DNA from: Chitinophaga pinensis
GTDB lineage: Bacteria; Bacteroidota; Bacteroidia; UBA4408
Assembly: GCA_945872355.1 (NCBI GenBank)
Contig: CAMBZU010000018.1
Location: 1 to 48,262 of the forward strand
Direction: 5' to 3'
Length of the DNA stretch: 48,262 nucleotides
Below are positions 1-48,262 of this stretch, piece after piece (the stretch's first letter is position 1; each line of letters opens with the position of its first letter). Made by a program: the position numbers and the translations under genes. The notes under the pieces were generated by a model that worked only from the letters and a program-made list of their open reading frames with translations, was not told the DNA's origin and searched no databases.

Positions 1-1508
1 ATTGTAAACACCGCATTGCTCACATCAAACTTACATATATTTACAAAATCGATTACTTTAATTAAACAGTTAGTGCTAGGAGAGTTAGGCACATTCCAGT
101 TGTAAGAGTTTCCAGTAACATTGCTTGCAATAGTAGTCCAATTTGTTCCATTATTTAAAGAGTATTGCAAGATATACTGCCCCGAAGCCGATGGTAAATT
201 AGTCCAAGTAATAGCTTGAGTAGATAAACCTTGCCATACCTGTCCACCATTTGGAGAAGTTACGGTAATATCATTACTAGGGTTGATATTAAACACCGCA
301 TTACTCACATCAAAATTATTTGCGCTATAGCTATAATCCTCTACTTTAATTAAAGCCTGACTACTAGTTATACCATTAGGCACTTGCCAATTATAAGTTT
401 GAGATGATAAACCATTACTGCTTAAGAAAGAAGTAATAGTAGTCCATGTTGATCCATTGTTAGTTGAGTAATAGATATTGAAATAGGTAATACAAGTTGA
501 TTTGCTAAACGTAATAGGCACAGTAGCACATCCAATCCAGTTTTCGCCACCATTAGGAGCGGTCACCGTAATAGGAGTTGCAATAGTAAATGTGGCATCA
601 CTTACATCAAAAATATTTAAATCGGCTGTGTTGCTTATTTTAATTTTGCATTGGGTGCTGTTGGCTGTGGCAGGAATAGTCCAGTTTTGTGATCCATCGT
701 TAGTAGTGCTGGTAGTAATGTTTATCCAAGTTATTCCATTATCTAAAGAGTAATCTAATCTTACGGTAGAAAAGAAAGTACTAGCATTCCACGTGATAGG
801 ATTTACACATTGTACTTGAAAAGTTTCACCACCATTAGGGGAAGTAGCAATTGGTGTTGGAGGTGTTATTGTAAAAACTGTATTAGAAATATCTTGCTTA
901 CAATTGGTAACATAGTCTTGTATTCTCACCATACATGTTGTGGTTTGCGCCATCGCGGGAATAGTCCAAGCATAACTGCCGGTAACGTTGGCATAATTGG
1001 TTACTATGTTTATCCATGTTGTTCCTGAATTTACAGAGTAGGCAATGTTATAGGTGTTGGAAGTTCCTTGTGCGTTCCAAGTAATAGTATGAATTGTATT
1101 TCCCTGCCAAACTTCACCACCATTGGGTGATGTTAGTATAAGCGGAATATTAATGGTAAAATTGGCGTTACTCTGATCAACAATACTGGTGTTTTGCGCA
1201 TCAAAAACACGCATCAATACGGTGTTCGATTGCACATTTGGCACAGTCCATAAAAAACTGCCATTGGTAGACAAGAAATTACTAGCAACTGAGGTCCAAA
1301 TGGTACCACCATCTAAAGAATAATCTATATTCCAATAGTTTGAAGGGCTTCCAGTTTGTGTCCACTGTACATTGTATTGTTGGCAGGCATATAAAATTTC
1401 ACCTCCGTTGGGCTGAGTAATGGTAATACTTTGTGCCTTTGCGAAAGATAATACAAAGGTTGAAAAGGCGGTTATTAAAAGTAATCTAAGGGTAAATTTA
1501 AAATTCAT
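1..1508 (-). CDS. Secreted tandem-repeat (PNGGE-type) protein, N-terminal part
   Basis: Open on the minus strand from an ATG at 1508 to the left edge with no stop, so the C-terminus is missing. The protein begins with a signal peptide (MNFKFTLRLLLITAFSTFVLSFAKAQ). It continues as repeats of about 95 residues, each opening with a P-N-G-G-E/Q-x-W/F motif and carrying 'YSxNxGxTW' and 'WxVPN' motifs. Five full repeats are visible (motifs near 1405, 1125, 835, 550 and 245). Such Ig-like repeats are common in large surface proteins of Bacteroidota and usually end in a T9SS type A sorting domain, which would lie outside the window. The function is likely adhesive or structural; the ligand is unknown. 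I read the frame codon by codon and am confident it is real. Confidence 0.85.
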   Translation of the reverse strand, partial: MNFKFTLRLLLITAFSTFVLSFAKAQSITITQPNGGEILYACQQYNVQWTQTGSPSNYWNIDYSLDGGTIWTSVASNFLSTNGSFLWTVPNVQSNTVLMRVFDAQNTSIVDQSNANFTINIPLILTSPNGGEVWQGNTIHTITWNAQGTSNTYNIAYSVNSGTTWINIVTNYANVTGSYAWTIPAMAQTTTCMVRIQDYVTNCKQDISNTVFTITPPTPIATSPNGGETFQVQCVNPITWNASTFFSTVRLDYSLDNGITWINITTSTTNDGSQNWTIPATANSTQCKIKISNTADLNIFDVSDATFTIATPITVTAPNGGENWIGCATVPITFSKSTCITYFNIYYSTNNGSTWTTITSFLSSNGLSSQTYNWQVPNGITSSQALIKVEDYSYSANNFDVSNAVFNINPSNDITVTSPNGGQVWQGLSTQAITWTNLPSASGQYILQYSLNNGTNWTTIASNVTGNSYNWNVPNSPSTNCLIKVIDFVNICKFDVSNAVFT

Positions 1509-1643
1509 GGCGCTATTGCTATTATTACAAGCGCGAAATTAATTTTATTTTCTTGAATTAGGCTTATTTCAAATAACAATTTACGAAGCTTAAAATGCAG
1601 TAAAATGCTTGAAAAGGCTGTTCAAATAATTTAGGAACGATTA

Positions 1644-2399
1644 CTACTTTTTACAATTTTCATTGATTAAACCCAAAATATCCATAACTCCTAATTTATA
1701 GGCCTTATTCAAATCTTTACAGGCGCCTTCCTTATCCTCAATTTTAAGTTTTGCTTCACCTCTTAAAGCAAATGCAAATTGATATTCATTGCTGATATCG
1801 ATACATAAATCAAAATCTTTGATAGCTCCTTTGTAGTCATTCAAAAAGAATTTACACTCACCACGTTTAAAAAGTACTTCATAGTCTTTGGGTGCAAACC
1901 TTAAAACCCTGGTATAATAGTTAACAGCATTTTTATAATCTTTTATACTTTGTTTAATTTTACCTAAAAAGCGCCAAGCCTCCTCAGCATCCTTGCTGTT
2001 TGGATTCAATACTGTAACTTTTAAGAAATCTTTACAAGCAGCTTCATGATTGCGTATATTGTAAAATGTTTTTGCGCGTTCAACATACAAAAAAACATCA
2101 TTACTATCAATGGTTTGAGCCATATTAAAATCTGCAATAGCCAAGCCAAAATTATTCATGGCATCATGCACTATGCCTCTGTAAATATATATATCTGTTT
2201 TGCTTTTGTTTGAATCTAATTCAATCGTTTTTGTAAATGCCTCTAAGGCTTTTGCATATTTTTTTTCTTTATAATTTTTAATGCCAACTTCCATGAATTC
2301 TGAGGCTGTTTTTTGAGCCAATGCTTTAGACCATGGTGCTAAAATTGCTGCCGCAATAAAAAATATTAATAAAGGCTTAAATGCATTTTTGTGTTCCAT
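1644..2399 (-). CDS. Secreted/periplasmic TPR-repeat protein
   Basis: A 251-residue protein with an N-terminal hydrophobic segment (about residues 8-28, ending LAPWSKALAQ) that looks like a signal peptide. About six tetratricopeptide units follow from residue 33 to the end, with the usual small/large residue pattern (for example 'YIYRGIVHDAMNNFGLAIADF' split over two helices). TPR arrays bind other proteins, so this is likely a scaffold or assembly factor in the periplasm. The partner cannot be read from the sequence. The gene stands alone between the partial repeat protein and the M16 peptidase, all on the minus strand. A promoter-like TAATTTTG lies only one base before the ATG (2401-2408 on the minus strand), which would give a leaderless or almost leaderless transcript. 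Confidence 0.85.
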   Translation of the reverse strand: MEHKNAFKPLLIFFIAAAILAPWSKALAQKTASEFMEVGIKNYKEKKYAKALEAFTKTIELDSNKSKTDIYIYRGIVHDAMNNFGLAIADFNMAQTIDSNDVFLYVERAKTFYNIRNHEAACKDFLKVTVLNPNSKDAEEAWRFLGKIKQSIKDYKNAVNYYTRVLRFAPKDYEVLFKRGECKFFLNDYKGAIKDFDLCIDISNEYQFAFALRGEAKLKIEDKEGACKDLNKAYKLGVMDILGLINENCKK

Positions 2400-2709
2400 G
2401 CAAAATTATTTTTAATTAAGTTTAAATGACGAAAGTAATAAAGAATAAATTAGACTATTTATTTTGTATAATCTGTGTTAATTCACATCGGTATTTATCA
2501 GCAGCAAGCAGGAGAGCAATGACCTAAAGTAGCGCGCTGAACTGTAAATTTTATACTGGCATGCAGCATAACGAACTAATAGCCCTTAGCTTTATTGGCG
2601 TCTTGGAGCAATGAATTCAATTGTAAGTTGCTTTGGCGATTTCGTATTTTCTTACGCGTTATTTGGTTTAAACAAAGGTATTTAATATGAATACCCTCTT
2701 AATACTATA
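2400..2709. other. Intergenic region with a remnant of the ATACC/GGTAT repeat
   Basis: About 310 bases without a plausible gene on either strand. Bases 2451-2494 look like a decayed right end of the dispersed element described at 28.9, 35.6 and 36.6 kb. A run of about 20 bases (2453-2472) matches the right part of the 35.6-kb copy, and the end CACATCGGTAT matches the 36.6-kb copy. Nothing else is recognisable. Confidence 0.45.
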
Positions 2710-5556
2710 TTATTTAGCAACATGTGTAATTACAAATTTTCCCCCTGCATTAAACTCATCAATATCATAACCTAATTTTTTAAGTGGCTCAAGCACTGTT
2801 TCCCTATTGCCAACTACAACAATGGCCATTTTATCATCCATTAAATATTTATTTGCTGTAGCGTTTATCGTTGACTTACTTGATGATTTTAATATGTTCT
2901 TTTGCTTCTCTAAATAATCTTTATCAAGGTTATATTCAACAATTCGTTTTAAAAAGCCCGCTTTTTGACCGTTTGTTTCATATTTTAATGCTTCCGACAA
3001 GCCAATAGAATTTTTGGTATAGGCTAACTCTTCATCAGTGATGCCACTCTTTTTATAATTTTTTATCTCTTTCATTATCTCAACAATACTGCTGTCGGTA
3101 GCGCTGGCCCTAACACCCGCCGAAATAGTAAATGGACCTTTATATTTAGAGCCATTGAACGAGGAACGAGCACCATAAGTATATCCTTTATCTTCTCTTA
3201 AATTTAAATTAATTCGGCTGTTAAAAGTTCCTCCTAAAATAAAATTCATCAATTGGCAATTGTAAAAATCACCATAAACATCAAAAGGCATGGCCACATA
3301 ACCTATTCTTATTTCGCTCTGTGGCGCTTTTTCCTTATGTATAAAATATATTTTACTTTTCTCAATATTCGGAATAGTTGCTTCTATTGGCGATTTCAAT
3401 TTTTTATTTTTCCAATCATTTAAAAAATTTAGTTTTTGAAGTACTTCATCCATTTTAATTTGACCAACCACAACCAATGTACTATTATTTGGCGAGAAAT
3501 TGTCTTCAAAATATCTTCTTACATCCTCAATCGTAACCCTATCAACACTCTCACTTGTACCAATAATTGGGCTAGAAAATATATGATTGCTTCCATATAT
3601 AAATTTATTGTAAGCGTTACTGGCAACTGTGCTTGCCTGCATATTTTGATTGGCTATATTTTGCAATAACTTGTTTTTTACTTTGCCAAACTCATCTTGA
3701 TCCATGATGGGTGTGTAAAATATTTCCTTAAAGATAGCCAATGTTGAGTCAAGATTTTTAACCAATGAATTAATGTTAAATACTATTTCTGTAGCATTGG
3801 CATTCACATCAATTCTACTGCCCAAATCACTTAATGCTTGACTTAGTTTCTCTCCAGCATTATTAATTGTAGACTCTTTAAACATTTCGGCTGTGAGTGC
3901 AGCCATGCCTGCTTTTTCAATAGGATCAGAAACATGACCAGCACCAACTGCTAATTGAATACTCACTAAAGGTAATTCTTCAGAATAAGTACCAATCAAC
4001 TTTAATTCATTGCCGAGCGTTTTTGTCCAATAATCAGGCACCTTTAACATTGGAGAAAGGCCTACAGTTGGTTGTTTCGAACGATCGAAATCATCTTTTG
4101 CTTTTGTATATTTAAGATTGTTTTGAGGAGCTTTAAGTGCTTTTTCATAAACTTTTGTAGTATCATTAATAAAGTTATTGGAGTTTGCCACTGCTGTAGG
4201 TTGCCCTTTTGGATATACGCTTAAAATTACAGCTGGTTGCATGTAGATATATTTCTCGAAAACACGCATTACATCAGTAGCTTTCAGATTTTTCAACTTA
4301 TCATAGTAATTGGCCAATATGTTTGGGTTATTGGTATACACCTGTCCATTGGCTAAACTAGCAGCTTTGCCGCTTACACTCGCTAAAGAATTTAGTATGC
4401 TCGCTTCTGTTTTCATTTTAAAACCTTGCACATCTAAATCCGTGATGCCATTTATCTTTAATTCGTTAAGAACATCATTAAATAGCAATTCCAATTCGGT
4501 TAAAGTAACACCAGGCATTGGCAAACCGGTAAAATTAAACCTTCCTGCTAACTCTTGGGTAGGATGCGAACAATATGCATTCAGCGCTTTTTGATCGTAA
4601 ACAAACTTTTTATAAATAGCACTATTTTTATTACCGCTCAGTATTTCAGCTAAAGCATCTAAGGCAATTTCATCAATATCGTTTTGAGGTACCGTTGGAA
4701 AATTAATGGAAATCATTGGTTGACGCACATTGTCTTCATAGCTAATGTATCTTGTTTTTTCAATACTAATTGCTGTTTTATCTACCTCGGGTATGGCGGG
4801 GCATTGGGGAATATTACCAAAATATTTTTCGGAAAGTTTCAAAACATCTGCGGTATTTATATCACCGGCAATTGTTAAGGTGGCGTTATTAGGACCATAC
4901 CAGCGCAGAAAAAACTGCTTCAAATCTTTTAAAGTAGCATTGTTTAAATCACTTATATAACCAATGGTAGGCCAATTGTAAGGATGGCCATAGGGATACA
5001 TTGCTTGTCCTATTTTTTCATTCACCAATCCATAAGGTTTATTATCATAGTTTTGTCCTCTTTCATTTTTTACTGTACTTCTTTGCACTTCAAATTTCTT
5101 TTGTGTAACAGCATCTAACAAAAAGCCCATGCGGTCCGACTCTAACCATAAAGCCACTTCTAGTTGATTCGAAGGCATAGTTTCAAAGTAATTGGTTCTA
5201 TCGGTATTGGTGGTTCCATTGAGCGTGCCACCAGCAGCAGAAACAATTTTAAAATGTTGCTCATCGCCCACATGATCACTCCCTTGAAACATCATATGTT
5301 CATAAAAATGTGCAAAGCCACTGCGGCCAATTTCCTCACGTGCACTTCCAACATGGTAGGTTACATCGGTATGCACAATTGGGTCACTATGATCTTCATG
5401 AATAATTATGGTTAGCCCATTATTCAACACATACTTTTCGTAAGGAATTATAAATGGGTTTTCATTTTTTTCTACTTTTTCCAATAACTTAGGTTGAGCA
5501 AAAATGCCTATTGGAAATAAAAGAAAGAAGGTAGCAGCGAAGCAATTAATTTTCAT
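2710..5556 (-). CDS. Secreted M16 family zinc metallopeptidase (two M16 units)
   Basis: A 948-residue protein with a signal peptide (first about 20 residues, ending GIFAQ). The N-terminal M16 domain carries the inverted zinc motif HFYEH at residues 83-87 and the third ligand Glu at about 165 in 'VKNERGQN', so this half should be catalytic. The second half (from about residue 510) is another M16 pair. It keeps the structural 'R/Y' signature near 'LREDKGYTYGARSSF' but has no HxxEH, as is usual for the inactive partner half of pitrilysin/processing-peptidase-like proteins. The predicted role is degradation of peptides in the periplasm or at the surface. The length of about 940 residues is normal for the family. 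It is transcribed alone, with about 310 bases to the next gene downstream. Confidence 0.93.
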   Translation of the reverse strand: MKINCFAATFFLLFPIGIFAQPKLLEKVEKNENPFIIPYEKYVLNNGLTIIIHEDHSDPIVHTDVTYHVGSAREEIGRSGFAHFYEHMMFQGSDHVGDEQHFKIVSAAGGTLNGTTNTDRTNYFETMPSNQLEVALWLESDRMGFLLDAVTQKKFEVQRSTVKNERGQNYDNKPYGLVNEKIGQAMYPYGHPYNWPTIGYISDLNNATLKDLKQFFLRWYGPNNATLTIAGDINTADVLKLSEKYFGNIPQCPAIPEVDKTAISIEKTRYISYEDNVRQPMISINFPTVPQNDIDEIALDALAEILSGNKNSAIYKKFVYDQKALNAYCSHPTQELAGRFNFTGLPMPGVTLTELELLFNDVLNELKINGITDLDVQGFKMKTEASILNSLASVSGKAASLANGQVYTNNPNILANYYDKLKNLKATDVMRVFEKYIYMQPAVILSVYPKGQPTAVANSNNFINDTTKVYEKALKAPQNNLKYTKAKDDFDRSKQPTVGLSPMLKVPDYWTKTLGNELKLIGTYSEELPLVSIQLAVGAGHVSDPIEKAGMAALTAEMFKESTINNAGEKLSQALSDLGSRIDVNANATEIVFNINSLVKNLDSTLAIFKEIFYTPIMDQDEFGKVKNKLLQNIANQNMQASTVASNAYNKFIYGSNHIFSSPIIGTSESVDRVTIEDVRRYFEDNFSPNNSTLVVVGQIKMDEVLQKLNFLNDWKNKKLKSPIEATIPNIEKSKIYFIHKEKAPQSEIRIGYVAMPFDVYGDFYNCQLMNFILGGTFNSRINLNLREDKGYTYGARSSFNGSKYKGPFTISAGVRASATDSSIVEIMKEIKNYKKSGITDEELAYTKNSIGLSEALKYETNGQKAGFLKRIVEYNLDKDYLEKQKNILKSSSKSTINATANKYLMDDKMAIVVVGNRETVLEPLKKLGYDIDEFNAGGKFVITHVAK

Positions 5557-5688
5557 GTTTAATAATTTATAATGCTGCGAAAATAGAATAAAAAATGAGC
5601 CAATTAGTTGATATCAATAATTGGCTTTTGAATTATCACACTTTTTAAGACAATAAATGCAAATCCATTTTTACATGTATAAAATATA

Positions 5689-5696
5689 TATATTTG
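5689..5696 (+). promoter_or_regulatory. -7 element upstream of tRNA-Ala
   Basis: TATATTTG fits the Bacteroidota -7 consensus TAnnTTTG. It lies 60 bases before the tRNA. No convincing TTG is seen at the -33 position, so this rests on the -7 box alone. Confidence 0.4.
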
Positions 5697-5756
5697 CAAT
5701 CCAAAAATTAAATAAGGGGTCTAGCCATTTAGATGGCCAGCGCTCATTGAAATATT

Positions 5757-5830
5757 GGGGGATTAGCTCATTTGGCTAGAGCGCTTGCCTGGCAGGCAAG
5801 AGGCGACCGGTTCGAATCCGGTATTCTCCA
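5757..5830 (+). tRNA. tRNA-Ala (anticodon GGC)
   Basis: Folds as a full cloverleaf. The acceptor stem is GGGGGAT with ATTCTCC (two G-U pairs), followed by discriminator A at 5830. The D arm is GCTC/GAGC. The anticodon stem CTTGC/GCAAG encloses loop CTGGCAG, giving anticodon GGC, which reads the Ala codon GCC. The T arm is ACCGG/CCGGT with loop TTCGAAT. The 3' CCA is not encoded (the sequence continues CAAAA). Confidence 0.96.
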
Positions 5831-5937
5831 CAAAAATAATTAAAGTGCGCTGCAACTTTAAATGCAAAAAATGAGCAGTTAGTCCTGATAGCTGCTATTG
5901 GGACGTTTATCCTTAATGTTAAATTTCATTGGTGCTG

Positions 5938-5967
5938 TTGAAGATTATACTTTAAATTTTATATTTG
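5938..5967 (+). promoter_or_regulatory. Promoter of the 1983-residue T9SS cargo gene
   Basis: TTG at 5938-5940, a 19-base spacer, then TATATTTG at 5960-5967. This matches the Bacteroidota -33/-7 pattern (TTG, about 19-21 bases, TAnnTTTG). Transcription would start near 5974, giving a leader of about 30 bases before the ATG at 6006. Confidence 0.65.
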
Positions 5968-6005
5968 CTAAAAAGATCATCTTATAAATTAGTTTAGCCG
6001 CCAGC

Positions 6006-9000
6006 ATGAATAAAACTTACAAAATTTTCCTTGTTTTTTTGTTACTTTCTCAACTATCTAAATCTCAAAGTTTTTTCAAACAAGTTGTTGGAGGTTCTGG
6101 AATGGATGAAATAAATGATATTGCGCGTGATTCAATAGGAAACATATACAGTACTGGTTATTTCAGTTCTCCTATTGCACAATTCGGAAGTATTATGTTA
6201 ACTAATACTTCACCAATAAATACAAGTGATGTTTTTATTTCAAAAACATCTCCAACAGGAACTATCCTTTGGAGCAAAAAAATTGGTGGCCCAAATCAGG
6301 ATAAAGGAAAAGCAATTTCATTAGACAAATTAGGAAATATATTTGTTACAGGTACTTTTATTGGAAGTATTTCATTTGGCCCTGGTTTGAATCTATTTGC
6401 CGACAATGGCAGTGCCGATATTTTTATATGTAAATACGATAATGCAGGAAATTTTTTGTGGGCACAAAATGTTGGTGGTCCACAGGGTGATGAAGTGTAT
6501 GATATAACTGCAGACCATGCAGGCAATGCTATATTAACAGGTCAATACATTGCCAATGCGCACTTTGGTTCAATGTTGGTTACAAGTGCATTAGATACCT
6601 CTGGCACCCAATTTACATACGACATTTTTATATTAAAACTATCTCCCTACGGTTCAGTAAAATGGTTAAAAACAGGAAGTGCAAAATACGATGATCGTGG
6701 CACCGCATTAGCTGTTGACTCAATAAATAATGTATTTGTTACAGGCCAGTTTTCCGATACCATTCAATTTACGCAAACATATCCCAACAATGTGTTCAAT
6801 ACTTGTTTTGTTATGAAATTGGATAGTGCTGGAAATGAATTAAACATGGTCAGATTTAGCGGCAGCAGCAGTGCAGCAAACTCCATTTGTGTTAATAACA
6901 ATAGCGAAGTCTTAATTTGTGGTGATTTCACAGGCAATCTCTTGTTCTATACTTCACCACTTAATCAATTAGTGAATCCATTTTCTAGAAAAATATTTAT
7001 CGCCAAATTCGATAACAATTTAAACTACTTGTTTGGTAAATCATACGGAAGTACAAAAAGTGTTTCGGCCAAAAGAATTGTGGCAGGAAATGATCTATCA
7101 TTTTTTGTTTTCGGCGAATTTAAATGTTCGTTCTCCGAATTCTCTTCATTTTATGGCACAGGAGTTTTTAATTCAATTGGCTACCAAGATTTATTTGTTG
7201 CTAAATTCGAAAACAGTGGAAATGCTATTTGGCAGCGGCAGCTAGGTGGTAAAGAAAATGATTTTGCCAACGGGCTCATATGCAACAATCAAAACAAACC
7301 AGTTATTGCAGGTAGCTTTATCGATGAATTGTATTACCCAAACCATTTGGCAAATATTAGTTCATTTTCATCTACAATTTACAATGTCAATTCCTTCTGT
7401 AATGATAATAAATACAATAGATATGATAGTTTATTGAGCCATGGCTATGGTGATGGATTTATATCAAATGCTATAGATACCTTACGAGAACCCATGGATT
7501 TTTATTTAAGAGATGAAAACAGTAATTGCCAGCGCCCGAGTCTTAAACCCTGCATTGTTGATAGAGGCGTATATCTGCACGACCAAAGAATGGTTTGTTT
7601 GCCCGATACTGTAAACGCCTGCGATAGTGCATCTTTTAAAGTAAATCATAAAGTACAGGATTATGTAAGTCCGAATTATACCAACATTTGGAGTATTGGC
7701 ACGAGTGCTGACAACGGCTCATCTGTAACCATTAATACATCAGGCACATTGGTGCTAACCACCTCTTCGGTCGATGGTTGTTACGTTGATAAAGATACAA
7801 TTGTGGTTAATATAGGTCAAACTCCGCAAGCGCCTTTAATAACTGACAATCTTGGTTTTAATACAGATAGCCTTTTACCTACAAATCCTATTACTTATTG
7901 CTCGTCGGTATTGCTGCCAACCGTGATTACAGCCTCAGGAGTTGTTTCACCAAATGTTTTAACTTGGTTCCCAAGTTATGGCGCCAGCGGGAGCAATTAT
8001 TTGGTTACAAATGAAAATACCGTAACAGCTATAATTACCACTCCCTTTGGCTGCTCCGCTTCAAGTGAAATTATTCTATATATTGACTCATTTCCTCCAG
8101 CAGTTCATGGCTATTCAATTGAGCCATATACTATAAATGTTTGTTCCGGAAGTCCATATGAATATCAACTTGCTGAATCTAATTGGCTTCCTGTTATTAC
8201 AAGTGATACCAATCTTACGGTTAATTGCTATGTAAACGGTTCATCGATGTGGGGAGGTTTTGAAAATTATCACTTAATTCCTAACAACGATAGCGCTACT
8301 TTTATATCTAAAATTTTCCCTAATACATCAGGAATCTATACGTTCATGTGGGAATTTATTAGAACAAATCCTTGTGGTGCTGATACCGATCAAGTTACCG
8401 TAACACATTACATAAATGTTAATCCTGGTGTAACTATTACCCCAGATGTGTCATTGCTGCAAACATGCGAATTACAAACCATCACCTTAACCGCCAATAG
8501 CACTGTACCAACTATATGGGACTTGAATGGACTTATAGACAGTGTAAACACCACAGTTACAGTACCTGCTTTTCATGGCGACTACATTGCATATTATTAC
8601 ATGCCTACAAATGCCTTGGGTTACGCCCAGGTATGTGCCGACACTATTAAGTTTATTGACTACATTCGTCCAAACTTGATAGCCTATCCTTCAGATGCTT
8701 ACATCTGCCCGGGTGATTCAGTTAAGTTAACAATGACTTTCCAAAATGCAATTTCTTATTCTTGGTATGGCCCAGTTGGATTGATGACAAACTACACAGG
8801 AAATGTGGCCTATGCTACTATACCGGGTGGATATTATTGCCTCGCTATGAATTCCGACAGTTGTACTGTACAATCAATAATTAAAATTGTTAAACAGTAC
8901 AGTACACCCTACTTGGTTGCTGATCCACCAACAAATATAGTATGCTTTAATAATCCAGCAGAACTAACTGTTATTTGTAACGATAATGCCTTAATTGTTT

Positions 9001-11957
9001 GGAATAGTCCTTTGAGTGGAAACTCAACAACACAAATTGTTACACAACCCGGCATATATTCTTGTTCGGCTACTTCCTGCGGAATTACTACTTATTGTAA
9101 TATCAACATTGGAGGTTCAAATACCAATATTAATTTATCAATTCTTGGACCTGATACTGTAGAAACCTGTAATGGACAAAGTGTAGTATTAACCGCTTCT
9201 GCCACGCCTGGGGTGAGCTTTATATGGAACAACGGTTTAACCAATCAAACCATTACTGCAACTACTGATGGAGATTATTTTGTAACTGCTATAGAACCAA
9301 CAGGATGCTCGGTTGCTTCTGAAGATGTTCATGTTGTAATACATCCTATATATCCAGCATTGCAAATTGCAAACCCAACAGTTTGTTATGGCGACACTAT
9401 TACATTAACTGCTAACTCTGCCTACCCCGTTCATTGGTACTCCGACCCAAATGGTTTAAATGTTATTGATACCTCATCAATGCACACAGTTTACAATGTA
9501 ACTGGCAGTTTGATAGTTTATGCCCAAGCCCTGGAAGATCCATTTTGTCCTAGCCCAATTATTCCTGTGAATGTATACTTAAATCCAAACACGGCTCCAC
9601 CTAACATTTATGGAGATTCGGCAATGTGCAATTTTCAGCCAATAAATTTGACTACTGACACCATTGGAAATATCAGCTACTACTGGAATGGCCCTAATGG
9701 TTTTTCATCAAATGCTTCACAAATAACCGCAAACATGGTTGGGGTGTATAGTTTGCATGTTAAAAGAAATGGCTGCAATTCTATGACAAGGTTTATCACT
9801 ATTTCAAACATAAATGCACCCACTCCAATATTTATTGGCGACTCTACACTATGTACAGGCGGCAATGAAGTTTTATTTGGTTTTGCTCCTGTGCCCGGAG
9901 TATGGAATTATATAGATAACAATAATGTTTTAAATACCGGGTCATCTGTTAACCTCTCTCCTGTGGCATTGGCAGATAGTGGTAACTATCAATTCTTTTA
10001 CGAGTATATGGGTTGCAAAAGCGATACACTTACTACACATGTTTCCGTAAATATTACTAATCCTGCTCCTTTAGTAACAAATGATACTGTATGTTATAAT
10101 GCAACAGCGCTATTGTTTGCCGATAGTACTTTTACCATTAATTGGTTTTCGAATCCTACCGGCACACTATTGATTGGAACAGGAAATAATATTCATCTTA
10201 ATAATGTTTTAAATGCTTTCACTGTATATGCGCAAGCAGCTGGTGTATGCCCCTCTTCATTGGTTGCTGGCAATATAGCAATTAGCCCCGAAGCATATGC
10301 TCCTAACATTTATGGCGACACTGTGATGTGTAATTTTAGCACTGTTACATTAACTACCGACAACCTTTCAAATTATTTATATTATTGGGCAGGTCCTAAT
10401 AGTTATGCCGCAACTACCAGCACTGCTTCTACTTCTATAGTTGGACAATATACTTTAAATGTTGATAGAGGAAATTGTTTATCAATTCCTGCCTATATTA
10501 CTGTTTCAAATATTAGTTCTCCTGCACCAAGCTTTACAGGAGACACAACACTTTGCACGGGAGATAATCTTTCGCTTACAGCTAATTCAATATATACAAA
10601 TGTTACCTGGTATCATATAGGAAATAGCGGCAATGAAGCTCCTGGCTCAAGTATCAATATACCAGTAACTCAATTATCAGATAGTGGCTCATACTATTAT
10701 TATTATGATTACTTAGGATGCCGGAGCGATACAGCTCAAGCTAATGTATTTATTCATGATATGCCTCAGGTATCATTAGATTCAGCACTCACAGTTTGTG
10801 ATGGCCAAAGTATTACTGTTATTCCCTCCTATTCCTTTTGCGATAGTGTATATTGGGTGTATCCAAATGCATTCATACAATCATCAGCTGCTTTACAGTT
10901 TGCTGTTGCAGATACAAACATGAGCGGTATTTATACTTTTCATGCAGGAATTGTGGGATGTTTTAACGACACTTCAAAAATAAATATTAACGTAAACTAT
11001 ACTTACAAACCTTCCATTCCTAGCACCTTTAACCTTTGCCAGGGGGATACTGTTTTGTTTCACATCAGCAATGACAATTCCAATACCACCTATCATTGGA
11101 TAGGTTCAAATGGCGCCAACTTTTACACCTTTGGCGATACTGTTTTCAACAATATTAATATTTCAGACACCGTAGTTTACAAAATAATTGCTTCCGCAAA
11201 TGGTTGTATAAGCGATACAGCAAGCGTTGATGTTAATATACAAGGCACCCCTCCAGCAATGCCTATTTACAATAATTTGCCAGCATGCTTGGGTGATGAT
11301 GTTTTGTTATGGACCAACAGCTCCACCATTTATAGCGCACATTGGAACGGGCCAGTAAATTATACTGCCGATGCTGATACCATCACAATTAATGGAGCAA
11401 CTACTAATTATGGTAATTATTCTGTTTATATGGAAAGTAGTTTTGGTTGCAAAGGGGCATTAACATCACAAAATATTATTGTTAATGCATTGCCTACTGT
11501 TTCTCTTGGAAGTGATACTACTATATGCAATTACAATCCTTTTGTTTTGCAAACAACACAGCCATTCATTTCATACTATTGGAATACAAGCGAAAGTACG
11601 CAGCAAATTTTGGTCGACTCTTCGGGTACTTTTTGGGTACAGGTTACAGACAATAATGGTTGCGTGAATACAGATACCATTGGCATTAACATGTTACATT
11701 GCAATTTAAAACTAGGAAATGTAATCACACCAGATGGAGATGGATTAAACGATATGTTTTTTGCAGGTGGCGAAGATTTGAAGCAGTTTCACTTAATTGT
11801 TTATAATCGTTGGGGGAAAAGTGTTTACGAAACTTCTACGGTAAGCGACAGATGGAATTGTGAATGCAATGCAGGAACATATTATTACGTGATAGAAGCA
11901 GTTGATATAAACAACAAAAAGGGCAACTGGAAAGGATTTATTACTTTATTTAAGTAA
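6006..11957 (+). CDS. Giant beta-propeller/Ig-like protein with T9SS type B sorting domain
   Basis: A 1983-residue secreted protein. The signal peptide covers about residues 1-20 (LLLSQLSKSQS). Residues about 25-470 form SBBP-type propeller repeats with recurring 'GNxFVTGxF', 'FG' and 'DIFIxKxxxxGxxLWxxxxGG' patterns. From about 540 to 1890 there is a long series of Ig-like modules marked by 'C.GD...L.....W....' and 'G.Y...' motifs. The C-terminus (about residues 1900-1983, starting 'LGNVITPDGDGLNDMF' and with 'YNRWGKSVYE') is the gliding-motility-associated type B domain that directs export by the T9SS. It is likely a surface adhesin or matrix protein; no enzyme motif is seen. It has its own promoter at 5938-5967. 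Confidence 0.9.
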   Translation: MNKTYKIFLVFLLLSQLSKSQSFFKQVVGGSGMDEINDIARDSIGNIYSTGYFSSPIAQFGSIMLTNTSPINTSDVFISKTSPTGTILWSKKIGGPNQDKGKAISLDKLGNIFVTGTFIGSISFGPGLNLFADNGSADIFICKYDNAGNFLWAQNVGGPQGDEVYDITADHAGNAILTGQYIANAHFGSMLVTSALDTSGTQFTYDIFILKLSPYGSVKWLKTGSAKYDDRGTALAVDSINNVFVTGQFSDTIQFTQTYPNNVFNTCFVMKLDSAGNELNMVRFSGSSSAANSICVNNNSEVLICGDFTGNLLFYTSPLNQLVNPFSRKIFIAKFDNNLNYLFGKSYGSTKSVSAKRIVAGNDLSFFVFGEFKCSFSEFSSFYGTGVFNSIGYQDLFVAKFENSGNAIWQRQLGGKENDFANGLICNNQNKPVIAGSFIDELYYPNHLANISSFSSTIYNVNSFCNDNKYNRYDSLLSHGYGDGFISNAIDTLREPMDFYLRDENSNCQRPSLKPCIVDRGVYLHDQRMVCLPDTVNACDSASFKVNHKVQDYVSPNYTNIWSIGTSADNGSSVTINTSGTLVLTTSSVDGCYVDKDTIVVNIGQTPQAPLITDNLGFNTDSLLPTNPITYCSSVLLPTVITASGVVSPNVLTWFPSYGASGSNYLVTNENTVTAIITTPFGCSASSEIILYIDSFPPAVHGYSIEPYTINVCSGSPYEYQLAESNWLPVITSDTNLTVNCYVNGSSMWGGFENYHLIPNNDSATFISKIFPNTSGIYTFMWEFIRTNPCGADTDQVTVTHYINVNPGVTITPDVSLLQTCELQTITLTANSTVPTIWDLNGLIDSVNTTVTVPAFHGDYIAYYYMPTNALGYAQVCADTIKFIDYIRPNLIAYPSDAYICPGDSVKLTMTFQNAISYSWYGPVGLMTNYTGNVAYATIPGGYYCLAMNSDSCTVQSIIKIVKQYSTPYLVADPPTNIVCFNNPAELTVICNDNALIVWNSPLSGNSTTQIVTQPGIYSCSATSCGITTYCNINIGGSNTNINLSILGPDTVETCNGQSVVLTASATPGVSFIWNNGLTNQTITATTDGDYFVTAIEPTGCSVASEDVHVVIHPIYPALQIANPTVCYGDTITLTANSAYPVHWYSDPNGLNVIDTSSMHTVYNVTGSLIVYAQALEDPFCPSPIIPVNVYLNPNTAPPNIYGDSAMCNFQPINLTTDTIGNISYYWNGPNGFSSNASQITANMVGVYSLHVKRNGCNSMTRFITISNINAPTPIFIGDSTLCTGGNEVLFGFAPVPGVWNYIDNNNVLNTGSSVNLSPVALADSGNYQFFYEYMGCKSDTLTTHVSVNITNPAPLVTNDTVCYNATALLFADSTFTINWFSNPTGTLLIGTGNNIHLNNVLNAFTVYAQAAGVCPSSLVAGNIAISPEAYAPNIYGDTVMCNFSTVTLTTDNLSNYLYYWAGPNSYAATTSTASTSIVGQYTLNVDRGNCLSIPAYITVSNISSPAPSFTGDTTLCTGDNLSLTANSIYTNVTWYHIGNSGNEAPGSSINIPVTQLSDSGSYYYYYDYLGCRSDTAQANVFIHDMPQVSLDSALTVCDGQSITVIPSYSFCDSVYWVYPNAFIQSSAALQFAVADTNMSGIYTFHAGIVGCFNDTSKININVNYTYKPSIPSTFNLCQGDTVLFHISNDNSNTTYHWIGSNGANFYTFGDTVFNNINISDTVVYKIIASANGCISDTASVDVNIQGTPPAMPIYNNLPACLGDDVLLWTNSSTIYSAHWNGPVNYTADADTITINGATTNYGNYSVYMESSFGCKGALTSQNIIVNALPTVSLGSDTTICNYNPFVLQTTQPFISYYWNTSESTQQILVDSSGTFWVQVTDNNGCVNTDTIGINMLHCNLKLGNVITPDGDGLNDMFFAGGEDLKQFHLIVYNRWGKSVYETSTVSDRWNCECNAGTYYYVIEAVDINNKKGNWKGFITLFK

Positions 11958-11978
11958 TAAATCTATAATCCATGTTAC

Positions 11979-12665
11979 TTATATAGCGGCTTGTATGCCT
12001 TGCTGTGCTTGCTGTTTTAGCTTTCCAAAAATAGCCTCTTCCACTTTATGAAACTCATCTTTGTGAAACGACTGGGTAAATTGCCCTGCTTCTAAATAGC
12101 ATATTTGATGGCAAATTGCCAACAATGGATCTATAATATGTGATGAAATAAAAATAGTTTTTCCCTTATTAAATAAGGCTGTAATAATCCACTCTAAAAT
12201 TTTATTGCTCTCTAAATCTAGTCCATTAAATGGTTCATCAAAAAGGTATATTTGTTTGTCTTGCTTTAATATACCTAGCAAAGCCAACTTCTTTTTCATG
12301 CCGGTGGAGTAGGTCTCAATTAAATCATTTAGTGGCAGTTTAAAATAGTTTTGTAATACATCCAACTGAAACGCTTCATTGCTATTTTTAAAGATATTCA
12401 AATACTCTTGCCCTGTAATGTTGCTATAAAAATAATTATTAGTTTCTAAATAAGCAATGGTATTAAAATCAATATTGTTATGATCTTTAATGATACTTCC
12501 TTTAGTTGTTTTTATGATGCCCGATAAGGCATTAAAAAAAGTGCTTTTTCCGGCCCCATTTAAACCTGCAAGCCCAATAATTTTAGGCTCTTCAAACTCA
12601 AAAGTGAGTTTATTTAAAATCATGTTATTATCAAATGATACGTTGAGTTCGTTAATCTTTATCAT
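11979..12665 (-). CDS. ABC transporter ATP-binding protein
   Basis: A 228-residue ABC ATPase. Walker A is GLNGAGKS at residues 34-41, the signature loop is YSTGMKKK at about 119-126 (a variant of LSGGQ, common in CcmA/bacitracin-type exporters), Walker B is IYLFDEP at 139-145 and the D-loop GLD is at 148-150. The H-loop His is in 'FISSHI'. It energises export by the membrane protein encoded just upstream, with which it overlaps by 14 bases, so the two are translationally coupled. The substrate is unknown. Similar pairs in Bacteroidota sit in drug- or lipid-export-like systems, but nothing here decides between those. Confidence 0.93.
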   Translation of the reverse strand: MIKINELNVSFDNNMILNKLTFEFEEPKIIGLAGLNGAGKSTFFNALSGIIKTTKGSIIKDHNNIDFNTIAYLETNNYFYSNITGQEYLNIFKNSNEAFQLDVLQNYFKLPLNDLIETYSTGMKKKLALLGILKQDKQIYLFDEPFNGLDLESNKILEWIITALFNKGKTIFISSHIIDPLLAICHQICYLEAGQFTQSFHKDEFHKVEEAIFGKLKQQAQQGIQAAI

Positions 12666-13599
12666 TAAAATAGAGGTTTAAATTTTGCACTGCTTTTTTA
12701 TAATAAACTAAGCTAAAAAGAATGGGCAAAGGAAGTAAAAACGGAATAAGGCAAGCCATAGAAACTATGCCAAGTGTAATATTGGAAGCTGAATTTTTCT
12801 GCTGTGGCACATAGCTATTGTATTTAAAGCAAATAGCAAAGGCAAGCAAGGCCAATTGAATACCCAAAAACAAGCAATTTATTTCTATAAAATCAGGATG
12901 GAAAATACTGTTTAAAATAAGCACCGGAACAAATAACAAACAGATATAAATACCCTGCTTTTTTAATTTTTCGTTTAAAAAATCTTTAGCATTGTTGTGA
13001 TTTGCTTTTAAAATATGAATGGGTTCAAATTCATTATAAAAATTGATGATGTTTGTTATCATAAACCACAACAAAAGCAAAGGAAGAAACCTTATCCAAC
13101 AAGTGGCTATTGCAATTATATAAAGCGGAATAAGGCCTAAAAATGACTTTCTAAAACCACTAATCCATTCAAAGAAATAAGCTGCAGGCAATAGTGTTGA
13201 AATATTTTTAAAGCTTGTTTTTTGTATGGGTTTAAATTGCCAAAGTGGGACAAACCACAATAGCACAAGTAGCATTGGAAAGTAAAAATAATACCTTGTA
13301 AAAATTGCTGTTATTGTAAAAGGCAATGTAAGTAGCACATACTCTGCATACATTTGCCAATGCCAGTTTTCTAAATGTAATTGCGCAAAGTTTTTATCTT
13401 TTCTGCTTACTTGTAAACCAAGGCAAAAGAACAGCAGCACTGCAACTAAAAGCAATCCGTAATTTAAATTTTGATAGACCATAAATGAGCCCAAAGAAAA
13501 CGCTGCAATCACAAATGGAAGCAGTATTGACCCTATGCCACCATCTTTCAGTGCTCTTATTATTTGAAGATATCTGATATAGATTAAAGTAAAAGTCAT
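12652..13599 (-). CDS. ABC transporter membrane subunit
   Basis: A 315-residue, very hydrophobic protein with about eight predicted membrane spans grouped in pairs (for example around residues 25-60, 90-120, 150-185, 215-270 and 280-300). No soluble domain is seen. It overlaps the start of the ATPase gene by 14 bases and is assigned as its permease from this coupling and its topology. The sequence alone does not identify a named permease family. The ATG start at 13599 follows the MazG-like gene by 62 bases. Confidence 0.8.
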   Translation of the reverse strand: MTFTLIYIRYLQIIRALKDGGIGSILLPFVIAAFSLGSFMVYQNLNYGLLLVAVLLFFCLGLQVSRKDKNFAQLHLENWHWQMYAEYVLLTLPFTITAIFTRYYFYFPMLLVLLWFVPLWQFKPIQKTSFKNISTLLPAAYFFEWISGFRKSFLGLIPLYIIAIATCWIRFLPLLLLWFMITNIINFYNEFEPIHILKANHNNAKDFLNEKLKKQGIYICLLFVPVLILNSIFHPDFIEINCLFLGIQLALLAFAICFKYNSYVPQQKNSASNITLGIVSMACLIPFLLPLPILFSLVYYKKAVQNLNLYFNDKD

Positions 13600-13661
13600 A
13601 GCTCAATTAAATGTATTGATACAATCAAGAAAATATACCATTATCATTTGTTTAAACGCAA

Positions 13662-13982
13662 TTATAATTTGTTATTGTTGTGATGTCTATCATGATCGCG
13701 TTCAGCTTTTTTAGCCATGTTTAATTCTAATTGCTTTTGTAAATCAACGCCCGTTTGATTGGCCAAGCAAATCAATACAAATAACACATCAGCAAGCTCT
13801 TGCCCAAGGTCTTTATGATCATTTTCTTTAAACGATTGTTCCCCATATTTTCTTGAAATAATTCGAGCTACTTCACCAACTTCTTCTGTTAAAATGGCCA
13901 TGTTGGTAAGTTCATTAAAGTAGCGTACACCGTGTGTCTTAATCCATTCGTCAACGGCCTCCTGCGCTTGATTTATTGTCAT
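13662..13982 (-). CDS. MazG-like nucleotide pyrophosphohydrolase
   Basis: A 106-residue all-alpha NTP pyrophosphatase. The Mg-binding motif is visible as EEVGE at residues 33-37 and ELADV at 62-66 (the ExxE...ExxD pattern). The length fits the single-domain MazG-like/dCTPase-related group rather than the double-domain E. coli MazG. It should hydrolyse (d)NTPs to monophosphates, with a house-cleaning role in the cytoplasm. The C-terminus is rich in His, Asp and Asn. It lies 5 bases downstream of the 157-residue gene and may share its transcript. Confidence 0.9.
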   Translation of the reverse strand: MTINQAQEAVDEWIKTHGVRYFNELTNMAILTEEVGEVARIISRKYGEQSFKENDHKDLGQELADVLFVLICLANQTGVDLQKQLELNMAKKAERDHDRHHNNNKL

Positions 13983-13987
13983 ATTAT

Positions 13988-14461
13988 TTATATTTGAATA
14001 GCTTCAATTTCATTTTTATAATCGTATTGCAAATCTTCATCTAATTTAAGTAAAGCCTTATCAATTTTAATGATTTGGCGATTATATAAATTAATGAGCG
14101 AAGTGCTAGATGATTGATCTGTAAAGGGTTTTATTTTGTGGCAAATATGTATCAATACTGCCACTTCTACATTTTTACTTCCCGAAAATTTAATGTATTT
14201 ATTTGCTAATCGAACCACCTTCCTTAGTTTTTTTAGCATATTACTGAAATTTAATACCACTAAATTTTCAAAGAATTCATCAATTTCGGCTTTAATATTT
14301 TGAATGTACTCAAGTTCATTATCGGCCTCATAAAGTAAATACGTAAGCAACTCTTTGTTTTCTCTTTTGTATTTGGAAATACGCAGGCAAATTTGAATCA
14401 TATCCTTTGGGCTCAAATTATGCAATGCTGCTTTTAACTCATTGCTACTTGCACTTTTCAT
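13988..14461 (-). CDS. Conserved-looking helical hypothetical protein
   Basis: A 157-residue cytoplasmic protein that I do not recognise. It is predicted to be almost entirely helical and highly charged, with stretches such as 'RKVVRLANKYIKFSG' and a 'LSPKDMIQICLRISKYKRENKELL' region (residues about 16-39). It has no signal peptide, membrane span or enzyme motif. It is the first gene of a possible minus-strand unit continuing with the MazG-like gene (5-base gap) and the ABC pair. The function is unknown. Confidence 0.75.
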   Translation of the reverse strand: MKSASSNELKAALHNLSPKDMIQICLRISKYKRENKELLTYLLYEADNELEYIQNIKAEIDEFFENLVVLNFSNMLKKLRKVVRLANKYIKFSGSKNVEVAVLIHICHKIKPFTDQSSSTSLINLYNRQIIKIDKALLKLDEDLQYDYKNEIEAIQI

Positions 14462-14737
14462 TAATAATAATTTATTTAATAAAGTTTAAAGTTTAAATTA
14501 CATGCTGTAAAAATAGCCTAAATATTAACTTGAAAAAATAGGTTTCTCACTATTAAAAAGCAAGTCGGTTTAGCCTAATATTTCAACTATTTTAATCAAT
14601 TTTAGATGAACAAAGTTAAACTTTGAATTAAGAAATTAACCCCTTGTTAGCACCGCTATGTTAAATGATTGTTGAATAGCACTAATTTTAAAACTATTTT
14701 TTATATTTACCGCTTACTATCAGTAGCAATAGCAGGT

Positions 14738-17700
14738 ATGAAATTCATTTTTACAGCAGTGTTTTTTTTAATGTTCGGCCTCGCTAATGCGCAAGTTTCA
14801 GACAATTTTACTGATGGTGATTTTACCACAGGTACGCAGTGGACCGGAGATGATTCTGTATTTGTTGTAGCTCCTGTGCTTGCAAACAATCAACTGAGAT
14901 CTAACAAAACAATCACAAACAGTAGTTTTTATTTATCAACGCCAAATACGCTCATTAACAATTGCCAGTGGGAGTTTTTTGCCAATTTGCAATTTAATAC
15001 TTCTAGCGCAAATTATGTTGATGTGTTTTTAACTTCGGATAATGCAAATTTGCAAGCTGCTAGTTTAAATGGCTATTTTGTGCGTATAGGAAGCACGCAA
15101 GATGATATTTGTTTGTATAAAAGGGTTGCTGGATTAAATACCAAAATTATTGATGGCCTTGATGCAGTCACCAATTTTTCGAACAATACAGTGAAAATAA
15201 AGGTGATTAGAACTGCTGCAAATGATTGGTCATTAGCACGTGACATGAGCGGCACAGGAAATAGTTATACTTTAGAAGGCACAATTAATGATGCTACAGT
15301 TACAACAAGTGGTTTTTTTGGTTTTTCGATCATTCAATCAACTGCCTCTTTTTTTCAAAAACATTTTTTTGATGATATTGCTGTAGGTCCTATTGTTTTA
15401 GATACTACACCGCCGCAATTAATAAGTGCTACTGCCATAAATAATAACAATGTAGATGTGTTATTTAGCGAATTTGTAAGTACCGCAACTTGCCAAAATG
15501 TTGCAAATTACAATATCAATAACGGCATTAATATTACCAGCGCAACAAGGGATTTAACCAATTATGCTTTAGTACATTTAGTGCTCACAAACAGTTTGAT
15601 AAATAACACAACTTATAGTTTAACCGTTAATAATGTTGATGATCTTTCTGCAAATATAATTACCCCAAATAGCAATGTAAATTTTAGTTATATTGTTGCA
15701 TCTAGTGCGCAGTTCAGAGATATTATCATTAATGAAATTTATACAGATCAAACGCCACTGGTTGGTTTGCCCAATGCAGAATTTGTAGAAATATACAATC
15801 GTTCATCAAATTCATTTAATTTAAACGGTTGGAAAATTAGTGATCCAACAACCAATGGCACCATCGGCAACTGTACTATTTTGCCTGGTCAGTATCTTGT
15901 ACTTTGCGCCAATGCTGACACCTCATTATTTCAAGCTTTTGGAAATGTAAAAGGTGTAACTTCATGGCCTTCGTTAAACAATGCTTCAGACATACTTTTC
16001 TTGAAAACAGACTTAGGTGTTTTTATTGATAGTGTTAGCTATGCAGATACTTGGTACCAAGATGCAGTAAAGGCTGTAGGAGGTTGGTCATTAGAATTAA
16101 TTAATCCTACTATTGCCAGTAATTGTGCAGGTGGTGGAAACTGGATAGCCAGCAATCATCCTTCTGGAGGAACACCAGGACAAGTAAATTCAGTTTACAA
16201 TGGCACGCCTGACAATACACCGCCACAAATTATTGGCACCGAAACACCTAATGCAACAACGCTCAATATTTGCTTCAGCGAAGCCATTAATCCTCAATTA
16301 TTAATCAATTCAAATTTCAATATTAATAACGGAATTGGTTTGCCAATAGCAATTAGCATAAATGGAAATTGTGTAAGTTTAACTTTATCCAATGCGCTGC
16401 AAGTGGCAGTTAATTACAGTATTTCTTGTAGTAATTTAAGCGATTGCTCGGGAAATATATTAACTCCTGCCAGCTTCAATTTTATTTATTTTTTGCCAAC
16501 GCCATTTGATGTAGTAATCAATGAAATAATGGCTGACCCTTCGCCTATAGTGGGCCTGCCCGATGCTGAATATATTGAGTTGTATAACCGAACAGCATAC
16601 AATATCAGCACCAATGGTTGGACAATTGAACACGGTATTACCATAAGAAATTTACCAAATGTAACAATCCCAGCAGATAGTTTTTTAGTGCTCACCAATA
16701 CTGCGGCATTAGCCGATTTAAGCATCTATGGCAATGTGGTTGCTGTGCCCAGTTTAAGCACAACTGCAATTACAAATGCCGGTACAAGCCTTAAAATTAA
16801 AGATAACAATGGCCAAATTATTCACCAAGTAACCTACAGCGATCAATGGTATAACGATGCTGGCAAGGCGGCCGGAGGTTGGTCATTAGAAATGATTGAT
16901 CCTTCTAATCCATGTGCAGCCGGCACCAATTGGACCGCATCAAACAATGCTGATGGCGGCACACCGGGAAAAAAGAATTCCGTTTTTGGCCCCAATGCCG
17001 ATATAGTAGCACCTAATTTTGGGAGTGTAAGAATTGTAAATAGCAATCAATTAGAAATTGAGTTTACAGAGCCAATCGTTAACTTTTTAAGTTTAAATGC
17101 ATCTCAATTTAGTGTGAATGCCGGTTTAGGGAGTCCTTCATCCATAAGCTTTAGTGGAACACCTGCTAACAGCGTTTTGCTGTCTTTTTCAAACGCCATG
17201 CAATTGAATGTGATTTATACTGTTACGCTTAATGCTGTTTTAAATGATTGTGCAGGCAATAGCAGTGCAGCAATTTTATCTGCTAACTTTTCAAACTACA
17301 ATGCAAAAGCATTTGATATTGTATTAAACGAAATAATGGCCGATCCAGATCCTACTGTTGGTTTGCCAAATTTTGAATATGTTGAATTACTAAACAGATC
17401 AGCTTTTCCAATTAATTTAGCGCGTTGGCAACTAAAGTATGGCAGTAGTTTTAAAACCTTACCATCAGCATCTATTAATCCGGGTGAATATGTTATACTT
17501 TGCGCTGCTAACGCCTATCAAAGTTTGCAAAATTTTGGGAAAACAATTGTTGTTGCAGGTTTATCTTCAACTGCTATTACTAATGCTGGCACTACATTGG
17601 TAATAGCAGACACTTCAGGAAATGTGATACATGCTGTTAATTACAACGATACATGGTATGGCAACAGCAATAAAGTTAATGGAGGCTATAGTTTAGAACA

Positions 17701-19765
17701 AATAGATGCGCTAAATCCTTGTGGTGGGAAAAGCAATTGGACCGCAGCCAATAGCCCTTTAGGGGGCACCCCGGGCGCTGTAAATAGTGTTTCAGGAAAC
17801 AATCCAGACAATAAGGCGCCATCAATTAAAGCTTTATGCATCGAGTCGAACAATACGCTTAGAGTTAAATTTAGTGAGCCACAAGACAGCACTACTTTGC
17901 TAAATACTTCAACATATACCGTTGATAATGGCATTGGAAATCCAAATATAATTCAATTGGCTGGCCCGTTATACGATCAAGTTTTACTCACTTACAGCAG
18001 TGCATTCAATAGCAGCAGCATATATACGCTTAATGTTAATGGCACTGTTAAGGATTGTGCAGGCAATGCCTTAGCGTCCAACACAAGTCAAAAGTTTTCT
18101 CTTTACCAAGCACAACCATTCGATGTAGTTATTAATGAAATAATGGCAGATGAAGCGCCTGCTGTTGGTTTACCCGCTACTGAATATATTGAACTTTACA
18201 ATAAAACGGCATATCCTTTAAGCCTATTAGGCTTCAATTTACAAACAGGCAGTTCCAATACTAATTTTTCTTGCGCAAGTATTCAAGCAAATGATTACTT
18301 AACCATCTTACAAAAAACTGGCAATGCCGAAGATGATATTTTCGGAAACAGTTTTGTTTCAGAAAATTACAGCTCCTTAACCAACACCGGAACAGCAATT
18401 ACATTGATTACAAATACAGGGACAATCATTTCTAGTGTTTCTTTTTCTGATCAGTGGTATGGCAATGCTGATAAAGTATTAGGAGGTTGGAGTTTAGAAC
18501 AAAAAGACCCATTAAATCCTTGTGCAGGCATTGATAACTGGAGTGCAAGCATAAACGCTGCTGGCGGCACGCCCGGAAAGATTAACAGTATAAATGCGCA
18601 AAATCCTGATATCAAAGCACCAGAAATACTGCGCATTGCCTACTTAAATGAAACAAATATTGTGATCTATTTTTCTGAACCCTTAAAGGCAAATTCAATT
18701 TATAATGCCAGCAGTTATGTTATCAATAATGGCATTGGAAATCCTTCCTTAATTATCCCTTATTTACCCGATATTAAAAAAATAGGTTTAAACTTGCCAG
18801 CACCTTTGCAACAAGGAATTATATACACATTAACAATCAACGGAACACTTTCTGACTGTGTTGGAAATATCATCAATACAACAATTACAGGAAGGTTTGC
18901 CATTCCTGAGAAAATTGCAAAAGGAGATATTATTTTAAATGAATTATTATTTAATCCTAAAACCGATGGTTATGATTTTGCAGAATTTTATAATAAAAGC
19001 ACTAAAGTTCTGAGTTTAAATGAAGTAAAAATTGCCAACGTTGATACAGTTGCTCAAACACCTTCAAACTCAAGTATTATAGACTCTTTAGGCTATTTGG
19101 TTTTTCCACAAGAATATTATTTGCTAAGTCAAAGTGTTGAAAGTGTGAAAAAACAATATTATACCGCAAACGAAAAGAACTTTATAAACGTAAGTAAGCT
19201 ACCTACAATGAGTGTTGCTGATGGTAGTTTTGGCTTAATTTTAAACAACGATACAATATTGGATGCGCTCATGTATACTGAAAATATGCATTACCCTTTA
19301 ATTAGAGATAAAAAAGGTGTTTCTTTAGAAAGAATAAGTATGAACAGAAGCAGTAGCGATTTGAGCAATTGGCACTCTGCTGCCGAACAAGTTGGCTTTG
19401 CCACTCCTGGCTACAAAAACTCACAATATACTGATGATAGCCAAGCTACAGATGTGATTAGCTTTGCCAATGAAATATTCTCACCTGATAATGATGGCTA
19501 TAATGATGTATTAATAATAAACTACCTTTTTTCATCGCCTGGCTTTGTTGGCAATGCTTCTATTTACGATGCAAGAGGACGTTTTATTGCTAAAATAATA
19601 GAGAGTGAATTATTGGGCACAAGTGGAGTGTTTAGCTGGGATGGCATTACACAAAGCAACGAGAAGGCCGCAATTGGTGTCTATACTTTATTCTTTGAAT
19701 ATTTTGACACCAAAGGAAATACCAATAGCTTAAGAAAAAGTTTTGTTTTAGGTGGTAAACTTTAA
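14738..19765 (+). CDS. Lamin-tail-domain repeat secreted protein
   Basis: I place the start at the ATG at 14738, giving 1675 residues with a clean signal peptide (MKFIFTAVFFLMFGLANAQ). An in-frame TTG at 14669 would put 23 extra residues before it. After an N-terminal jelly-roll-like region (about residues 20-215) come five units. Each pairs an Ig-like domain ('D.TPPQI', 'I.F.E', 'Y.INNGIG', 'DC.GN') with a lamin tail domain ('FDVVINEIMAD', 'VGLPxxEYIELYN', 'GWSLE', 'GGTPGxxNSV'). The C-terminus (from about 1575, 'FSPDNDGYND', 'FSWDGI', 'GVYTLFFEYFD') resembles the type B sorting or FlgD-Ig-like region of T9SS cargo. Lamin tail domains in bacteria occur in surface proteins and near nucleases; no nuclease is present here. 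A cell-surface structural role is likely. Confidence 0.9.
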   Translation: MKFIFTAVFFLMFGLANAQVSDNFTDGDFTTGTQWTGDDSVFVVAPVLANNQLRSNKTITNSSFYLSTPNTLINNCQWEFFANLQFNTSSANYVDVFLTSDNANLQAASLNGYFVRIGSTQDDICLYKRVAGLNTKIIDGLDAVTNFSNNTVKIKVIRTAANDWSLARDMSGTGNSYTLEGTINDATVTTSGFFGFSIIQSTASFFQKHFFDDIAVGPIVLDTTPPQLISATAINNNNVDVLFSEFVSTATCQNVANYNINNGINITSATRDLTNYALVHLVLTNSLINNTTYSLTVNNVDDLSANIITPNSNVNFSYIVASSAQFRDIIINEIYTDQTPLVGLPNAEFVEIYNRSSNSFNLNGWKISDPTTNGTIGNCTILPGQYLVLCANADTSLFQAFGNVKGVTSWPSLNNASDILFLKTDLGVFIDSVSYADTWYQDAVKAVGGWSLELINPTIASNCAGGGNWIASNHPSGGTPGQVNSVYNGTPDNTPPQIIGTETPNATTLNICFSEAINPQLLINSNFNINNGIGLPIAISINGNCVSLTLSNALQVAVNYSISCSNLSDCSGNILTPASFNFIYFLPTPFDVVINEIMADPSPIVGLPDAEYIELYNRTAYNISTNGWTIEHGITIRNLPNVTIPADSFLVLTNTAALADLSIYGNVVAVPSLSTTAITNAGTSLKIKDNNGQIIHQVTYSDQWYNDAGKAAGGWSLEMIDPSNPCAAGTNWTASNNADGGTPGKKNSVFGPNADIVAPNFGSVRIVNSNQLEIEFTEPIVNFLSLNASQFSVNAGLGSPSSISFSGTPANSVLLSFSNAMQLNVIYTVTLNAVLNDCAGNSSAAILSANFSNYNAKAFDIVLNEIMADPDPTVGLPNFEYVELLNRSAFPINLARWQLKYGSSFKTLPSASINPGEYVILCAANAYQSLQNFGKTIVVAGLSSTAITNAGTTLVIADTSGNVIHAVNYNDTWYGNSNKVNGGYSLEQIDALNPCGGKSNWTAANSPLGGTPGAVNSVSGNNPDNKAPSIKALCIESNNTLRVKFSEPQDSTTLLNTSTYTVDNGIGNPNIIQLAGPLYDQVLLTYSSAFNSSSIYTLNVNGTVKDCAGNALASNTSQKFSLYQAQPFDVVINEIMADEAPAVGLPATEYIELYNKTAYPLSLLGFNLQTGSSNTNFSCASIQANDYLTILQKTGNAEDDIFGNSFVSENYSSLTNTGTAITLITNTGTIISSVSFSDQWYGNADKVLGGWSLEQKDPLNPCAGIDNWSASINAAGGTPGKINSINAQNPDIKAPEILRIAYLNETNIVIYFSEPLKANSIYNASSYVINNGIGNPSLIIPYLPDIKKIGLNLPAPLQQGIIYTLTINGTLSDCVGNIINTTITGRFAIPEKIAKGDIILNELLFNPKTDGYDFAEFYNKSTKVLSLNEVKIANVDTVAQTPSNSSIIDSLGYLVFPQEYYLLSQSVESVKKQYYTANEKNFINVSKLPTMSVADGSFGLILNNDTILDALMYTENMHYPLIRDKKGVSLERISMNRSSSDLSNWHSAAEQVGFATPGYKNSQYTDDSQATDVISFANEIFSPDNDGYNDVLIINYLFSSPGFVGNASIYDARGRFIAKIIESELLGTSGVFSWDGITQSNEKAAIGVYTLFFEYFDTKGNTNSLRKSFVLGGKL

Positions 19766-19831
19766 CAATCACATAATAATTTTAACCTTAAATTTAAACT
19801 CTGGTTTGCCAATGACTGTTTTAACTTTATC

Positions 19832-22519
19832 ATGAAAGCACTAAAAATATTATTTGCATTTTCCTTTTGGTTAATATACAGCCAAGTTTTTGCTACTCAT
19901 AATAGAGCAGGAGAAATTACCTATACACAAGTAGGCGCTAGTCCATTTACTTTAGAGTTTACGCTTACAACCTATACCAACGTAGGGCCGCAAATACAAG
20001 CCGACCGCTGTCAGTTAACTTTATTTTTTGGCGATGGTGATAGTTGCGTTGCCAATCGAGTGAATGGCCCAAGCGGCACTTGCCCTTTTCCAGCAAATAT
20101 GGGTGAAATCATTTTAAACCCTACAGGTGGGCAAGGCGGTATTAAAAAAAATATTTACAAATGTGTGCATACCTATGCTGGTGGCGGTGTTTTTACAGTT
20201 TCTATGACCGACGAAAATAGAAATGACGGAATCAACAATATCCCAGGCTCTGTAAATGTGCCTTTTTATGTAGAAACAGTCATTACACTAAGTCCTTTTT
20301 TAGGCGCAAATAGCGGTGCCATTTTATACAATCCTCCTATCGACAATGCCTGTGTTTGCAAACGTTTTGTGCACAACCCAAACGCTATTGATCCCGATAA
20401 TGATAGCCTTTCTTATGCACTCGGTATTTGCAAAGGTGCCAATGGCAACAATATTGTTGGGTACTCTATTCCAACAGGAATAACGCTAGACCCAATTTCT
20501 GGCGATTTTATTTGGGAATGCCCAACTCCGCAAGGTGAGTTTAATTTTGTAATATTAATTATTAGCTGGAGAAATGGCTTGGCGATTGACTCTATTACAA
20601 GAGATATGCAAATATTGGTGGATGGAAGTTGTACAAATAACCCACCTGTGCTCGATGTGCAAGATATTTGTGTTGATGCTGGCACCTTGCTCAATATTCC
20701 AGTCACAGCAACTGATCCCGACAATCATAACATTGTCCTTACCGCAACTGGAGCCTTATTTAATTTTAATCCAAACCCAGCAACATTTACTCAAGGTTTA
20801 ACTGGTAATTCACCATTAACAGGCACTTTTAATTGGCAAACCGACTGCAGTAATGTAAAAAATATGGCCTATCAAGTTTCTTTTAGAGCTGAAGATATTC
20901 CAACCAATACCAACGATCAAGCCTTAGTTGATATTAATACAATTAGAATCACGGTGGTTGCTCCACCTCCAACCAATTTAACCGTTAATCCGCAAGGAAC
21001 AGCCATTAATTTAAATTGGATACCAACCATTTGTACACAAGCTGTTGGCTATAAAATCTATCGCAGAAGCGGGCCTTCGGGCTATGTGCCGCCACAGTGC
21101 CAAACTGGTGTACCATCTTCTACAGGCTACGCATTAATTGCTACATTAACAGGAAGTGGCATTAATACTTTTGTTGATAATAATAATGGGCAAGGGCTCA
21201 TCCATGGAATTGACTACTGTTATATGATTTGCGCTTATTTTGCAGATGGAGCCGAAAGCTATGCTTCAAACGAGGATTGTGCAACACTTAAAAAAGATGT
21301 TCCAATTATTACACATGTAACAGTTGATACAACAGCTATTCAAGGAAAAAATACTGTCATTTGGTCACCCGCACGCAGAAGTGAATTAGATACCATCACC
21401 TTTCCTGGCCCATATAAATATATTATATACAGAAGCAACGGTTCAAATTGTAATACTTTAACTGCTATAGACTCTATTGGTAACGTAAGTTTACCTGGCA
21501 ATGATGCCGATACTATTTATCAGCATGTAAACGTTGATACTTACAACAATTCAAACAGCTATCGCCTCGAATTTTATAATGATAATCCCAGAAAATATAT
21601 CGGAAGTTCGCATTGTGCATCTTCAGTGTATTTAGATGTTGTACCTAGTGATAATTCTTTAACGCTTGATTGGACTGCCAACGTGCCTTGGTTGGAAGAT
21701 TCATTTACAGTTTACAGACAAAATCCAGCTACATTAAATTACGACAGTATTGGCACCTCAACCATTTCTACTTATACCGATGGTAATTTAACCAATGGAA
21801 CTAATTATTGCTATAAAATTAAATCTGCAGGCCATTATTCTGAACCAGGAATTCTAAAACCATTATTGAACTTTTCACAAGAAGCTTGCGGTATGCCTTA
21901 TGATAATATAGCTCCTTGCGCACCAACTATCGCCATAACTCCAAACTGCGATTCAATTATCAATACCCTAAATTGGAACAATCCCAATCTCACTTGCGCC
22001 GATGATGTGTTACAGTATAAAATATACTTCAGCACAAACGATAGCGCAGATTTTAATTTAATAGCGAGCATTAACGATGCTGGAGTACTTAATTTTACGC
22101 ACAATAACAATGGTATTTCTATTGCAGGCTGCTATTATATAACTTCACTCGACAGCAATGCAAATGAGAGCATTTCGAGCGATACAGTGTGTGCCGACAA
22201 TTGCCCTTCTTACTTATTGCCTAATGTATTTACTCCTAATGGAGATGATTTTAATGATGTATTTAGGCCTTTTCCTTACAAGTATATTCAAAGTATTGAA
22301 ATGCAAATTTTCAACAGATGGGGAAATCTTGTTTTTTCAACCAATGATCCCGAAATCCTTTGGAATGGCACCAATCAGCAAAGTAAACAACCATGTACCG
22401 ATGGAGTTTACTATTATATATGCAATTTCACTGCTGTTAAGCTTCAAGGCAATATCACCGAAAGTTTGCATGGATTTGTGCAACTTATTTCGAGCCCTGC
22501 TGCTAATGGTGGAAAATAA
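19832..22519 (+). CDS. Fibronectin-like secreted protein with T9SS type B sorting domain
   Basis: An 895-residue protein with a signal peptide ending near 'YSQVFA', followed at once by 'THNRAGEITY', a start seen in many large Bacteroidota surface proteins. Residues 30-370 hold beta-sandwich domains with a Cys-rich stretch and 'DPDNDSLSY' and 'TDPDNHNIV' cadherin-like motifs. Residues about 375-770 look like fibronectin type III modules with 'YKIYRRSG', 'YKYIIYRSNG' and 'FTVYRQN'. The last 90 residues ('LPNVFTPNGDDFNDVF', 'FNRWGNLVF') are the type B sorting domain. It lies 66 bases after the lamin-tail gene and 39 bases before a beta-barrel gene, so the three may be co-expressed. It is probably a surface adhesin; no catalytic motif is seen. 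Confidence 0.9.
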   Translation: MKALKILFAFSFWLIYSQVFATHNRAGEITYTQVGASPFTLEFTLTTYTNVGPQIQADRCQLTLFFGDGDSCVANRVNGPSGTCPFPANMGEIILNPTGGQGGIKKNIYKCVHTYAGGGVFTVSMTDENRNDGINNIPGSVNVPFYVETVITLSPFLGANSGAILYNPPIDNACVCKRFVHNPNAIDPDNDSLSYALGICKGANGNNIVGYSIPTGITLDPISGDFIWECPTPQGEFNFVILIISWRNGLAIDSITRDMQILVDGSCTNNPPVLDVQDICVDAGTLLNIPVTATDPDNHNIVLTATGALFNFNPNPATFTQGLTGNSPLTGTFNWQTDCSNVKNMAYQVSFRAEDIPTNTNDQALVDINTIRITVVAPPPTNLTVNPQGTAINLNWIPTICTQAVGYKIYRRSGPSGYVPPQCQTGVPSSTGYALIATLTGSGINTFVDNNNGQGLIHGIDYCYMICAYFADGAESYASNEDCATLKKDVPIITHVTVDTTAIQGKNTVIWSPARRSELDTITFPGPYKYIIYRSNGSNCNTLTAIDSIGNVSLPGNDADTIYQHVNVDTYNNSNSYRLEFYNDNPRKYIGSSHCASSVYLDVVPSDNSLTLDWTANVPWLEDSFTVYRQNPATLNYDSIGTSTISTYTDGNLTNGTNYCYKIKSAGHYSEPGILKPLLNFSQEACGMPYDNIAPCAPTIAITPNCDSIINTLNWNNPNLTCADDVLQYKIYFSTNDSADFNLIASINDAGVLNFTHNNNGISIAGCYYITSLDSNANESISSDTVCADNCPSYLLPNVFTPNGDDFNDVFRPFPYKYIQSIEMQIFNRWGNLVFSTNDPEILWNGTNQQSKQPCTDGVYYYICNFTAVKLQGNITESLHGFVQLISSPAANGGK

Positions 22520-22558
22520 TAAGTCATCTGTAAATTAACGCTACTGTTGAAGAAATAT

Positions 22559-23224
22559 ATGGTATTAAATGAATGTTCTTTTAAAATAACTTTCATTAGT
22601 TGCATGCTCTGGCTTGTAATTTTAAATGAAGCAAAGGCCCAGTTTTTTCAAGGTGTTGGAATCACTTTAGGTGCAAACATGAGTAACCAGCGCTGGCAAA
22701 TTGACACCATCAACTATAATAAAAATCAAAACTTTTTATTTGGATTTAGTGGAAGTTTGTTTGTAGAATACATCAATCACCAATATGTTAGAATGATCAC
22801 CGAAGTGCAATATTTTCAAGAAGGAAGTAAAAGTAAATTCCTAAATAATACCATTAAAACCGATTATGCCTGTTTCAATAACTTTTTAAAATTAAGGCAA
22901 GAATTATATGATGTTACACCCTATTTTCTAATTGGACCTAAATTTAAATATTTAATGGGACAGTCTGGTATAGCGGGTTTCAAACAAATGCACCTTAGCA
23001 TGTATGCAGGTATTGGTATGGAGTTTTTATATAAACGTCCTTGGATATTTTTTGTAGAAACTGGTTATGATCATGATATTAATAGGGCCCTAAAACAAGA
23101 GTTTATTGCAATCACAAACAAAACTATTTGTTTAAGAGTAGGCTTAAAATATCAAATCGAAAAGAAAGTAAAAAGTTGCAGAACAGGAGGTTTTAGACCC
23201 GATCTCAATATTAGCAATGATTAA
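22559..23224 (+). CDS. Outer-membrane beta-barrel protein (PorT-like)
   Basis: About 221 residues from the ATG at 22559; an in-frame TTG at 22547 adds four residues. A hydrophobic signal peptide ends near 'VILNEAKAQ'. The remainder alternates polar and apolar residues with aromatic girdles ('FLFGFSGSLFVEYINHQYVRMITEVQYF', split over strands) and the 'GIGMEFLYKRPWIFFVETGYDHD' pattern of eight-stranded outer-membrane barrels often annotated as porin/PorT family. It follows the T9SS cargo gene closely and may serve it, but that is inferred from position. The C-terminal 20 residues are basic and Cys-containing, which is unusual for a barrel end. Confidence 0.75.
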   Translation: MVLNECSFKITFISCMLWLVILNEAKAQFFQGVGITLGANMSNQRWQIDTINYNKNQNFLFGFSGSLFVEYINHQYVRMITEVQYFQEGSKSKFLNNTIKTDYACFNNFLKLRQELYDVTPYFLIGPKFKYLMGQSGIAGFKQMHLSMYAGIGMEFLYKRPWIFFVETGYDHDINRALKQEFIAITNKTICLRVGLKYQIEKKVKSCRTGGFRPDLNISND

Positions 23225-23301
23225 AAAACGCAAACAATTCAAGATAAAATAAAAGGCTTTTTTTTACAATAAACTTCGCAATTCAAAAGCCAATTCTAAT
23301 T

Positions 23302-23317
23302 TATGATACATATCATA
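23302..23317. promoter_or_regulatory. Inverted repeat, candidate operator of the mbnP-type operon
   Basis: TATGATACATATCATA has perfect 7-base arms (TATGATA/TATCATA) around a 2-base centre, 31 bases before the first ATG of the operon. It lies where a -33 region would be expected, so a regulator bound here could control transcription. The regulator is unknown. Confidence 0.45.
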
Positions 23318-23324
23318 TAATTAT

Positions 23325-23345
23325 TGTAAGAATTTCTTACATTTG
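23325..23345 (+). promoter_or_regulatory. Palindrome overlapping the -7 element of the mbnP-type operon
   Basis: TGTAAGAATTTCTTACA (23325-23341) has perfect 8-base arms around one base. It overlaps the -7-like TACATTTG at 23338-23345. The -7 box ends three bases before the ATG at 23349, so transcription would begin at or next to the start codon. A protein bound to the palindrome would block the promoter. The arrangement is visible in the sequence; the regulatory role is inferred. Confidence 0.5.
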
Positions 23346-23348
23346 CGC

Positions 23349-23717
23349 ATGCTTTTTAAAAAACTCATAGCAATAACCATCGCCTACTCTTTTATGCTTC
23401 AGCTTGGAAGCCAGTTTGGGGCGTGGGTTAATTATATGGCAAATGCAGATTACGCGCTTGAGCATTGCGAAAATAAAGCCTCTAAAACAATGCAATGTTA
23501 TGGTAATTGCGTTTTAGTAAAAGACATCAAATCATTAGAAAAAAATCAATCCAAAGACAACAATTTACAGGTAAAAGTTAAAGAATTTCAATTGTTTGGT
23601 CCCACAACTTTTGTTTTACATTATCTTATCAATACTATCCACGAAACACATCTTACTCCCTATTCAGAAAAAATAGTAAGCAATTTCTTTCTCAGTATTT
23701 TTTACCCCCCAGATTAA
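23349..23717 (+). CDS. Small Cys-motif membrane/periplasmic protein of a metal-type operon
   Basis: I take the ATG at 23349 (122 residues); an in-frame TTG two codons upstream lies in the promoter. The N-terminus is hydrophobic (about residues 3-27). It is followed by a short Cys cluster of the form CENK-x(5)-QCYGNC. This C-x-N-K...C-x-G-x-C pattern belongs to a group of small Bacteroidota proteins that I recall from the neighbourhood of copper-related and TonB-receptor genes; this is from memory, not a search. The Cys residues suggest thiol-based metal binding at the inner-membrane face of the periplasm. It is the first gene of a run ending with the MbnP-family gene, downstream of two palindromes. 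Confidence 0.7.
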   Translation: MLFKKLIAITIAYSFMLQLGSQFGAWVNYMANADYALEHCENKASKTMQCYGNCVLVKDIKSLEKNQSKDNNLQVKVKEFQLFGPTTFVLHYLINTIHETHLTPYSEKIVSNFFLSIFYPPD

Positions 23718-23794
23718 TAAAATAAATTGTTTAACCCACTTTTTACTTTTTATTAATTCACTTTAGGCCACGCGTGCCTATACAATATTTATTT

Positions 23795-24745
23795 ATGAAA
23801 AAAACAGTACTGTTGGTGCTGTGCATCGCATTGCCAAATTTATTATTGGCATGTGGCTGCGATATGCTCATTGCATACCAAGGCATACTGCCAAGTGATT
23901 ACAATGGTAACATTGGCCTAAACTTGCGTCAACGCTATTTTAAAGGAGCTGCGTCTACACATAACCACTCCGATGGCTCAGCGCACGAACATGGTCAAAT
24001 GAAGCAATTGCTCACCAATTATGAGCTAAATTACCGCTTCTTTATAACCCGAAAAATTATGCTTTCTGGAAATTTACCTGTGGCCGATTATCAGCTAAGT
24101 TCAAGCAAAGCAGCGGCTACTTCAAGAAACACGGGCATAGGCGATCCATTTGTTGTCGCAAAATATGAAATCATTTCTCCATCAAAAAAAGAAGAAGTAA
24201 AAAACAAGCATCGCCTGTTAATTGGCACTGGTGTAAAATTACCACTAGGCACTTATTACAAGGATATGCTTAATAATTTGCCAGCAGATGAAAATTTACT
24301 TCAACTACAATTGGGAACAGGTTCTTTTGATTGGATAGCTAATGTTAATTATCAACTTAAACATAAAAATGCAGGCTTGCAGACAGATGTTTCATTTAAA
24401 AAAAATTTTACCAATAAGGCTGGATTTGAAAAAGGAAATCAATTGAATGCGCAAGCCAATTATTTTTATCAAAAAAGGGGGCAAAAATCAGTATTTATGC
24501 CTTTCATAGGTGCTTTATATGAAAATGCCATATCCGATAATATTAATAACAATGTATTAATCAATACAGGTGGCAGCAATTTATATGGCAATTTTGGTGC
24601 AGAGTTTTTTATGAAAAAAATTTCAATTTATTTCAATTATCAACAATTGCTGAGCCAAGCATTAAATGGCTTTCAGATGAAAAACAACCTAAGGTTTACC
24701 TTAGGTATCAATTACAATTTAAATTATAAAAACACTAATAATTAA
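23795..24745 (+). CDS. Predicted outer-membrane transporter-like protein with His-rich loop
   Basis: Begins at the ATG at 23795 (316 residues); an in-frame GTG at 23774 would spoil the signal sequence. The leader ends in 'LLLACGCDM', which fits a lipobox (LLAC) but could also be a signal peptidase I site. Residues about 48-60 contain a His-rich loop 'THNHSDGSAHEHG' that could bind metal. The rest alternates like a beta-barrel ('LTNYELNYRFFITRKIMLSGNLPVADY', in separate strands) and ends with an aromatic-rich strand. Position in an operon with a Cys-motif protein and MbnP suggests a role in metal sensing, export or uptake at the outer membrane. I cannot name the family with certainty. Confidence 0.65.
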   Translation: MKKTVLLVLCIALPNLLLACGCDMLIAYQGILPSDYNGNIGLNLRQRYFKGAASTHNHSDGSAHEHGQMKQLLTNYELNYRFFITRKIMLSGNLPVADYQLSSSKAAATSRNTGIGDPFVVAKYEIISPSKKEEVKNKHRLLIGTGVKLPLGTYYKDMLNNLPADENLLQLQLGTGSFDWIANVNYQLKHKNAGLQTDVSFKKNFTNKAGFEKGNQLNAQANYFYQKRGQKSVFMPFIGALYENAISDNINNNVLINTGGSNLYGNFGAEFFMKKISIYFNYQQLLSQALNGFQMKNNLRFTLGINYNLNYKNTNN

Positions 24746-24749
24746 TCTT

Positions 24750-26000
24750 ATGAAAAAAACAATATCAATTATATTATTAAGCTTATTATTTATTCAATTT
24801 AACTTTGCGCAAACACCTGTTTGGGTGCGTCAAGCTCAGCCAGATGGTGTGGCTTGTTTGGGTGTTTCTTTTTCTAACGATGGCACAAAAATAGTTTCAG
24901 GATCTGAGTGCCCCGATGCAAGAGTAAGAATTTGGGAAGCAAGCACAGGAAATATGCTTTACGAAAATTCCGATACACTCATGGAATGCTACATGGGAGC
25001 AGCTTATTCGGCAAATGGAATGTACTTTGCTCTTATTGAGGAAACAGGTATTCTTTCTGTTTACAGTTATATGGGCGCAACCCCACAACTTTTATACAAT
25101 ATTGATACTGAAACAGGTGCCGCCTACAGTGTGGCTTTTTCTCCTGATAATATGAAAGTGGTTACTGGTGGCGATAATGACAGTGTGTATGTATATGATG
25201 TAACTAGTGGAAATGTGTTGATGGCATTGGGAGGTCACACTGCTAATGTTTTAGCTGTCACCTTTTCTCCTAATGGAAATTTAATTGCCTCAGCAGATCA
25301 ATCTGGTAAAGTTAAAATATGGAATGCAGCCTCTGGCGCTCTTGTTAATACTATTAGTGCACACAATTCAGCAATCAATACCATTAAATTTTCACCCGAT
25401 AATCTATCTATTGTTACAGGAGCAAATGATCATATGATTCATAAATTCAATGTAAGCAATGGTAATATGACAGGTATGATTCACGAACACACTGATGCTG
25501 TTAATCAAATCGACATCACCCAAAATCAACAATACATCATTTCTGTAAGTGATGACCAAACCATTAGAATTTTCGACTTTGCCTCGGGCACTGAGCTAAA
25601 ACTTATTAATGATGCAGTAAGAGGTGCTCAAATTACTATCTCTATTGCTCAAGATAACAATCGTTTTGTAGTTGGCACAGGTAATGGATCTGTAGTTTTA
25701 TGGCGCATTGATGAAATTTTAAGTGTAAAAGATTTAAACTTTAACAACATAAAAGTAGCTGTTAGTCCCAATCCAGCCCAAGAATTTATAAAAATCACCA
25801 TTGATAATGAAAATGCTTCACAAACAAGTATTAAACTTTTCGACCATACCGGAAAGCAAGTGATGAATATATTTGAAGGTATGTTGCAAGACAATGCCAC
25901 ATTTACCGAAAACATAAAACACCTCGCTAACGGTCAATACTTATTGAACGTTAATATTAATGGAAGTATTACATCGCAACCAATTTTAATACATAAATAA
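24750..26000 (+). CDS. Secreted WD40-repeat protein with T9SS type A sorting domain
   Basis: A 416-residue protein with a signal peptide (LLSLLFIQFNFAQ). It then has about seven WD40 blades, residues 30-325, with repeated 'VxFSPDNxxIVTGxxDxxVxIWDxxSGN' patterns. The last 80 residues start 'VAVSPNPAQEFIKI' and are a typical T9SS type A sorting domain. It starts 4 bases after the transporter-like gene and its stop abuts the next start, so it is inside the operon. A WD40 propeller exported by T9SS inside an mbnP-type operon is unusual. It may be a surface scaffold for the other products, but this is inferred from context only. Confidence 0.85.
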   Translation: MKKTISIILLSLLFIQFNFAQTPVWVRQAQPDGVACLGVSFSNDGTKIVSGSECPDARVRIWEASTGNMLYENSDTLMECYMGAAYSANGMYFALIEETGILSVYSYMGATPQLLYNIDTETGAAYSVAFSPDNMKVVTGGDNDSVYVYDVTSGNVLMALGGHTANVLAVTFSPNGNLIASADQSGKVKIWNAASGALVNTISAHNSAINTIKFSPDNLSIVTGANDHMIHKFNVSNGNMTGMIHEHTDAVNQIDITQNQQYIISVSDDQTIRIFDFASGTELKLINDAVRGAQITISIAQDNNRFVVGTGNGSVVLWRIDEILSVKDLNFNNIKVAVSPNPAQEFIKITIDNENASQTSIKLFDHTGKQVMNIFEGMLQDNATFTENIKHLANGQYLLNVNINGSITSQPILIHK

Positions 26001-26156
26001 ATGAATCAAAATTTCATGAGTTTTATAAGCAATTTTGAGATTTTTATTGTTATCTTTATGGCAATGTTCGGACTTATCTTTGCTCGTTTAATACAAATTA
26101 AACACGCTATTTTTAAATTTAACTATTTACTTACTAAAGAAGAAAACAAAAAATGA
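26001..26156 (+). CDS. 51-residue single-span membrane protein
   Basis: ATG at 26001 directly follows the stop of the WD40 gene, and its stop overlaps the ATG of the MbnP gene in an ATGA junction (26153-26156). The peptide has one hydrophobic span (about residues 12-31, 'FEIFIVIFMAMFGLIFARLI') and a basic, Lys-rich C-terminus (residues 44-51) that should face the cytoplasm. The exact packing with both neighbours argues for a real gene. I do not recognise it. Confidence 0.7.
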   Translation: MNQNFMSFISNFEIFIVIFMAMFGLIFARLIQIKHAIFKFNYLLTKEENKK

Positions 26157-26956
26157 TAAAAAAAACACTAGTATTCGCAATTATTTTAGCAACTATTAGT
26201 TTTAATGCCTGCAAAAAAGATGAGGCAGTTACAGAGGAAAACTTACCTGAAACGCCTGCACCTACTCCTACACCCATTCCTGCTAGTCAACTAGGCACTA
26301 TCAATATCGATTTTGACAATATGGTAGGTACCAATGATCTTGTGTTAAACACAGGTTCATACACCAATGCAGCGGGTAATCCTTTTAACGTTACTAAATT
26401 TATTTACTACATTTCAAACATCAAGTTAACAAAAACAGATGGCACTAAATTTATTGATAACAACAGCTATTACCTTATCAACGAAGCTACAGTTTCATCT
26501 CAATCATTAACTTTAGATAGCATTCCAGTTGGGGATTACAATGCTATGGAATTTGTTATTGGAGTAGACAGCACTAGAAACGTATCTGGAGCGCAAACAG
26601 GTGCTTTAGACCCAACAAATGATATGTTTTGGACATGGAACTCTGGCTACATCTTTGTAAAAATGGAAGGCACTTCTACTAGTGCGCCAAGTAGTGATTT
26701 AACTTTTCATATAGGAGGTTTTAAAGCGCCAAATAACACCATTCGCACTGTTAATAGAAGTTTTCCAACTAACTTATCAGTAAAAAACACAACAGTTAGT
26801 AAAGTAAAAATGAAAACAGATGTATTAGAAATGTTTACAAGCCCGCAAAATATTGATTTCAGCACCTTCAATTCTACAATGGGAGGGCCAACATCAGTAA
26901 CTGTAGCTAACAATTATGTAGATATGATTACTGTCAAAGAAATTATCAATAATTAA
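26153..26956 (+). CDS. MbnP-family metal-binding lipoprotein
   Basis: A 267-residue protein starting with a lipoprotein leader (lipobox 'FNAC', Cys at about residue 20). A Pro/Thr-rich linker (residues 33-47) and one MbnP domain (about 50-265) follow. The domain shows family hallmarks: 'FNVTKFIYYISNIKL', 'FWTWNSGYIFVKMEG' and 'FHIGGF'. MbnP proteins are copper-associated periplasmic or surface proteins. In characterised systems their partner MbnH, a dihaem MauG-like enzyme, oxidises a Trp of MbnP to kynurenine to create a copper site. No MbnH gene is in the window. It is the last gene of a unit running from 23349 and is followed by a strong terminator. Confidence 0.85.
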   Translation: MIKKTLVFAIILATISFNACKKDEAVTEENLPETPAPTPTPIPASQLGTINIDFDNMVGTNDLVLNTGSYTNAAGNPFNVTKFIYYISNIKLTKTDGTKFIDNNSYYLINEATVSSQSLTLDSIPVGDYNAMEFVIGVDSTRNVSGAQTGALDPTNDMFWTWNSGYIFVKMEGTSTSAPSSDLTFHIGGFKAPNNTIRTVNRSFPTNLSVKNTTVSKVKMKTDVLEMFTSPQNIDFSTFNSTMGGPTSVTVANNYVDMITVKEIINN

Positions 26957-26975
26957 GCACTTAATATTTGCAACT

Positions 26976-27008
26976 AAGGCTGTACTTTAATTAGTACGGC
27001 CTTTTTTT
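26976..27008 (+). terminator. Rho-independent terminator of the mbnP-type operon
   Basis: AAGGCTGTACT and AGTACGGCCTT pair (one G-U) around a 6-base loop and run into seven T residues. It lies 20 bases after the MbnP stop codon. Confidence 0.85.
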
Positions 27009-27086
27009 ATTTTCTAACTGCCCAGAAATATTGTAGCTTTCATAAAAATAAATATCAATATCTTTACAAAGTAAAACAACAACTAA

Positions 27087-27464
27087 GTGCTTAGTAACGA
27101 TACCCAATCCATACTCCTTCAAACCCCTTACGAAAAGCGCTTGGCCATTATTGCCGAAACCTTTAAGCAATTGCAAAAAGATATTGGAATAGATGATGAC
27201 CTGCTTATTTTCGAAGGCAATCCCGAGTCGGCATACCAGCAATTGTTCGATTGTATTGAGCCTTATTTGCATAACTTATTACAAAGCAATGCACAGCGCT
27301 TTGCTCGCGCGCTCTACAAAGTTGATATTAGCGAGGGCGCTTTAAACAAAAAACTATTGGCATTTCCCGAAAAAAGTTATGTGCGTATTGTTACCGAAAT
27401 GGTTATTTACAGAGCTTTTCAAAAGGTAATGACCAAAATGATTAGTCGCGAAAATTTAAAGTAA
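27087..27464 (+). CDS. Conserved hypothetical protein upstream of tilS
   Basis: A 125-residue soluble, mostly helical protein with a GTG start (27087); no in-frame ATG is available upstream. Motifs are 'YEKRLAIIAETFKQLQKDIGID' (in two parts), 'YLHNLLQSNAQRFARALYKVDISE' and 'RIVTEMVIYRAFQKV'. I recall no biochemical function. It is separated from tilS by one base, and Bacteroidota genomes often have a small gene like this in that position. Cotranscription with tilS is near certain. Confidence 0.8.
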   Translation: MLSNDTQSILLQTPYEKRLAIIAETFKQLQKDIGIDDDLLIFEGNPESAYQQLFDCIEPYLHNLLQSNAQRFARALYKVDISEGALNKKLLAFPEKSYVRIVTEMVIYRAFQKVMTKMISRENLK

Positions 27465-27465
27465 C

Positions 27466-28791
27466 ATGCTGCTGCAACAATTTCAAGAATTTATAGCACA
27501 AAAAAAACTGATAAAGACTTCAGACAAGCTTTTACTAGCGGTAAGCGGAGGTGTTGACAGCATGGTTTTGTTGCATCTTTGTTTAAAGGCTGGATATGAT
27601 TTTAGTGTAGCTCATGTAAATTTTAAATTACGCGGAGCCGATGCCGATGCAGATGAGGCCCTGGTTATTAGCACCTGCAAGGCACATCAAATCGAATGCT
27701 TTTCTACACAAGTAGAAACACAAGATTATGCTAATCAACACAAATTATCAATCCAAATGGCCGCGCGTGAGCTGCGTTACAACTATTTCAATACGTTAAT
27801 TAACCAACATCATTTTACCAAGTTAGTTACTGCCCACCATGCCAATGATCATATCGAAACCTTTTTTATCAATTTACTCCGAAGCGGCGGTATTCAAGGA
27901 CTTACAGGCATTCCTTTGCAAAATGAAAACATCATCAGACCACTTTTATTTGCTACAAAACAACAAATAGAAACCTACGTACAAACACATCAAATAAAAT
28001 TCAATACCGATAGCAGTAATTTAAAAGACGATTATTTGAGGAATTACCTCCGACACCATGTTATTCCTACAATAAATAAGGCCAATACAAATGCCAACAC
28101 ACAAATTTTAAACAGCATACAACATCTTAATGATGATGCTAGTTTATTACAAGAATTACATCAAAAAACATTTGAGACACTGTTGAAGGAGCATACACAT
28201 GGCATAAGTATAAATAAAACCAAGCTACTCGGTTACACCAATGCGGCACACCTACTTTTTTGGCAATTAAAAAATTACGGTTTTAATCATGCTCAAGTGC
28301 AAGATATGCTTGTCAATGAAGATAGCGGTCGTATTTTTTACAGCAACACACACCAAATTTTACAAAATAGAGATGAGTTAATTTTAAGTGCAATTGCCAA
28401 TAATGAGCCAACAGCGGCAATCATTATTGAATCTATTCAGCAAAACATAGAAACACCCGTTTCTTTAAAAATGCAATTATTAGACCTTAATAGCGTAAAT
28501 TACAAAAGCGCCCAGTTCAACGAAATATATGTTGATGCGGCAAAAATTCAATTTCCACTCACCCTGCGCAAGTGGCAAACTGGCGACCAAATGCAGCCAT
28601 TAGGCATGAAACATCAAAAAAAAATAAGCGATATTTTAATCGATAACAAAGTAGACAATCTCACCAAAGCCAACACCTACGTGCTTTGCAACGCTAGCAA
28701 TGAAATCATTTGGCTCATTAATCAGCGTGTTAGTGAAAATTTTAAGATCGAAGCAAATTCTAAAAACGTGTTACACATCAGCCTCAATTAA
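27466..28791 (+). CDS. tilS: tRNA(Ile)-lysidine synthase
   Basis: A 441-residue protein. The PP-loop SGGVDS at residues 27-32 binds ATP, and 'TAHHANDHIETFFINLLRSGGIQGLTGIP' (residues about 119-147) is the conserved catalytic region of TilS. The N-terminal ATPase domain is followed by linker and C-terminal domains of normal length ('RKWQTGDQMQPLGM' and 'KKISDILIDNKV' are family signatures). It converts the wobble cytidine of tRNA-Ile (CAU) to lysidine using lysine and ATP, so it is essential for reading AUA codons, which are frequent in this AT-rich genome. It is cytoplasmic. Confidence 0.97.
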   Translation: MLLQQFQEFIAQKKLIKTSDKLLLAVSGGVDSMVLLHLCLKAGYDFSVAHVNFKLRGADADADEALVISTCKAHQIECFSTQVETQDYANQHKLSIQMAARELRYNYFNTLINQHHFTKLVTAHHANDHIETFFINLLRSGGIQGLTGIPLQNENIIRPLLFATKQQIETYVQTHQIKFNTDSSNLKDDYLRNYLRHHVIPTINKANTNANTQILNSIQHLNDDASLLQELHQKTFETLLKEHTHGISINKTKLLGYTNAAHLLFWQLKNYGFNHAQVQDMLVNEDSGRIFYSNTHQILQNRDELILSAIANNEPTAAIIIESIQQNIETPVSLKMQLLDLNSVNYKSAQFNEIYVDAAKIQFPLTLRKWQTGDQMQPLGMKHQKKISDILIDNKVDNLTKANTYVLCNASNEIIWLINQRVSENFKIEANSKNVLHISLN

Positions 28792-28814
28792 TGTATAAAA
28801 ATGCTTTGGGCAAA

Positions 28815-28857
28815 GCCCTCCTGCGGAGGGCCTGGGTGCTCCGCGCTACTAGGTAGC
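28815..28857. repeat. GC-rich double hairpin downstream of tilS
   Basis: In a strongly AT-rich context, 28803-28875 is GC-rich. It contains a perfect hairpin GCCCTCC-TGC-GGAGGGC (28815-28831) and a second GCTAC-TAG-GTAGC (28845-28857) nested between longer partly complementary flanks (GGGTGC / GCGCCC). There is no coding frame. Similar GC-rich structured islands recur between genes in Bacteroidota genomes; this one may be an RNA structure, a terminator or a repeat. Confidence 0.6.
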
Positions 28858-28899
28858 TTGCTGCGCCCCCTTTTGCAAAAAAACTTATTAAAAAAAGTA

Positions 28900-29026
28900 A
28901 TACCAATTGCATTTATTTTTTAGTCCAACTAAAAAATAAATATGTAATGGTTAATGCCGATACTACTTGAAATTAGTTCAATAAGGCAATGCCGCAATTG
29001 GACTATATTGAAAGTGTAATCGGTAT
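28900..29026 (+). repeat. Dispersed ATACC...GGTAT element, copy A
   Basis: A 127-base non-coding element. It begins ATACCAATT and ends AATCGGTAT (imperfect terminal inverted repeats). It contains a perfect 13-bp hairpin (28911-28923 with 28929-28941), the core TAATGCCGATA, and a second AGTTCAAT/ATTGGACT stem. The same plan is seen in copies B, C and D. The rest of the 28.8-29.2 kb gap shows only fragments such as GGTATAATTAGTCCAAT near 29094 and no gene. Confidence 0.7.
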
Positions 29027-29200
29027 AACATTCAACATCATCATTTCACGTTCAGCATTCCTTGTTTCATGTTCATTATTTTTATACCATTACTTGGGTA
29101 TAATTAGTCCAATCCGCTAGTATAATTATGACTGCGCTTTCGCCACTCATTAAGAAATTGATGCAAGATGTAAAGTAGAATGCATTTGAAAATCAAACTA

Positions 29201-30610
29201 CTATTTTGGAAGAGGATTACTCTGCACCAAATACCAATCAACCCATGCGTCCATTTGTTTTACTGAAGTAGGTCGTAAAATTATTTTACGATTCTGGTCT
29301 ATTAAGAACATGGTGGGAGTGCCAAATACATAGTAGTCCTTTGCCATTTTGCTTTCCCACTTTTTAAAATCGCAGTTTGAGATAAATGGAAAATCTTTTG
29401 CAAAGGCCTCATACGCTGCTCGATCCTCATCCAAGGAAACAAAAACAACTTCTACGCTATTGGCATTCCACTTCTGATATTGCTTAGCAATTTCGGGTAG
29501 CTCCTCTTTACACTTTGGGCACCAACTGGCGCCAAATACAACCACAGTGTATTTATTTTTCAAATCAGTTAATTTTTCTGGGAGCTTTTTGTTGGCATAG
29601 TTAGGAGCCAAAATATTGGATGTAAAAAAGATTTCAGGAGCAGTGTTGCCTTTTTTCATGGCACGATAGGTCTCCAGTTGCTTGGCCAAATCGCTGTTGA
29701 GGGTGCAACTGGTTTCATTTAAGGCTTTCAGTGCCAAGTATTCCGATGCCTGAAAAAGGCTTTGCCTCTCTAAAAGGTCGAAGAGGTAATCGGTAACTTC
29801 ATTCAGTTTTTTTTCATCTTTAATCAAATGCAACATCATTGCATCAATAGAAAGTTTCATTTCAATAAAAACTGAATCCAATGATTTTCCGCTATTTTCT
29901 AACAGCCAGAAATGGCTTTCTATGGCATCCTTAAACACACCACTTTTATACAAACGTGGATCTGAATAATCCAATGCTCTGAATGCCGCAATAGCAGATG
30001 GTATTTCTTTAGGACGATATTGAGCTACTGTTGAAACCGAACTTACCAATTTACGCTTAGGTAAAAACCAACTCACATAACTACTCATAGGTAGTTTTGC
30101 TAAAAACTCATCGTCCTCTTTTCTTATCCGCTGCTTTTCTAATTGAATGGCTTTACTTGGCGTTTTTTGTATTAAAAACAAGGAATCTGCAACATATATT
30201 TGTTCTAAATATATCCATGCACTTAGCGCTTGCTCTCTTTTAGGATGCTCCTTTGCGTATTGCTCAAACCACAAATTTTCCTGCCCTTTTAAAATACGAA
30301 TTGTTTCTACAGCACTTAATGCACCGCCAACAATTTCTATATCTTCTCCACTTAGAATAACAAAAAGAGGTTTTTTATCTTCAGCAATGAGATAGCCAAC
30401 ACCATAATCTGATTTGGCGTAAGTAAGTTTAAAATTCCCTTTTTCATCTGAGCTAGCAGATGATATTAAATAAGAATTTAAGCCATTGAAACCTTCTAAA
30501 CGAATAGTTTTATTGGATAATAAAGATAAATTTCCTGATATGTTTTGAGAAAAAACACGCAAAGTGGTAATCAGTATAACCTTTATTAGAACTATAGTTT
30601 TTATTTGCAT
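29201..30610 (-). CDS. TlpA-like thioredoxin-fold protein with N-terminal DUF4369-like domain
   Basis: A 469-residue secreted protein with a signal peptide ending near residue 21. Residues 23-105 form a small beta domain resembling DUF4369 ('GNFKLTYAKSDYGVGYL'). A helical middle part (105-320) follows. The C-terminal TlpA/AhpC-TSA domain (from about 321) has the redox motif WCPKC at residues 363-367 and 'FGTPTMFLID' with the cis-Pro. It should be a periplasmic thiol oxidoreductase or reductase for extracytoplasmic proteins. The architecture is common in Bacteroidota. It is transcribed alone. Confidence 0.9.
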   Translation of the reverse strand: MQIKTIVLIKVILITTLRVFSQNISGNLSLLSNKTIRLEGFNGLNSYLISSASSDEKGNFKLTYAKSDYGVGYLIAEDKKPLFVILSGEDIEIVGGALSAVETIRILKGQENLWFEQYAKEHPKREQALSAWIYLEQIYVADSLFLIQKTPSKAIQLEKQRIRKEDDEFLAKLPMSSYVSWFLPKRKLVSSVSTVAQYRPKEIPSAIAAFRALDYSDPRLYKSGVFKDAIESHFWLLENSGKSLDSVFIEMKLSIDAMMLHLIKDEKKLNEVTDYLFDLLERQSLFQASEYLALKALNETSCTLNSDLAKQLETYRAMKKGNTAPEIFFTSNILAPNYANKKLPEKLTDLKNKYTVVVFGASWCPKCKEELPEIAKQYQKWNANSVEVVFVSLDEDRAAYEAFAKDFPFISNCDFKKWESKMAKDYYVFGTPTMFLIDQNRKIILRPTSVKQMDAWVDWYLVQSNPLPK

Positions 30611-30726
30611 ATGTTTTTAAAATTTAACCCCCTTTATTTGCCCTCATTTGTAACTTGAACTAGCAATATTTGCGGTAATGGATGTAGCATGCTTTTATTT
30701 TATACATTGTAAGAATTAACTTATTT

Positions 30727-31992
30727 TCAATAACCCAGCGAAGCAAGGGAGATAACGTTTACTCCATCTTTGCGCACATAGCTTACACCGGTGCCGGTAA
30801 TCACATTCAATGATTGTAACTTTGTTGTACCTGACTCTTCTGTAATTGAAGCAAATTTTAATAATTTTTTTGCTGCTTCATCAATTTGTCCGATTCCTAA
30901 TTTAATTTCAAAAGCACAATATTTGCCAGAATATTGTTGCACAATAGCATCTACTTCCAAACCAGTTGAATCATAATAATGATATACTTTTGCGTCATTC
31001 GCTTGTGCATAAACTCTCAAATCATGAACAACTAATGATTCAAACAAAAAACCTGTTAATTTTAAATCATTTATCAAGGCTTCTTTTCCTATACCTAATG
31101 AAGCTACCGCAAGAGCAACATCTGAAAAATGACGTTTACCTGATTTACGCAGCGAAGCCGAAGACCGGATATGTTTATTCCATGCAGGTTGATCTTCAAT
31201 GATCATCAAACGATTTAAGGCTTCTAGATAATCGTAAATTGTAGGACGAGAAACATCCGTGTTTTCATTTAGTTTAACATCTTTCTCTAGCACTGTGATA
31301 TCCACAGTTGTTGCTACATTACGAGCAAGTGCACGCATTAGACCACGCACTTTCTCGGGATTTCTTTTGACAGCTGAAACACGACTTATATCTACTTCTG
31401 CCAACAAATCAACATAAGCACGATTGATTTCCATTGCCTGAGCTAAACTTTTATTCATTAATCCAGGAAATCCACCTTTTATAATTCGCTCTATTATAAA
31501 TTCAAGGTCAGTTGGCGTGTCAATTGTTTGTTGATTAATTCCATTTAATAATTTACCCAAGCTGATCTCACCAGTTGAATAACCCATTTCTTGCCAAGAC
31601 ATTGTACGCATATCTAACACCGTAAATCTTCCTGCACCTGAGTGCATTTTTACACTATCTTCCGGATTTGAAGAACCCGTTAAAATAAATTGAGCCGTTT
31701 TATTTCGTTGATCCACTTCATGTCTCACATAATTCCAAATTTTAGGGTATTCTTGCCATTCATCAATCAAGCGGGGTGCATCTCCATGCAACAATCGCTG
31801 TGGAGCTGTTTCCATAAACAATGGTACCTGCTCGTCTTGATCAAAAGAGATTATGCTCGCTGCAAGTTGCTTCGCTGATTGTGTTTTACCACATGCCTTC
31901 ATCCCACGAATTAATAAGGCGCCCGAAGCATTTAATTTTCGTTTCAATTCTTCGTCTGAAATACGCGCTATATAGGAAAGTTGTGATGACAT
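30727..31992 (-). CDS. AAA-type ATPase with DUF4143 domain
   Basis: About 421 residues from the ATG at 31992. The in-frame GTG at 32010 sits in the predicted -7 box, so I reject it. The N-terminal AAA_14 ATPase has Walker A 'GMKACGKT' (about residues 28-35), Walker B-like 'PRLIDEWQEYP' and 'FILTGSSNP'. The C-terminal DUF4143 region has 'GFLFESLVVHDLRVYA' and 'DAIVQQYSGKYCAFEIKLG', a PD-(D/E)xK-like core. Such genes occur in many copies in some Bacteroidota; their role is unknown, with defence or regulation proposed. Four 23-bp iterons lie directly upstream. It is surrounded by repeats, which suggests gain by transfer. Confidence 0.92.
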   Translation of the reverse strand: MSSQLSYIARISDEELKRKLNASGALLIRGMKACGKTQSAKQLAASIISFDQDEQVPLFMETAPQRLLHGDAPRLIDEWQEYPKIWNYVRHEVDQRNKTAQFILTGSSNPEDSVKMHSGAGRFTVLDMRTMSWQEMGYSTGEISLGKLLNGINQQTIDTPTDLEFIIERIIKGGFPGLMNKSLAQAMEINRAYVDLLAEVDISRVSAVKRNPEKVRGLMRALARNVATTVDITVLEKDVKLNENTDVSRPTIYDYLEALNRLMIIEDQPAWNKHIRSSASLRKSGKRHFSDVALAVASLGIGKEALINDLKLTGFLFESLVVHDLRVYAQANDAKVYHYYDSTGLEVDAIVQQYSGKYCAFEIKLGIGQIDEAAKKLLKFASITEESGTTKLQSLNVITGTGVSYVRKDGVNVISLASLGY

Positions 31993-32009
31993 ACACTTTT
32001 TTTCTTTCA

Positions 32010-32017
32010 CAAATATA
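32010..32017 (-). promoter_or_regulatory. -7 element of the DUF4143 ATPase gene
   Basis: TATATTTG on the minus strand fits TAnnTTTG and ends 17 bases before the ATG at 31992. It overlaps the alternative GTG start at 32010, which supports the ATG. Confidence 0.5.
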
Positions 32018-32023
32018 GAATTA

Positions 32024-32106
32024 TTTTACACATTATACTATTTCTACTTTACATATTATAAGCTTATTACTTTACATATTGTAGAAATATTACTTTACAT
32101 AATAAT
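32024..32106. repeat. Four 23-bp iterons upstream of the DUF4143 ATPase gene
   Basis: Related 14-base blocks begin at 32024, 32047, 32070 and 32093, exactly 23 bases apart. They read TTTTACACATTATA, CTTTACATATTATA, CTTTACATATTGTA and CTTTACATAATAAT. The array starts 7 bases upstream of the -7 box, so it occupies the regulatory region. A similar single block (TTTATACATTGTA) lies near 30700, beyond the gene's 3' end. Confidence 0.75.
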
Positions 32107-32198
32107 AACTTCGCCCTCGCCCTCCTCGTGTCCCGCGAATGAAGCTAACCAAGGGCCTCTGAACTGCACAGAAAAGGATTAAATTATTTAGTACATTT

Positions 32199-32594
32199 TT
32201 ACTTTAAACCCATGTTCAACGGCGGCACTTCAAAATGTTCTTCAAAGTACATTTTAAGTAAGCGTTTTTCCTCTTTTAATAAGCTGTTTTCTTTTATTGG
32301 CTTGAAAAGCAAAGTCACTTTGCTATTGGAACAATTATCTAAATAATTCCTGAGTATAAATGCGGTTCTTCTCTTTGGTGATTTGGATAATCTTGACAAA
32401 CTCAAATTGAAATATCTTTTCATTCTTGATTTTAAATTTAACGTTTCACCTATTTTTAAAATTGTAGAACTGCCTACCAGGCGAGGAATATTCTTGCTTG
32501 AAGCAAAAATATAAACGCCGCTCTCTTGTGGTAACGCATTCTTTTTGTTTTTAAAACCTTTAATATCTGTGAATAGTGAAAGTTCTTTTTTCAT
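32199..32594 (-). CDS. GIY-YIG-like nuclease-fold protein
   Basis: A 131-residue protein. The stretch 'SGVYIF' (about residue 25) followed by 'ILKIGETLNLKSRMKRYF' (about 45-62) has the spacing of the GVY...KIG-x-T-x-NL-x-x-R pattern of GIY-YIG domains. The end 'EEKRLLKMYFEEHFEVPPLN' (107-126) matches the C-terminal part of some GIY-YIG family proteins. The YIG motif is altered to KIG, and catalysis is unproven. It lies 22 bases downstream of the double-FISUMP gene on the same strand and may be cotranscribed with it. Confidence 0.55.
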   Translation of the reverse strand: MKKELSLFTDIKGFKNKKNALPQESGVYIFASSKNIPRLVGSSTILKIGETLNLKSRMKRYFNLSLSRLSKSPKRRTAFILRNYLDNCSNSKVTLLFKPIKENSLLKEEKRLLKMYFEEHFEVPPLNMGLK

Positions 32595-32616
32595 ATTTAT
32601 GTAGTTGAATGGAGAT

Positions 32617-34410
32617 TTAATTTTTAAGGCAGCGCACTGAGAAACCGAAGGCTTTGCCTAAGGCGCCCATGCTGGCATAGAGGCTACCGAAGAACAGGAA
32701 ATACGCACCGCCACCAGTAACCACCGTACTGCTCCAATAGTTGCCTTCGGTACCGGCATCGCCGACCAAACCATTGCTGTTGCGGAGGCCCGCCACGGGC
32801 AATTTAAGCGCTGAGGCAAAAGCCCCTAGAGAATCATTACTACTCCAACTTAATCGTTCGGTCTCTAATTCTGCTTCAGTGGGTAAACGATACCCACTCG
32901 GACAAGGATTATTTACCCCATTTACGCCTTGCCATAAATTGTTGTTTGAAGGGCTACGCCAATCGTCAGTTATAATAATAAAGCTGCCATTTGCTGGTTG
33001 GTCTGTGCTGCTTAATGTGGTGGTGGTAGCAGAGTTTCTGCACTGGTGCCCATCGCTTCTGCGTCCCCATTGGTATAAATCTCCATAAGCATTGGCATCG
33101 GTGCTACTGGTGGCTGCTTGGGTAGCGCCCAAGTTTCTGTCCATCCAAATTCTTCCAGTGGCAGGGTTGGTTACATCTACAATAACTGTTGGTGTTCCGT
33201 TGCAAAAAACACTATTGGGTGGGTAGGTCCCGCTGCCGCCAGCGTTATTTACCGCTATATTCAAATTACAACTCTGCCCACCAATATTCAATGCAAAACT
33301 TGCTATGCCGCTTGCACTAGGTGCACCGCTAATAGTATAAGTTAAACTCCCTGCTCCATTGGCAAGTGTATCCGCTGCAAGCGTGGCTGTTAACCCTGTT
33401 ACGCCTGTTGACGTAACTGTTTGTCCGTTGTGTGTACCACCGTTACCGACTGTGTAGGGTACAAGGCTGCTTACCCCGCTGGCTAATGTACCTTGGGTTA
33501 AAGTGCCGTTGTTGGTAGTAGAGCCACAGTCAAGATTGTTTATAATACCTTGAGGAGGTGAAACATCCTTAAGGCAGCGCACAGAGCGTCCGTATGCTCT
33601 GTTGCCGCTGCCCACGCCGGCAATGCTGCTATTGCTATCGAAGAACAGGAAATGCGAACTGACACCAGTAACCACCGTACTGCTCCAATAGCGGCCATCG
33701 GCACCGACAGCGTCGAGCGAACCAGTGCCGAAGTCGCGGCGGCCCGCCACGGGCAATTTAAGCGCTGAGGCAAAAGCATTACTACTCCAACTTAATCGTT
33801 CGGTCTCTAATTCTGCTTCAGTGGGTAAACGGTAACCACCAGGGCAGGGGTTGTTTACCCCATTTATACCCTGCCATAAATTTGTGTTTTGAGGGCTGCG
33901 CCAATCGTTAGGTGAATTTGGTGCAATAATAAAGCTGCCATTTGCCGGTTGGTCTGTGCTGCTTAATACGGTGGTTGTGGCAGAAGTGCGGCACTGGTGC
34001 CCATCGCTCCCTCTGCCCCACTGGTATAAATCTCCATAAGCATTCGCATCGGTGCTACTCGTGGCTGCTTGGGTAGCGCCCAAGTTTCTGTCCATCCAAA
34101 TTCTTCCAGTGGCAGGGTTGGTTACATCTACAATAACTGTTGGTGTGCCATTGCAAAAAACAGTTCCCGCAGGATAGACACCAACAATAAAAAAATTCAC
34201 ATTCACTATATCTTGTAATTGATGTATGACAGGAGCGGCATTATTAAGATTAATTTGCATTTGCCCCCCACCTGCTGGAAATACAATGGAATCTATGGTT
34301 GAAATGTTGTTAGATGGAGAAGTACCGTTGGTTTTGTTTACATTTTGAAAAGTTTGTGAACTACCCCAAAATGGCATACCTAAAATAAATGCTAAGATTA
34401 TTTTTTTCAT
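32617..34410 (-). CDS. Secreted protein with two FISUMP (Fib_succ_major) domains
   Basis: A 597-residue protein with signal peptide (MKKIILAFILGMPFWGSSQ). A short N-terminal module (residues 20-75, 'STIDSIVFPAGGGQM') resembles that of the gene before it. FISUMP domain 1 covers about 81-282 and domain 2 about 397-597, separated by a Gly/Thr-rich beta domain (about 285-390). Each FISUMP copy has 'GRIWMDRNLGATQAATSS', 'GYRLPTEAELE', 'YWSST' and 'SVRCLK', the marks of a C-type-lectin-like fold. The two copies are near identical in places, yet have clustered amino-acid-changing differences at 224-275 and 542-590 (see findings). It starts 2 bases after the upstream T9SS gene. It is likely a surface-displayed binding protein; the ligand is unknown. 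Confidence 0.92.
   Translation of the reverse strand: MKKIILAFILGMPFWGSSQTFQNVNKTNGTSPSNNISTIDSIVFPAGGGQMQINLNNAAPVIHQLQDIVNVNFFIVGVYPAGTVFCNGTPTVIVDVTNPATGRIWMDRNLGATQAATSSTDANAYGDLYQWGRGSDGHQCRTSATTTVLSSTDQPANGSFIIAPNSPNDWRSPQNTNLWQGINGVNNPCPGGYRLPTEAELETERLSWSSNAFASALKLPVAGRRDFGTGSLDAVGADGRYWSSTVVTGVSSHFLFFDSNSSIAGVGSGNRAYGRSVRCLKDVSPPQGIINNLDCGSTTNNGTLTQGTLASGVSSLVPYTVGNGGTHNGQTVTSTGVTGLTATLAADTLANGAGSLTYTISGAPSASGIASFALNIGGQSCNLNIAVNNAGGSGTYPPNSVFCNGTPTVIVDVTNPATGRIWMDRNLGATQAATSSTDANAYGDLYQWGRRSDGHQCRNSATTTTLSSTDQPANGSFIIITDDWRSPSNNNLWQGVNGVNNPCPSGYRLPTEAELETERLSWSSNDSLGAFASALKLPVAGLRNSNGLVGDAGTEGNYWSSTVVTGGGAYFLFFGSLYASMGALGKAFGFSVRCLKN
32641..32787 (-). other. Candidate DGR variable region 2 (C-terminal FISUMP copy)
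   Basis: Codes for residues 542-590, at the very 3' end of the gene as in known DGR targets. Compared with region 1 the framework DNA is identical (for example 32713-32740, coding TGGAGCAGT...), while scattered codons differ at positions 1 and 2. It is GC-rich relative to the rest of the window. Confidence 0.5.
33586..33741 (-). other. Candidate DGR variable region 1 (N-terminal FISUMP copy)
   Basis: Codes for residues 224-275, the same structural position in the first FISUMP domain. Variable codons mostly end in C or T (CGC, GAC, TTC, CTC, GTC, AGT, CAT, GAT, AAT, AGC), as expected if they derive from AAY codons of a template repeat by adenine mutagenesis. Confidence 0.5.
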
Positions 34411-34412
34411 AA

Positions 34413-34916
34413 TTACTGTATAATGATAATGGGTTTACTAATCGTTTTTTGTGAGCTTTGAATGGTGCAGTAATAATTGCCGGGTTTGGCATTTACTTTA
34501 AAACGATAAACTTGATTTGTAAGAAGCTGTCCTTCATATATATCAGCTATTAGATTTCCTGTAACATCCCAAATTTTAATACTTGATTGGCCTTCAATTT
34601 TCCTTTTTACAGAAATATTTATTTCAGTAGTTAATGGATTCGGAAAGAGGTCAATATCAACATCAGAAACTTGAGGAGCCAAATTGGTGATGGTACCGCC
34701 AAAAGTGTAGTTAATTATATTTGTTATCTGATAAGCGGTATTTGAACCATTATACTCATTTACAATCATACTGTTTTGATTAAATGTGATGCTTCTGACA
34801 TTTGAAAGTAAATAGGAATCGGTAGTGCTGTTTGTTAGATTCACAAAAAGCGATTGGCCAAATGAATTCATGGTTGTAAACAAAAGCAATGTAACTATTA
34901 CACCAATACTTTTCAT
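34413..34916 (-). CDS. Small secreted protein with T9SS type A sorting domain
   Basis: I start at the ATG at 34916 (167 residues), which gives a signal peptide (MKSIGVIVTLLLFTTMNSFGQ). The frame is open to 35057 but the extra residues look like non-coding translation. Residues 22-85 contain 'LSNVRSITFNQNSMIVNEYNG', a module often seen at the start of FISUMP proteins. Residues about 90-167 ('IDLFPNPLTTEINISV', 'IKIWDVTGNLI') are a T9SS type A sorting domain. It is the first gene of a unit with the FISUMP protein (2-base gap) and the GIY-YIG-like gene. It may act as an anchor or partner for the FISUMP protein. Confidence 0.8.
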   Translation of the reverse strand: MKSIGVIVTLLLFTTMNSFGQSLFVNLTNSTTDSYLLSNVRSITFNQNSMIVNEYNGSNTAYQITNIINYTFGGTITNLAPQVSDVDIDLFPNPLTTEINISVKRKIEGQSSIKIWDVTGNLIADIYEGQLLTNQVYRFKVNAKPGNYYCTIQSSQKTISKPIIIIQ

Positions 34917-35183
34917 AAGTAACAGATACCTGGCTTTTTGATTTATCTGAATATGGCAAGCACCTAAATGTGTTGAGCAAATACTGCGATTTTTTTGAGT
35001 TTTCATCATCTCTTGAAAAGGGAATGAGTTTGTATTGTCTGTGAAATTCATCTTCATATGATGTAGTATAATTTACGATGGTTGTTTATTCATACAAATC
35101 AACACCATAATTTCACTAAAAGATAATTACTATTTAGCTAATTTATTATATTTACAACTAAAATTAGAAAAATTATACCTAAA

Positions 35184-35528
35184 ATGAACGTCATTGGTCA
35201 AAAAATTCGTCTGCTTCGTGAAGGTAAAGGACTATCACAAGAAAACCTTGCAGAAGCATTGGAAATATCTCAATCAAATTATGCGAGGTTAGAAAAAGAT
35301 GATGATCGCATAAGTGTTCCGCGGCTGCTTGTTATTGCAAAAACCCTCGAAACTACAGTCACCGAGCTAGTAGGCGAAAAAGCAAACACAGTGGTGAATC
35401 AACAAAACAACCAAGCTGCAAACACCTACTTAAATTCCACCTTTCAAGCCGACAAAGAGCATATCCAAACCTTAAAGGAAGAAATTGCCTACCTAAAACA
35501 AATGCTCGATAGGTTTATGAAGCCGTAA
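35184..35528 (+). CDS. XRE-family transcriptional regulator
   Basis: A 114-residue cytoplasmic DNA-binding protein. The helix-turn-helix occupies about residues 5-60 ('IGQKIRLLREGKGLSQENLA', 'LEISQSNYARLEKDDDRISV'). Residues about 75-112 form a Gln/Asn-rich linker and a short coiled coil ('DKEHIQTLKEEIAYLKQMLDRF') that could mediate dimerisation. It is divergent from the T9SS/FISUMP unit across about 265 bases, so it could regulate that unit; this is inferred. There is no adjacent toxin gene. A repeat copy begins 27 bases after the stop. Confidence 0.9.
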   Translation: MNVIGQKIRLLREGKGLSQENLAEALEISQSNYARLEKDDDRISVPRLLVIAKTLETTVTELVGEKANTVVNQQNNQAANTYLNSTFQADKEHIQTLKEEIAYLKQMLDRFMKP

Positions 35529-35555
35529 TTGTTTGATGTAATGATGTTTGATATC

Positions 35556-35672
35556 ATACCATTTGTATTTATTAAATAGCACAAAGCCATTTAATAAATT
35601 TACAATGGCTAATGCCGATATAACAAAATATAGTTCAATAAAATTGGACTATTTATTTTGTATAATCGGTAT
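35556..35672 (+). repeat. Dispersed ATACC...GGTAT element, copy B
   Basis: 117 bases bounded by ATACCATTT and AATCGGTAT. Hairpin 1 is ATTTATTAAATAGC with GCCATTTAATAAAT (13 of 14 pair), followed by the core TAATGCCGATA. Hairpin 2 is TAGTTCAAT with AATTGGACTA. There is no ORF. Confidence 0.7.
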
Positions 35673-35687
35673 TATTTGATACTGCAA

Positions 35688-35799
35688 CTCTTCATCAAAA
35701 AAAGATTCCTCCTGAAAGACAAAAAAAATGGTGTCATTCAGGAGGAAACCTTTTTAAAGTAAGCATTTAAGTTTAAATTTAAGATGCAAAGGTTTAAGC
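35688..35799 (+). repeat. 112-base hairpin repeat, copy 1
   Basis: Contains a strong hairpin at 35706-35747: TTCCTCCTGAAAGACA pairs with TGTCATTCAGGAGGAA, 15 of 16 positions. A conserved tail of about 50 bases follows ('TTTAAAGTAAGCATTTAAG' and 'GGTTTAAGC'). Copy 2 lies 146 bases downstream in the same orientation. There is no coding frame; it may encode a small RNA or be a repeat unit. Confidence 0.7.
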
Positions 35800-35833
35800 T
35801 TGCATAAATATCAGCGCATAATTTATTATTGTA

Positions 35834-35945
35834 GCTCATCATCAAAAAAAGATTCCTCTTGAAAGACAAAAAAACGGTGTCATTCAGGAGGAAACCTCTT
35901 TAAAGTAAGCATTTAAGTTTAAATTTAAGATGAAAAGGTTTAAGC
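35834..35945 (+). repeat. 112-base hairpin repeat, copy 2
   Basis: A direct repeat of 35688-35799 with few differences. In the hairpin (35853-35893) the left arm reads TTCCTCTTGAAAGACA, where C to T makes a G-U pair, so the stem is kept. The loop is changed and shortened. Confidence 0.7.
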
Positions 35946-35981
35946 AGGAAGTTTTAAAGGCATTTGTGGACTGATATTAAG

Positions 35982-36005
35982 GGCACGAGTCTGAAGACTC
36001 GCGCC
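35982..36005. repeat. Short GC-rich palindrome
   Basis: GGCACGAGTCTGAAGACTCGCGCC forms a hairpin (CGAGTCT/AGACTCG plus flanking GC pairs). It lies between the hairpin repeats and the 149-residue ORF. Such CGAGTCT palindromes occur between genes in other Bacteroidota, from memory. Confidence 0.55.
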
Positions 36006-36038
36006 AGATGAGTTTACCACTATGCAATGTCCGAAAAA

Positions 36039-36488
36039 TTATGATGCTGATGGCAAATGATAACGAAAAGAATATGTAATATACCAATAGGGACTGTTGA
36101 CAAAAGTTTCGTTGGGAGTAATGCTGATATCGACAAAAAAGTAGAACCGAATTTTATAAACGTCTTTATTCAGCATTTCTTCAACAATGGGCCTTGCAAC
36201 TCTATAAAACTCAAATGCAGGCGGCAGCATACCTGTGCCACCTAATTTGGTCACTACTTCATGGGTATAGGGCAGGGAGTAAGGGTTGGTTTTGACTCTT
36301 CCTAAAATCGCAATTTTAGCGAATGTTTTAATGATTTCTCGTTCACATTCACGTTCAAAGTTGCCAATACTTTTAAGGTATCTTTTTTCAGTGAGCTTTT
36401 TACCATCAAAAATTTGTATTGCCGAAATATATTGCTGATTTGATAGCATTTTTAAATCGGGTATGGTATGCTCAATGTTAGTTATCAT
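36039..36488 (-). CDS. Hypothetical protein in the repeat-rich region
   Basis: 149 residues from an ATG at 36488. I do not recognise it. It has no signal peptide or membrane span. It starts with 'ITNIEHTIPDLKMLSNQQY', contains charged 'ERECEREIIKTFAKIAI' and Pro/Gly-rich 'KLGGTGMLPPAFEFYRVARP', and ends with an aromatic-rich beta-like part ('YWYITYSFRYHL'). It is isolated, flanked on both sides by repeats. It could be a whole small protein or a remnant of a transferred gene. Confidence 0.55.
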   Translation of the reverse strand: MITNIEHTIPDLKMLSNQQYISAIQIFDGKKLTEKRYLKSIGNFERECEREIIKTFAKIAILGRVKTNPYSLPYTHEVVTKLGGTGMLPPAFEFYRVARPIVEEMLNKDVYKIRFYFFVDISITPNETFVNSPYWYITYSFRYHLPSAS

Positions 36489-36554
36489 CTGTTAAATTGT
36501 TATTTATTAGACATGCTCAATCCCCACTTTGCCAATCCAGAAGTATAAAGGATA

Positions 36555-36678
36555 ATACCGATGTGAAATAAGTAATGTCCCAAATTTGTTTCAAGGCATT
36601 TGACCCAAACTTTTTTCCAATCGGAATTTACCAATGTAAGATTTTAAATTATTAATAATTTATAAATCACATTGGTAT
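36555..36678 (-). repeat. Dispersed ATACC...GGTAT element, copy D (inverted)
   Basis: 124 bases in opposite orientation to A, B and C. The outer ends form an inverted repeat ATACCGATGTGA / TCACATTGGTAT (11 of 12 pair). Read on the minus strand it has an AT-rich stem followed by 'TTACATTGGTAAATTCCGAT', aligning with the core of A but well diverged. Together with copy C and two palindromes it fills the gene-free stretch 36489-36891. Confidence 0.6.
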
Positions 36679-36705
36679 AATTTAAACTTGTTGCGTTTGT
36701 GATAA

Positions 36706-36734
36706 ACCTGTCAAATTCTCAAAACCTGACAGGT
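36706..36734. repeat. ACCTGTCA/TGACAGGT inverted repeat
   Basis: Perfect 8-base arms (36706-36713 and 36727-36734) around a 13-base loop, in the gap downstream of gmd. There is no T-run, so a terminator role is uncertain. Confidence 0.5.
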
Positions 36735-36740
36735 ATTTTA

Positions 36741-36846
36741 ATACCAATTGTATTTATTAAATAGCCAAAAGCTGTTTAATAAATTTACAATGATTAATGC
36801 CGATAAAACTTGAAACTATTACAATAAGGCTTGGCCGCAATTAGTT
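36741..36846 (+). repeat. Dispersed ATACC element, copy C (right end lost)
   Basis: Starts ATACCAATTG, has the ATTTATTAAATAGC / GCTGTTTAATAAAT hairpin and the core TAATGCCGATA, then continues like copy A ('ACAATAAGGC', 'GCCGCAATT'). It is cut off where the 36847-36881 palindrome begins, so its GGTAT end is missing. Confidence 0.65.
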
Positions 36847-36881
36847 TAGACCTTGAAGGTTTTTAAAACCTTCAAGGTCTA
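36847..36881. terminator. Perfect 35-base palindrome at the 3' end of gmd
   Basis: 17-base arms (starting TAGACCTTGAAGGTTTT) are perfectly complementary around a single base. It begins 11 bases after the gmd stop on the minus strand. The position suggests a terminator or mRNA-stabilising hairpin, but no clear U-run follows. The same AGACCTTGAAGG palindrome is known to me as a frequent intergenic repeat in Bacteroidota. Confidence 0.5.
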
Positions 36882-36891
36882 TTTAAAAATA

Positions 36892-37980
36892 TTACTCATG
36901 AAAACTCAACACCGAATGTCCACCATCCAACAAATACTTATCGCGTTGGAATAATTTTACATCTGATGCTACCATTTCTTTCACCAATTGTTCTACAGTT
37001 AATTTTGGTTCCCAACCTAACTCTTTTTTGGCTTTTGAAGCATCGCCAACCAATAAATCAACTTCACTCGGGCGGAAATATCGCGGGTCAATTTCAACTA
37101 TTACATTTCCTGTAGCTTTATTAATCCCTTTTTCATCAACGCCACTTCCTTTCCACTCTAATTCAATATTTACTTCTTTAAAAGCCAAATCAATAAAAGT
37201 TCTTACACTTATTTTTTTGCCTGTAGCCAATACATAATCGTCTGGCTTATCTTGTTGCATCATTAACCACATCCCTTCTACATAATCGCGTGCATGGCCC
37301 CAATCGCGCTCAGAATCAATATTTCCCATGTATAACTTATCTTGCAAACCTAAACTAATTTTAGCTACAGCGCGGGTAACTTTACGTGTCACAAAAGTTT
37401 CGCCTCTTACAGGACTTTCGTGGTTAAATAAAATTCCATTGCAAGCATAAAAATTATAAGCCTCCCGGTAATTTTTAGTAATCCAAAAGGCATATAATTT
37501 AGCTACGCCATAAGGGCTGCGAGGGTAAAAAGGTGTAGTTTCTTTTTGTGGAATCTCTTGCACATCGCCATACAATTCCGAAGTAGAAGCTTGATAAAAA
37601 CGGGTCTTTTGACCCATGTTTAAAATACGTATTGCTTCTAAAATTCTTAATGTGCCAATACCATCAGCATTAGCAGTATATTCCGGTGTTTCAAATGAAA
37701 CCTTTACATGACTTTGTGCAGCTAAATTATAAATCTCATCAGGTTGCACTTCTTGAATAATTCTAATTAAATTAGTACTATCGGTTAAATCGCCATAATG
37801 CAAAAAGAATTTAACTTTTTGTTCATGCGTATCTTTGTACAAATGATCAATTCTATCGGTATTAAACATAGAACTTCTTCTTTTTAAACCATGCACAGTG
37901 TAGCCTTTTTCTAACAACATTTCTGCTAGATAAGAGCCATCTTGCCCTGTAATACCTGTAATCAATGCAACTTTTGACAT
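36892..37980 (-). CDS. gmd: GDP-mannose 4,6-dehydratase
   Basis: A 362-residue short-chain dehydrogenase/reductase. The NADP-binding motif is GITGQDG at residues 9-15. The catalytic set is Thr133, Glu135, Tyr157 and Lys161, at the same numbers as in the E. coli enzyme. It converts GDP-D-mannose to GDP-4-keto-6-deoxy-D-mannose, the first step to GDP-L-fucose and related 6-deoxy sugars for surface polysaccharides. The usual partner fcl (GDP-fucose synthase) is not in the window. A minus-strand -7 box TATCTTTG lies at 38002-38009. A perfect palindrome follows the stop. Confidence 0.97.
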
Positions 37981-38190
37981 AAGCGTTTTTTATATAAACG
38001 GCAAAGATACAATTTTTATAAATATTTTAGCCTAAAACCAAAGTGATCTAATTTTGCCTAAATGAGTTGGGTTAAAATTTCCATTGGCTTGGTTTTTGTA
38101 AAGCTGTTAACAATTTTTGCAAGCTTCGTTAACAGAAATTGCCCTTAATTCGTATTAATTTTGTTGAACAATTTAAGCATTTAACCAGTT

Positions 38191-39618
38191 ATGAATAAAA
38201 TTACTATCCTTTTTTTAGCCTTGTTGTTTAATTTTAACTTCGCTTATTCAAAAGACAAACAAGCTTACAACATTAAAATAAAAATCAACAACCTTAGTAA
38301 TACGCAATGTTACATGGGTTATCATTTTGCCGAAAAACAATATGTGTCGGATACGATCAAAGTAGATGATAAAGGCAACATGGTTTTTTCAGGAACAAAG
38401 CCTTTAGATGGTGGAATTTATTTAGTAGTAACTCCAAATAAAAAATATTTCGAGGTAATTATTGCTGATGAAACAGAGTTTTCTCTTGAAACAGATACCC
38501 TTGATTTTGTAAAACACATGAAGGTTAAAGGATCAAAAGAAAATGAATGGTTTTACGCCTACCTCAACTACATGGCCAATAAAAGTAAAGAATTAGAACC
38601 GCTCAATAAAAAATACGAAGCACTTAAAGCCAACAAAGATTCAGCTGAAACCATTAGAGCTAAAATGTCGAAAATTGACAACGAAGTAAAGGAATACAAG
38701 ATTAACTTTATGAAAGAACATCCAACGTCATTCTTGTCCAAAATTTTCCGCACTTCGCAAGATCCAGAGGTTCCTCCAGCGCCCAAATTAGCCAATGGCA
38801 GAACCGACTCCACATTTGCCTATAAATACTTTAAAACTCATTTTTTTGATGGCGTTGACTTTAGTGATGCAAGATTATTGCGCACACCATTAATTTACAA
38901 TAAATACAAACAGTATCTTGAAAAATTAACTTATCAAATCCCAGATTCTATTGCAGAAGCATGTATTTACATTGCCGAAAAAGCAAAGGCGAATAAAGAA
39001 GTATTTAAATACACTGTTGTTCACACCACAAGTACTTACGAAAGTTCAAAAATAATGGGTATGGACGCAGTGTTTGTGCGTTTAGTTGAAGAATATTATA
39101 ATACCGGACAAGCGTTTTGGGCTGATTCAACCTTATTATTTAAAATAACTGACAGGGCTAGGGTTTTAAAGCCTTTACTATTGGGCAAGAAAGCACCAAA
39201 CTTGTTGTTGTATGATGATAAAAACGTATTACAACAGCTTTGGGGTGTAAAATCAAAATATACCATTTTATGCTTTTGGGATCCGGATTGCAGTCATTGC
39301 AAAAAAACAGTGCCGAAATTGGCCGAAATTTACCACAATAATTTAAAAGCGAAAGGATTTGAAGTGTATGGTGTTTGTACCGAAACCGAAGGTGCAAAAT
39401 GGCATAAGTTTATTGAAGAAAATAAGCTCGATTGGATCAATGTGGCTGATTTAGAGCTGCATAATACATTCCGCTCTGTTTATGATATTAGTAGCACTCC
39501 TGTTATTTTTATTCTAAATGAAAAGAAAGAAATTATTGCTAAAAAAATTGGTGTAGAGCAATTAGAAGAGTTTACCGACAATTACCTTAAAATGGAGCAA
39601 AAAAAGAAATTGAATTAA
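38191..39618 (+). CDS. TlpA-like thioredoxin-fold protein with DUF4369/DUF5106-type N-terminus
   Basis: A 475-residue secreted protein; the signal peptide ends near residue 20. Residues about 25-110 form a DUF4369-like beta domain ('YNIKIKINNLSNTQCYMGYHF'). Residues about 115-325 are helical and Lys-rich, like the DUF5106 region of such proteins. The C-terminal redoxin domain (from 330) has the active site CSHC at 367-370 within 'CFWDPDCSHC' and the cis-Pro in 'ISSTPVIFIL'. It is a periplasmic disulfide reductase or cytochrome/thiol maturation factor by family. It is divergent from gmd across about 210 bases that hold a TAATTTTG -7-like box at 38156-38163. Confidence 0.9.
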   Translation: MNKITILFLALLFNFNFAYSKDKQAYNIKIKINNLSNTQCYMGYHFAEKQYVSDTIKVDDKGNMVFSGTKPLDGGIYLVVTPNKKYFEVIIADETEFSLETDTLDFVKHMKVKGSKENEWFYAYLNYMANKSKELEPLNKKYEALKANKDSAETIRAKMSKIDNEVKEYKINFMKEHPTSFLSKIFRTSQDPEVPPAPKLANGRTDSTFAYKYFKTHFFDGVDFSDARLLRTPLIYNKYKQYLEKLTYQIPDSIAEACIYIAEKAKANKEVFKYTVVHTTSTYESSKIMGMDAVFVRLVEEYYNTGQAFWADSTLLFKITDRARVLKPLLLGKKAPNLLLYDDKNVLQQLWGVKSKYTILCFWDPDCSHCKKTVPKLAEIYHNNLKAKGFEVYGVCTETEGAKWHKFIEENKLDWINVADLELHNTFRSVYDISSTPVIFILNEKKEIIAKKIGVEQLEEFTDNYLKMEQKKKLN

Positions 39619-39646
39619 TTACTCCTTTAAAACCTAAAATTAAATT

Positions 39647-39997
39647 TTGCATAAAATATATTTAGATACTATTCAGCTATACGCCTATCATGGCTGTTTA
39701 CCCGAAGAAGCGCTCATTGGCAGCAACTATGCTGTTGATGTAATGATGGAAACTGATTTTACAACTGCAGCCATTAACGATGATTTAGATCAAACCATTG
39801 ATTACTGCACTGTTTTTAATATTGTTAAAGAGGAAATGGCCATTAGAGCTAATTTACTTGAGCATGTAGCTTTCCGAATTGTAAACAGACTAAAAAAAGA
39901 TTTAGTCCATCTCCAAAAAGTTACATTAACTGTTACTAAACTAAACCCTCCAATGAATGGAAATGTAAAAGGAGTTTCAATTATTGTTGAAGCGTAA
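39647..39997 (+). CDS. folB: Dihydroneopterin aldolase
   Basis: A 116-residue enzyme of folate synthesis that cleaves 7,8-dihydroneopterin to 6-hydroxymethyl-dihydropterin and glycolaldehyde. Family marks are 'YAYHGCLPEE' (residues about 12-21, with the active-site Glu), 'TIDYCTVFNIV', 'LLEHVAFRIV' and the catalytic Lys in 'VTKLNPPM'. The only possible start is TTG at 39647, because a stop (39641-39643) lies two codons upstream and there is no ATG before the conserved N-terminus. It is 28 bases after the TlpA-like gene and is probably cotranscribed. Confidence 0.93.
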   Translation: MHKIYLDTIQLYAYHGCLPEEALIGSNYAVDVMMETDFTTAAINDDLDQTIDYCTVFNIVKEEMAIRANLLEHVAFRIVNRLKKDLVHLQKVTLTVTKLNPPMNGNVKGVSIIVEA

Positions 39998-39998
39998 A

Positions 39999-40030
39999 TT
40001 TGGAATTACTAATTTTTAATGCTATTTTTG
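39999..40030 (+). promoter_or_regulatory. Promoter of the T9SS-sorted redoxin gene
   Basis: TTTG at 39999-40002, a 20-base spacer, then TATTTTTG at 40023-40030; both match the Bacteroidota -33/-7 pattern. The start codon at 40066 would have a leader of about 30 bases. Confidence 0.6.
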
Positions 40031-40065
40031 ATTGAAATAACTATTATTAATATAAATCAAATTTC

Positions 40066-40869
40066 ATGAAAAAAATTTTACTTAGCATCTTTACATTAGC
40101 TGTTTTATCGGTTAATGCGCAAACAACTTTAACCACAGCTGTTGATTTTACAGCGAAAGACATTGATGGCAACACCTTTAATTTATTTAACAAACTTGAC
40201 GAAGGAAAATATGTGTTCATAGATTTCTTCTTTACTAATTGTGGTCCTTGTCAAAATACAGCGCCAAAACTACATGAGGCTTTTATCACTTATGGTGCTA
40301 ATTCTCCAAGCGCTCAAATGTATTTTGTCTCAATCAATCGTGATGATAACAATGCTACAATGCACACATGGGAATCTACTTATATGAATACAACTGGTCC
40401 ATATCCTAGAGGCATCAGCGGAACTGAAGGTAGTGCCACTGGTGGTCCTCAAACTTTTAGTGCTACTTATGGAGTTAACGCTTATCCTACAATGATTTTA
40501 ATTGCCCCTAACCGTCAGGTTGTTGAACAGGATATCTGGCCAATAAGCACTGCTGCAGATTTTGCTCCATTCTTTGCAGCACATGGCATCAATCCTAATC
40601 CTGCAGGAATTAACAATGTTGTAATTAACAATAACTTAAGTGTTTATCCTTCACCTGCCAAAGATCAATTAACTATTAATTCTATTGGCAATAAATTAAA
40701 TGGTGTTAGATTGATTGATATGCTAGGTAATGTAGTATTAAATCAAAATTTTGACAAGGCACAACAATCTAAAACACTCGATATTGCTAATCTATCTACA
40801 GGTATTTATTTTGCTGAAGTAAGAATAAACAATACTGAATTGGTAATCAAGAAATTTGTGAAAGAGTAA
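40066..40869 (+). CDS. Secreted redoxin with T9SS type A sorting domain
   Basis: A 267-residue protein with signal peptide (ending VLSVNAQ). The thioredoxin-like domain covers about 22-180 with redox motif CGPC at residues 59-62 ('FFFTNCGPC') and 'AYPTMILI' carrying the cis-Pro. Residues about 190-267 ('LSVYPSPAKDQLTI', 'RLIDMLGNVV', 'GIYFAEVRI') form a type A sorting domain, so this oxidoreductase is sent out through T9SS to the surface or medium instead of staying in the periplasm. It has its own promoter and is followed by a terminator. Confidence 0.9.
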   Translation: MKKILLSIFTLAVLSVNAQTTLTTAVDFTAKDIDGNTFNLFNKLDEGKYVFIDFFFTNCGPCQNTAPKLHEAFITYGANSPSAQMYFVSINRDDNNATMHTWESTYMNTTGPYPRGISGTEGSATGGPQTFSATYGVNAYPTMILIAPNRQVVEQDIWPISTAADFAPFFAAHGINPNPAGINNVVINNNLSVYPSPAKDQLTINSIGNKLNGVRLIDMLGNVVLNQNFDKAQQSKTLDIANLSTGIYFAEVRINNTELVIKKFVKE

Positions 40870-40888
40870 TTGCAATAAAAACTTTATT

Positions 40889-40917
40889 AAAGCCGCTTCC
40901 AAAAAGGCGGCTTTTTT
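40889..40917 (+). terminator. Rho-independent terminator after the redoxin gene
   Basis: AAAGCCGC pairs with GCGGCTTT around an 11-base loop and is followed by T residues; it is 19 bases after the stop codon. Confidence 0.8.
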
Positions 40918-40934
40918 ATTTTCTTACAGTTGGC

Positions 40935-40964
40935 TTTGCATTCTGAATTATTTTTGTAAATTTG
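40935..40964 (+). promoter_or_regulatory. Promoter of tRNA-Cys
   Basis: TTTG at 40935-40938, an 18-base spacer, and TAAATTTG at 40957-40964, a full TAnnTTTG match. It is 17 bases before the tRNA. Confidence 0.65.
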
Positions 40965-40981
40965 CCATTCTTAATAGAAAT

Positions 40982-41052
40982 GGTCTCGTGGCCGAGCGGT
41001 TAGGCAGAGGTCTGCAAAACCTTGTACAGCGGTTCAAATCCGCTCGAGACCT
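40982..41052 (+). tRNA. tRNA-Cys (anticodon GCA)
   Basis: The acceptor stem GGTCTCG pairs with CGAGACC and the discriminator is T (U73), typical of tRNA-Cys. The anticodon stem is GAGGT/ACCTT with loop CTGCAAA, giving GCA. The T arm is AGCGG/CCGCT with loop TTCAAAT. No CCA is encoded. Confidence 0.95.
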
Positions 41053-41057
41053 CAACA

Positions 41058-41093
41058 AAAAAGCGCTTTAGATGATACTCTAAAGCGCTTTTT
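41058..41093. terminator. Bidirectional-looking terminator after tRNA-Cys
   Basis: A perfect 15-bp stem (AAAAAGCGCTTTAGA with TCTAAAGCGCTTTTT) around loop TGATAC, starting 5 bases after the tRNA. A-run and T-run on the two sides allow termination in either direction. Confidence 0.85.
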
Positions 41094-41141
41094 ATTTACA
41101 TCCATTTTATTAGTTTTGTATGATCAATCAAAATAAAACTT

Positions 41142-41516
41142 ATGCTCAAGGCCATCTTACTTGTTAGTATCGGAGGAGCTGTTGGCAGCAGCATGAGGTA
41201 TGTTACTTCCTTATTTATACAAAAATGGGTTTCGCAATTGTATCCCTGGGGAACTTTTGTAGCTAATATGTTAGGCTGTTTATTAATTGGCGTTTTAATG
41301 GGATACTTCTCTAAACTGCAACTCAACAACAATGATTATAAACTGCTATTGGTAACAGGGTTTTGCGGTGGATACACCACTTTTTCAGCCTTTGCGCTTG
41401 AAAATTATAACCTTTGGCAACAAGGAAACATTACCACTGCTTTTATTTATATAACACTTAGCATAATGGGCGGCCTTTTGGCTGTATTTAGTGGCTTTGC
41501 GCTAACTAAAATATAG
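41142..41516 (+). CDS. crcB: Fluoride exporter CrcB/Fluc
   Basis: A 124-residue protein with four membrane helices, the normal size for Fluc. Signatures present are GGAVGSSMRY (11-20), GTFVANMLG (37-45, with the channel Asn) and GFCGGYTTFSAF (73-84, containing the Phe-box and central Na+ site residues). It acts as a dual-topology dimer exporting fluoride through the inner membrane. As a single gene it should form a homodimer. A -7-like TAGTTTTG is at 41111-41118. No fluoride riboswitch is seen in the short leader. Confidence 0.95.
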   Translation: MLKAILLVSIGGAVGSSMRYVTSLFIQKWVSQLYPWGTFVANMLGCLLIGVLMGYFSKLQLNNNDYKLLLVTGFCGGYTTFSAFALENYNLWQQGNITTAFIYITLSIMGGLLAVFSGFALTKI

Positions 41517-41539
41517 GTAGTACATAAATTTGCAGATTA

Positions 41540-41947
41540 CTATTTCGATTCGAAAACTGCAATCGTTTTGTTTTTATCTTTCAACATCAATTGATGTTGA
41601 ACAATTTTAAATTGTATTGCTTTATGAAGTGTTTTTAAAAACTCATCTTCATTATTGCTGTTTTCACATTCCATTTTAGTGGAACCTATTTTTTCGAGCG
41701 ATAACTTACCATTCTCAATTTTGTAATTCCCCTGAAACTTATTACATCCCGCAAAACCTTTAAATGAATTATCAGCTGCAAAAACAATAAAACTTTCAAG
41801 CCCCTCTTCATTTTTATTGATTACCTTATCATTAACATTTGTTAATGTCCATTGTGTATCTACCAAAGGTAAATTCTCTTTATCTTGAGCAAAAGACACA
41901 ACATTAAAACAAAAAAACAGACTGAATAAAAGTGTAAGATTTTTCAT
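41540..41947 (-). CDS. META-domain (HslJ-like) secreted protein
   Basis: 135 residues from the ATG at 41947; an in-frame TTG three codons earlier is less likely. The signal peptide ends near 'VVSFAQ'. Residues about 27-130 are a META domain: 'DTQWTLTNVND', 'FIVFAADNSFKGFAGCNKFQG' (Gly-Cys-Asn signature, spread over the domain) and 'GSTKMECEN'. HslJ-like META proteins are small beta-barrel envelope proteins linked to stress tolerance; the exact role is not known. It is 43 bases downstream of the large SprB-repeat gene on the same strand, but has a -7-like TAGATTTG at 41970-41977. Confidence 0.9.
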   Translation of the reverse strand: MKNLTLLFSLFFCFNVVSFAQDKENLPLVDTQWTLTNVNDKVINKNEEGLESFIVFAADNSFKGFAGCNKFQGNYKIENGKLSLEKIGSTKMECENSNNEDEFLKTLHKAIQFKIVQHQLMLKDKNKTIAVFESK

Positions 41948-41990
41948 GTTAATCAATAATTATTTAATACAAATCTAATATTTTAATCCA

Positions 41991-44900
41991 TTATTCACGA
42001 ATGAGTGTAACATTCCCTTGTGTATTGATAGTAGAGCCTTTTACTATGGCATTGATGTAATACACATAAACTCCCGACAAGGCTGGTTTCCCTTTAAATG
42101 TGCCATCCCAGCCAATATTTTTATCTGCAGTTTTAAATATTAATTCACCCCAACGGTCATAAATTTCAAAGTTTAGCTCAACAACGCAGTTGCCTCTTGC
42201 ATACAATATATCGTTTACACCATCATTATTAGGGCTAAAGCCCGATGGAACAAAAATATCACCACATATTTCCTCCACTTCAATCAAAACTGTATCAGTA
42301 GCAACACAACCATTTTGATTTACAGTAAGCACATAAACTGTGGTTACTTCTGGACTTGCTAATGTGTTAACACAAGTAGTACAAGATAAAAACTCAACAG
42401 GCGACCAATTATAGATGCCTCCAGCCGGACCATTCCCTTGCAACTCGATTGATTCTCCCAAATTAATTGTTGCACCAATGCCAGCGTCAACTGAAAAGTT
42501 ACCTGTACTTTCAACAATCCCTGTGAAAATTTGAACGCAGCCTAATGAATCTGTAACGGTTACATTGCAATTTCCAGGAGGCAAGCCTGTAGTTGTAATT
42601 GAGGTTGAGCCGTTGTTCCATGAGTATGATAAATTACCTGTTCCACCCGATGCTTGCACCTCTGCTGAACCACTGCTAGTTGCGCAATAAGCATTTGATG
42701 TGAGTATATTTGCTGTGATTAATGGAGGTTGCACAATAGTTACATTTGCAACACCCGAACACCCCAATGAGTCAGTAGCTGTTACCGAATAAACACCAGC
42801 TGCTAAATTATTTACTGTGGTTGAACTTCCTAAACCACCCGACCACTGAAAAGTAATTGCACCATTTCCACCAGTGGCTGTAACACTTGCATTACCATTG
42901 TTCAATCCAAAACATGTTGGATTAACAAAATTAGCAATATTCACCGTCGGTCCATTGGTATTATCAATCACAATAATAGTATCTGTTGTACAGCCGTTTA
43001 CATCGGTAATTGTTATTGAATAAGTACCAACTGATAAATTAGTAGCAGATGGGCCATTGCCGCCAGATGGTTGCCAATTGTATTGATAACCACTTCCAAT
43101 TGTTCCTCCGTTCACAACTAATGAGGCAGTTCCATCGCTATTTCCGCAGGTAGCATTGGTTACAGCAAATGAAACAATGTTTAAGGCAGCTGTAGGTCCT
43201 GTAATATCAACTGTAAAATTGGTAATACAACCCGTATTGTCAGTAACTGCAACAATATATTGCCCTGGCAAAGCATTGTTTAATGTATCGGTACTTGCAA
43301 CTAAACTATTGGTTTGAACAACAATTGAGTTACTTGTCCATTCAAAAGTATAGGGTCCCACGCCTCCTGAAGCAGCTAAAATTGCATTCGCATTGCCATT
43401 TCCAAAACATACAATATTGGTTTGCGATACTAAATTTACGATAGCAGCATTCAAATTATTTACCGAAGCATTTAAACTATCTGCACATCCACTGTTATCT
43501 GTAACTATCACTAAATAATTCCCTGCTCCTAAATTGTTCAATGAATCAATCGCAATGATGTTGTTGCTGGTTTGTAAAACACCTCCCGTTCCTATCCATT
43601 GAAAAGTATAAGTCCCAGTTCCACCGCTGGCTGAAGCTACTATACTACCATTATTGGCTCCGCATGCAGCATCGTTACTTGCAACCAGGTTTGCTATTGG
43701 CGGTGCAGTAGTGGTTATGGTTAATGTATCAGAGAAAGTACAATTATTTGCATCTTGAACAAGTAACACATAATCACCTGCAATAATATTACTTAAAGTA
43801 TCAACTAAAATACTGTTAGAGGTAATCTGTAAGTTTCCTGTTGCATTACTCCACGTATAGGTATAAGGCGAAGTGCCACCGTTGGCAATAGCAAAAGCAG
43901 CCCCATTAGCTGCTCCACAGCTAGCGGCAGTTGTACCAATATTATTTGTTTGTAAGCTAGTTGGTTCATTAATGGTTACTGTAGTAGCACCGGTACAACC
44001 ATTTCCATCGGTAATTGAAATGCTGTAAACTCCTACAGCAAGACCACTTTGCGTATCACCAGTTAAATTACCCGGTATCCAGTTGTAAGTATATGGCCCT
44101 ACCCCTCCTGTGGTGGTTAGTGTTGCTGATCCTGTGCCTCCATTACAATTGGCGTTTACAACATTACTATTGTTGGCTATTAAGGCCGGACACAAAGCAC
44201 AAGATGGCAATGTTCCAGCTGCATTGATTGAAAAAATAGTACCCGCATTATCTTGCACTTGTGCAGGAAAAACACTTGGCGCTGGCGCATTCACTCCAGT
44301 AGCATAAACCGACCATTGTGCAGGCGAGTTGCAGGTTGTAGCAGGAACTATTCCGTTTAAACAAGTCCCAAAAAACCAAGTGTAACCACAGGAAGTACAT
44401 TGTGCTTGTGTGGTGATTGGTGTTGAGGTGGCTGGTAAAAATTCCGACCAAGTATATGGTCCTGTTCCACCAGTTACACTGTAAGTGCCGTCCAATTCTT
44501 CGCAAACAGAAATTGAAGTACAACTATTAACAGTTATATTTATTGTTTCGGCACCACATGCTAAAGTATAGGTAACATTAAAGTTACCTACGCCAGACAA
44601 TGATGGGTCGAAAACACCCGATGCACTTACTCCTGTGCCAGCCCAAACACCGCCACTTGTTGTTGGCGCCAGCTGAAATGGAGCATCTGTTGTGCACAAA
44701 GCAGGCACATTGCATATAGTAGCATCACAACAAATGGTTGCCTGAGGCACGCAAGCTGATGCAGCAAACGATTGAACAGATCCAGTTCTGCTATTAGAGT
44801 TAGCATTTCCTGTTGAGCCACATGCAACAACATCGCCATTGATAGAAACTACCACATCATAGACATTAAAACCAGTTGAAAAATTACTTATTGGAACTAA

Positions 44901-46631
44901 GTTTTGATCAAACTTATATACACCATTGGTAGATCCTACATAAACATTACCGCAATCATCAATATCAATACCCGCATTACCAACTTGGTTGCCACCTAAA
45001 AACACATTATTAAATGATCCTCCAGGAATGGTTGCAGTTGCAAGTATAGCCGCTGTATTAAAATCACGTTTATCAACTTGATTACCTCGGTGCGTATAAA
45101 TAAACCCGTTATAATATCTGATTACAGCCATGCCACTATTGTCATATCGCCAGTTTTCGCATTTGTAACCAAAACCATAACCACTTGATGTATGAAACGG
45201 GAAACCACCCGTGAGGCAACTATTTAAACTTTGATGAATGTAGCCAATTGAATCATGTGTCATAAAATAATACTTTCCATTACCACATGCTGTTATTGAC
45301 CTTACTTCTTCTATATCAAATAGGCCACCGCTATTATTTGTTTGCACACTCGATAGCACATTTCCTGTATTCATATCAATATCATAGATATAGGGAACTG
45401 GCGGTAAAAAACCACCTGTACCGCCAACAATCAATTTTGTTTGATCGCAATTAAAGGCAATTGTCCATAATTCTGTGCTTGAAAATAAACCACCAGGATT
45501 TGCATTGTTCCATACCAAATTTGCTGCATTATCTATTTTTTGAATGGCAGCATAGGTACCATTAGTAACATATGAATTACCTGCTAAGTCAGTGGCAAAG
45601 GTTCCCATCCAAGCGCTTGTATCGTAAGGCGTGTTATAGGTCCATTGCAGCGCTCCAGCGGCATTGTACTTTAATAATTGTAATGGCAGAACACCGCCAA
45701 TAATATACACATTACCCAAACCATCTTTTTCACATTCCCACACACAATCCCAATTGGTATTGAAAGCAGGTGACTGTGTCCATGGGTCAATAACTATAGT
45801 TTTGTTTTTATCATAATTTTCTAGTTTAAAGCCTATGGTATTGTTGTTTACTTGATAAGATGACTCAACGATTTGATTTTGATTACTCGCATAAAAAGTT
45901 TTTGGTTCATGGTCTATAATATTGCCGAAAACCGTTGGTGTGTATAATTTACCGCTCGCTTGGCGTATAATATCTTTAGAATAATGCAGTTGAATATCAT
46001 TTAAATTAGCCCCTGGTTGGAGCACAAGACTATACTTCAATCCTCCTTCGGGATGAAATTCATACACCAAATCAATATTGGGATAAATATCTTTATAGGT
46101 CAACTTTTTAAAAGAAGAAATAAAATTAATATTTTCTGTTTTATTTCCACCCTTTTTAATTTGATAGCTGTGATGAAAACTATTTTTATTTTCAGGAACA
46201 ATTTGGACATTTTTGTTTGCGCCAAGCCAAACACATTCTAGCTCGTCCTGTGTAAGCGTTACCTTATTGCCTTCCCGCTCAAAATCTTGCCAATCTTTTT
46301 GTGTTTTAAACCCTTGTTTTTTGCGTTCCTTTCTTATGAGTTTTTCTGCATCAGTTTTCTTGCGCTTTTCTTTTTGCGTATAGCTTATTACAACACCGCT
46401 TTTTGTAAAAAAGTAATCTTCACTTTCCCCGTCATAGGCATAAAATACTTCTAATGTTTTCCCTTTAAGGGTTTTCACAGTAAACTGTCCTTTATTTTCA
46501 ATAAACCCCTTTCCAGCACCTAATTTTTCTTTCCAGTTATCTGCAAGAGCAGGAATAAAACTGGCTAACGAAATTGCAATAATTAGAAAAAAAGTGGAAG
46601 AATTCAATATTAAATGCTTATGGTTTTTCAT
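41991..46631 (-). CDS. Giant SprB-repeat protein with T9SS type B sorting domain
   Basis: I start at the ATG at 46631 (1546 residues), giving a normal signal peptide (ending 'SFIPALAD'); the frame is open to 46685 but the extra 18 residues would precede it. Residues about 30-290 match the DUF7948-type head ('GFIENKGQF', 'YDIYPNIDLVYEFHPEGGLKY', 'IVIDPWTQSP'). A beta-propeller (about 290-640) and Cys-containing beta domains (640-830) follow. About seven SprB-type repeats (about 830-1430; 'CNGGTGSATLTTTGGVGPYTYNW', in pieces, and 'GVYSISITDGNGC') come next, then the type B domain (from about 1462, 'VPSGFSPNNDGVNDI', 'YDRWGELIF'). SprB-like repeats occur in mobile surface adhesins. It is probably a surface adhesin. 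Confidence 0.92.
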   Translation of the reverse strand: MKNHKHLILNSSTFFLIIAISLASFIPALADNWKEKLGAGKGFIENKGQFTVKTLKGKTLEVFYAYDGESEDYFFTKSGVVISYTQKEKRKKTDAEKLIRKERKKQGFKTQKDWQDFEREGNKVTLTQDELECVWLGANKNVQIVPENKNSFHHSYQIKKGGNKTENINFISSFKKLTYKDIYPNIDLVYEFHPEGGLKYSLVLQPGANLNDIQLHYSKDIIRQASGKLYTPTVFGNIIDHEPKTFYASNQNQIVESSYQVNNNTIGFKLENYDKNKTIVIDPWTQSPAFNTNWDCVWECEKDGLGNVYIIGGVLPLQLLKYNAAGALQWTYNTPYDTSAWMGTFATDLAGNSYVTNGTYAAIQKIDNAANLVWNNANPGGLFSSTELWTIAFNCDQTKLIVGGTGGFLPPVPYIYDIDMNTGNVLSSVQTNNSGGLFDIEEVRSITACGNGKYYFMTHDSIGYIHQSLNSCLTGGFPFHTSSGYGFGYKCENWRYDNSGMAVIRYYNGFIYTHRGNQVDKRDFNTAAILATATIPGGSFNNVFLGGNQVGNAGIDIDDCGNVYVGSTNGVYKFDQNLVPISNFSTGFNVYDVVVSINGDVVACGSTGNANSNSRTGSVQSFAASACVPQATICCDATICNVPALCTTDAPFQLAPTTSGGVWAGTGVSASGVFDPSLSGVGNFNVTYTLACGAETINITVNSCTSISVCEELDGTYSVTGGTGPYTWSEFLPATSTPITTQAQCTSCGYTWFFGTCLNGIVPATTCNSPAQWSVYATGVNAPAPSVFPAQVQDNAGTIFSINAAGTLPSCALCPALIANNSNVVNANCNGGTGSATLTTTGGVGPYTYNWIPGNLTGDTQSGLAVGVYSISITDGNGCTGATTVTINEPTSLQTNNIGTTAASCGAANGAAFAIANGGTSPYTYTWSNATGNLQITSNSILVDTLSNIIAGDYVLLVQDANNCTFSDTLTITTTAPPIANLVASNDAACGANNGSIVASASGGTGTYTFQWIGTGGVLQTSNNIIAIDSLNNLGAGNYLVIVTDNSGCADSLNASVNNLNAAIVNLVSQTNIVCFGNGNANAILAASGGVGPYTFEWTSNSIVVQTNSLVASTDTLNNALPGQYIVAVTDNTGCITNFTVDITGPTAALNIVSFAVTNATCGNSDGTASLVVNGGTIGSGYQYNWQPSGGNGPSATNLSVGTYSITITDVNGCTTDTIIVIDNTNGPTVNIANFVNPTCFGLNNGNASVTATGGNGAITFQWSGGLGSSTTVNNLAAGVYSVTATDSLGCSGVANVTIVQPPLITANILTSNAYCATSSGSAEVQASGGTGNLSYSWNNGSTSITTTGLPPGNCNVTVTDSLGCVQIFTGIVESTGNFSVDAGIGATINLGESIELQGNGPAGGIYNWSPVEFLSCTTCVNTLASPEVTTVYVLTVNQNGCVATDTVLIEVEEICGDIFVPSGFSPNNDGVNDILYARGNCVVELNFEIYDRWGELIFKTADKNIGWDGTFKGKPALSGVYVYYINAIVKGSTINTQGNVTLIRE

Positions 46632-46755
46632 ATTTTGGTGGAGGAAAAAGGGAAAGACAACAATGAGTAATAAACTTAATAACACATAGCAAACATAAAA
46701 AAAAATTCCTAATTGCCAATTTTTACTTACAATTGCTCTAATATAAAAAAACTCA

Positions 46756-47976
46756 ATGAAACTCTATCCTAATTTGGTGAAAGCAATTGCAGAAGCGATT
46801 GAACAAATATTCATCGAAGGAGTTTATGCAGATGTGGCTGTGGAAAGAACCTTAAAAAAAGATGCTAGGTGGGGTGCTCGTGACAGAAGGTTTATCGCTT
46901 CTTATATTTATGATATTGTGCGTTGGTATCGATTGTACAAAGCATGTTTAACTGAGGAGCAGCAAGCAACTAATTTATATTATTCCTTATTTGCCGTAGC
47001 GCACCTTGTAAAAGGATTTGAACTTCCAACATGGGCAGAGTTTGCCAACACTGATTCTGACTATGTGCGCAATGCATTGGTATCAAATTCTAAAATACAT
47101 AAATTAAAAGCATCAATACCAGATTGGTTAGATGAACTAGGTGAGGAACAATTTGGTGCTAAAGTTTGGGCCACTGAAATGGAATTTCTAAACAAAGAAG
47201 CTGAAGTGTTTATTAGAGTAAACAATTTGAAAAGCAGCGCAATTAAATTGCCTACTGAATTAACCAAAGAAGGTATTGAAATTATAAAAGTTGAAGGTGC
47301 CATTTTTAAAAGTAATGATAACGAAACTCCCCTAAAAATAGTAAAACGCCAGCGTTTACAACAATTGCAAAGTTATAAAGACGGCCTTTTTGAAATTCAG
47401 GATGCCGCCTCGCAGTTAGTGGCTCCCTATTTACAGTTAAAGCCTGGTATGAAAGTAATTGATGCATGTGCAGGTGCGGGAGGAAAAACTTTGCATATCG
47501 CCTGCATAATGCAAAATAAAGGAAGCATTTTAGCGATGGACATAGAGGCAAAAAAATTAGAGGAATTAGAACGAAGAGCTTTAAAAGCTGGTGTGAGAAT
47601 AGTAACTACCAAAGTGGCAACAAAGCAAGAAGTGCTTAAAAACAAAGAAACTGCAGACAGGCTTTTACTAGATGTACCTTGCTCTGGATTAGGAGTTTTG
47701 AGAAGAAACCCAGATGCAAAATGGAAATTAAATCTTGAGTTTATTAAAGAAGTACAACAAACACAAGCAAATATTCTCAGTGATTATTCAACAATGCTTA
47801 AGCCAGGCGGCATTATGGTTTATGCTACATGCAGCATTTTGCCAATTGAAAACCAAATTCAAGTGCAATATTTTTTAAATCAACAGCAAGGAAAATTTGA
47901 GTTGATTGCTGAGCAAAGCATTATGCCCTCGCAGGGTTTTGATGGTTTTTATATGGCGAGTCTTAAAAAAATATGA
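46756..47976 (+). CDS. RsmB-like SAM-dependent rRNA (cytosine-C5) methyltransferase
   Basis: A 406-residue protein. The N-terminal helical NusB-like region (about 1-150) is followed by the Rossmann methyltransferase domain. The SAM motif is DACAGAGGKT at 236-245. The two catalytic cysteines are Cys309 in 'DVPCSGLGVLRRNPD' and Cys359 in 'YATCSI', as in the NOL1/NOP2/Sun family; Cys359 forms the covalent adduct and Cys309 releases it. It probably methylates C5 of a 16S rRNA cytosine, as RsmB does, but the site cannot be fixed from sequence, so no symbol is given. It is divergent from the SprB-repeat gene. Confidence 0.92.
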   Translation: MKLYPNLVKAIAEAIEQIFIEGVYADVAVERTLKKDARWGARDRRFIASYIYDIVRWYRLYKACLTEEQQATNLYYSLFAVAHLVKGFELPTWAEFANTDSDYVRNALVSNSKIHKLKASIPDWLDELGEEQFGAKVWATEMEFLNKEAEVFIRVNNLKSSAIKLPTELTKEGIEIIKVEGAIFKSNDNETPLKIVKRQRLQQLQSYKDGLFEIQDAASQLVAPYLQLKPGMKVIDACAGAGGKTLHIACIMQNKGSILAMDIEAKKLEELERRALKAGVRIVTTKVATKQEVLKNKETADRLLLDVPCSGLGVLRRNPDAKWKLNLEFIKEVQQTQANILSDYSTMLKPGGIMVYATCSILPIENQIQVQYFLNQQQGKFELIAEQSIMPSQGFDGFYMASLKKI

Positions 47977-48116
47977 AGCCTTGTCATCGCTATCAATGAT
48001 TTGTTAATTTATTACTCTGACATTCAAACAAATATAACTTAAAATTATTACTTTTGTCCCTTGATGCTGGCTTTACACGTTTAGCAGTATATAAAAACTT
48101 AATAACTATAAACACT

Positions 48117-48262
48117 ATGAAAAAAAAATTACTTAATTTAATGATTGCCTTGTTTGCTAGCGTTACTGCTTTTGCTCAAGGCTACAATGTTGCAGTGTGT
48201 GTAAATATTACCGGACCTCAACCTAACGCACCCATTGTTGCTACCTTAACTTATTACTCAAA
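48117..48262 (+). CDS. Start of a secreted protein (right edge)
   Basis: An ATG at 48117 opens a frame to the right edge (48 full codons): a signal peptide (MKKKLLNLMIALFASVTAFAQ) followed by 'GYNVAVCVNITGPQPNAP'. A -7-like TACTTTTG is at 48049-48056. The start resembles the N-termini of large T9SS cargo, but too little is present to say more. Confidence 0.75.
   Translation, partial: MKKKLLNLMIALFASVTAFAQGYNVAVCVNITGPQPNAPIVATLTYYS

Follow-up and report, generated by a model that had tools for sequence, protein, structure and literature searches.

An MbnP operon that has no neighbouring MbnH gene and encodes a predicted T9SS-exported WD40 protein is a variant of a gene module that recurs across the class

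The window analysed here is a stretch of 48,262 nucleotides from Chitinophaga pinensis (Bacteroidia; contig CAMBZU010000018.1), in which five open reading frames follow one another on the forward strand with successive junctions of 77, 4, 0 and -4 bases (Table 1). For the first of these genes there are two alternative starts, a TTG at 23343 or the ATG at 23349. The last is followed by a terminator-like hairpin whose stem is the longest among the six terminator-like sites of the region (2.4 +/- 1.5 in shuffles). Reading frames, junctions and hairpin are all present as the first-pass annotation had claimed in describing five packed genes and a terminator. Searches of the curated families (Pfam, NCBIfam) returned no meaningful match for genes 1, 2 and 4.

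Table 1. Features of the operon in the window.
Feature	Position	Strand	Characteristics and basis
Small Cys-motif protein (gene 1, 122 aa)	23349..23717	+	N-terminal hydrophobic stretch, CENK...CxGxC.L, C-terminal PP
Outer-membrane beta-barrel (gene 2, 316 aa)	23795..24745	+	His-rich first loop (H56, H58, H64, H66); predicted by AlphaFold2 and Foldseek
WD40 beta-propeller (gene 3, 416 aa)	24750..26000	+	Signal-like N-terminus, T9SS type A tail
Hydrophobic, probably membrane, protein (gene 4, 51 aa)	26001..26156	+	Sequence
MbnP lipoprotein (gene 5, 267 aa)	26153..26956	+	PF20243; lipobox-like Cys20, WTW 160-162, His186
Intrinsic-terminator-like hairpin, then T run	26976..27003	+	11-pair stem, tail TTTTTATTTT

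Gene 5 matches the Pfam MbnP family with an E-value of 4.7e-56 and 190 bits against a gathering score of 27. Its score for the NCBIfam model MbnP_like_WxW (TIGR04052), 52 bits, lies under the 140-bit cut-off, as do those of the two MbnH-paired MbnPs of the host, and the WxW motif itself is present (W160-T-W162). The AlphaFold2 model of the protein (pLDDT 90.7) has strong PDB matches only to the MbnP structure 7l6g (E 1.6e-8, TM about 0.5). Both copper binding and kynurenine are known for the MbnP family. Gene 3 encodes WD40 repeats recognised by Pfam, and its residues 338-414 match the T9SS type A tail TIGR04183 with 33.0 bits (cut-off 23), which makes its product a predicted T9SS type A cargo. 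When the window contig was scanned for MbnH none was found, and the adjacency by which an MbnP-MbnH pair is recognised is absent here. The Pfam and TIGR04183 matches and the contig scan thus bear out the initial description of an MbnP operon with no adjacent MbnH and with a predicted T9SS-exported propeller.

The AlphaFold2 model of gene 2 (pLDDT 86.9) is a barrel of about 12 strands, for which Foldseek places FapF and a COG4313 channel best (E 1e-9 to 5e-11, TM 0.57-0.61), and its four histidines lie in the loop joining strand 1 to strand 2, in agreement with an earlier proposal of a His-loop, barrel-like protein. If the usual topology holds, the His-rich stretch H56-H66 is probably extracellular. 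A Pfam search with the window barrel gave no match, including none to Phenol_MetA_deg, a family matched by 4 of 34 members of the barrel family, and a scan of the genome contigs with the barrel as query also gave no match. A divergent barrel subfamily is found at L261 (6202-7236) and L272-L275, Met-rich in the first of these (YMDMDMHMFMLMYG) and adjoining HMA-domain proteins in L273 and L275; it is a possible copper channel. In gene 1, residues C40, C50, G52, C54 and P121 are invariant across 27 relatives. We considered and rejected an assignment of this protein to the HYC_CC_PP small proteins (NF047658), which one of the 27 relatives matched at E 0.036, a look-alike at most.

Also proposed in the first-pass annotation was that MbnH is missing, that other proteins have taken its place and that the operon may be a different route for copper handling. 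The host genome (3.40 Mb in 133 contigs, 96% complete) argues otherwise. It encodes three MbnPs, namely the window copy, one on contig C37 (L009 7161-7961, - strand) and one on contig C8 (L008 5533-6240, + strand), and an MbnH directly follows both the C37 copy (L009 6126-7157) and the C8 copy (L008 6240-7256), which rules out a genome without MbnH. Contig C9 encodes a third di-haem peroxidase (L010 3573-4562), MauG/CCP-like and with no adjoining MbnP. The C37 pair is found amid the same neighbours in each of the three congeners (L148-L150), and a tree of 72 MbnPs places the window copy as sister to precisely four genus-wide paired MbnPs, those of C37 and of the three congeners, with moderate support (87/82). 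Read most simply, this grouping makes the window MbnP a relative of a genus-wide MbnH substrate. As to whether an MbnH encoded elsewhere acts on the window MbnP, the genes themselves exist, twice over; their action on this copy belongs to the mechanism proposed below. Nor have MbnPs without a neighbouring MbnH lost their tryptophan: the WxW motif is retained in 30 of 33 such proteins, compared with 85 of 89 that have MbnH adjacent, and a general loss of the residue in them is rejected.

Comparison across the class places the operon in a wider module. We found relatives of the barrel in 111 of the 395 class genomes, and the 62 barrel loci examined in detail include a small Cys gene in 57 cases and an MbnP in 42, commonly in the orders Cys-barrel-MbnP-MbnH and Cys-MbnP-MbnH-barrel. 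Since the same gene kinds are found together in other families, the pattern is more than chance. MbnH is absent nearby in 13 of the 42 barrel loci that have MbnP, and of the 11 other-family genomes with such an MbnH-less module, 10 encode an MbnP-MbnH pair at another place, the exception (G259) having only an unlinked MbnH-like gene. In this class it is therefore commonplace for MbnP to have no MbnH in its operon, and a kynurenine-free route does not follow from it. Many Cys-barrel loci (L048, L049, L058, L075, L098, L101 and others) have, in the position of MbnP, a DUF4625- or Ig-like lipoprotein about 130 aa long. At L079 6902-8662, in the single-contig genome G063, MbnP and MbnH are split over several frames, possibly by sequencing frameshifts. 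Within the host's own family, only one other genome has the barrel (G007, in the order Cys-barrel-MbnP-MbnH); the congeners are without it, and G001 and G002 retain the downstream 125-aa gene and tilS with no such operon upstream, from which we conclude that the operon is accessory in the genus.

These observations bear directly on the idea that the window MbnP acts without MbnH, with the propeller and the other proteins replacing kynurenine-based copper binding. The lack of MbnH on the window contig is as this idea would have it, and so is a second operon with the same gene kinds, L258, which is also without MbnH. We nevertheless judge it very unlikely, given the two MbnHs elsewhere in the host, an MbnP-MbnH pair elsewhere in G115 as well (L218), the WxW kept in the window protein, and the frequency of MbnH-less loci in genomes with pairs elsewhere. 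We take the operon to be one of the recurring variants of a known copper system, and not a route that has dropped MbnH.

Whether the WD40 gene might be a chance neighbour had been raised at the outset, and was first suggested by our own searches: the protein has no close relative in the host's taxonomic family, and the other 61 barrel loci first examined contain no WD40 gene. A class-wide search overturned this. It recovered WD40 relatives at E < 1e-30 in 14 other genomes, adjoining a Cys gene in 4 of the 14 and lying away from the module in 10, and the former count has a probability of about 1e-4 or less even on the assumption of as many as 10 Cys genes per genome. The full set of gene kinds recurs in another family at L258 (Cys, a 114-aa hydrophobic protein, MbnP, barrel and WD40), and smaller sets at L261 (Cys, an AraC regulator, a 66-aa hydrophobic protein, WD40 and the Met-rich barrel), L263 (Cys, AraC, WD40) and L259 (Cys, WD40). 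All 15 members share an EExG motif and two invariant cysteines, which are C54 and C80 of the window protein, and so form a specific WD40 family, predicted to be exported. It is thus unlikely, in our estimation, that the WD40 and 51-aa genes are functionally unrelated insertions into a Cys-barrel-MbnP operon. Besides the empty family search, the 61 loci and the 10 relatives away from the module, such insertion would fit the tree of WD40 relatives, in which branches are long and the module-linked members fail to come together as a single clade; the four Cys-linked relatives and the enrichment of T9SS cargo in MbnP operons, described below, speak against it.

The 51-aa hydrophobic product of gene 4 is, on its composition, probably a membrane protein. 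Small hydrophobic proteins are also encoded in comparable operons at L258, L261 and L188, and those three resemble one another; homology of gene 4 to them was rejected, the similarity not being significant. Upstream of the operon, at 19832-22519 of the window, lies a gene for a CHU_C-tailed 'THNRAGEITY' protein. A relative of this protein (phmmer 1e-231) is encoded in another family at L259 9772-12372, adjoining the Cys-WD40 genes there, and may be one more partner or stand there by coincidence.

Export by T9SS appears to be linked to MbnP beyond this one propeller. In about 135 loci, 28 of the 240 genes that accompany MbnP in its transcription units have a T9SS tail, compared with 36 of 1047 genes elsewhere in the same loci (Fisher p 3e-6, with an odds ratio of 3.7), an enrichment that we treat as a lead because the test takes no account of phylogeny, relies on a home-made tail profile and counts the window itself. 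The majority of the T9SS-tailed neighbours belong to the YHYH type (PF14240), are 400-475 aa long and adjoin MbnP-MbnH. T9SS-exported proteins stand directly beside MbnP-MbnH at twelve loci (L154, L195, L197, L200, L201, L206, L223, L225, L234, L239, L241 and L243), and PF14240 was found in every one of their exported proteins that was scanned. Other tails belong to different protein types: at L155 an LVIVD propeller immediately precedes an MbnP without MbnH, and at L184 the tailed protein is arylsulfotransferase-like. Our literature search found nothing linking YHYH with T9SS, nor anything on MbnH in the phylum or on the metallo-mystery pair.

A copper role for the operon is plausible from the MbnP family and from the neighbours of related modules. 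SCO1/SenC occurs in two of these modules, and YHS and HMA proteins are also among the neighbours, the HMA proteins being closest to CopZ. One module, L104, adjoins a heavy-metal P-type ATPase that scores best as the cadmium/zinc type, together with a CzcB-like adaptor, so that another metal is possible. That the unit handles such a metal (e.g. zinc), or several, in place of copper would also agree with the His-rich loops, which suit zinc too. We regard this as decidedly improbable in view of the SCO1/SenC genes, the CopZ-like HMA proteins, the Met-rich barrel variant at L261 and the copper binding for which MbnP is known.

Most of what is known of MbnP and MbnH comes from methanotrophs. The window MbnP shares with the described MbnP/MbnH pair (TIGR04052/TIGR04039, PF20243; PMC3621798) its fold, family and lipoprotein-like N-terminus, and likewise has WxW followed by a His some 25 residues on, but it has no adjacent MbnH and is joined instead to the Cys protein, the barrel, the T9SS WD40 protein and the hydrophobic protein. 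In the MopE/SACCP and CorA/CorB systems of methanotrophs, a surface-linked copper-binding protein has a di-haem peroxidase partner (PMC3621798), and the partner genes are adjacent, unlike the situation of the window MbnP. MopE carries kynurenine, and neither MopE nor CorA is similar in sequence to MbnP (PMC3621798). The barrel of about 12 strands is common to the window protein, the COG4313/Phenol_MetA_deg barrels and FapF (Foldseek), whereas the window barrel has 11-16 percent identity to COG4313 and FapF proteins, a His-rich loop, an N-terminal Cys motif and linkage to the Cys protein and MbnP. To our knowledge, the methanotrophs with MopE or CorA have no T9SS. Closer in this respect are the units of T9SS-tailed YHYH protein, MbnP and MbnH, where a T9SS-exported protein is encoded beside MbnP as in the window; there the exported protein is YHYH and not WD40, MbnH is present, and an adjoining barrel or Cys gene is mostly lacking.

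The best explanation of the operon, to which we assign about an even chance of being right, is that it encodes an envelope unit for a metal, most likely copper, and is a variant of the class-wide module whose MbnP is matured in trans by MbnH. On this proposal the WD40 propeller would be exported over the outer membrane by T9SS and act outside the cell, the outer-membrane barrel, whose His-rich loop is probably extracellular, would form a passage able to bind metal, a thiol site on the inner side would be provided by the small Cys protein, and the MbnP lipoprotein would bind the copper, with conversion of its Trp to kynurenine probably carried out in trans by MbnH, most likely that of the C37 pair. 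A more specific version, which we hold to be somewhat unlikely, is an undescribed form of surface metal uptake in which the exported WD40 protein with its Cys pair would capture copper or a copper chelate and hand it to the His/Met barrel and then to an MbnP matured by an MbnH encoded elsewhere, YHYH proteins serving alike at other loci.

The surroundings of MbnP and MbnH in bacteria other than methanotrophs are little described in the literature that we found. The data presented here reveal a class-wide module of Cys protein, barrel and MbnP, with or without MbnH, together with a recurrent link between MbnP and T9SS cargo. Several proposals consequently become testable: that T9SS has a role in surface copper uptake or defence, that a single MbnH may mature several MbnPs, and what roles the uncharacterised barrel and Cys protein may play.
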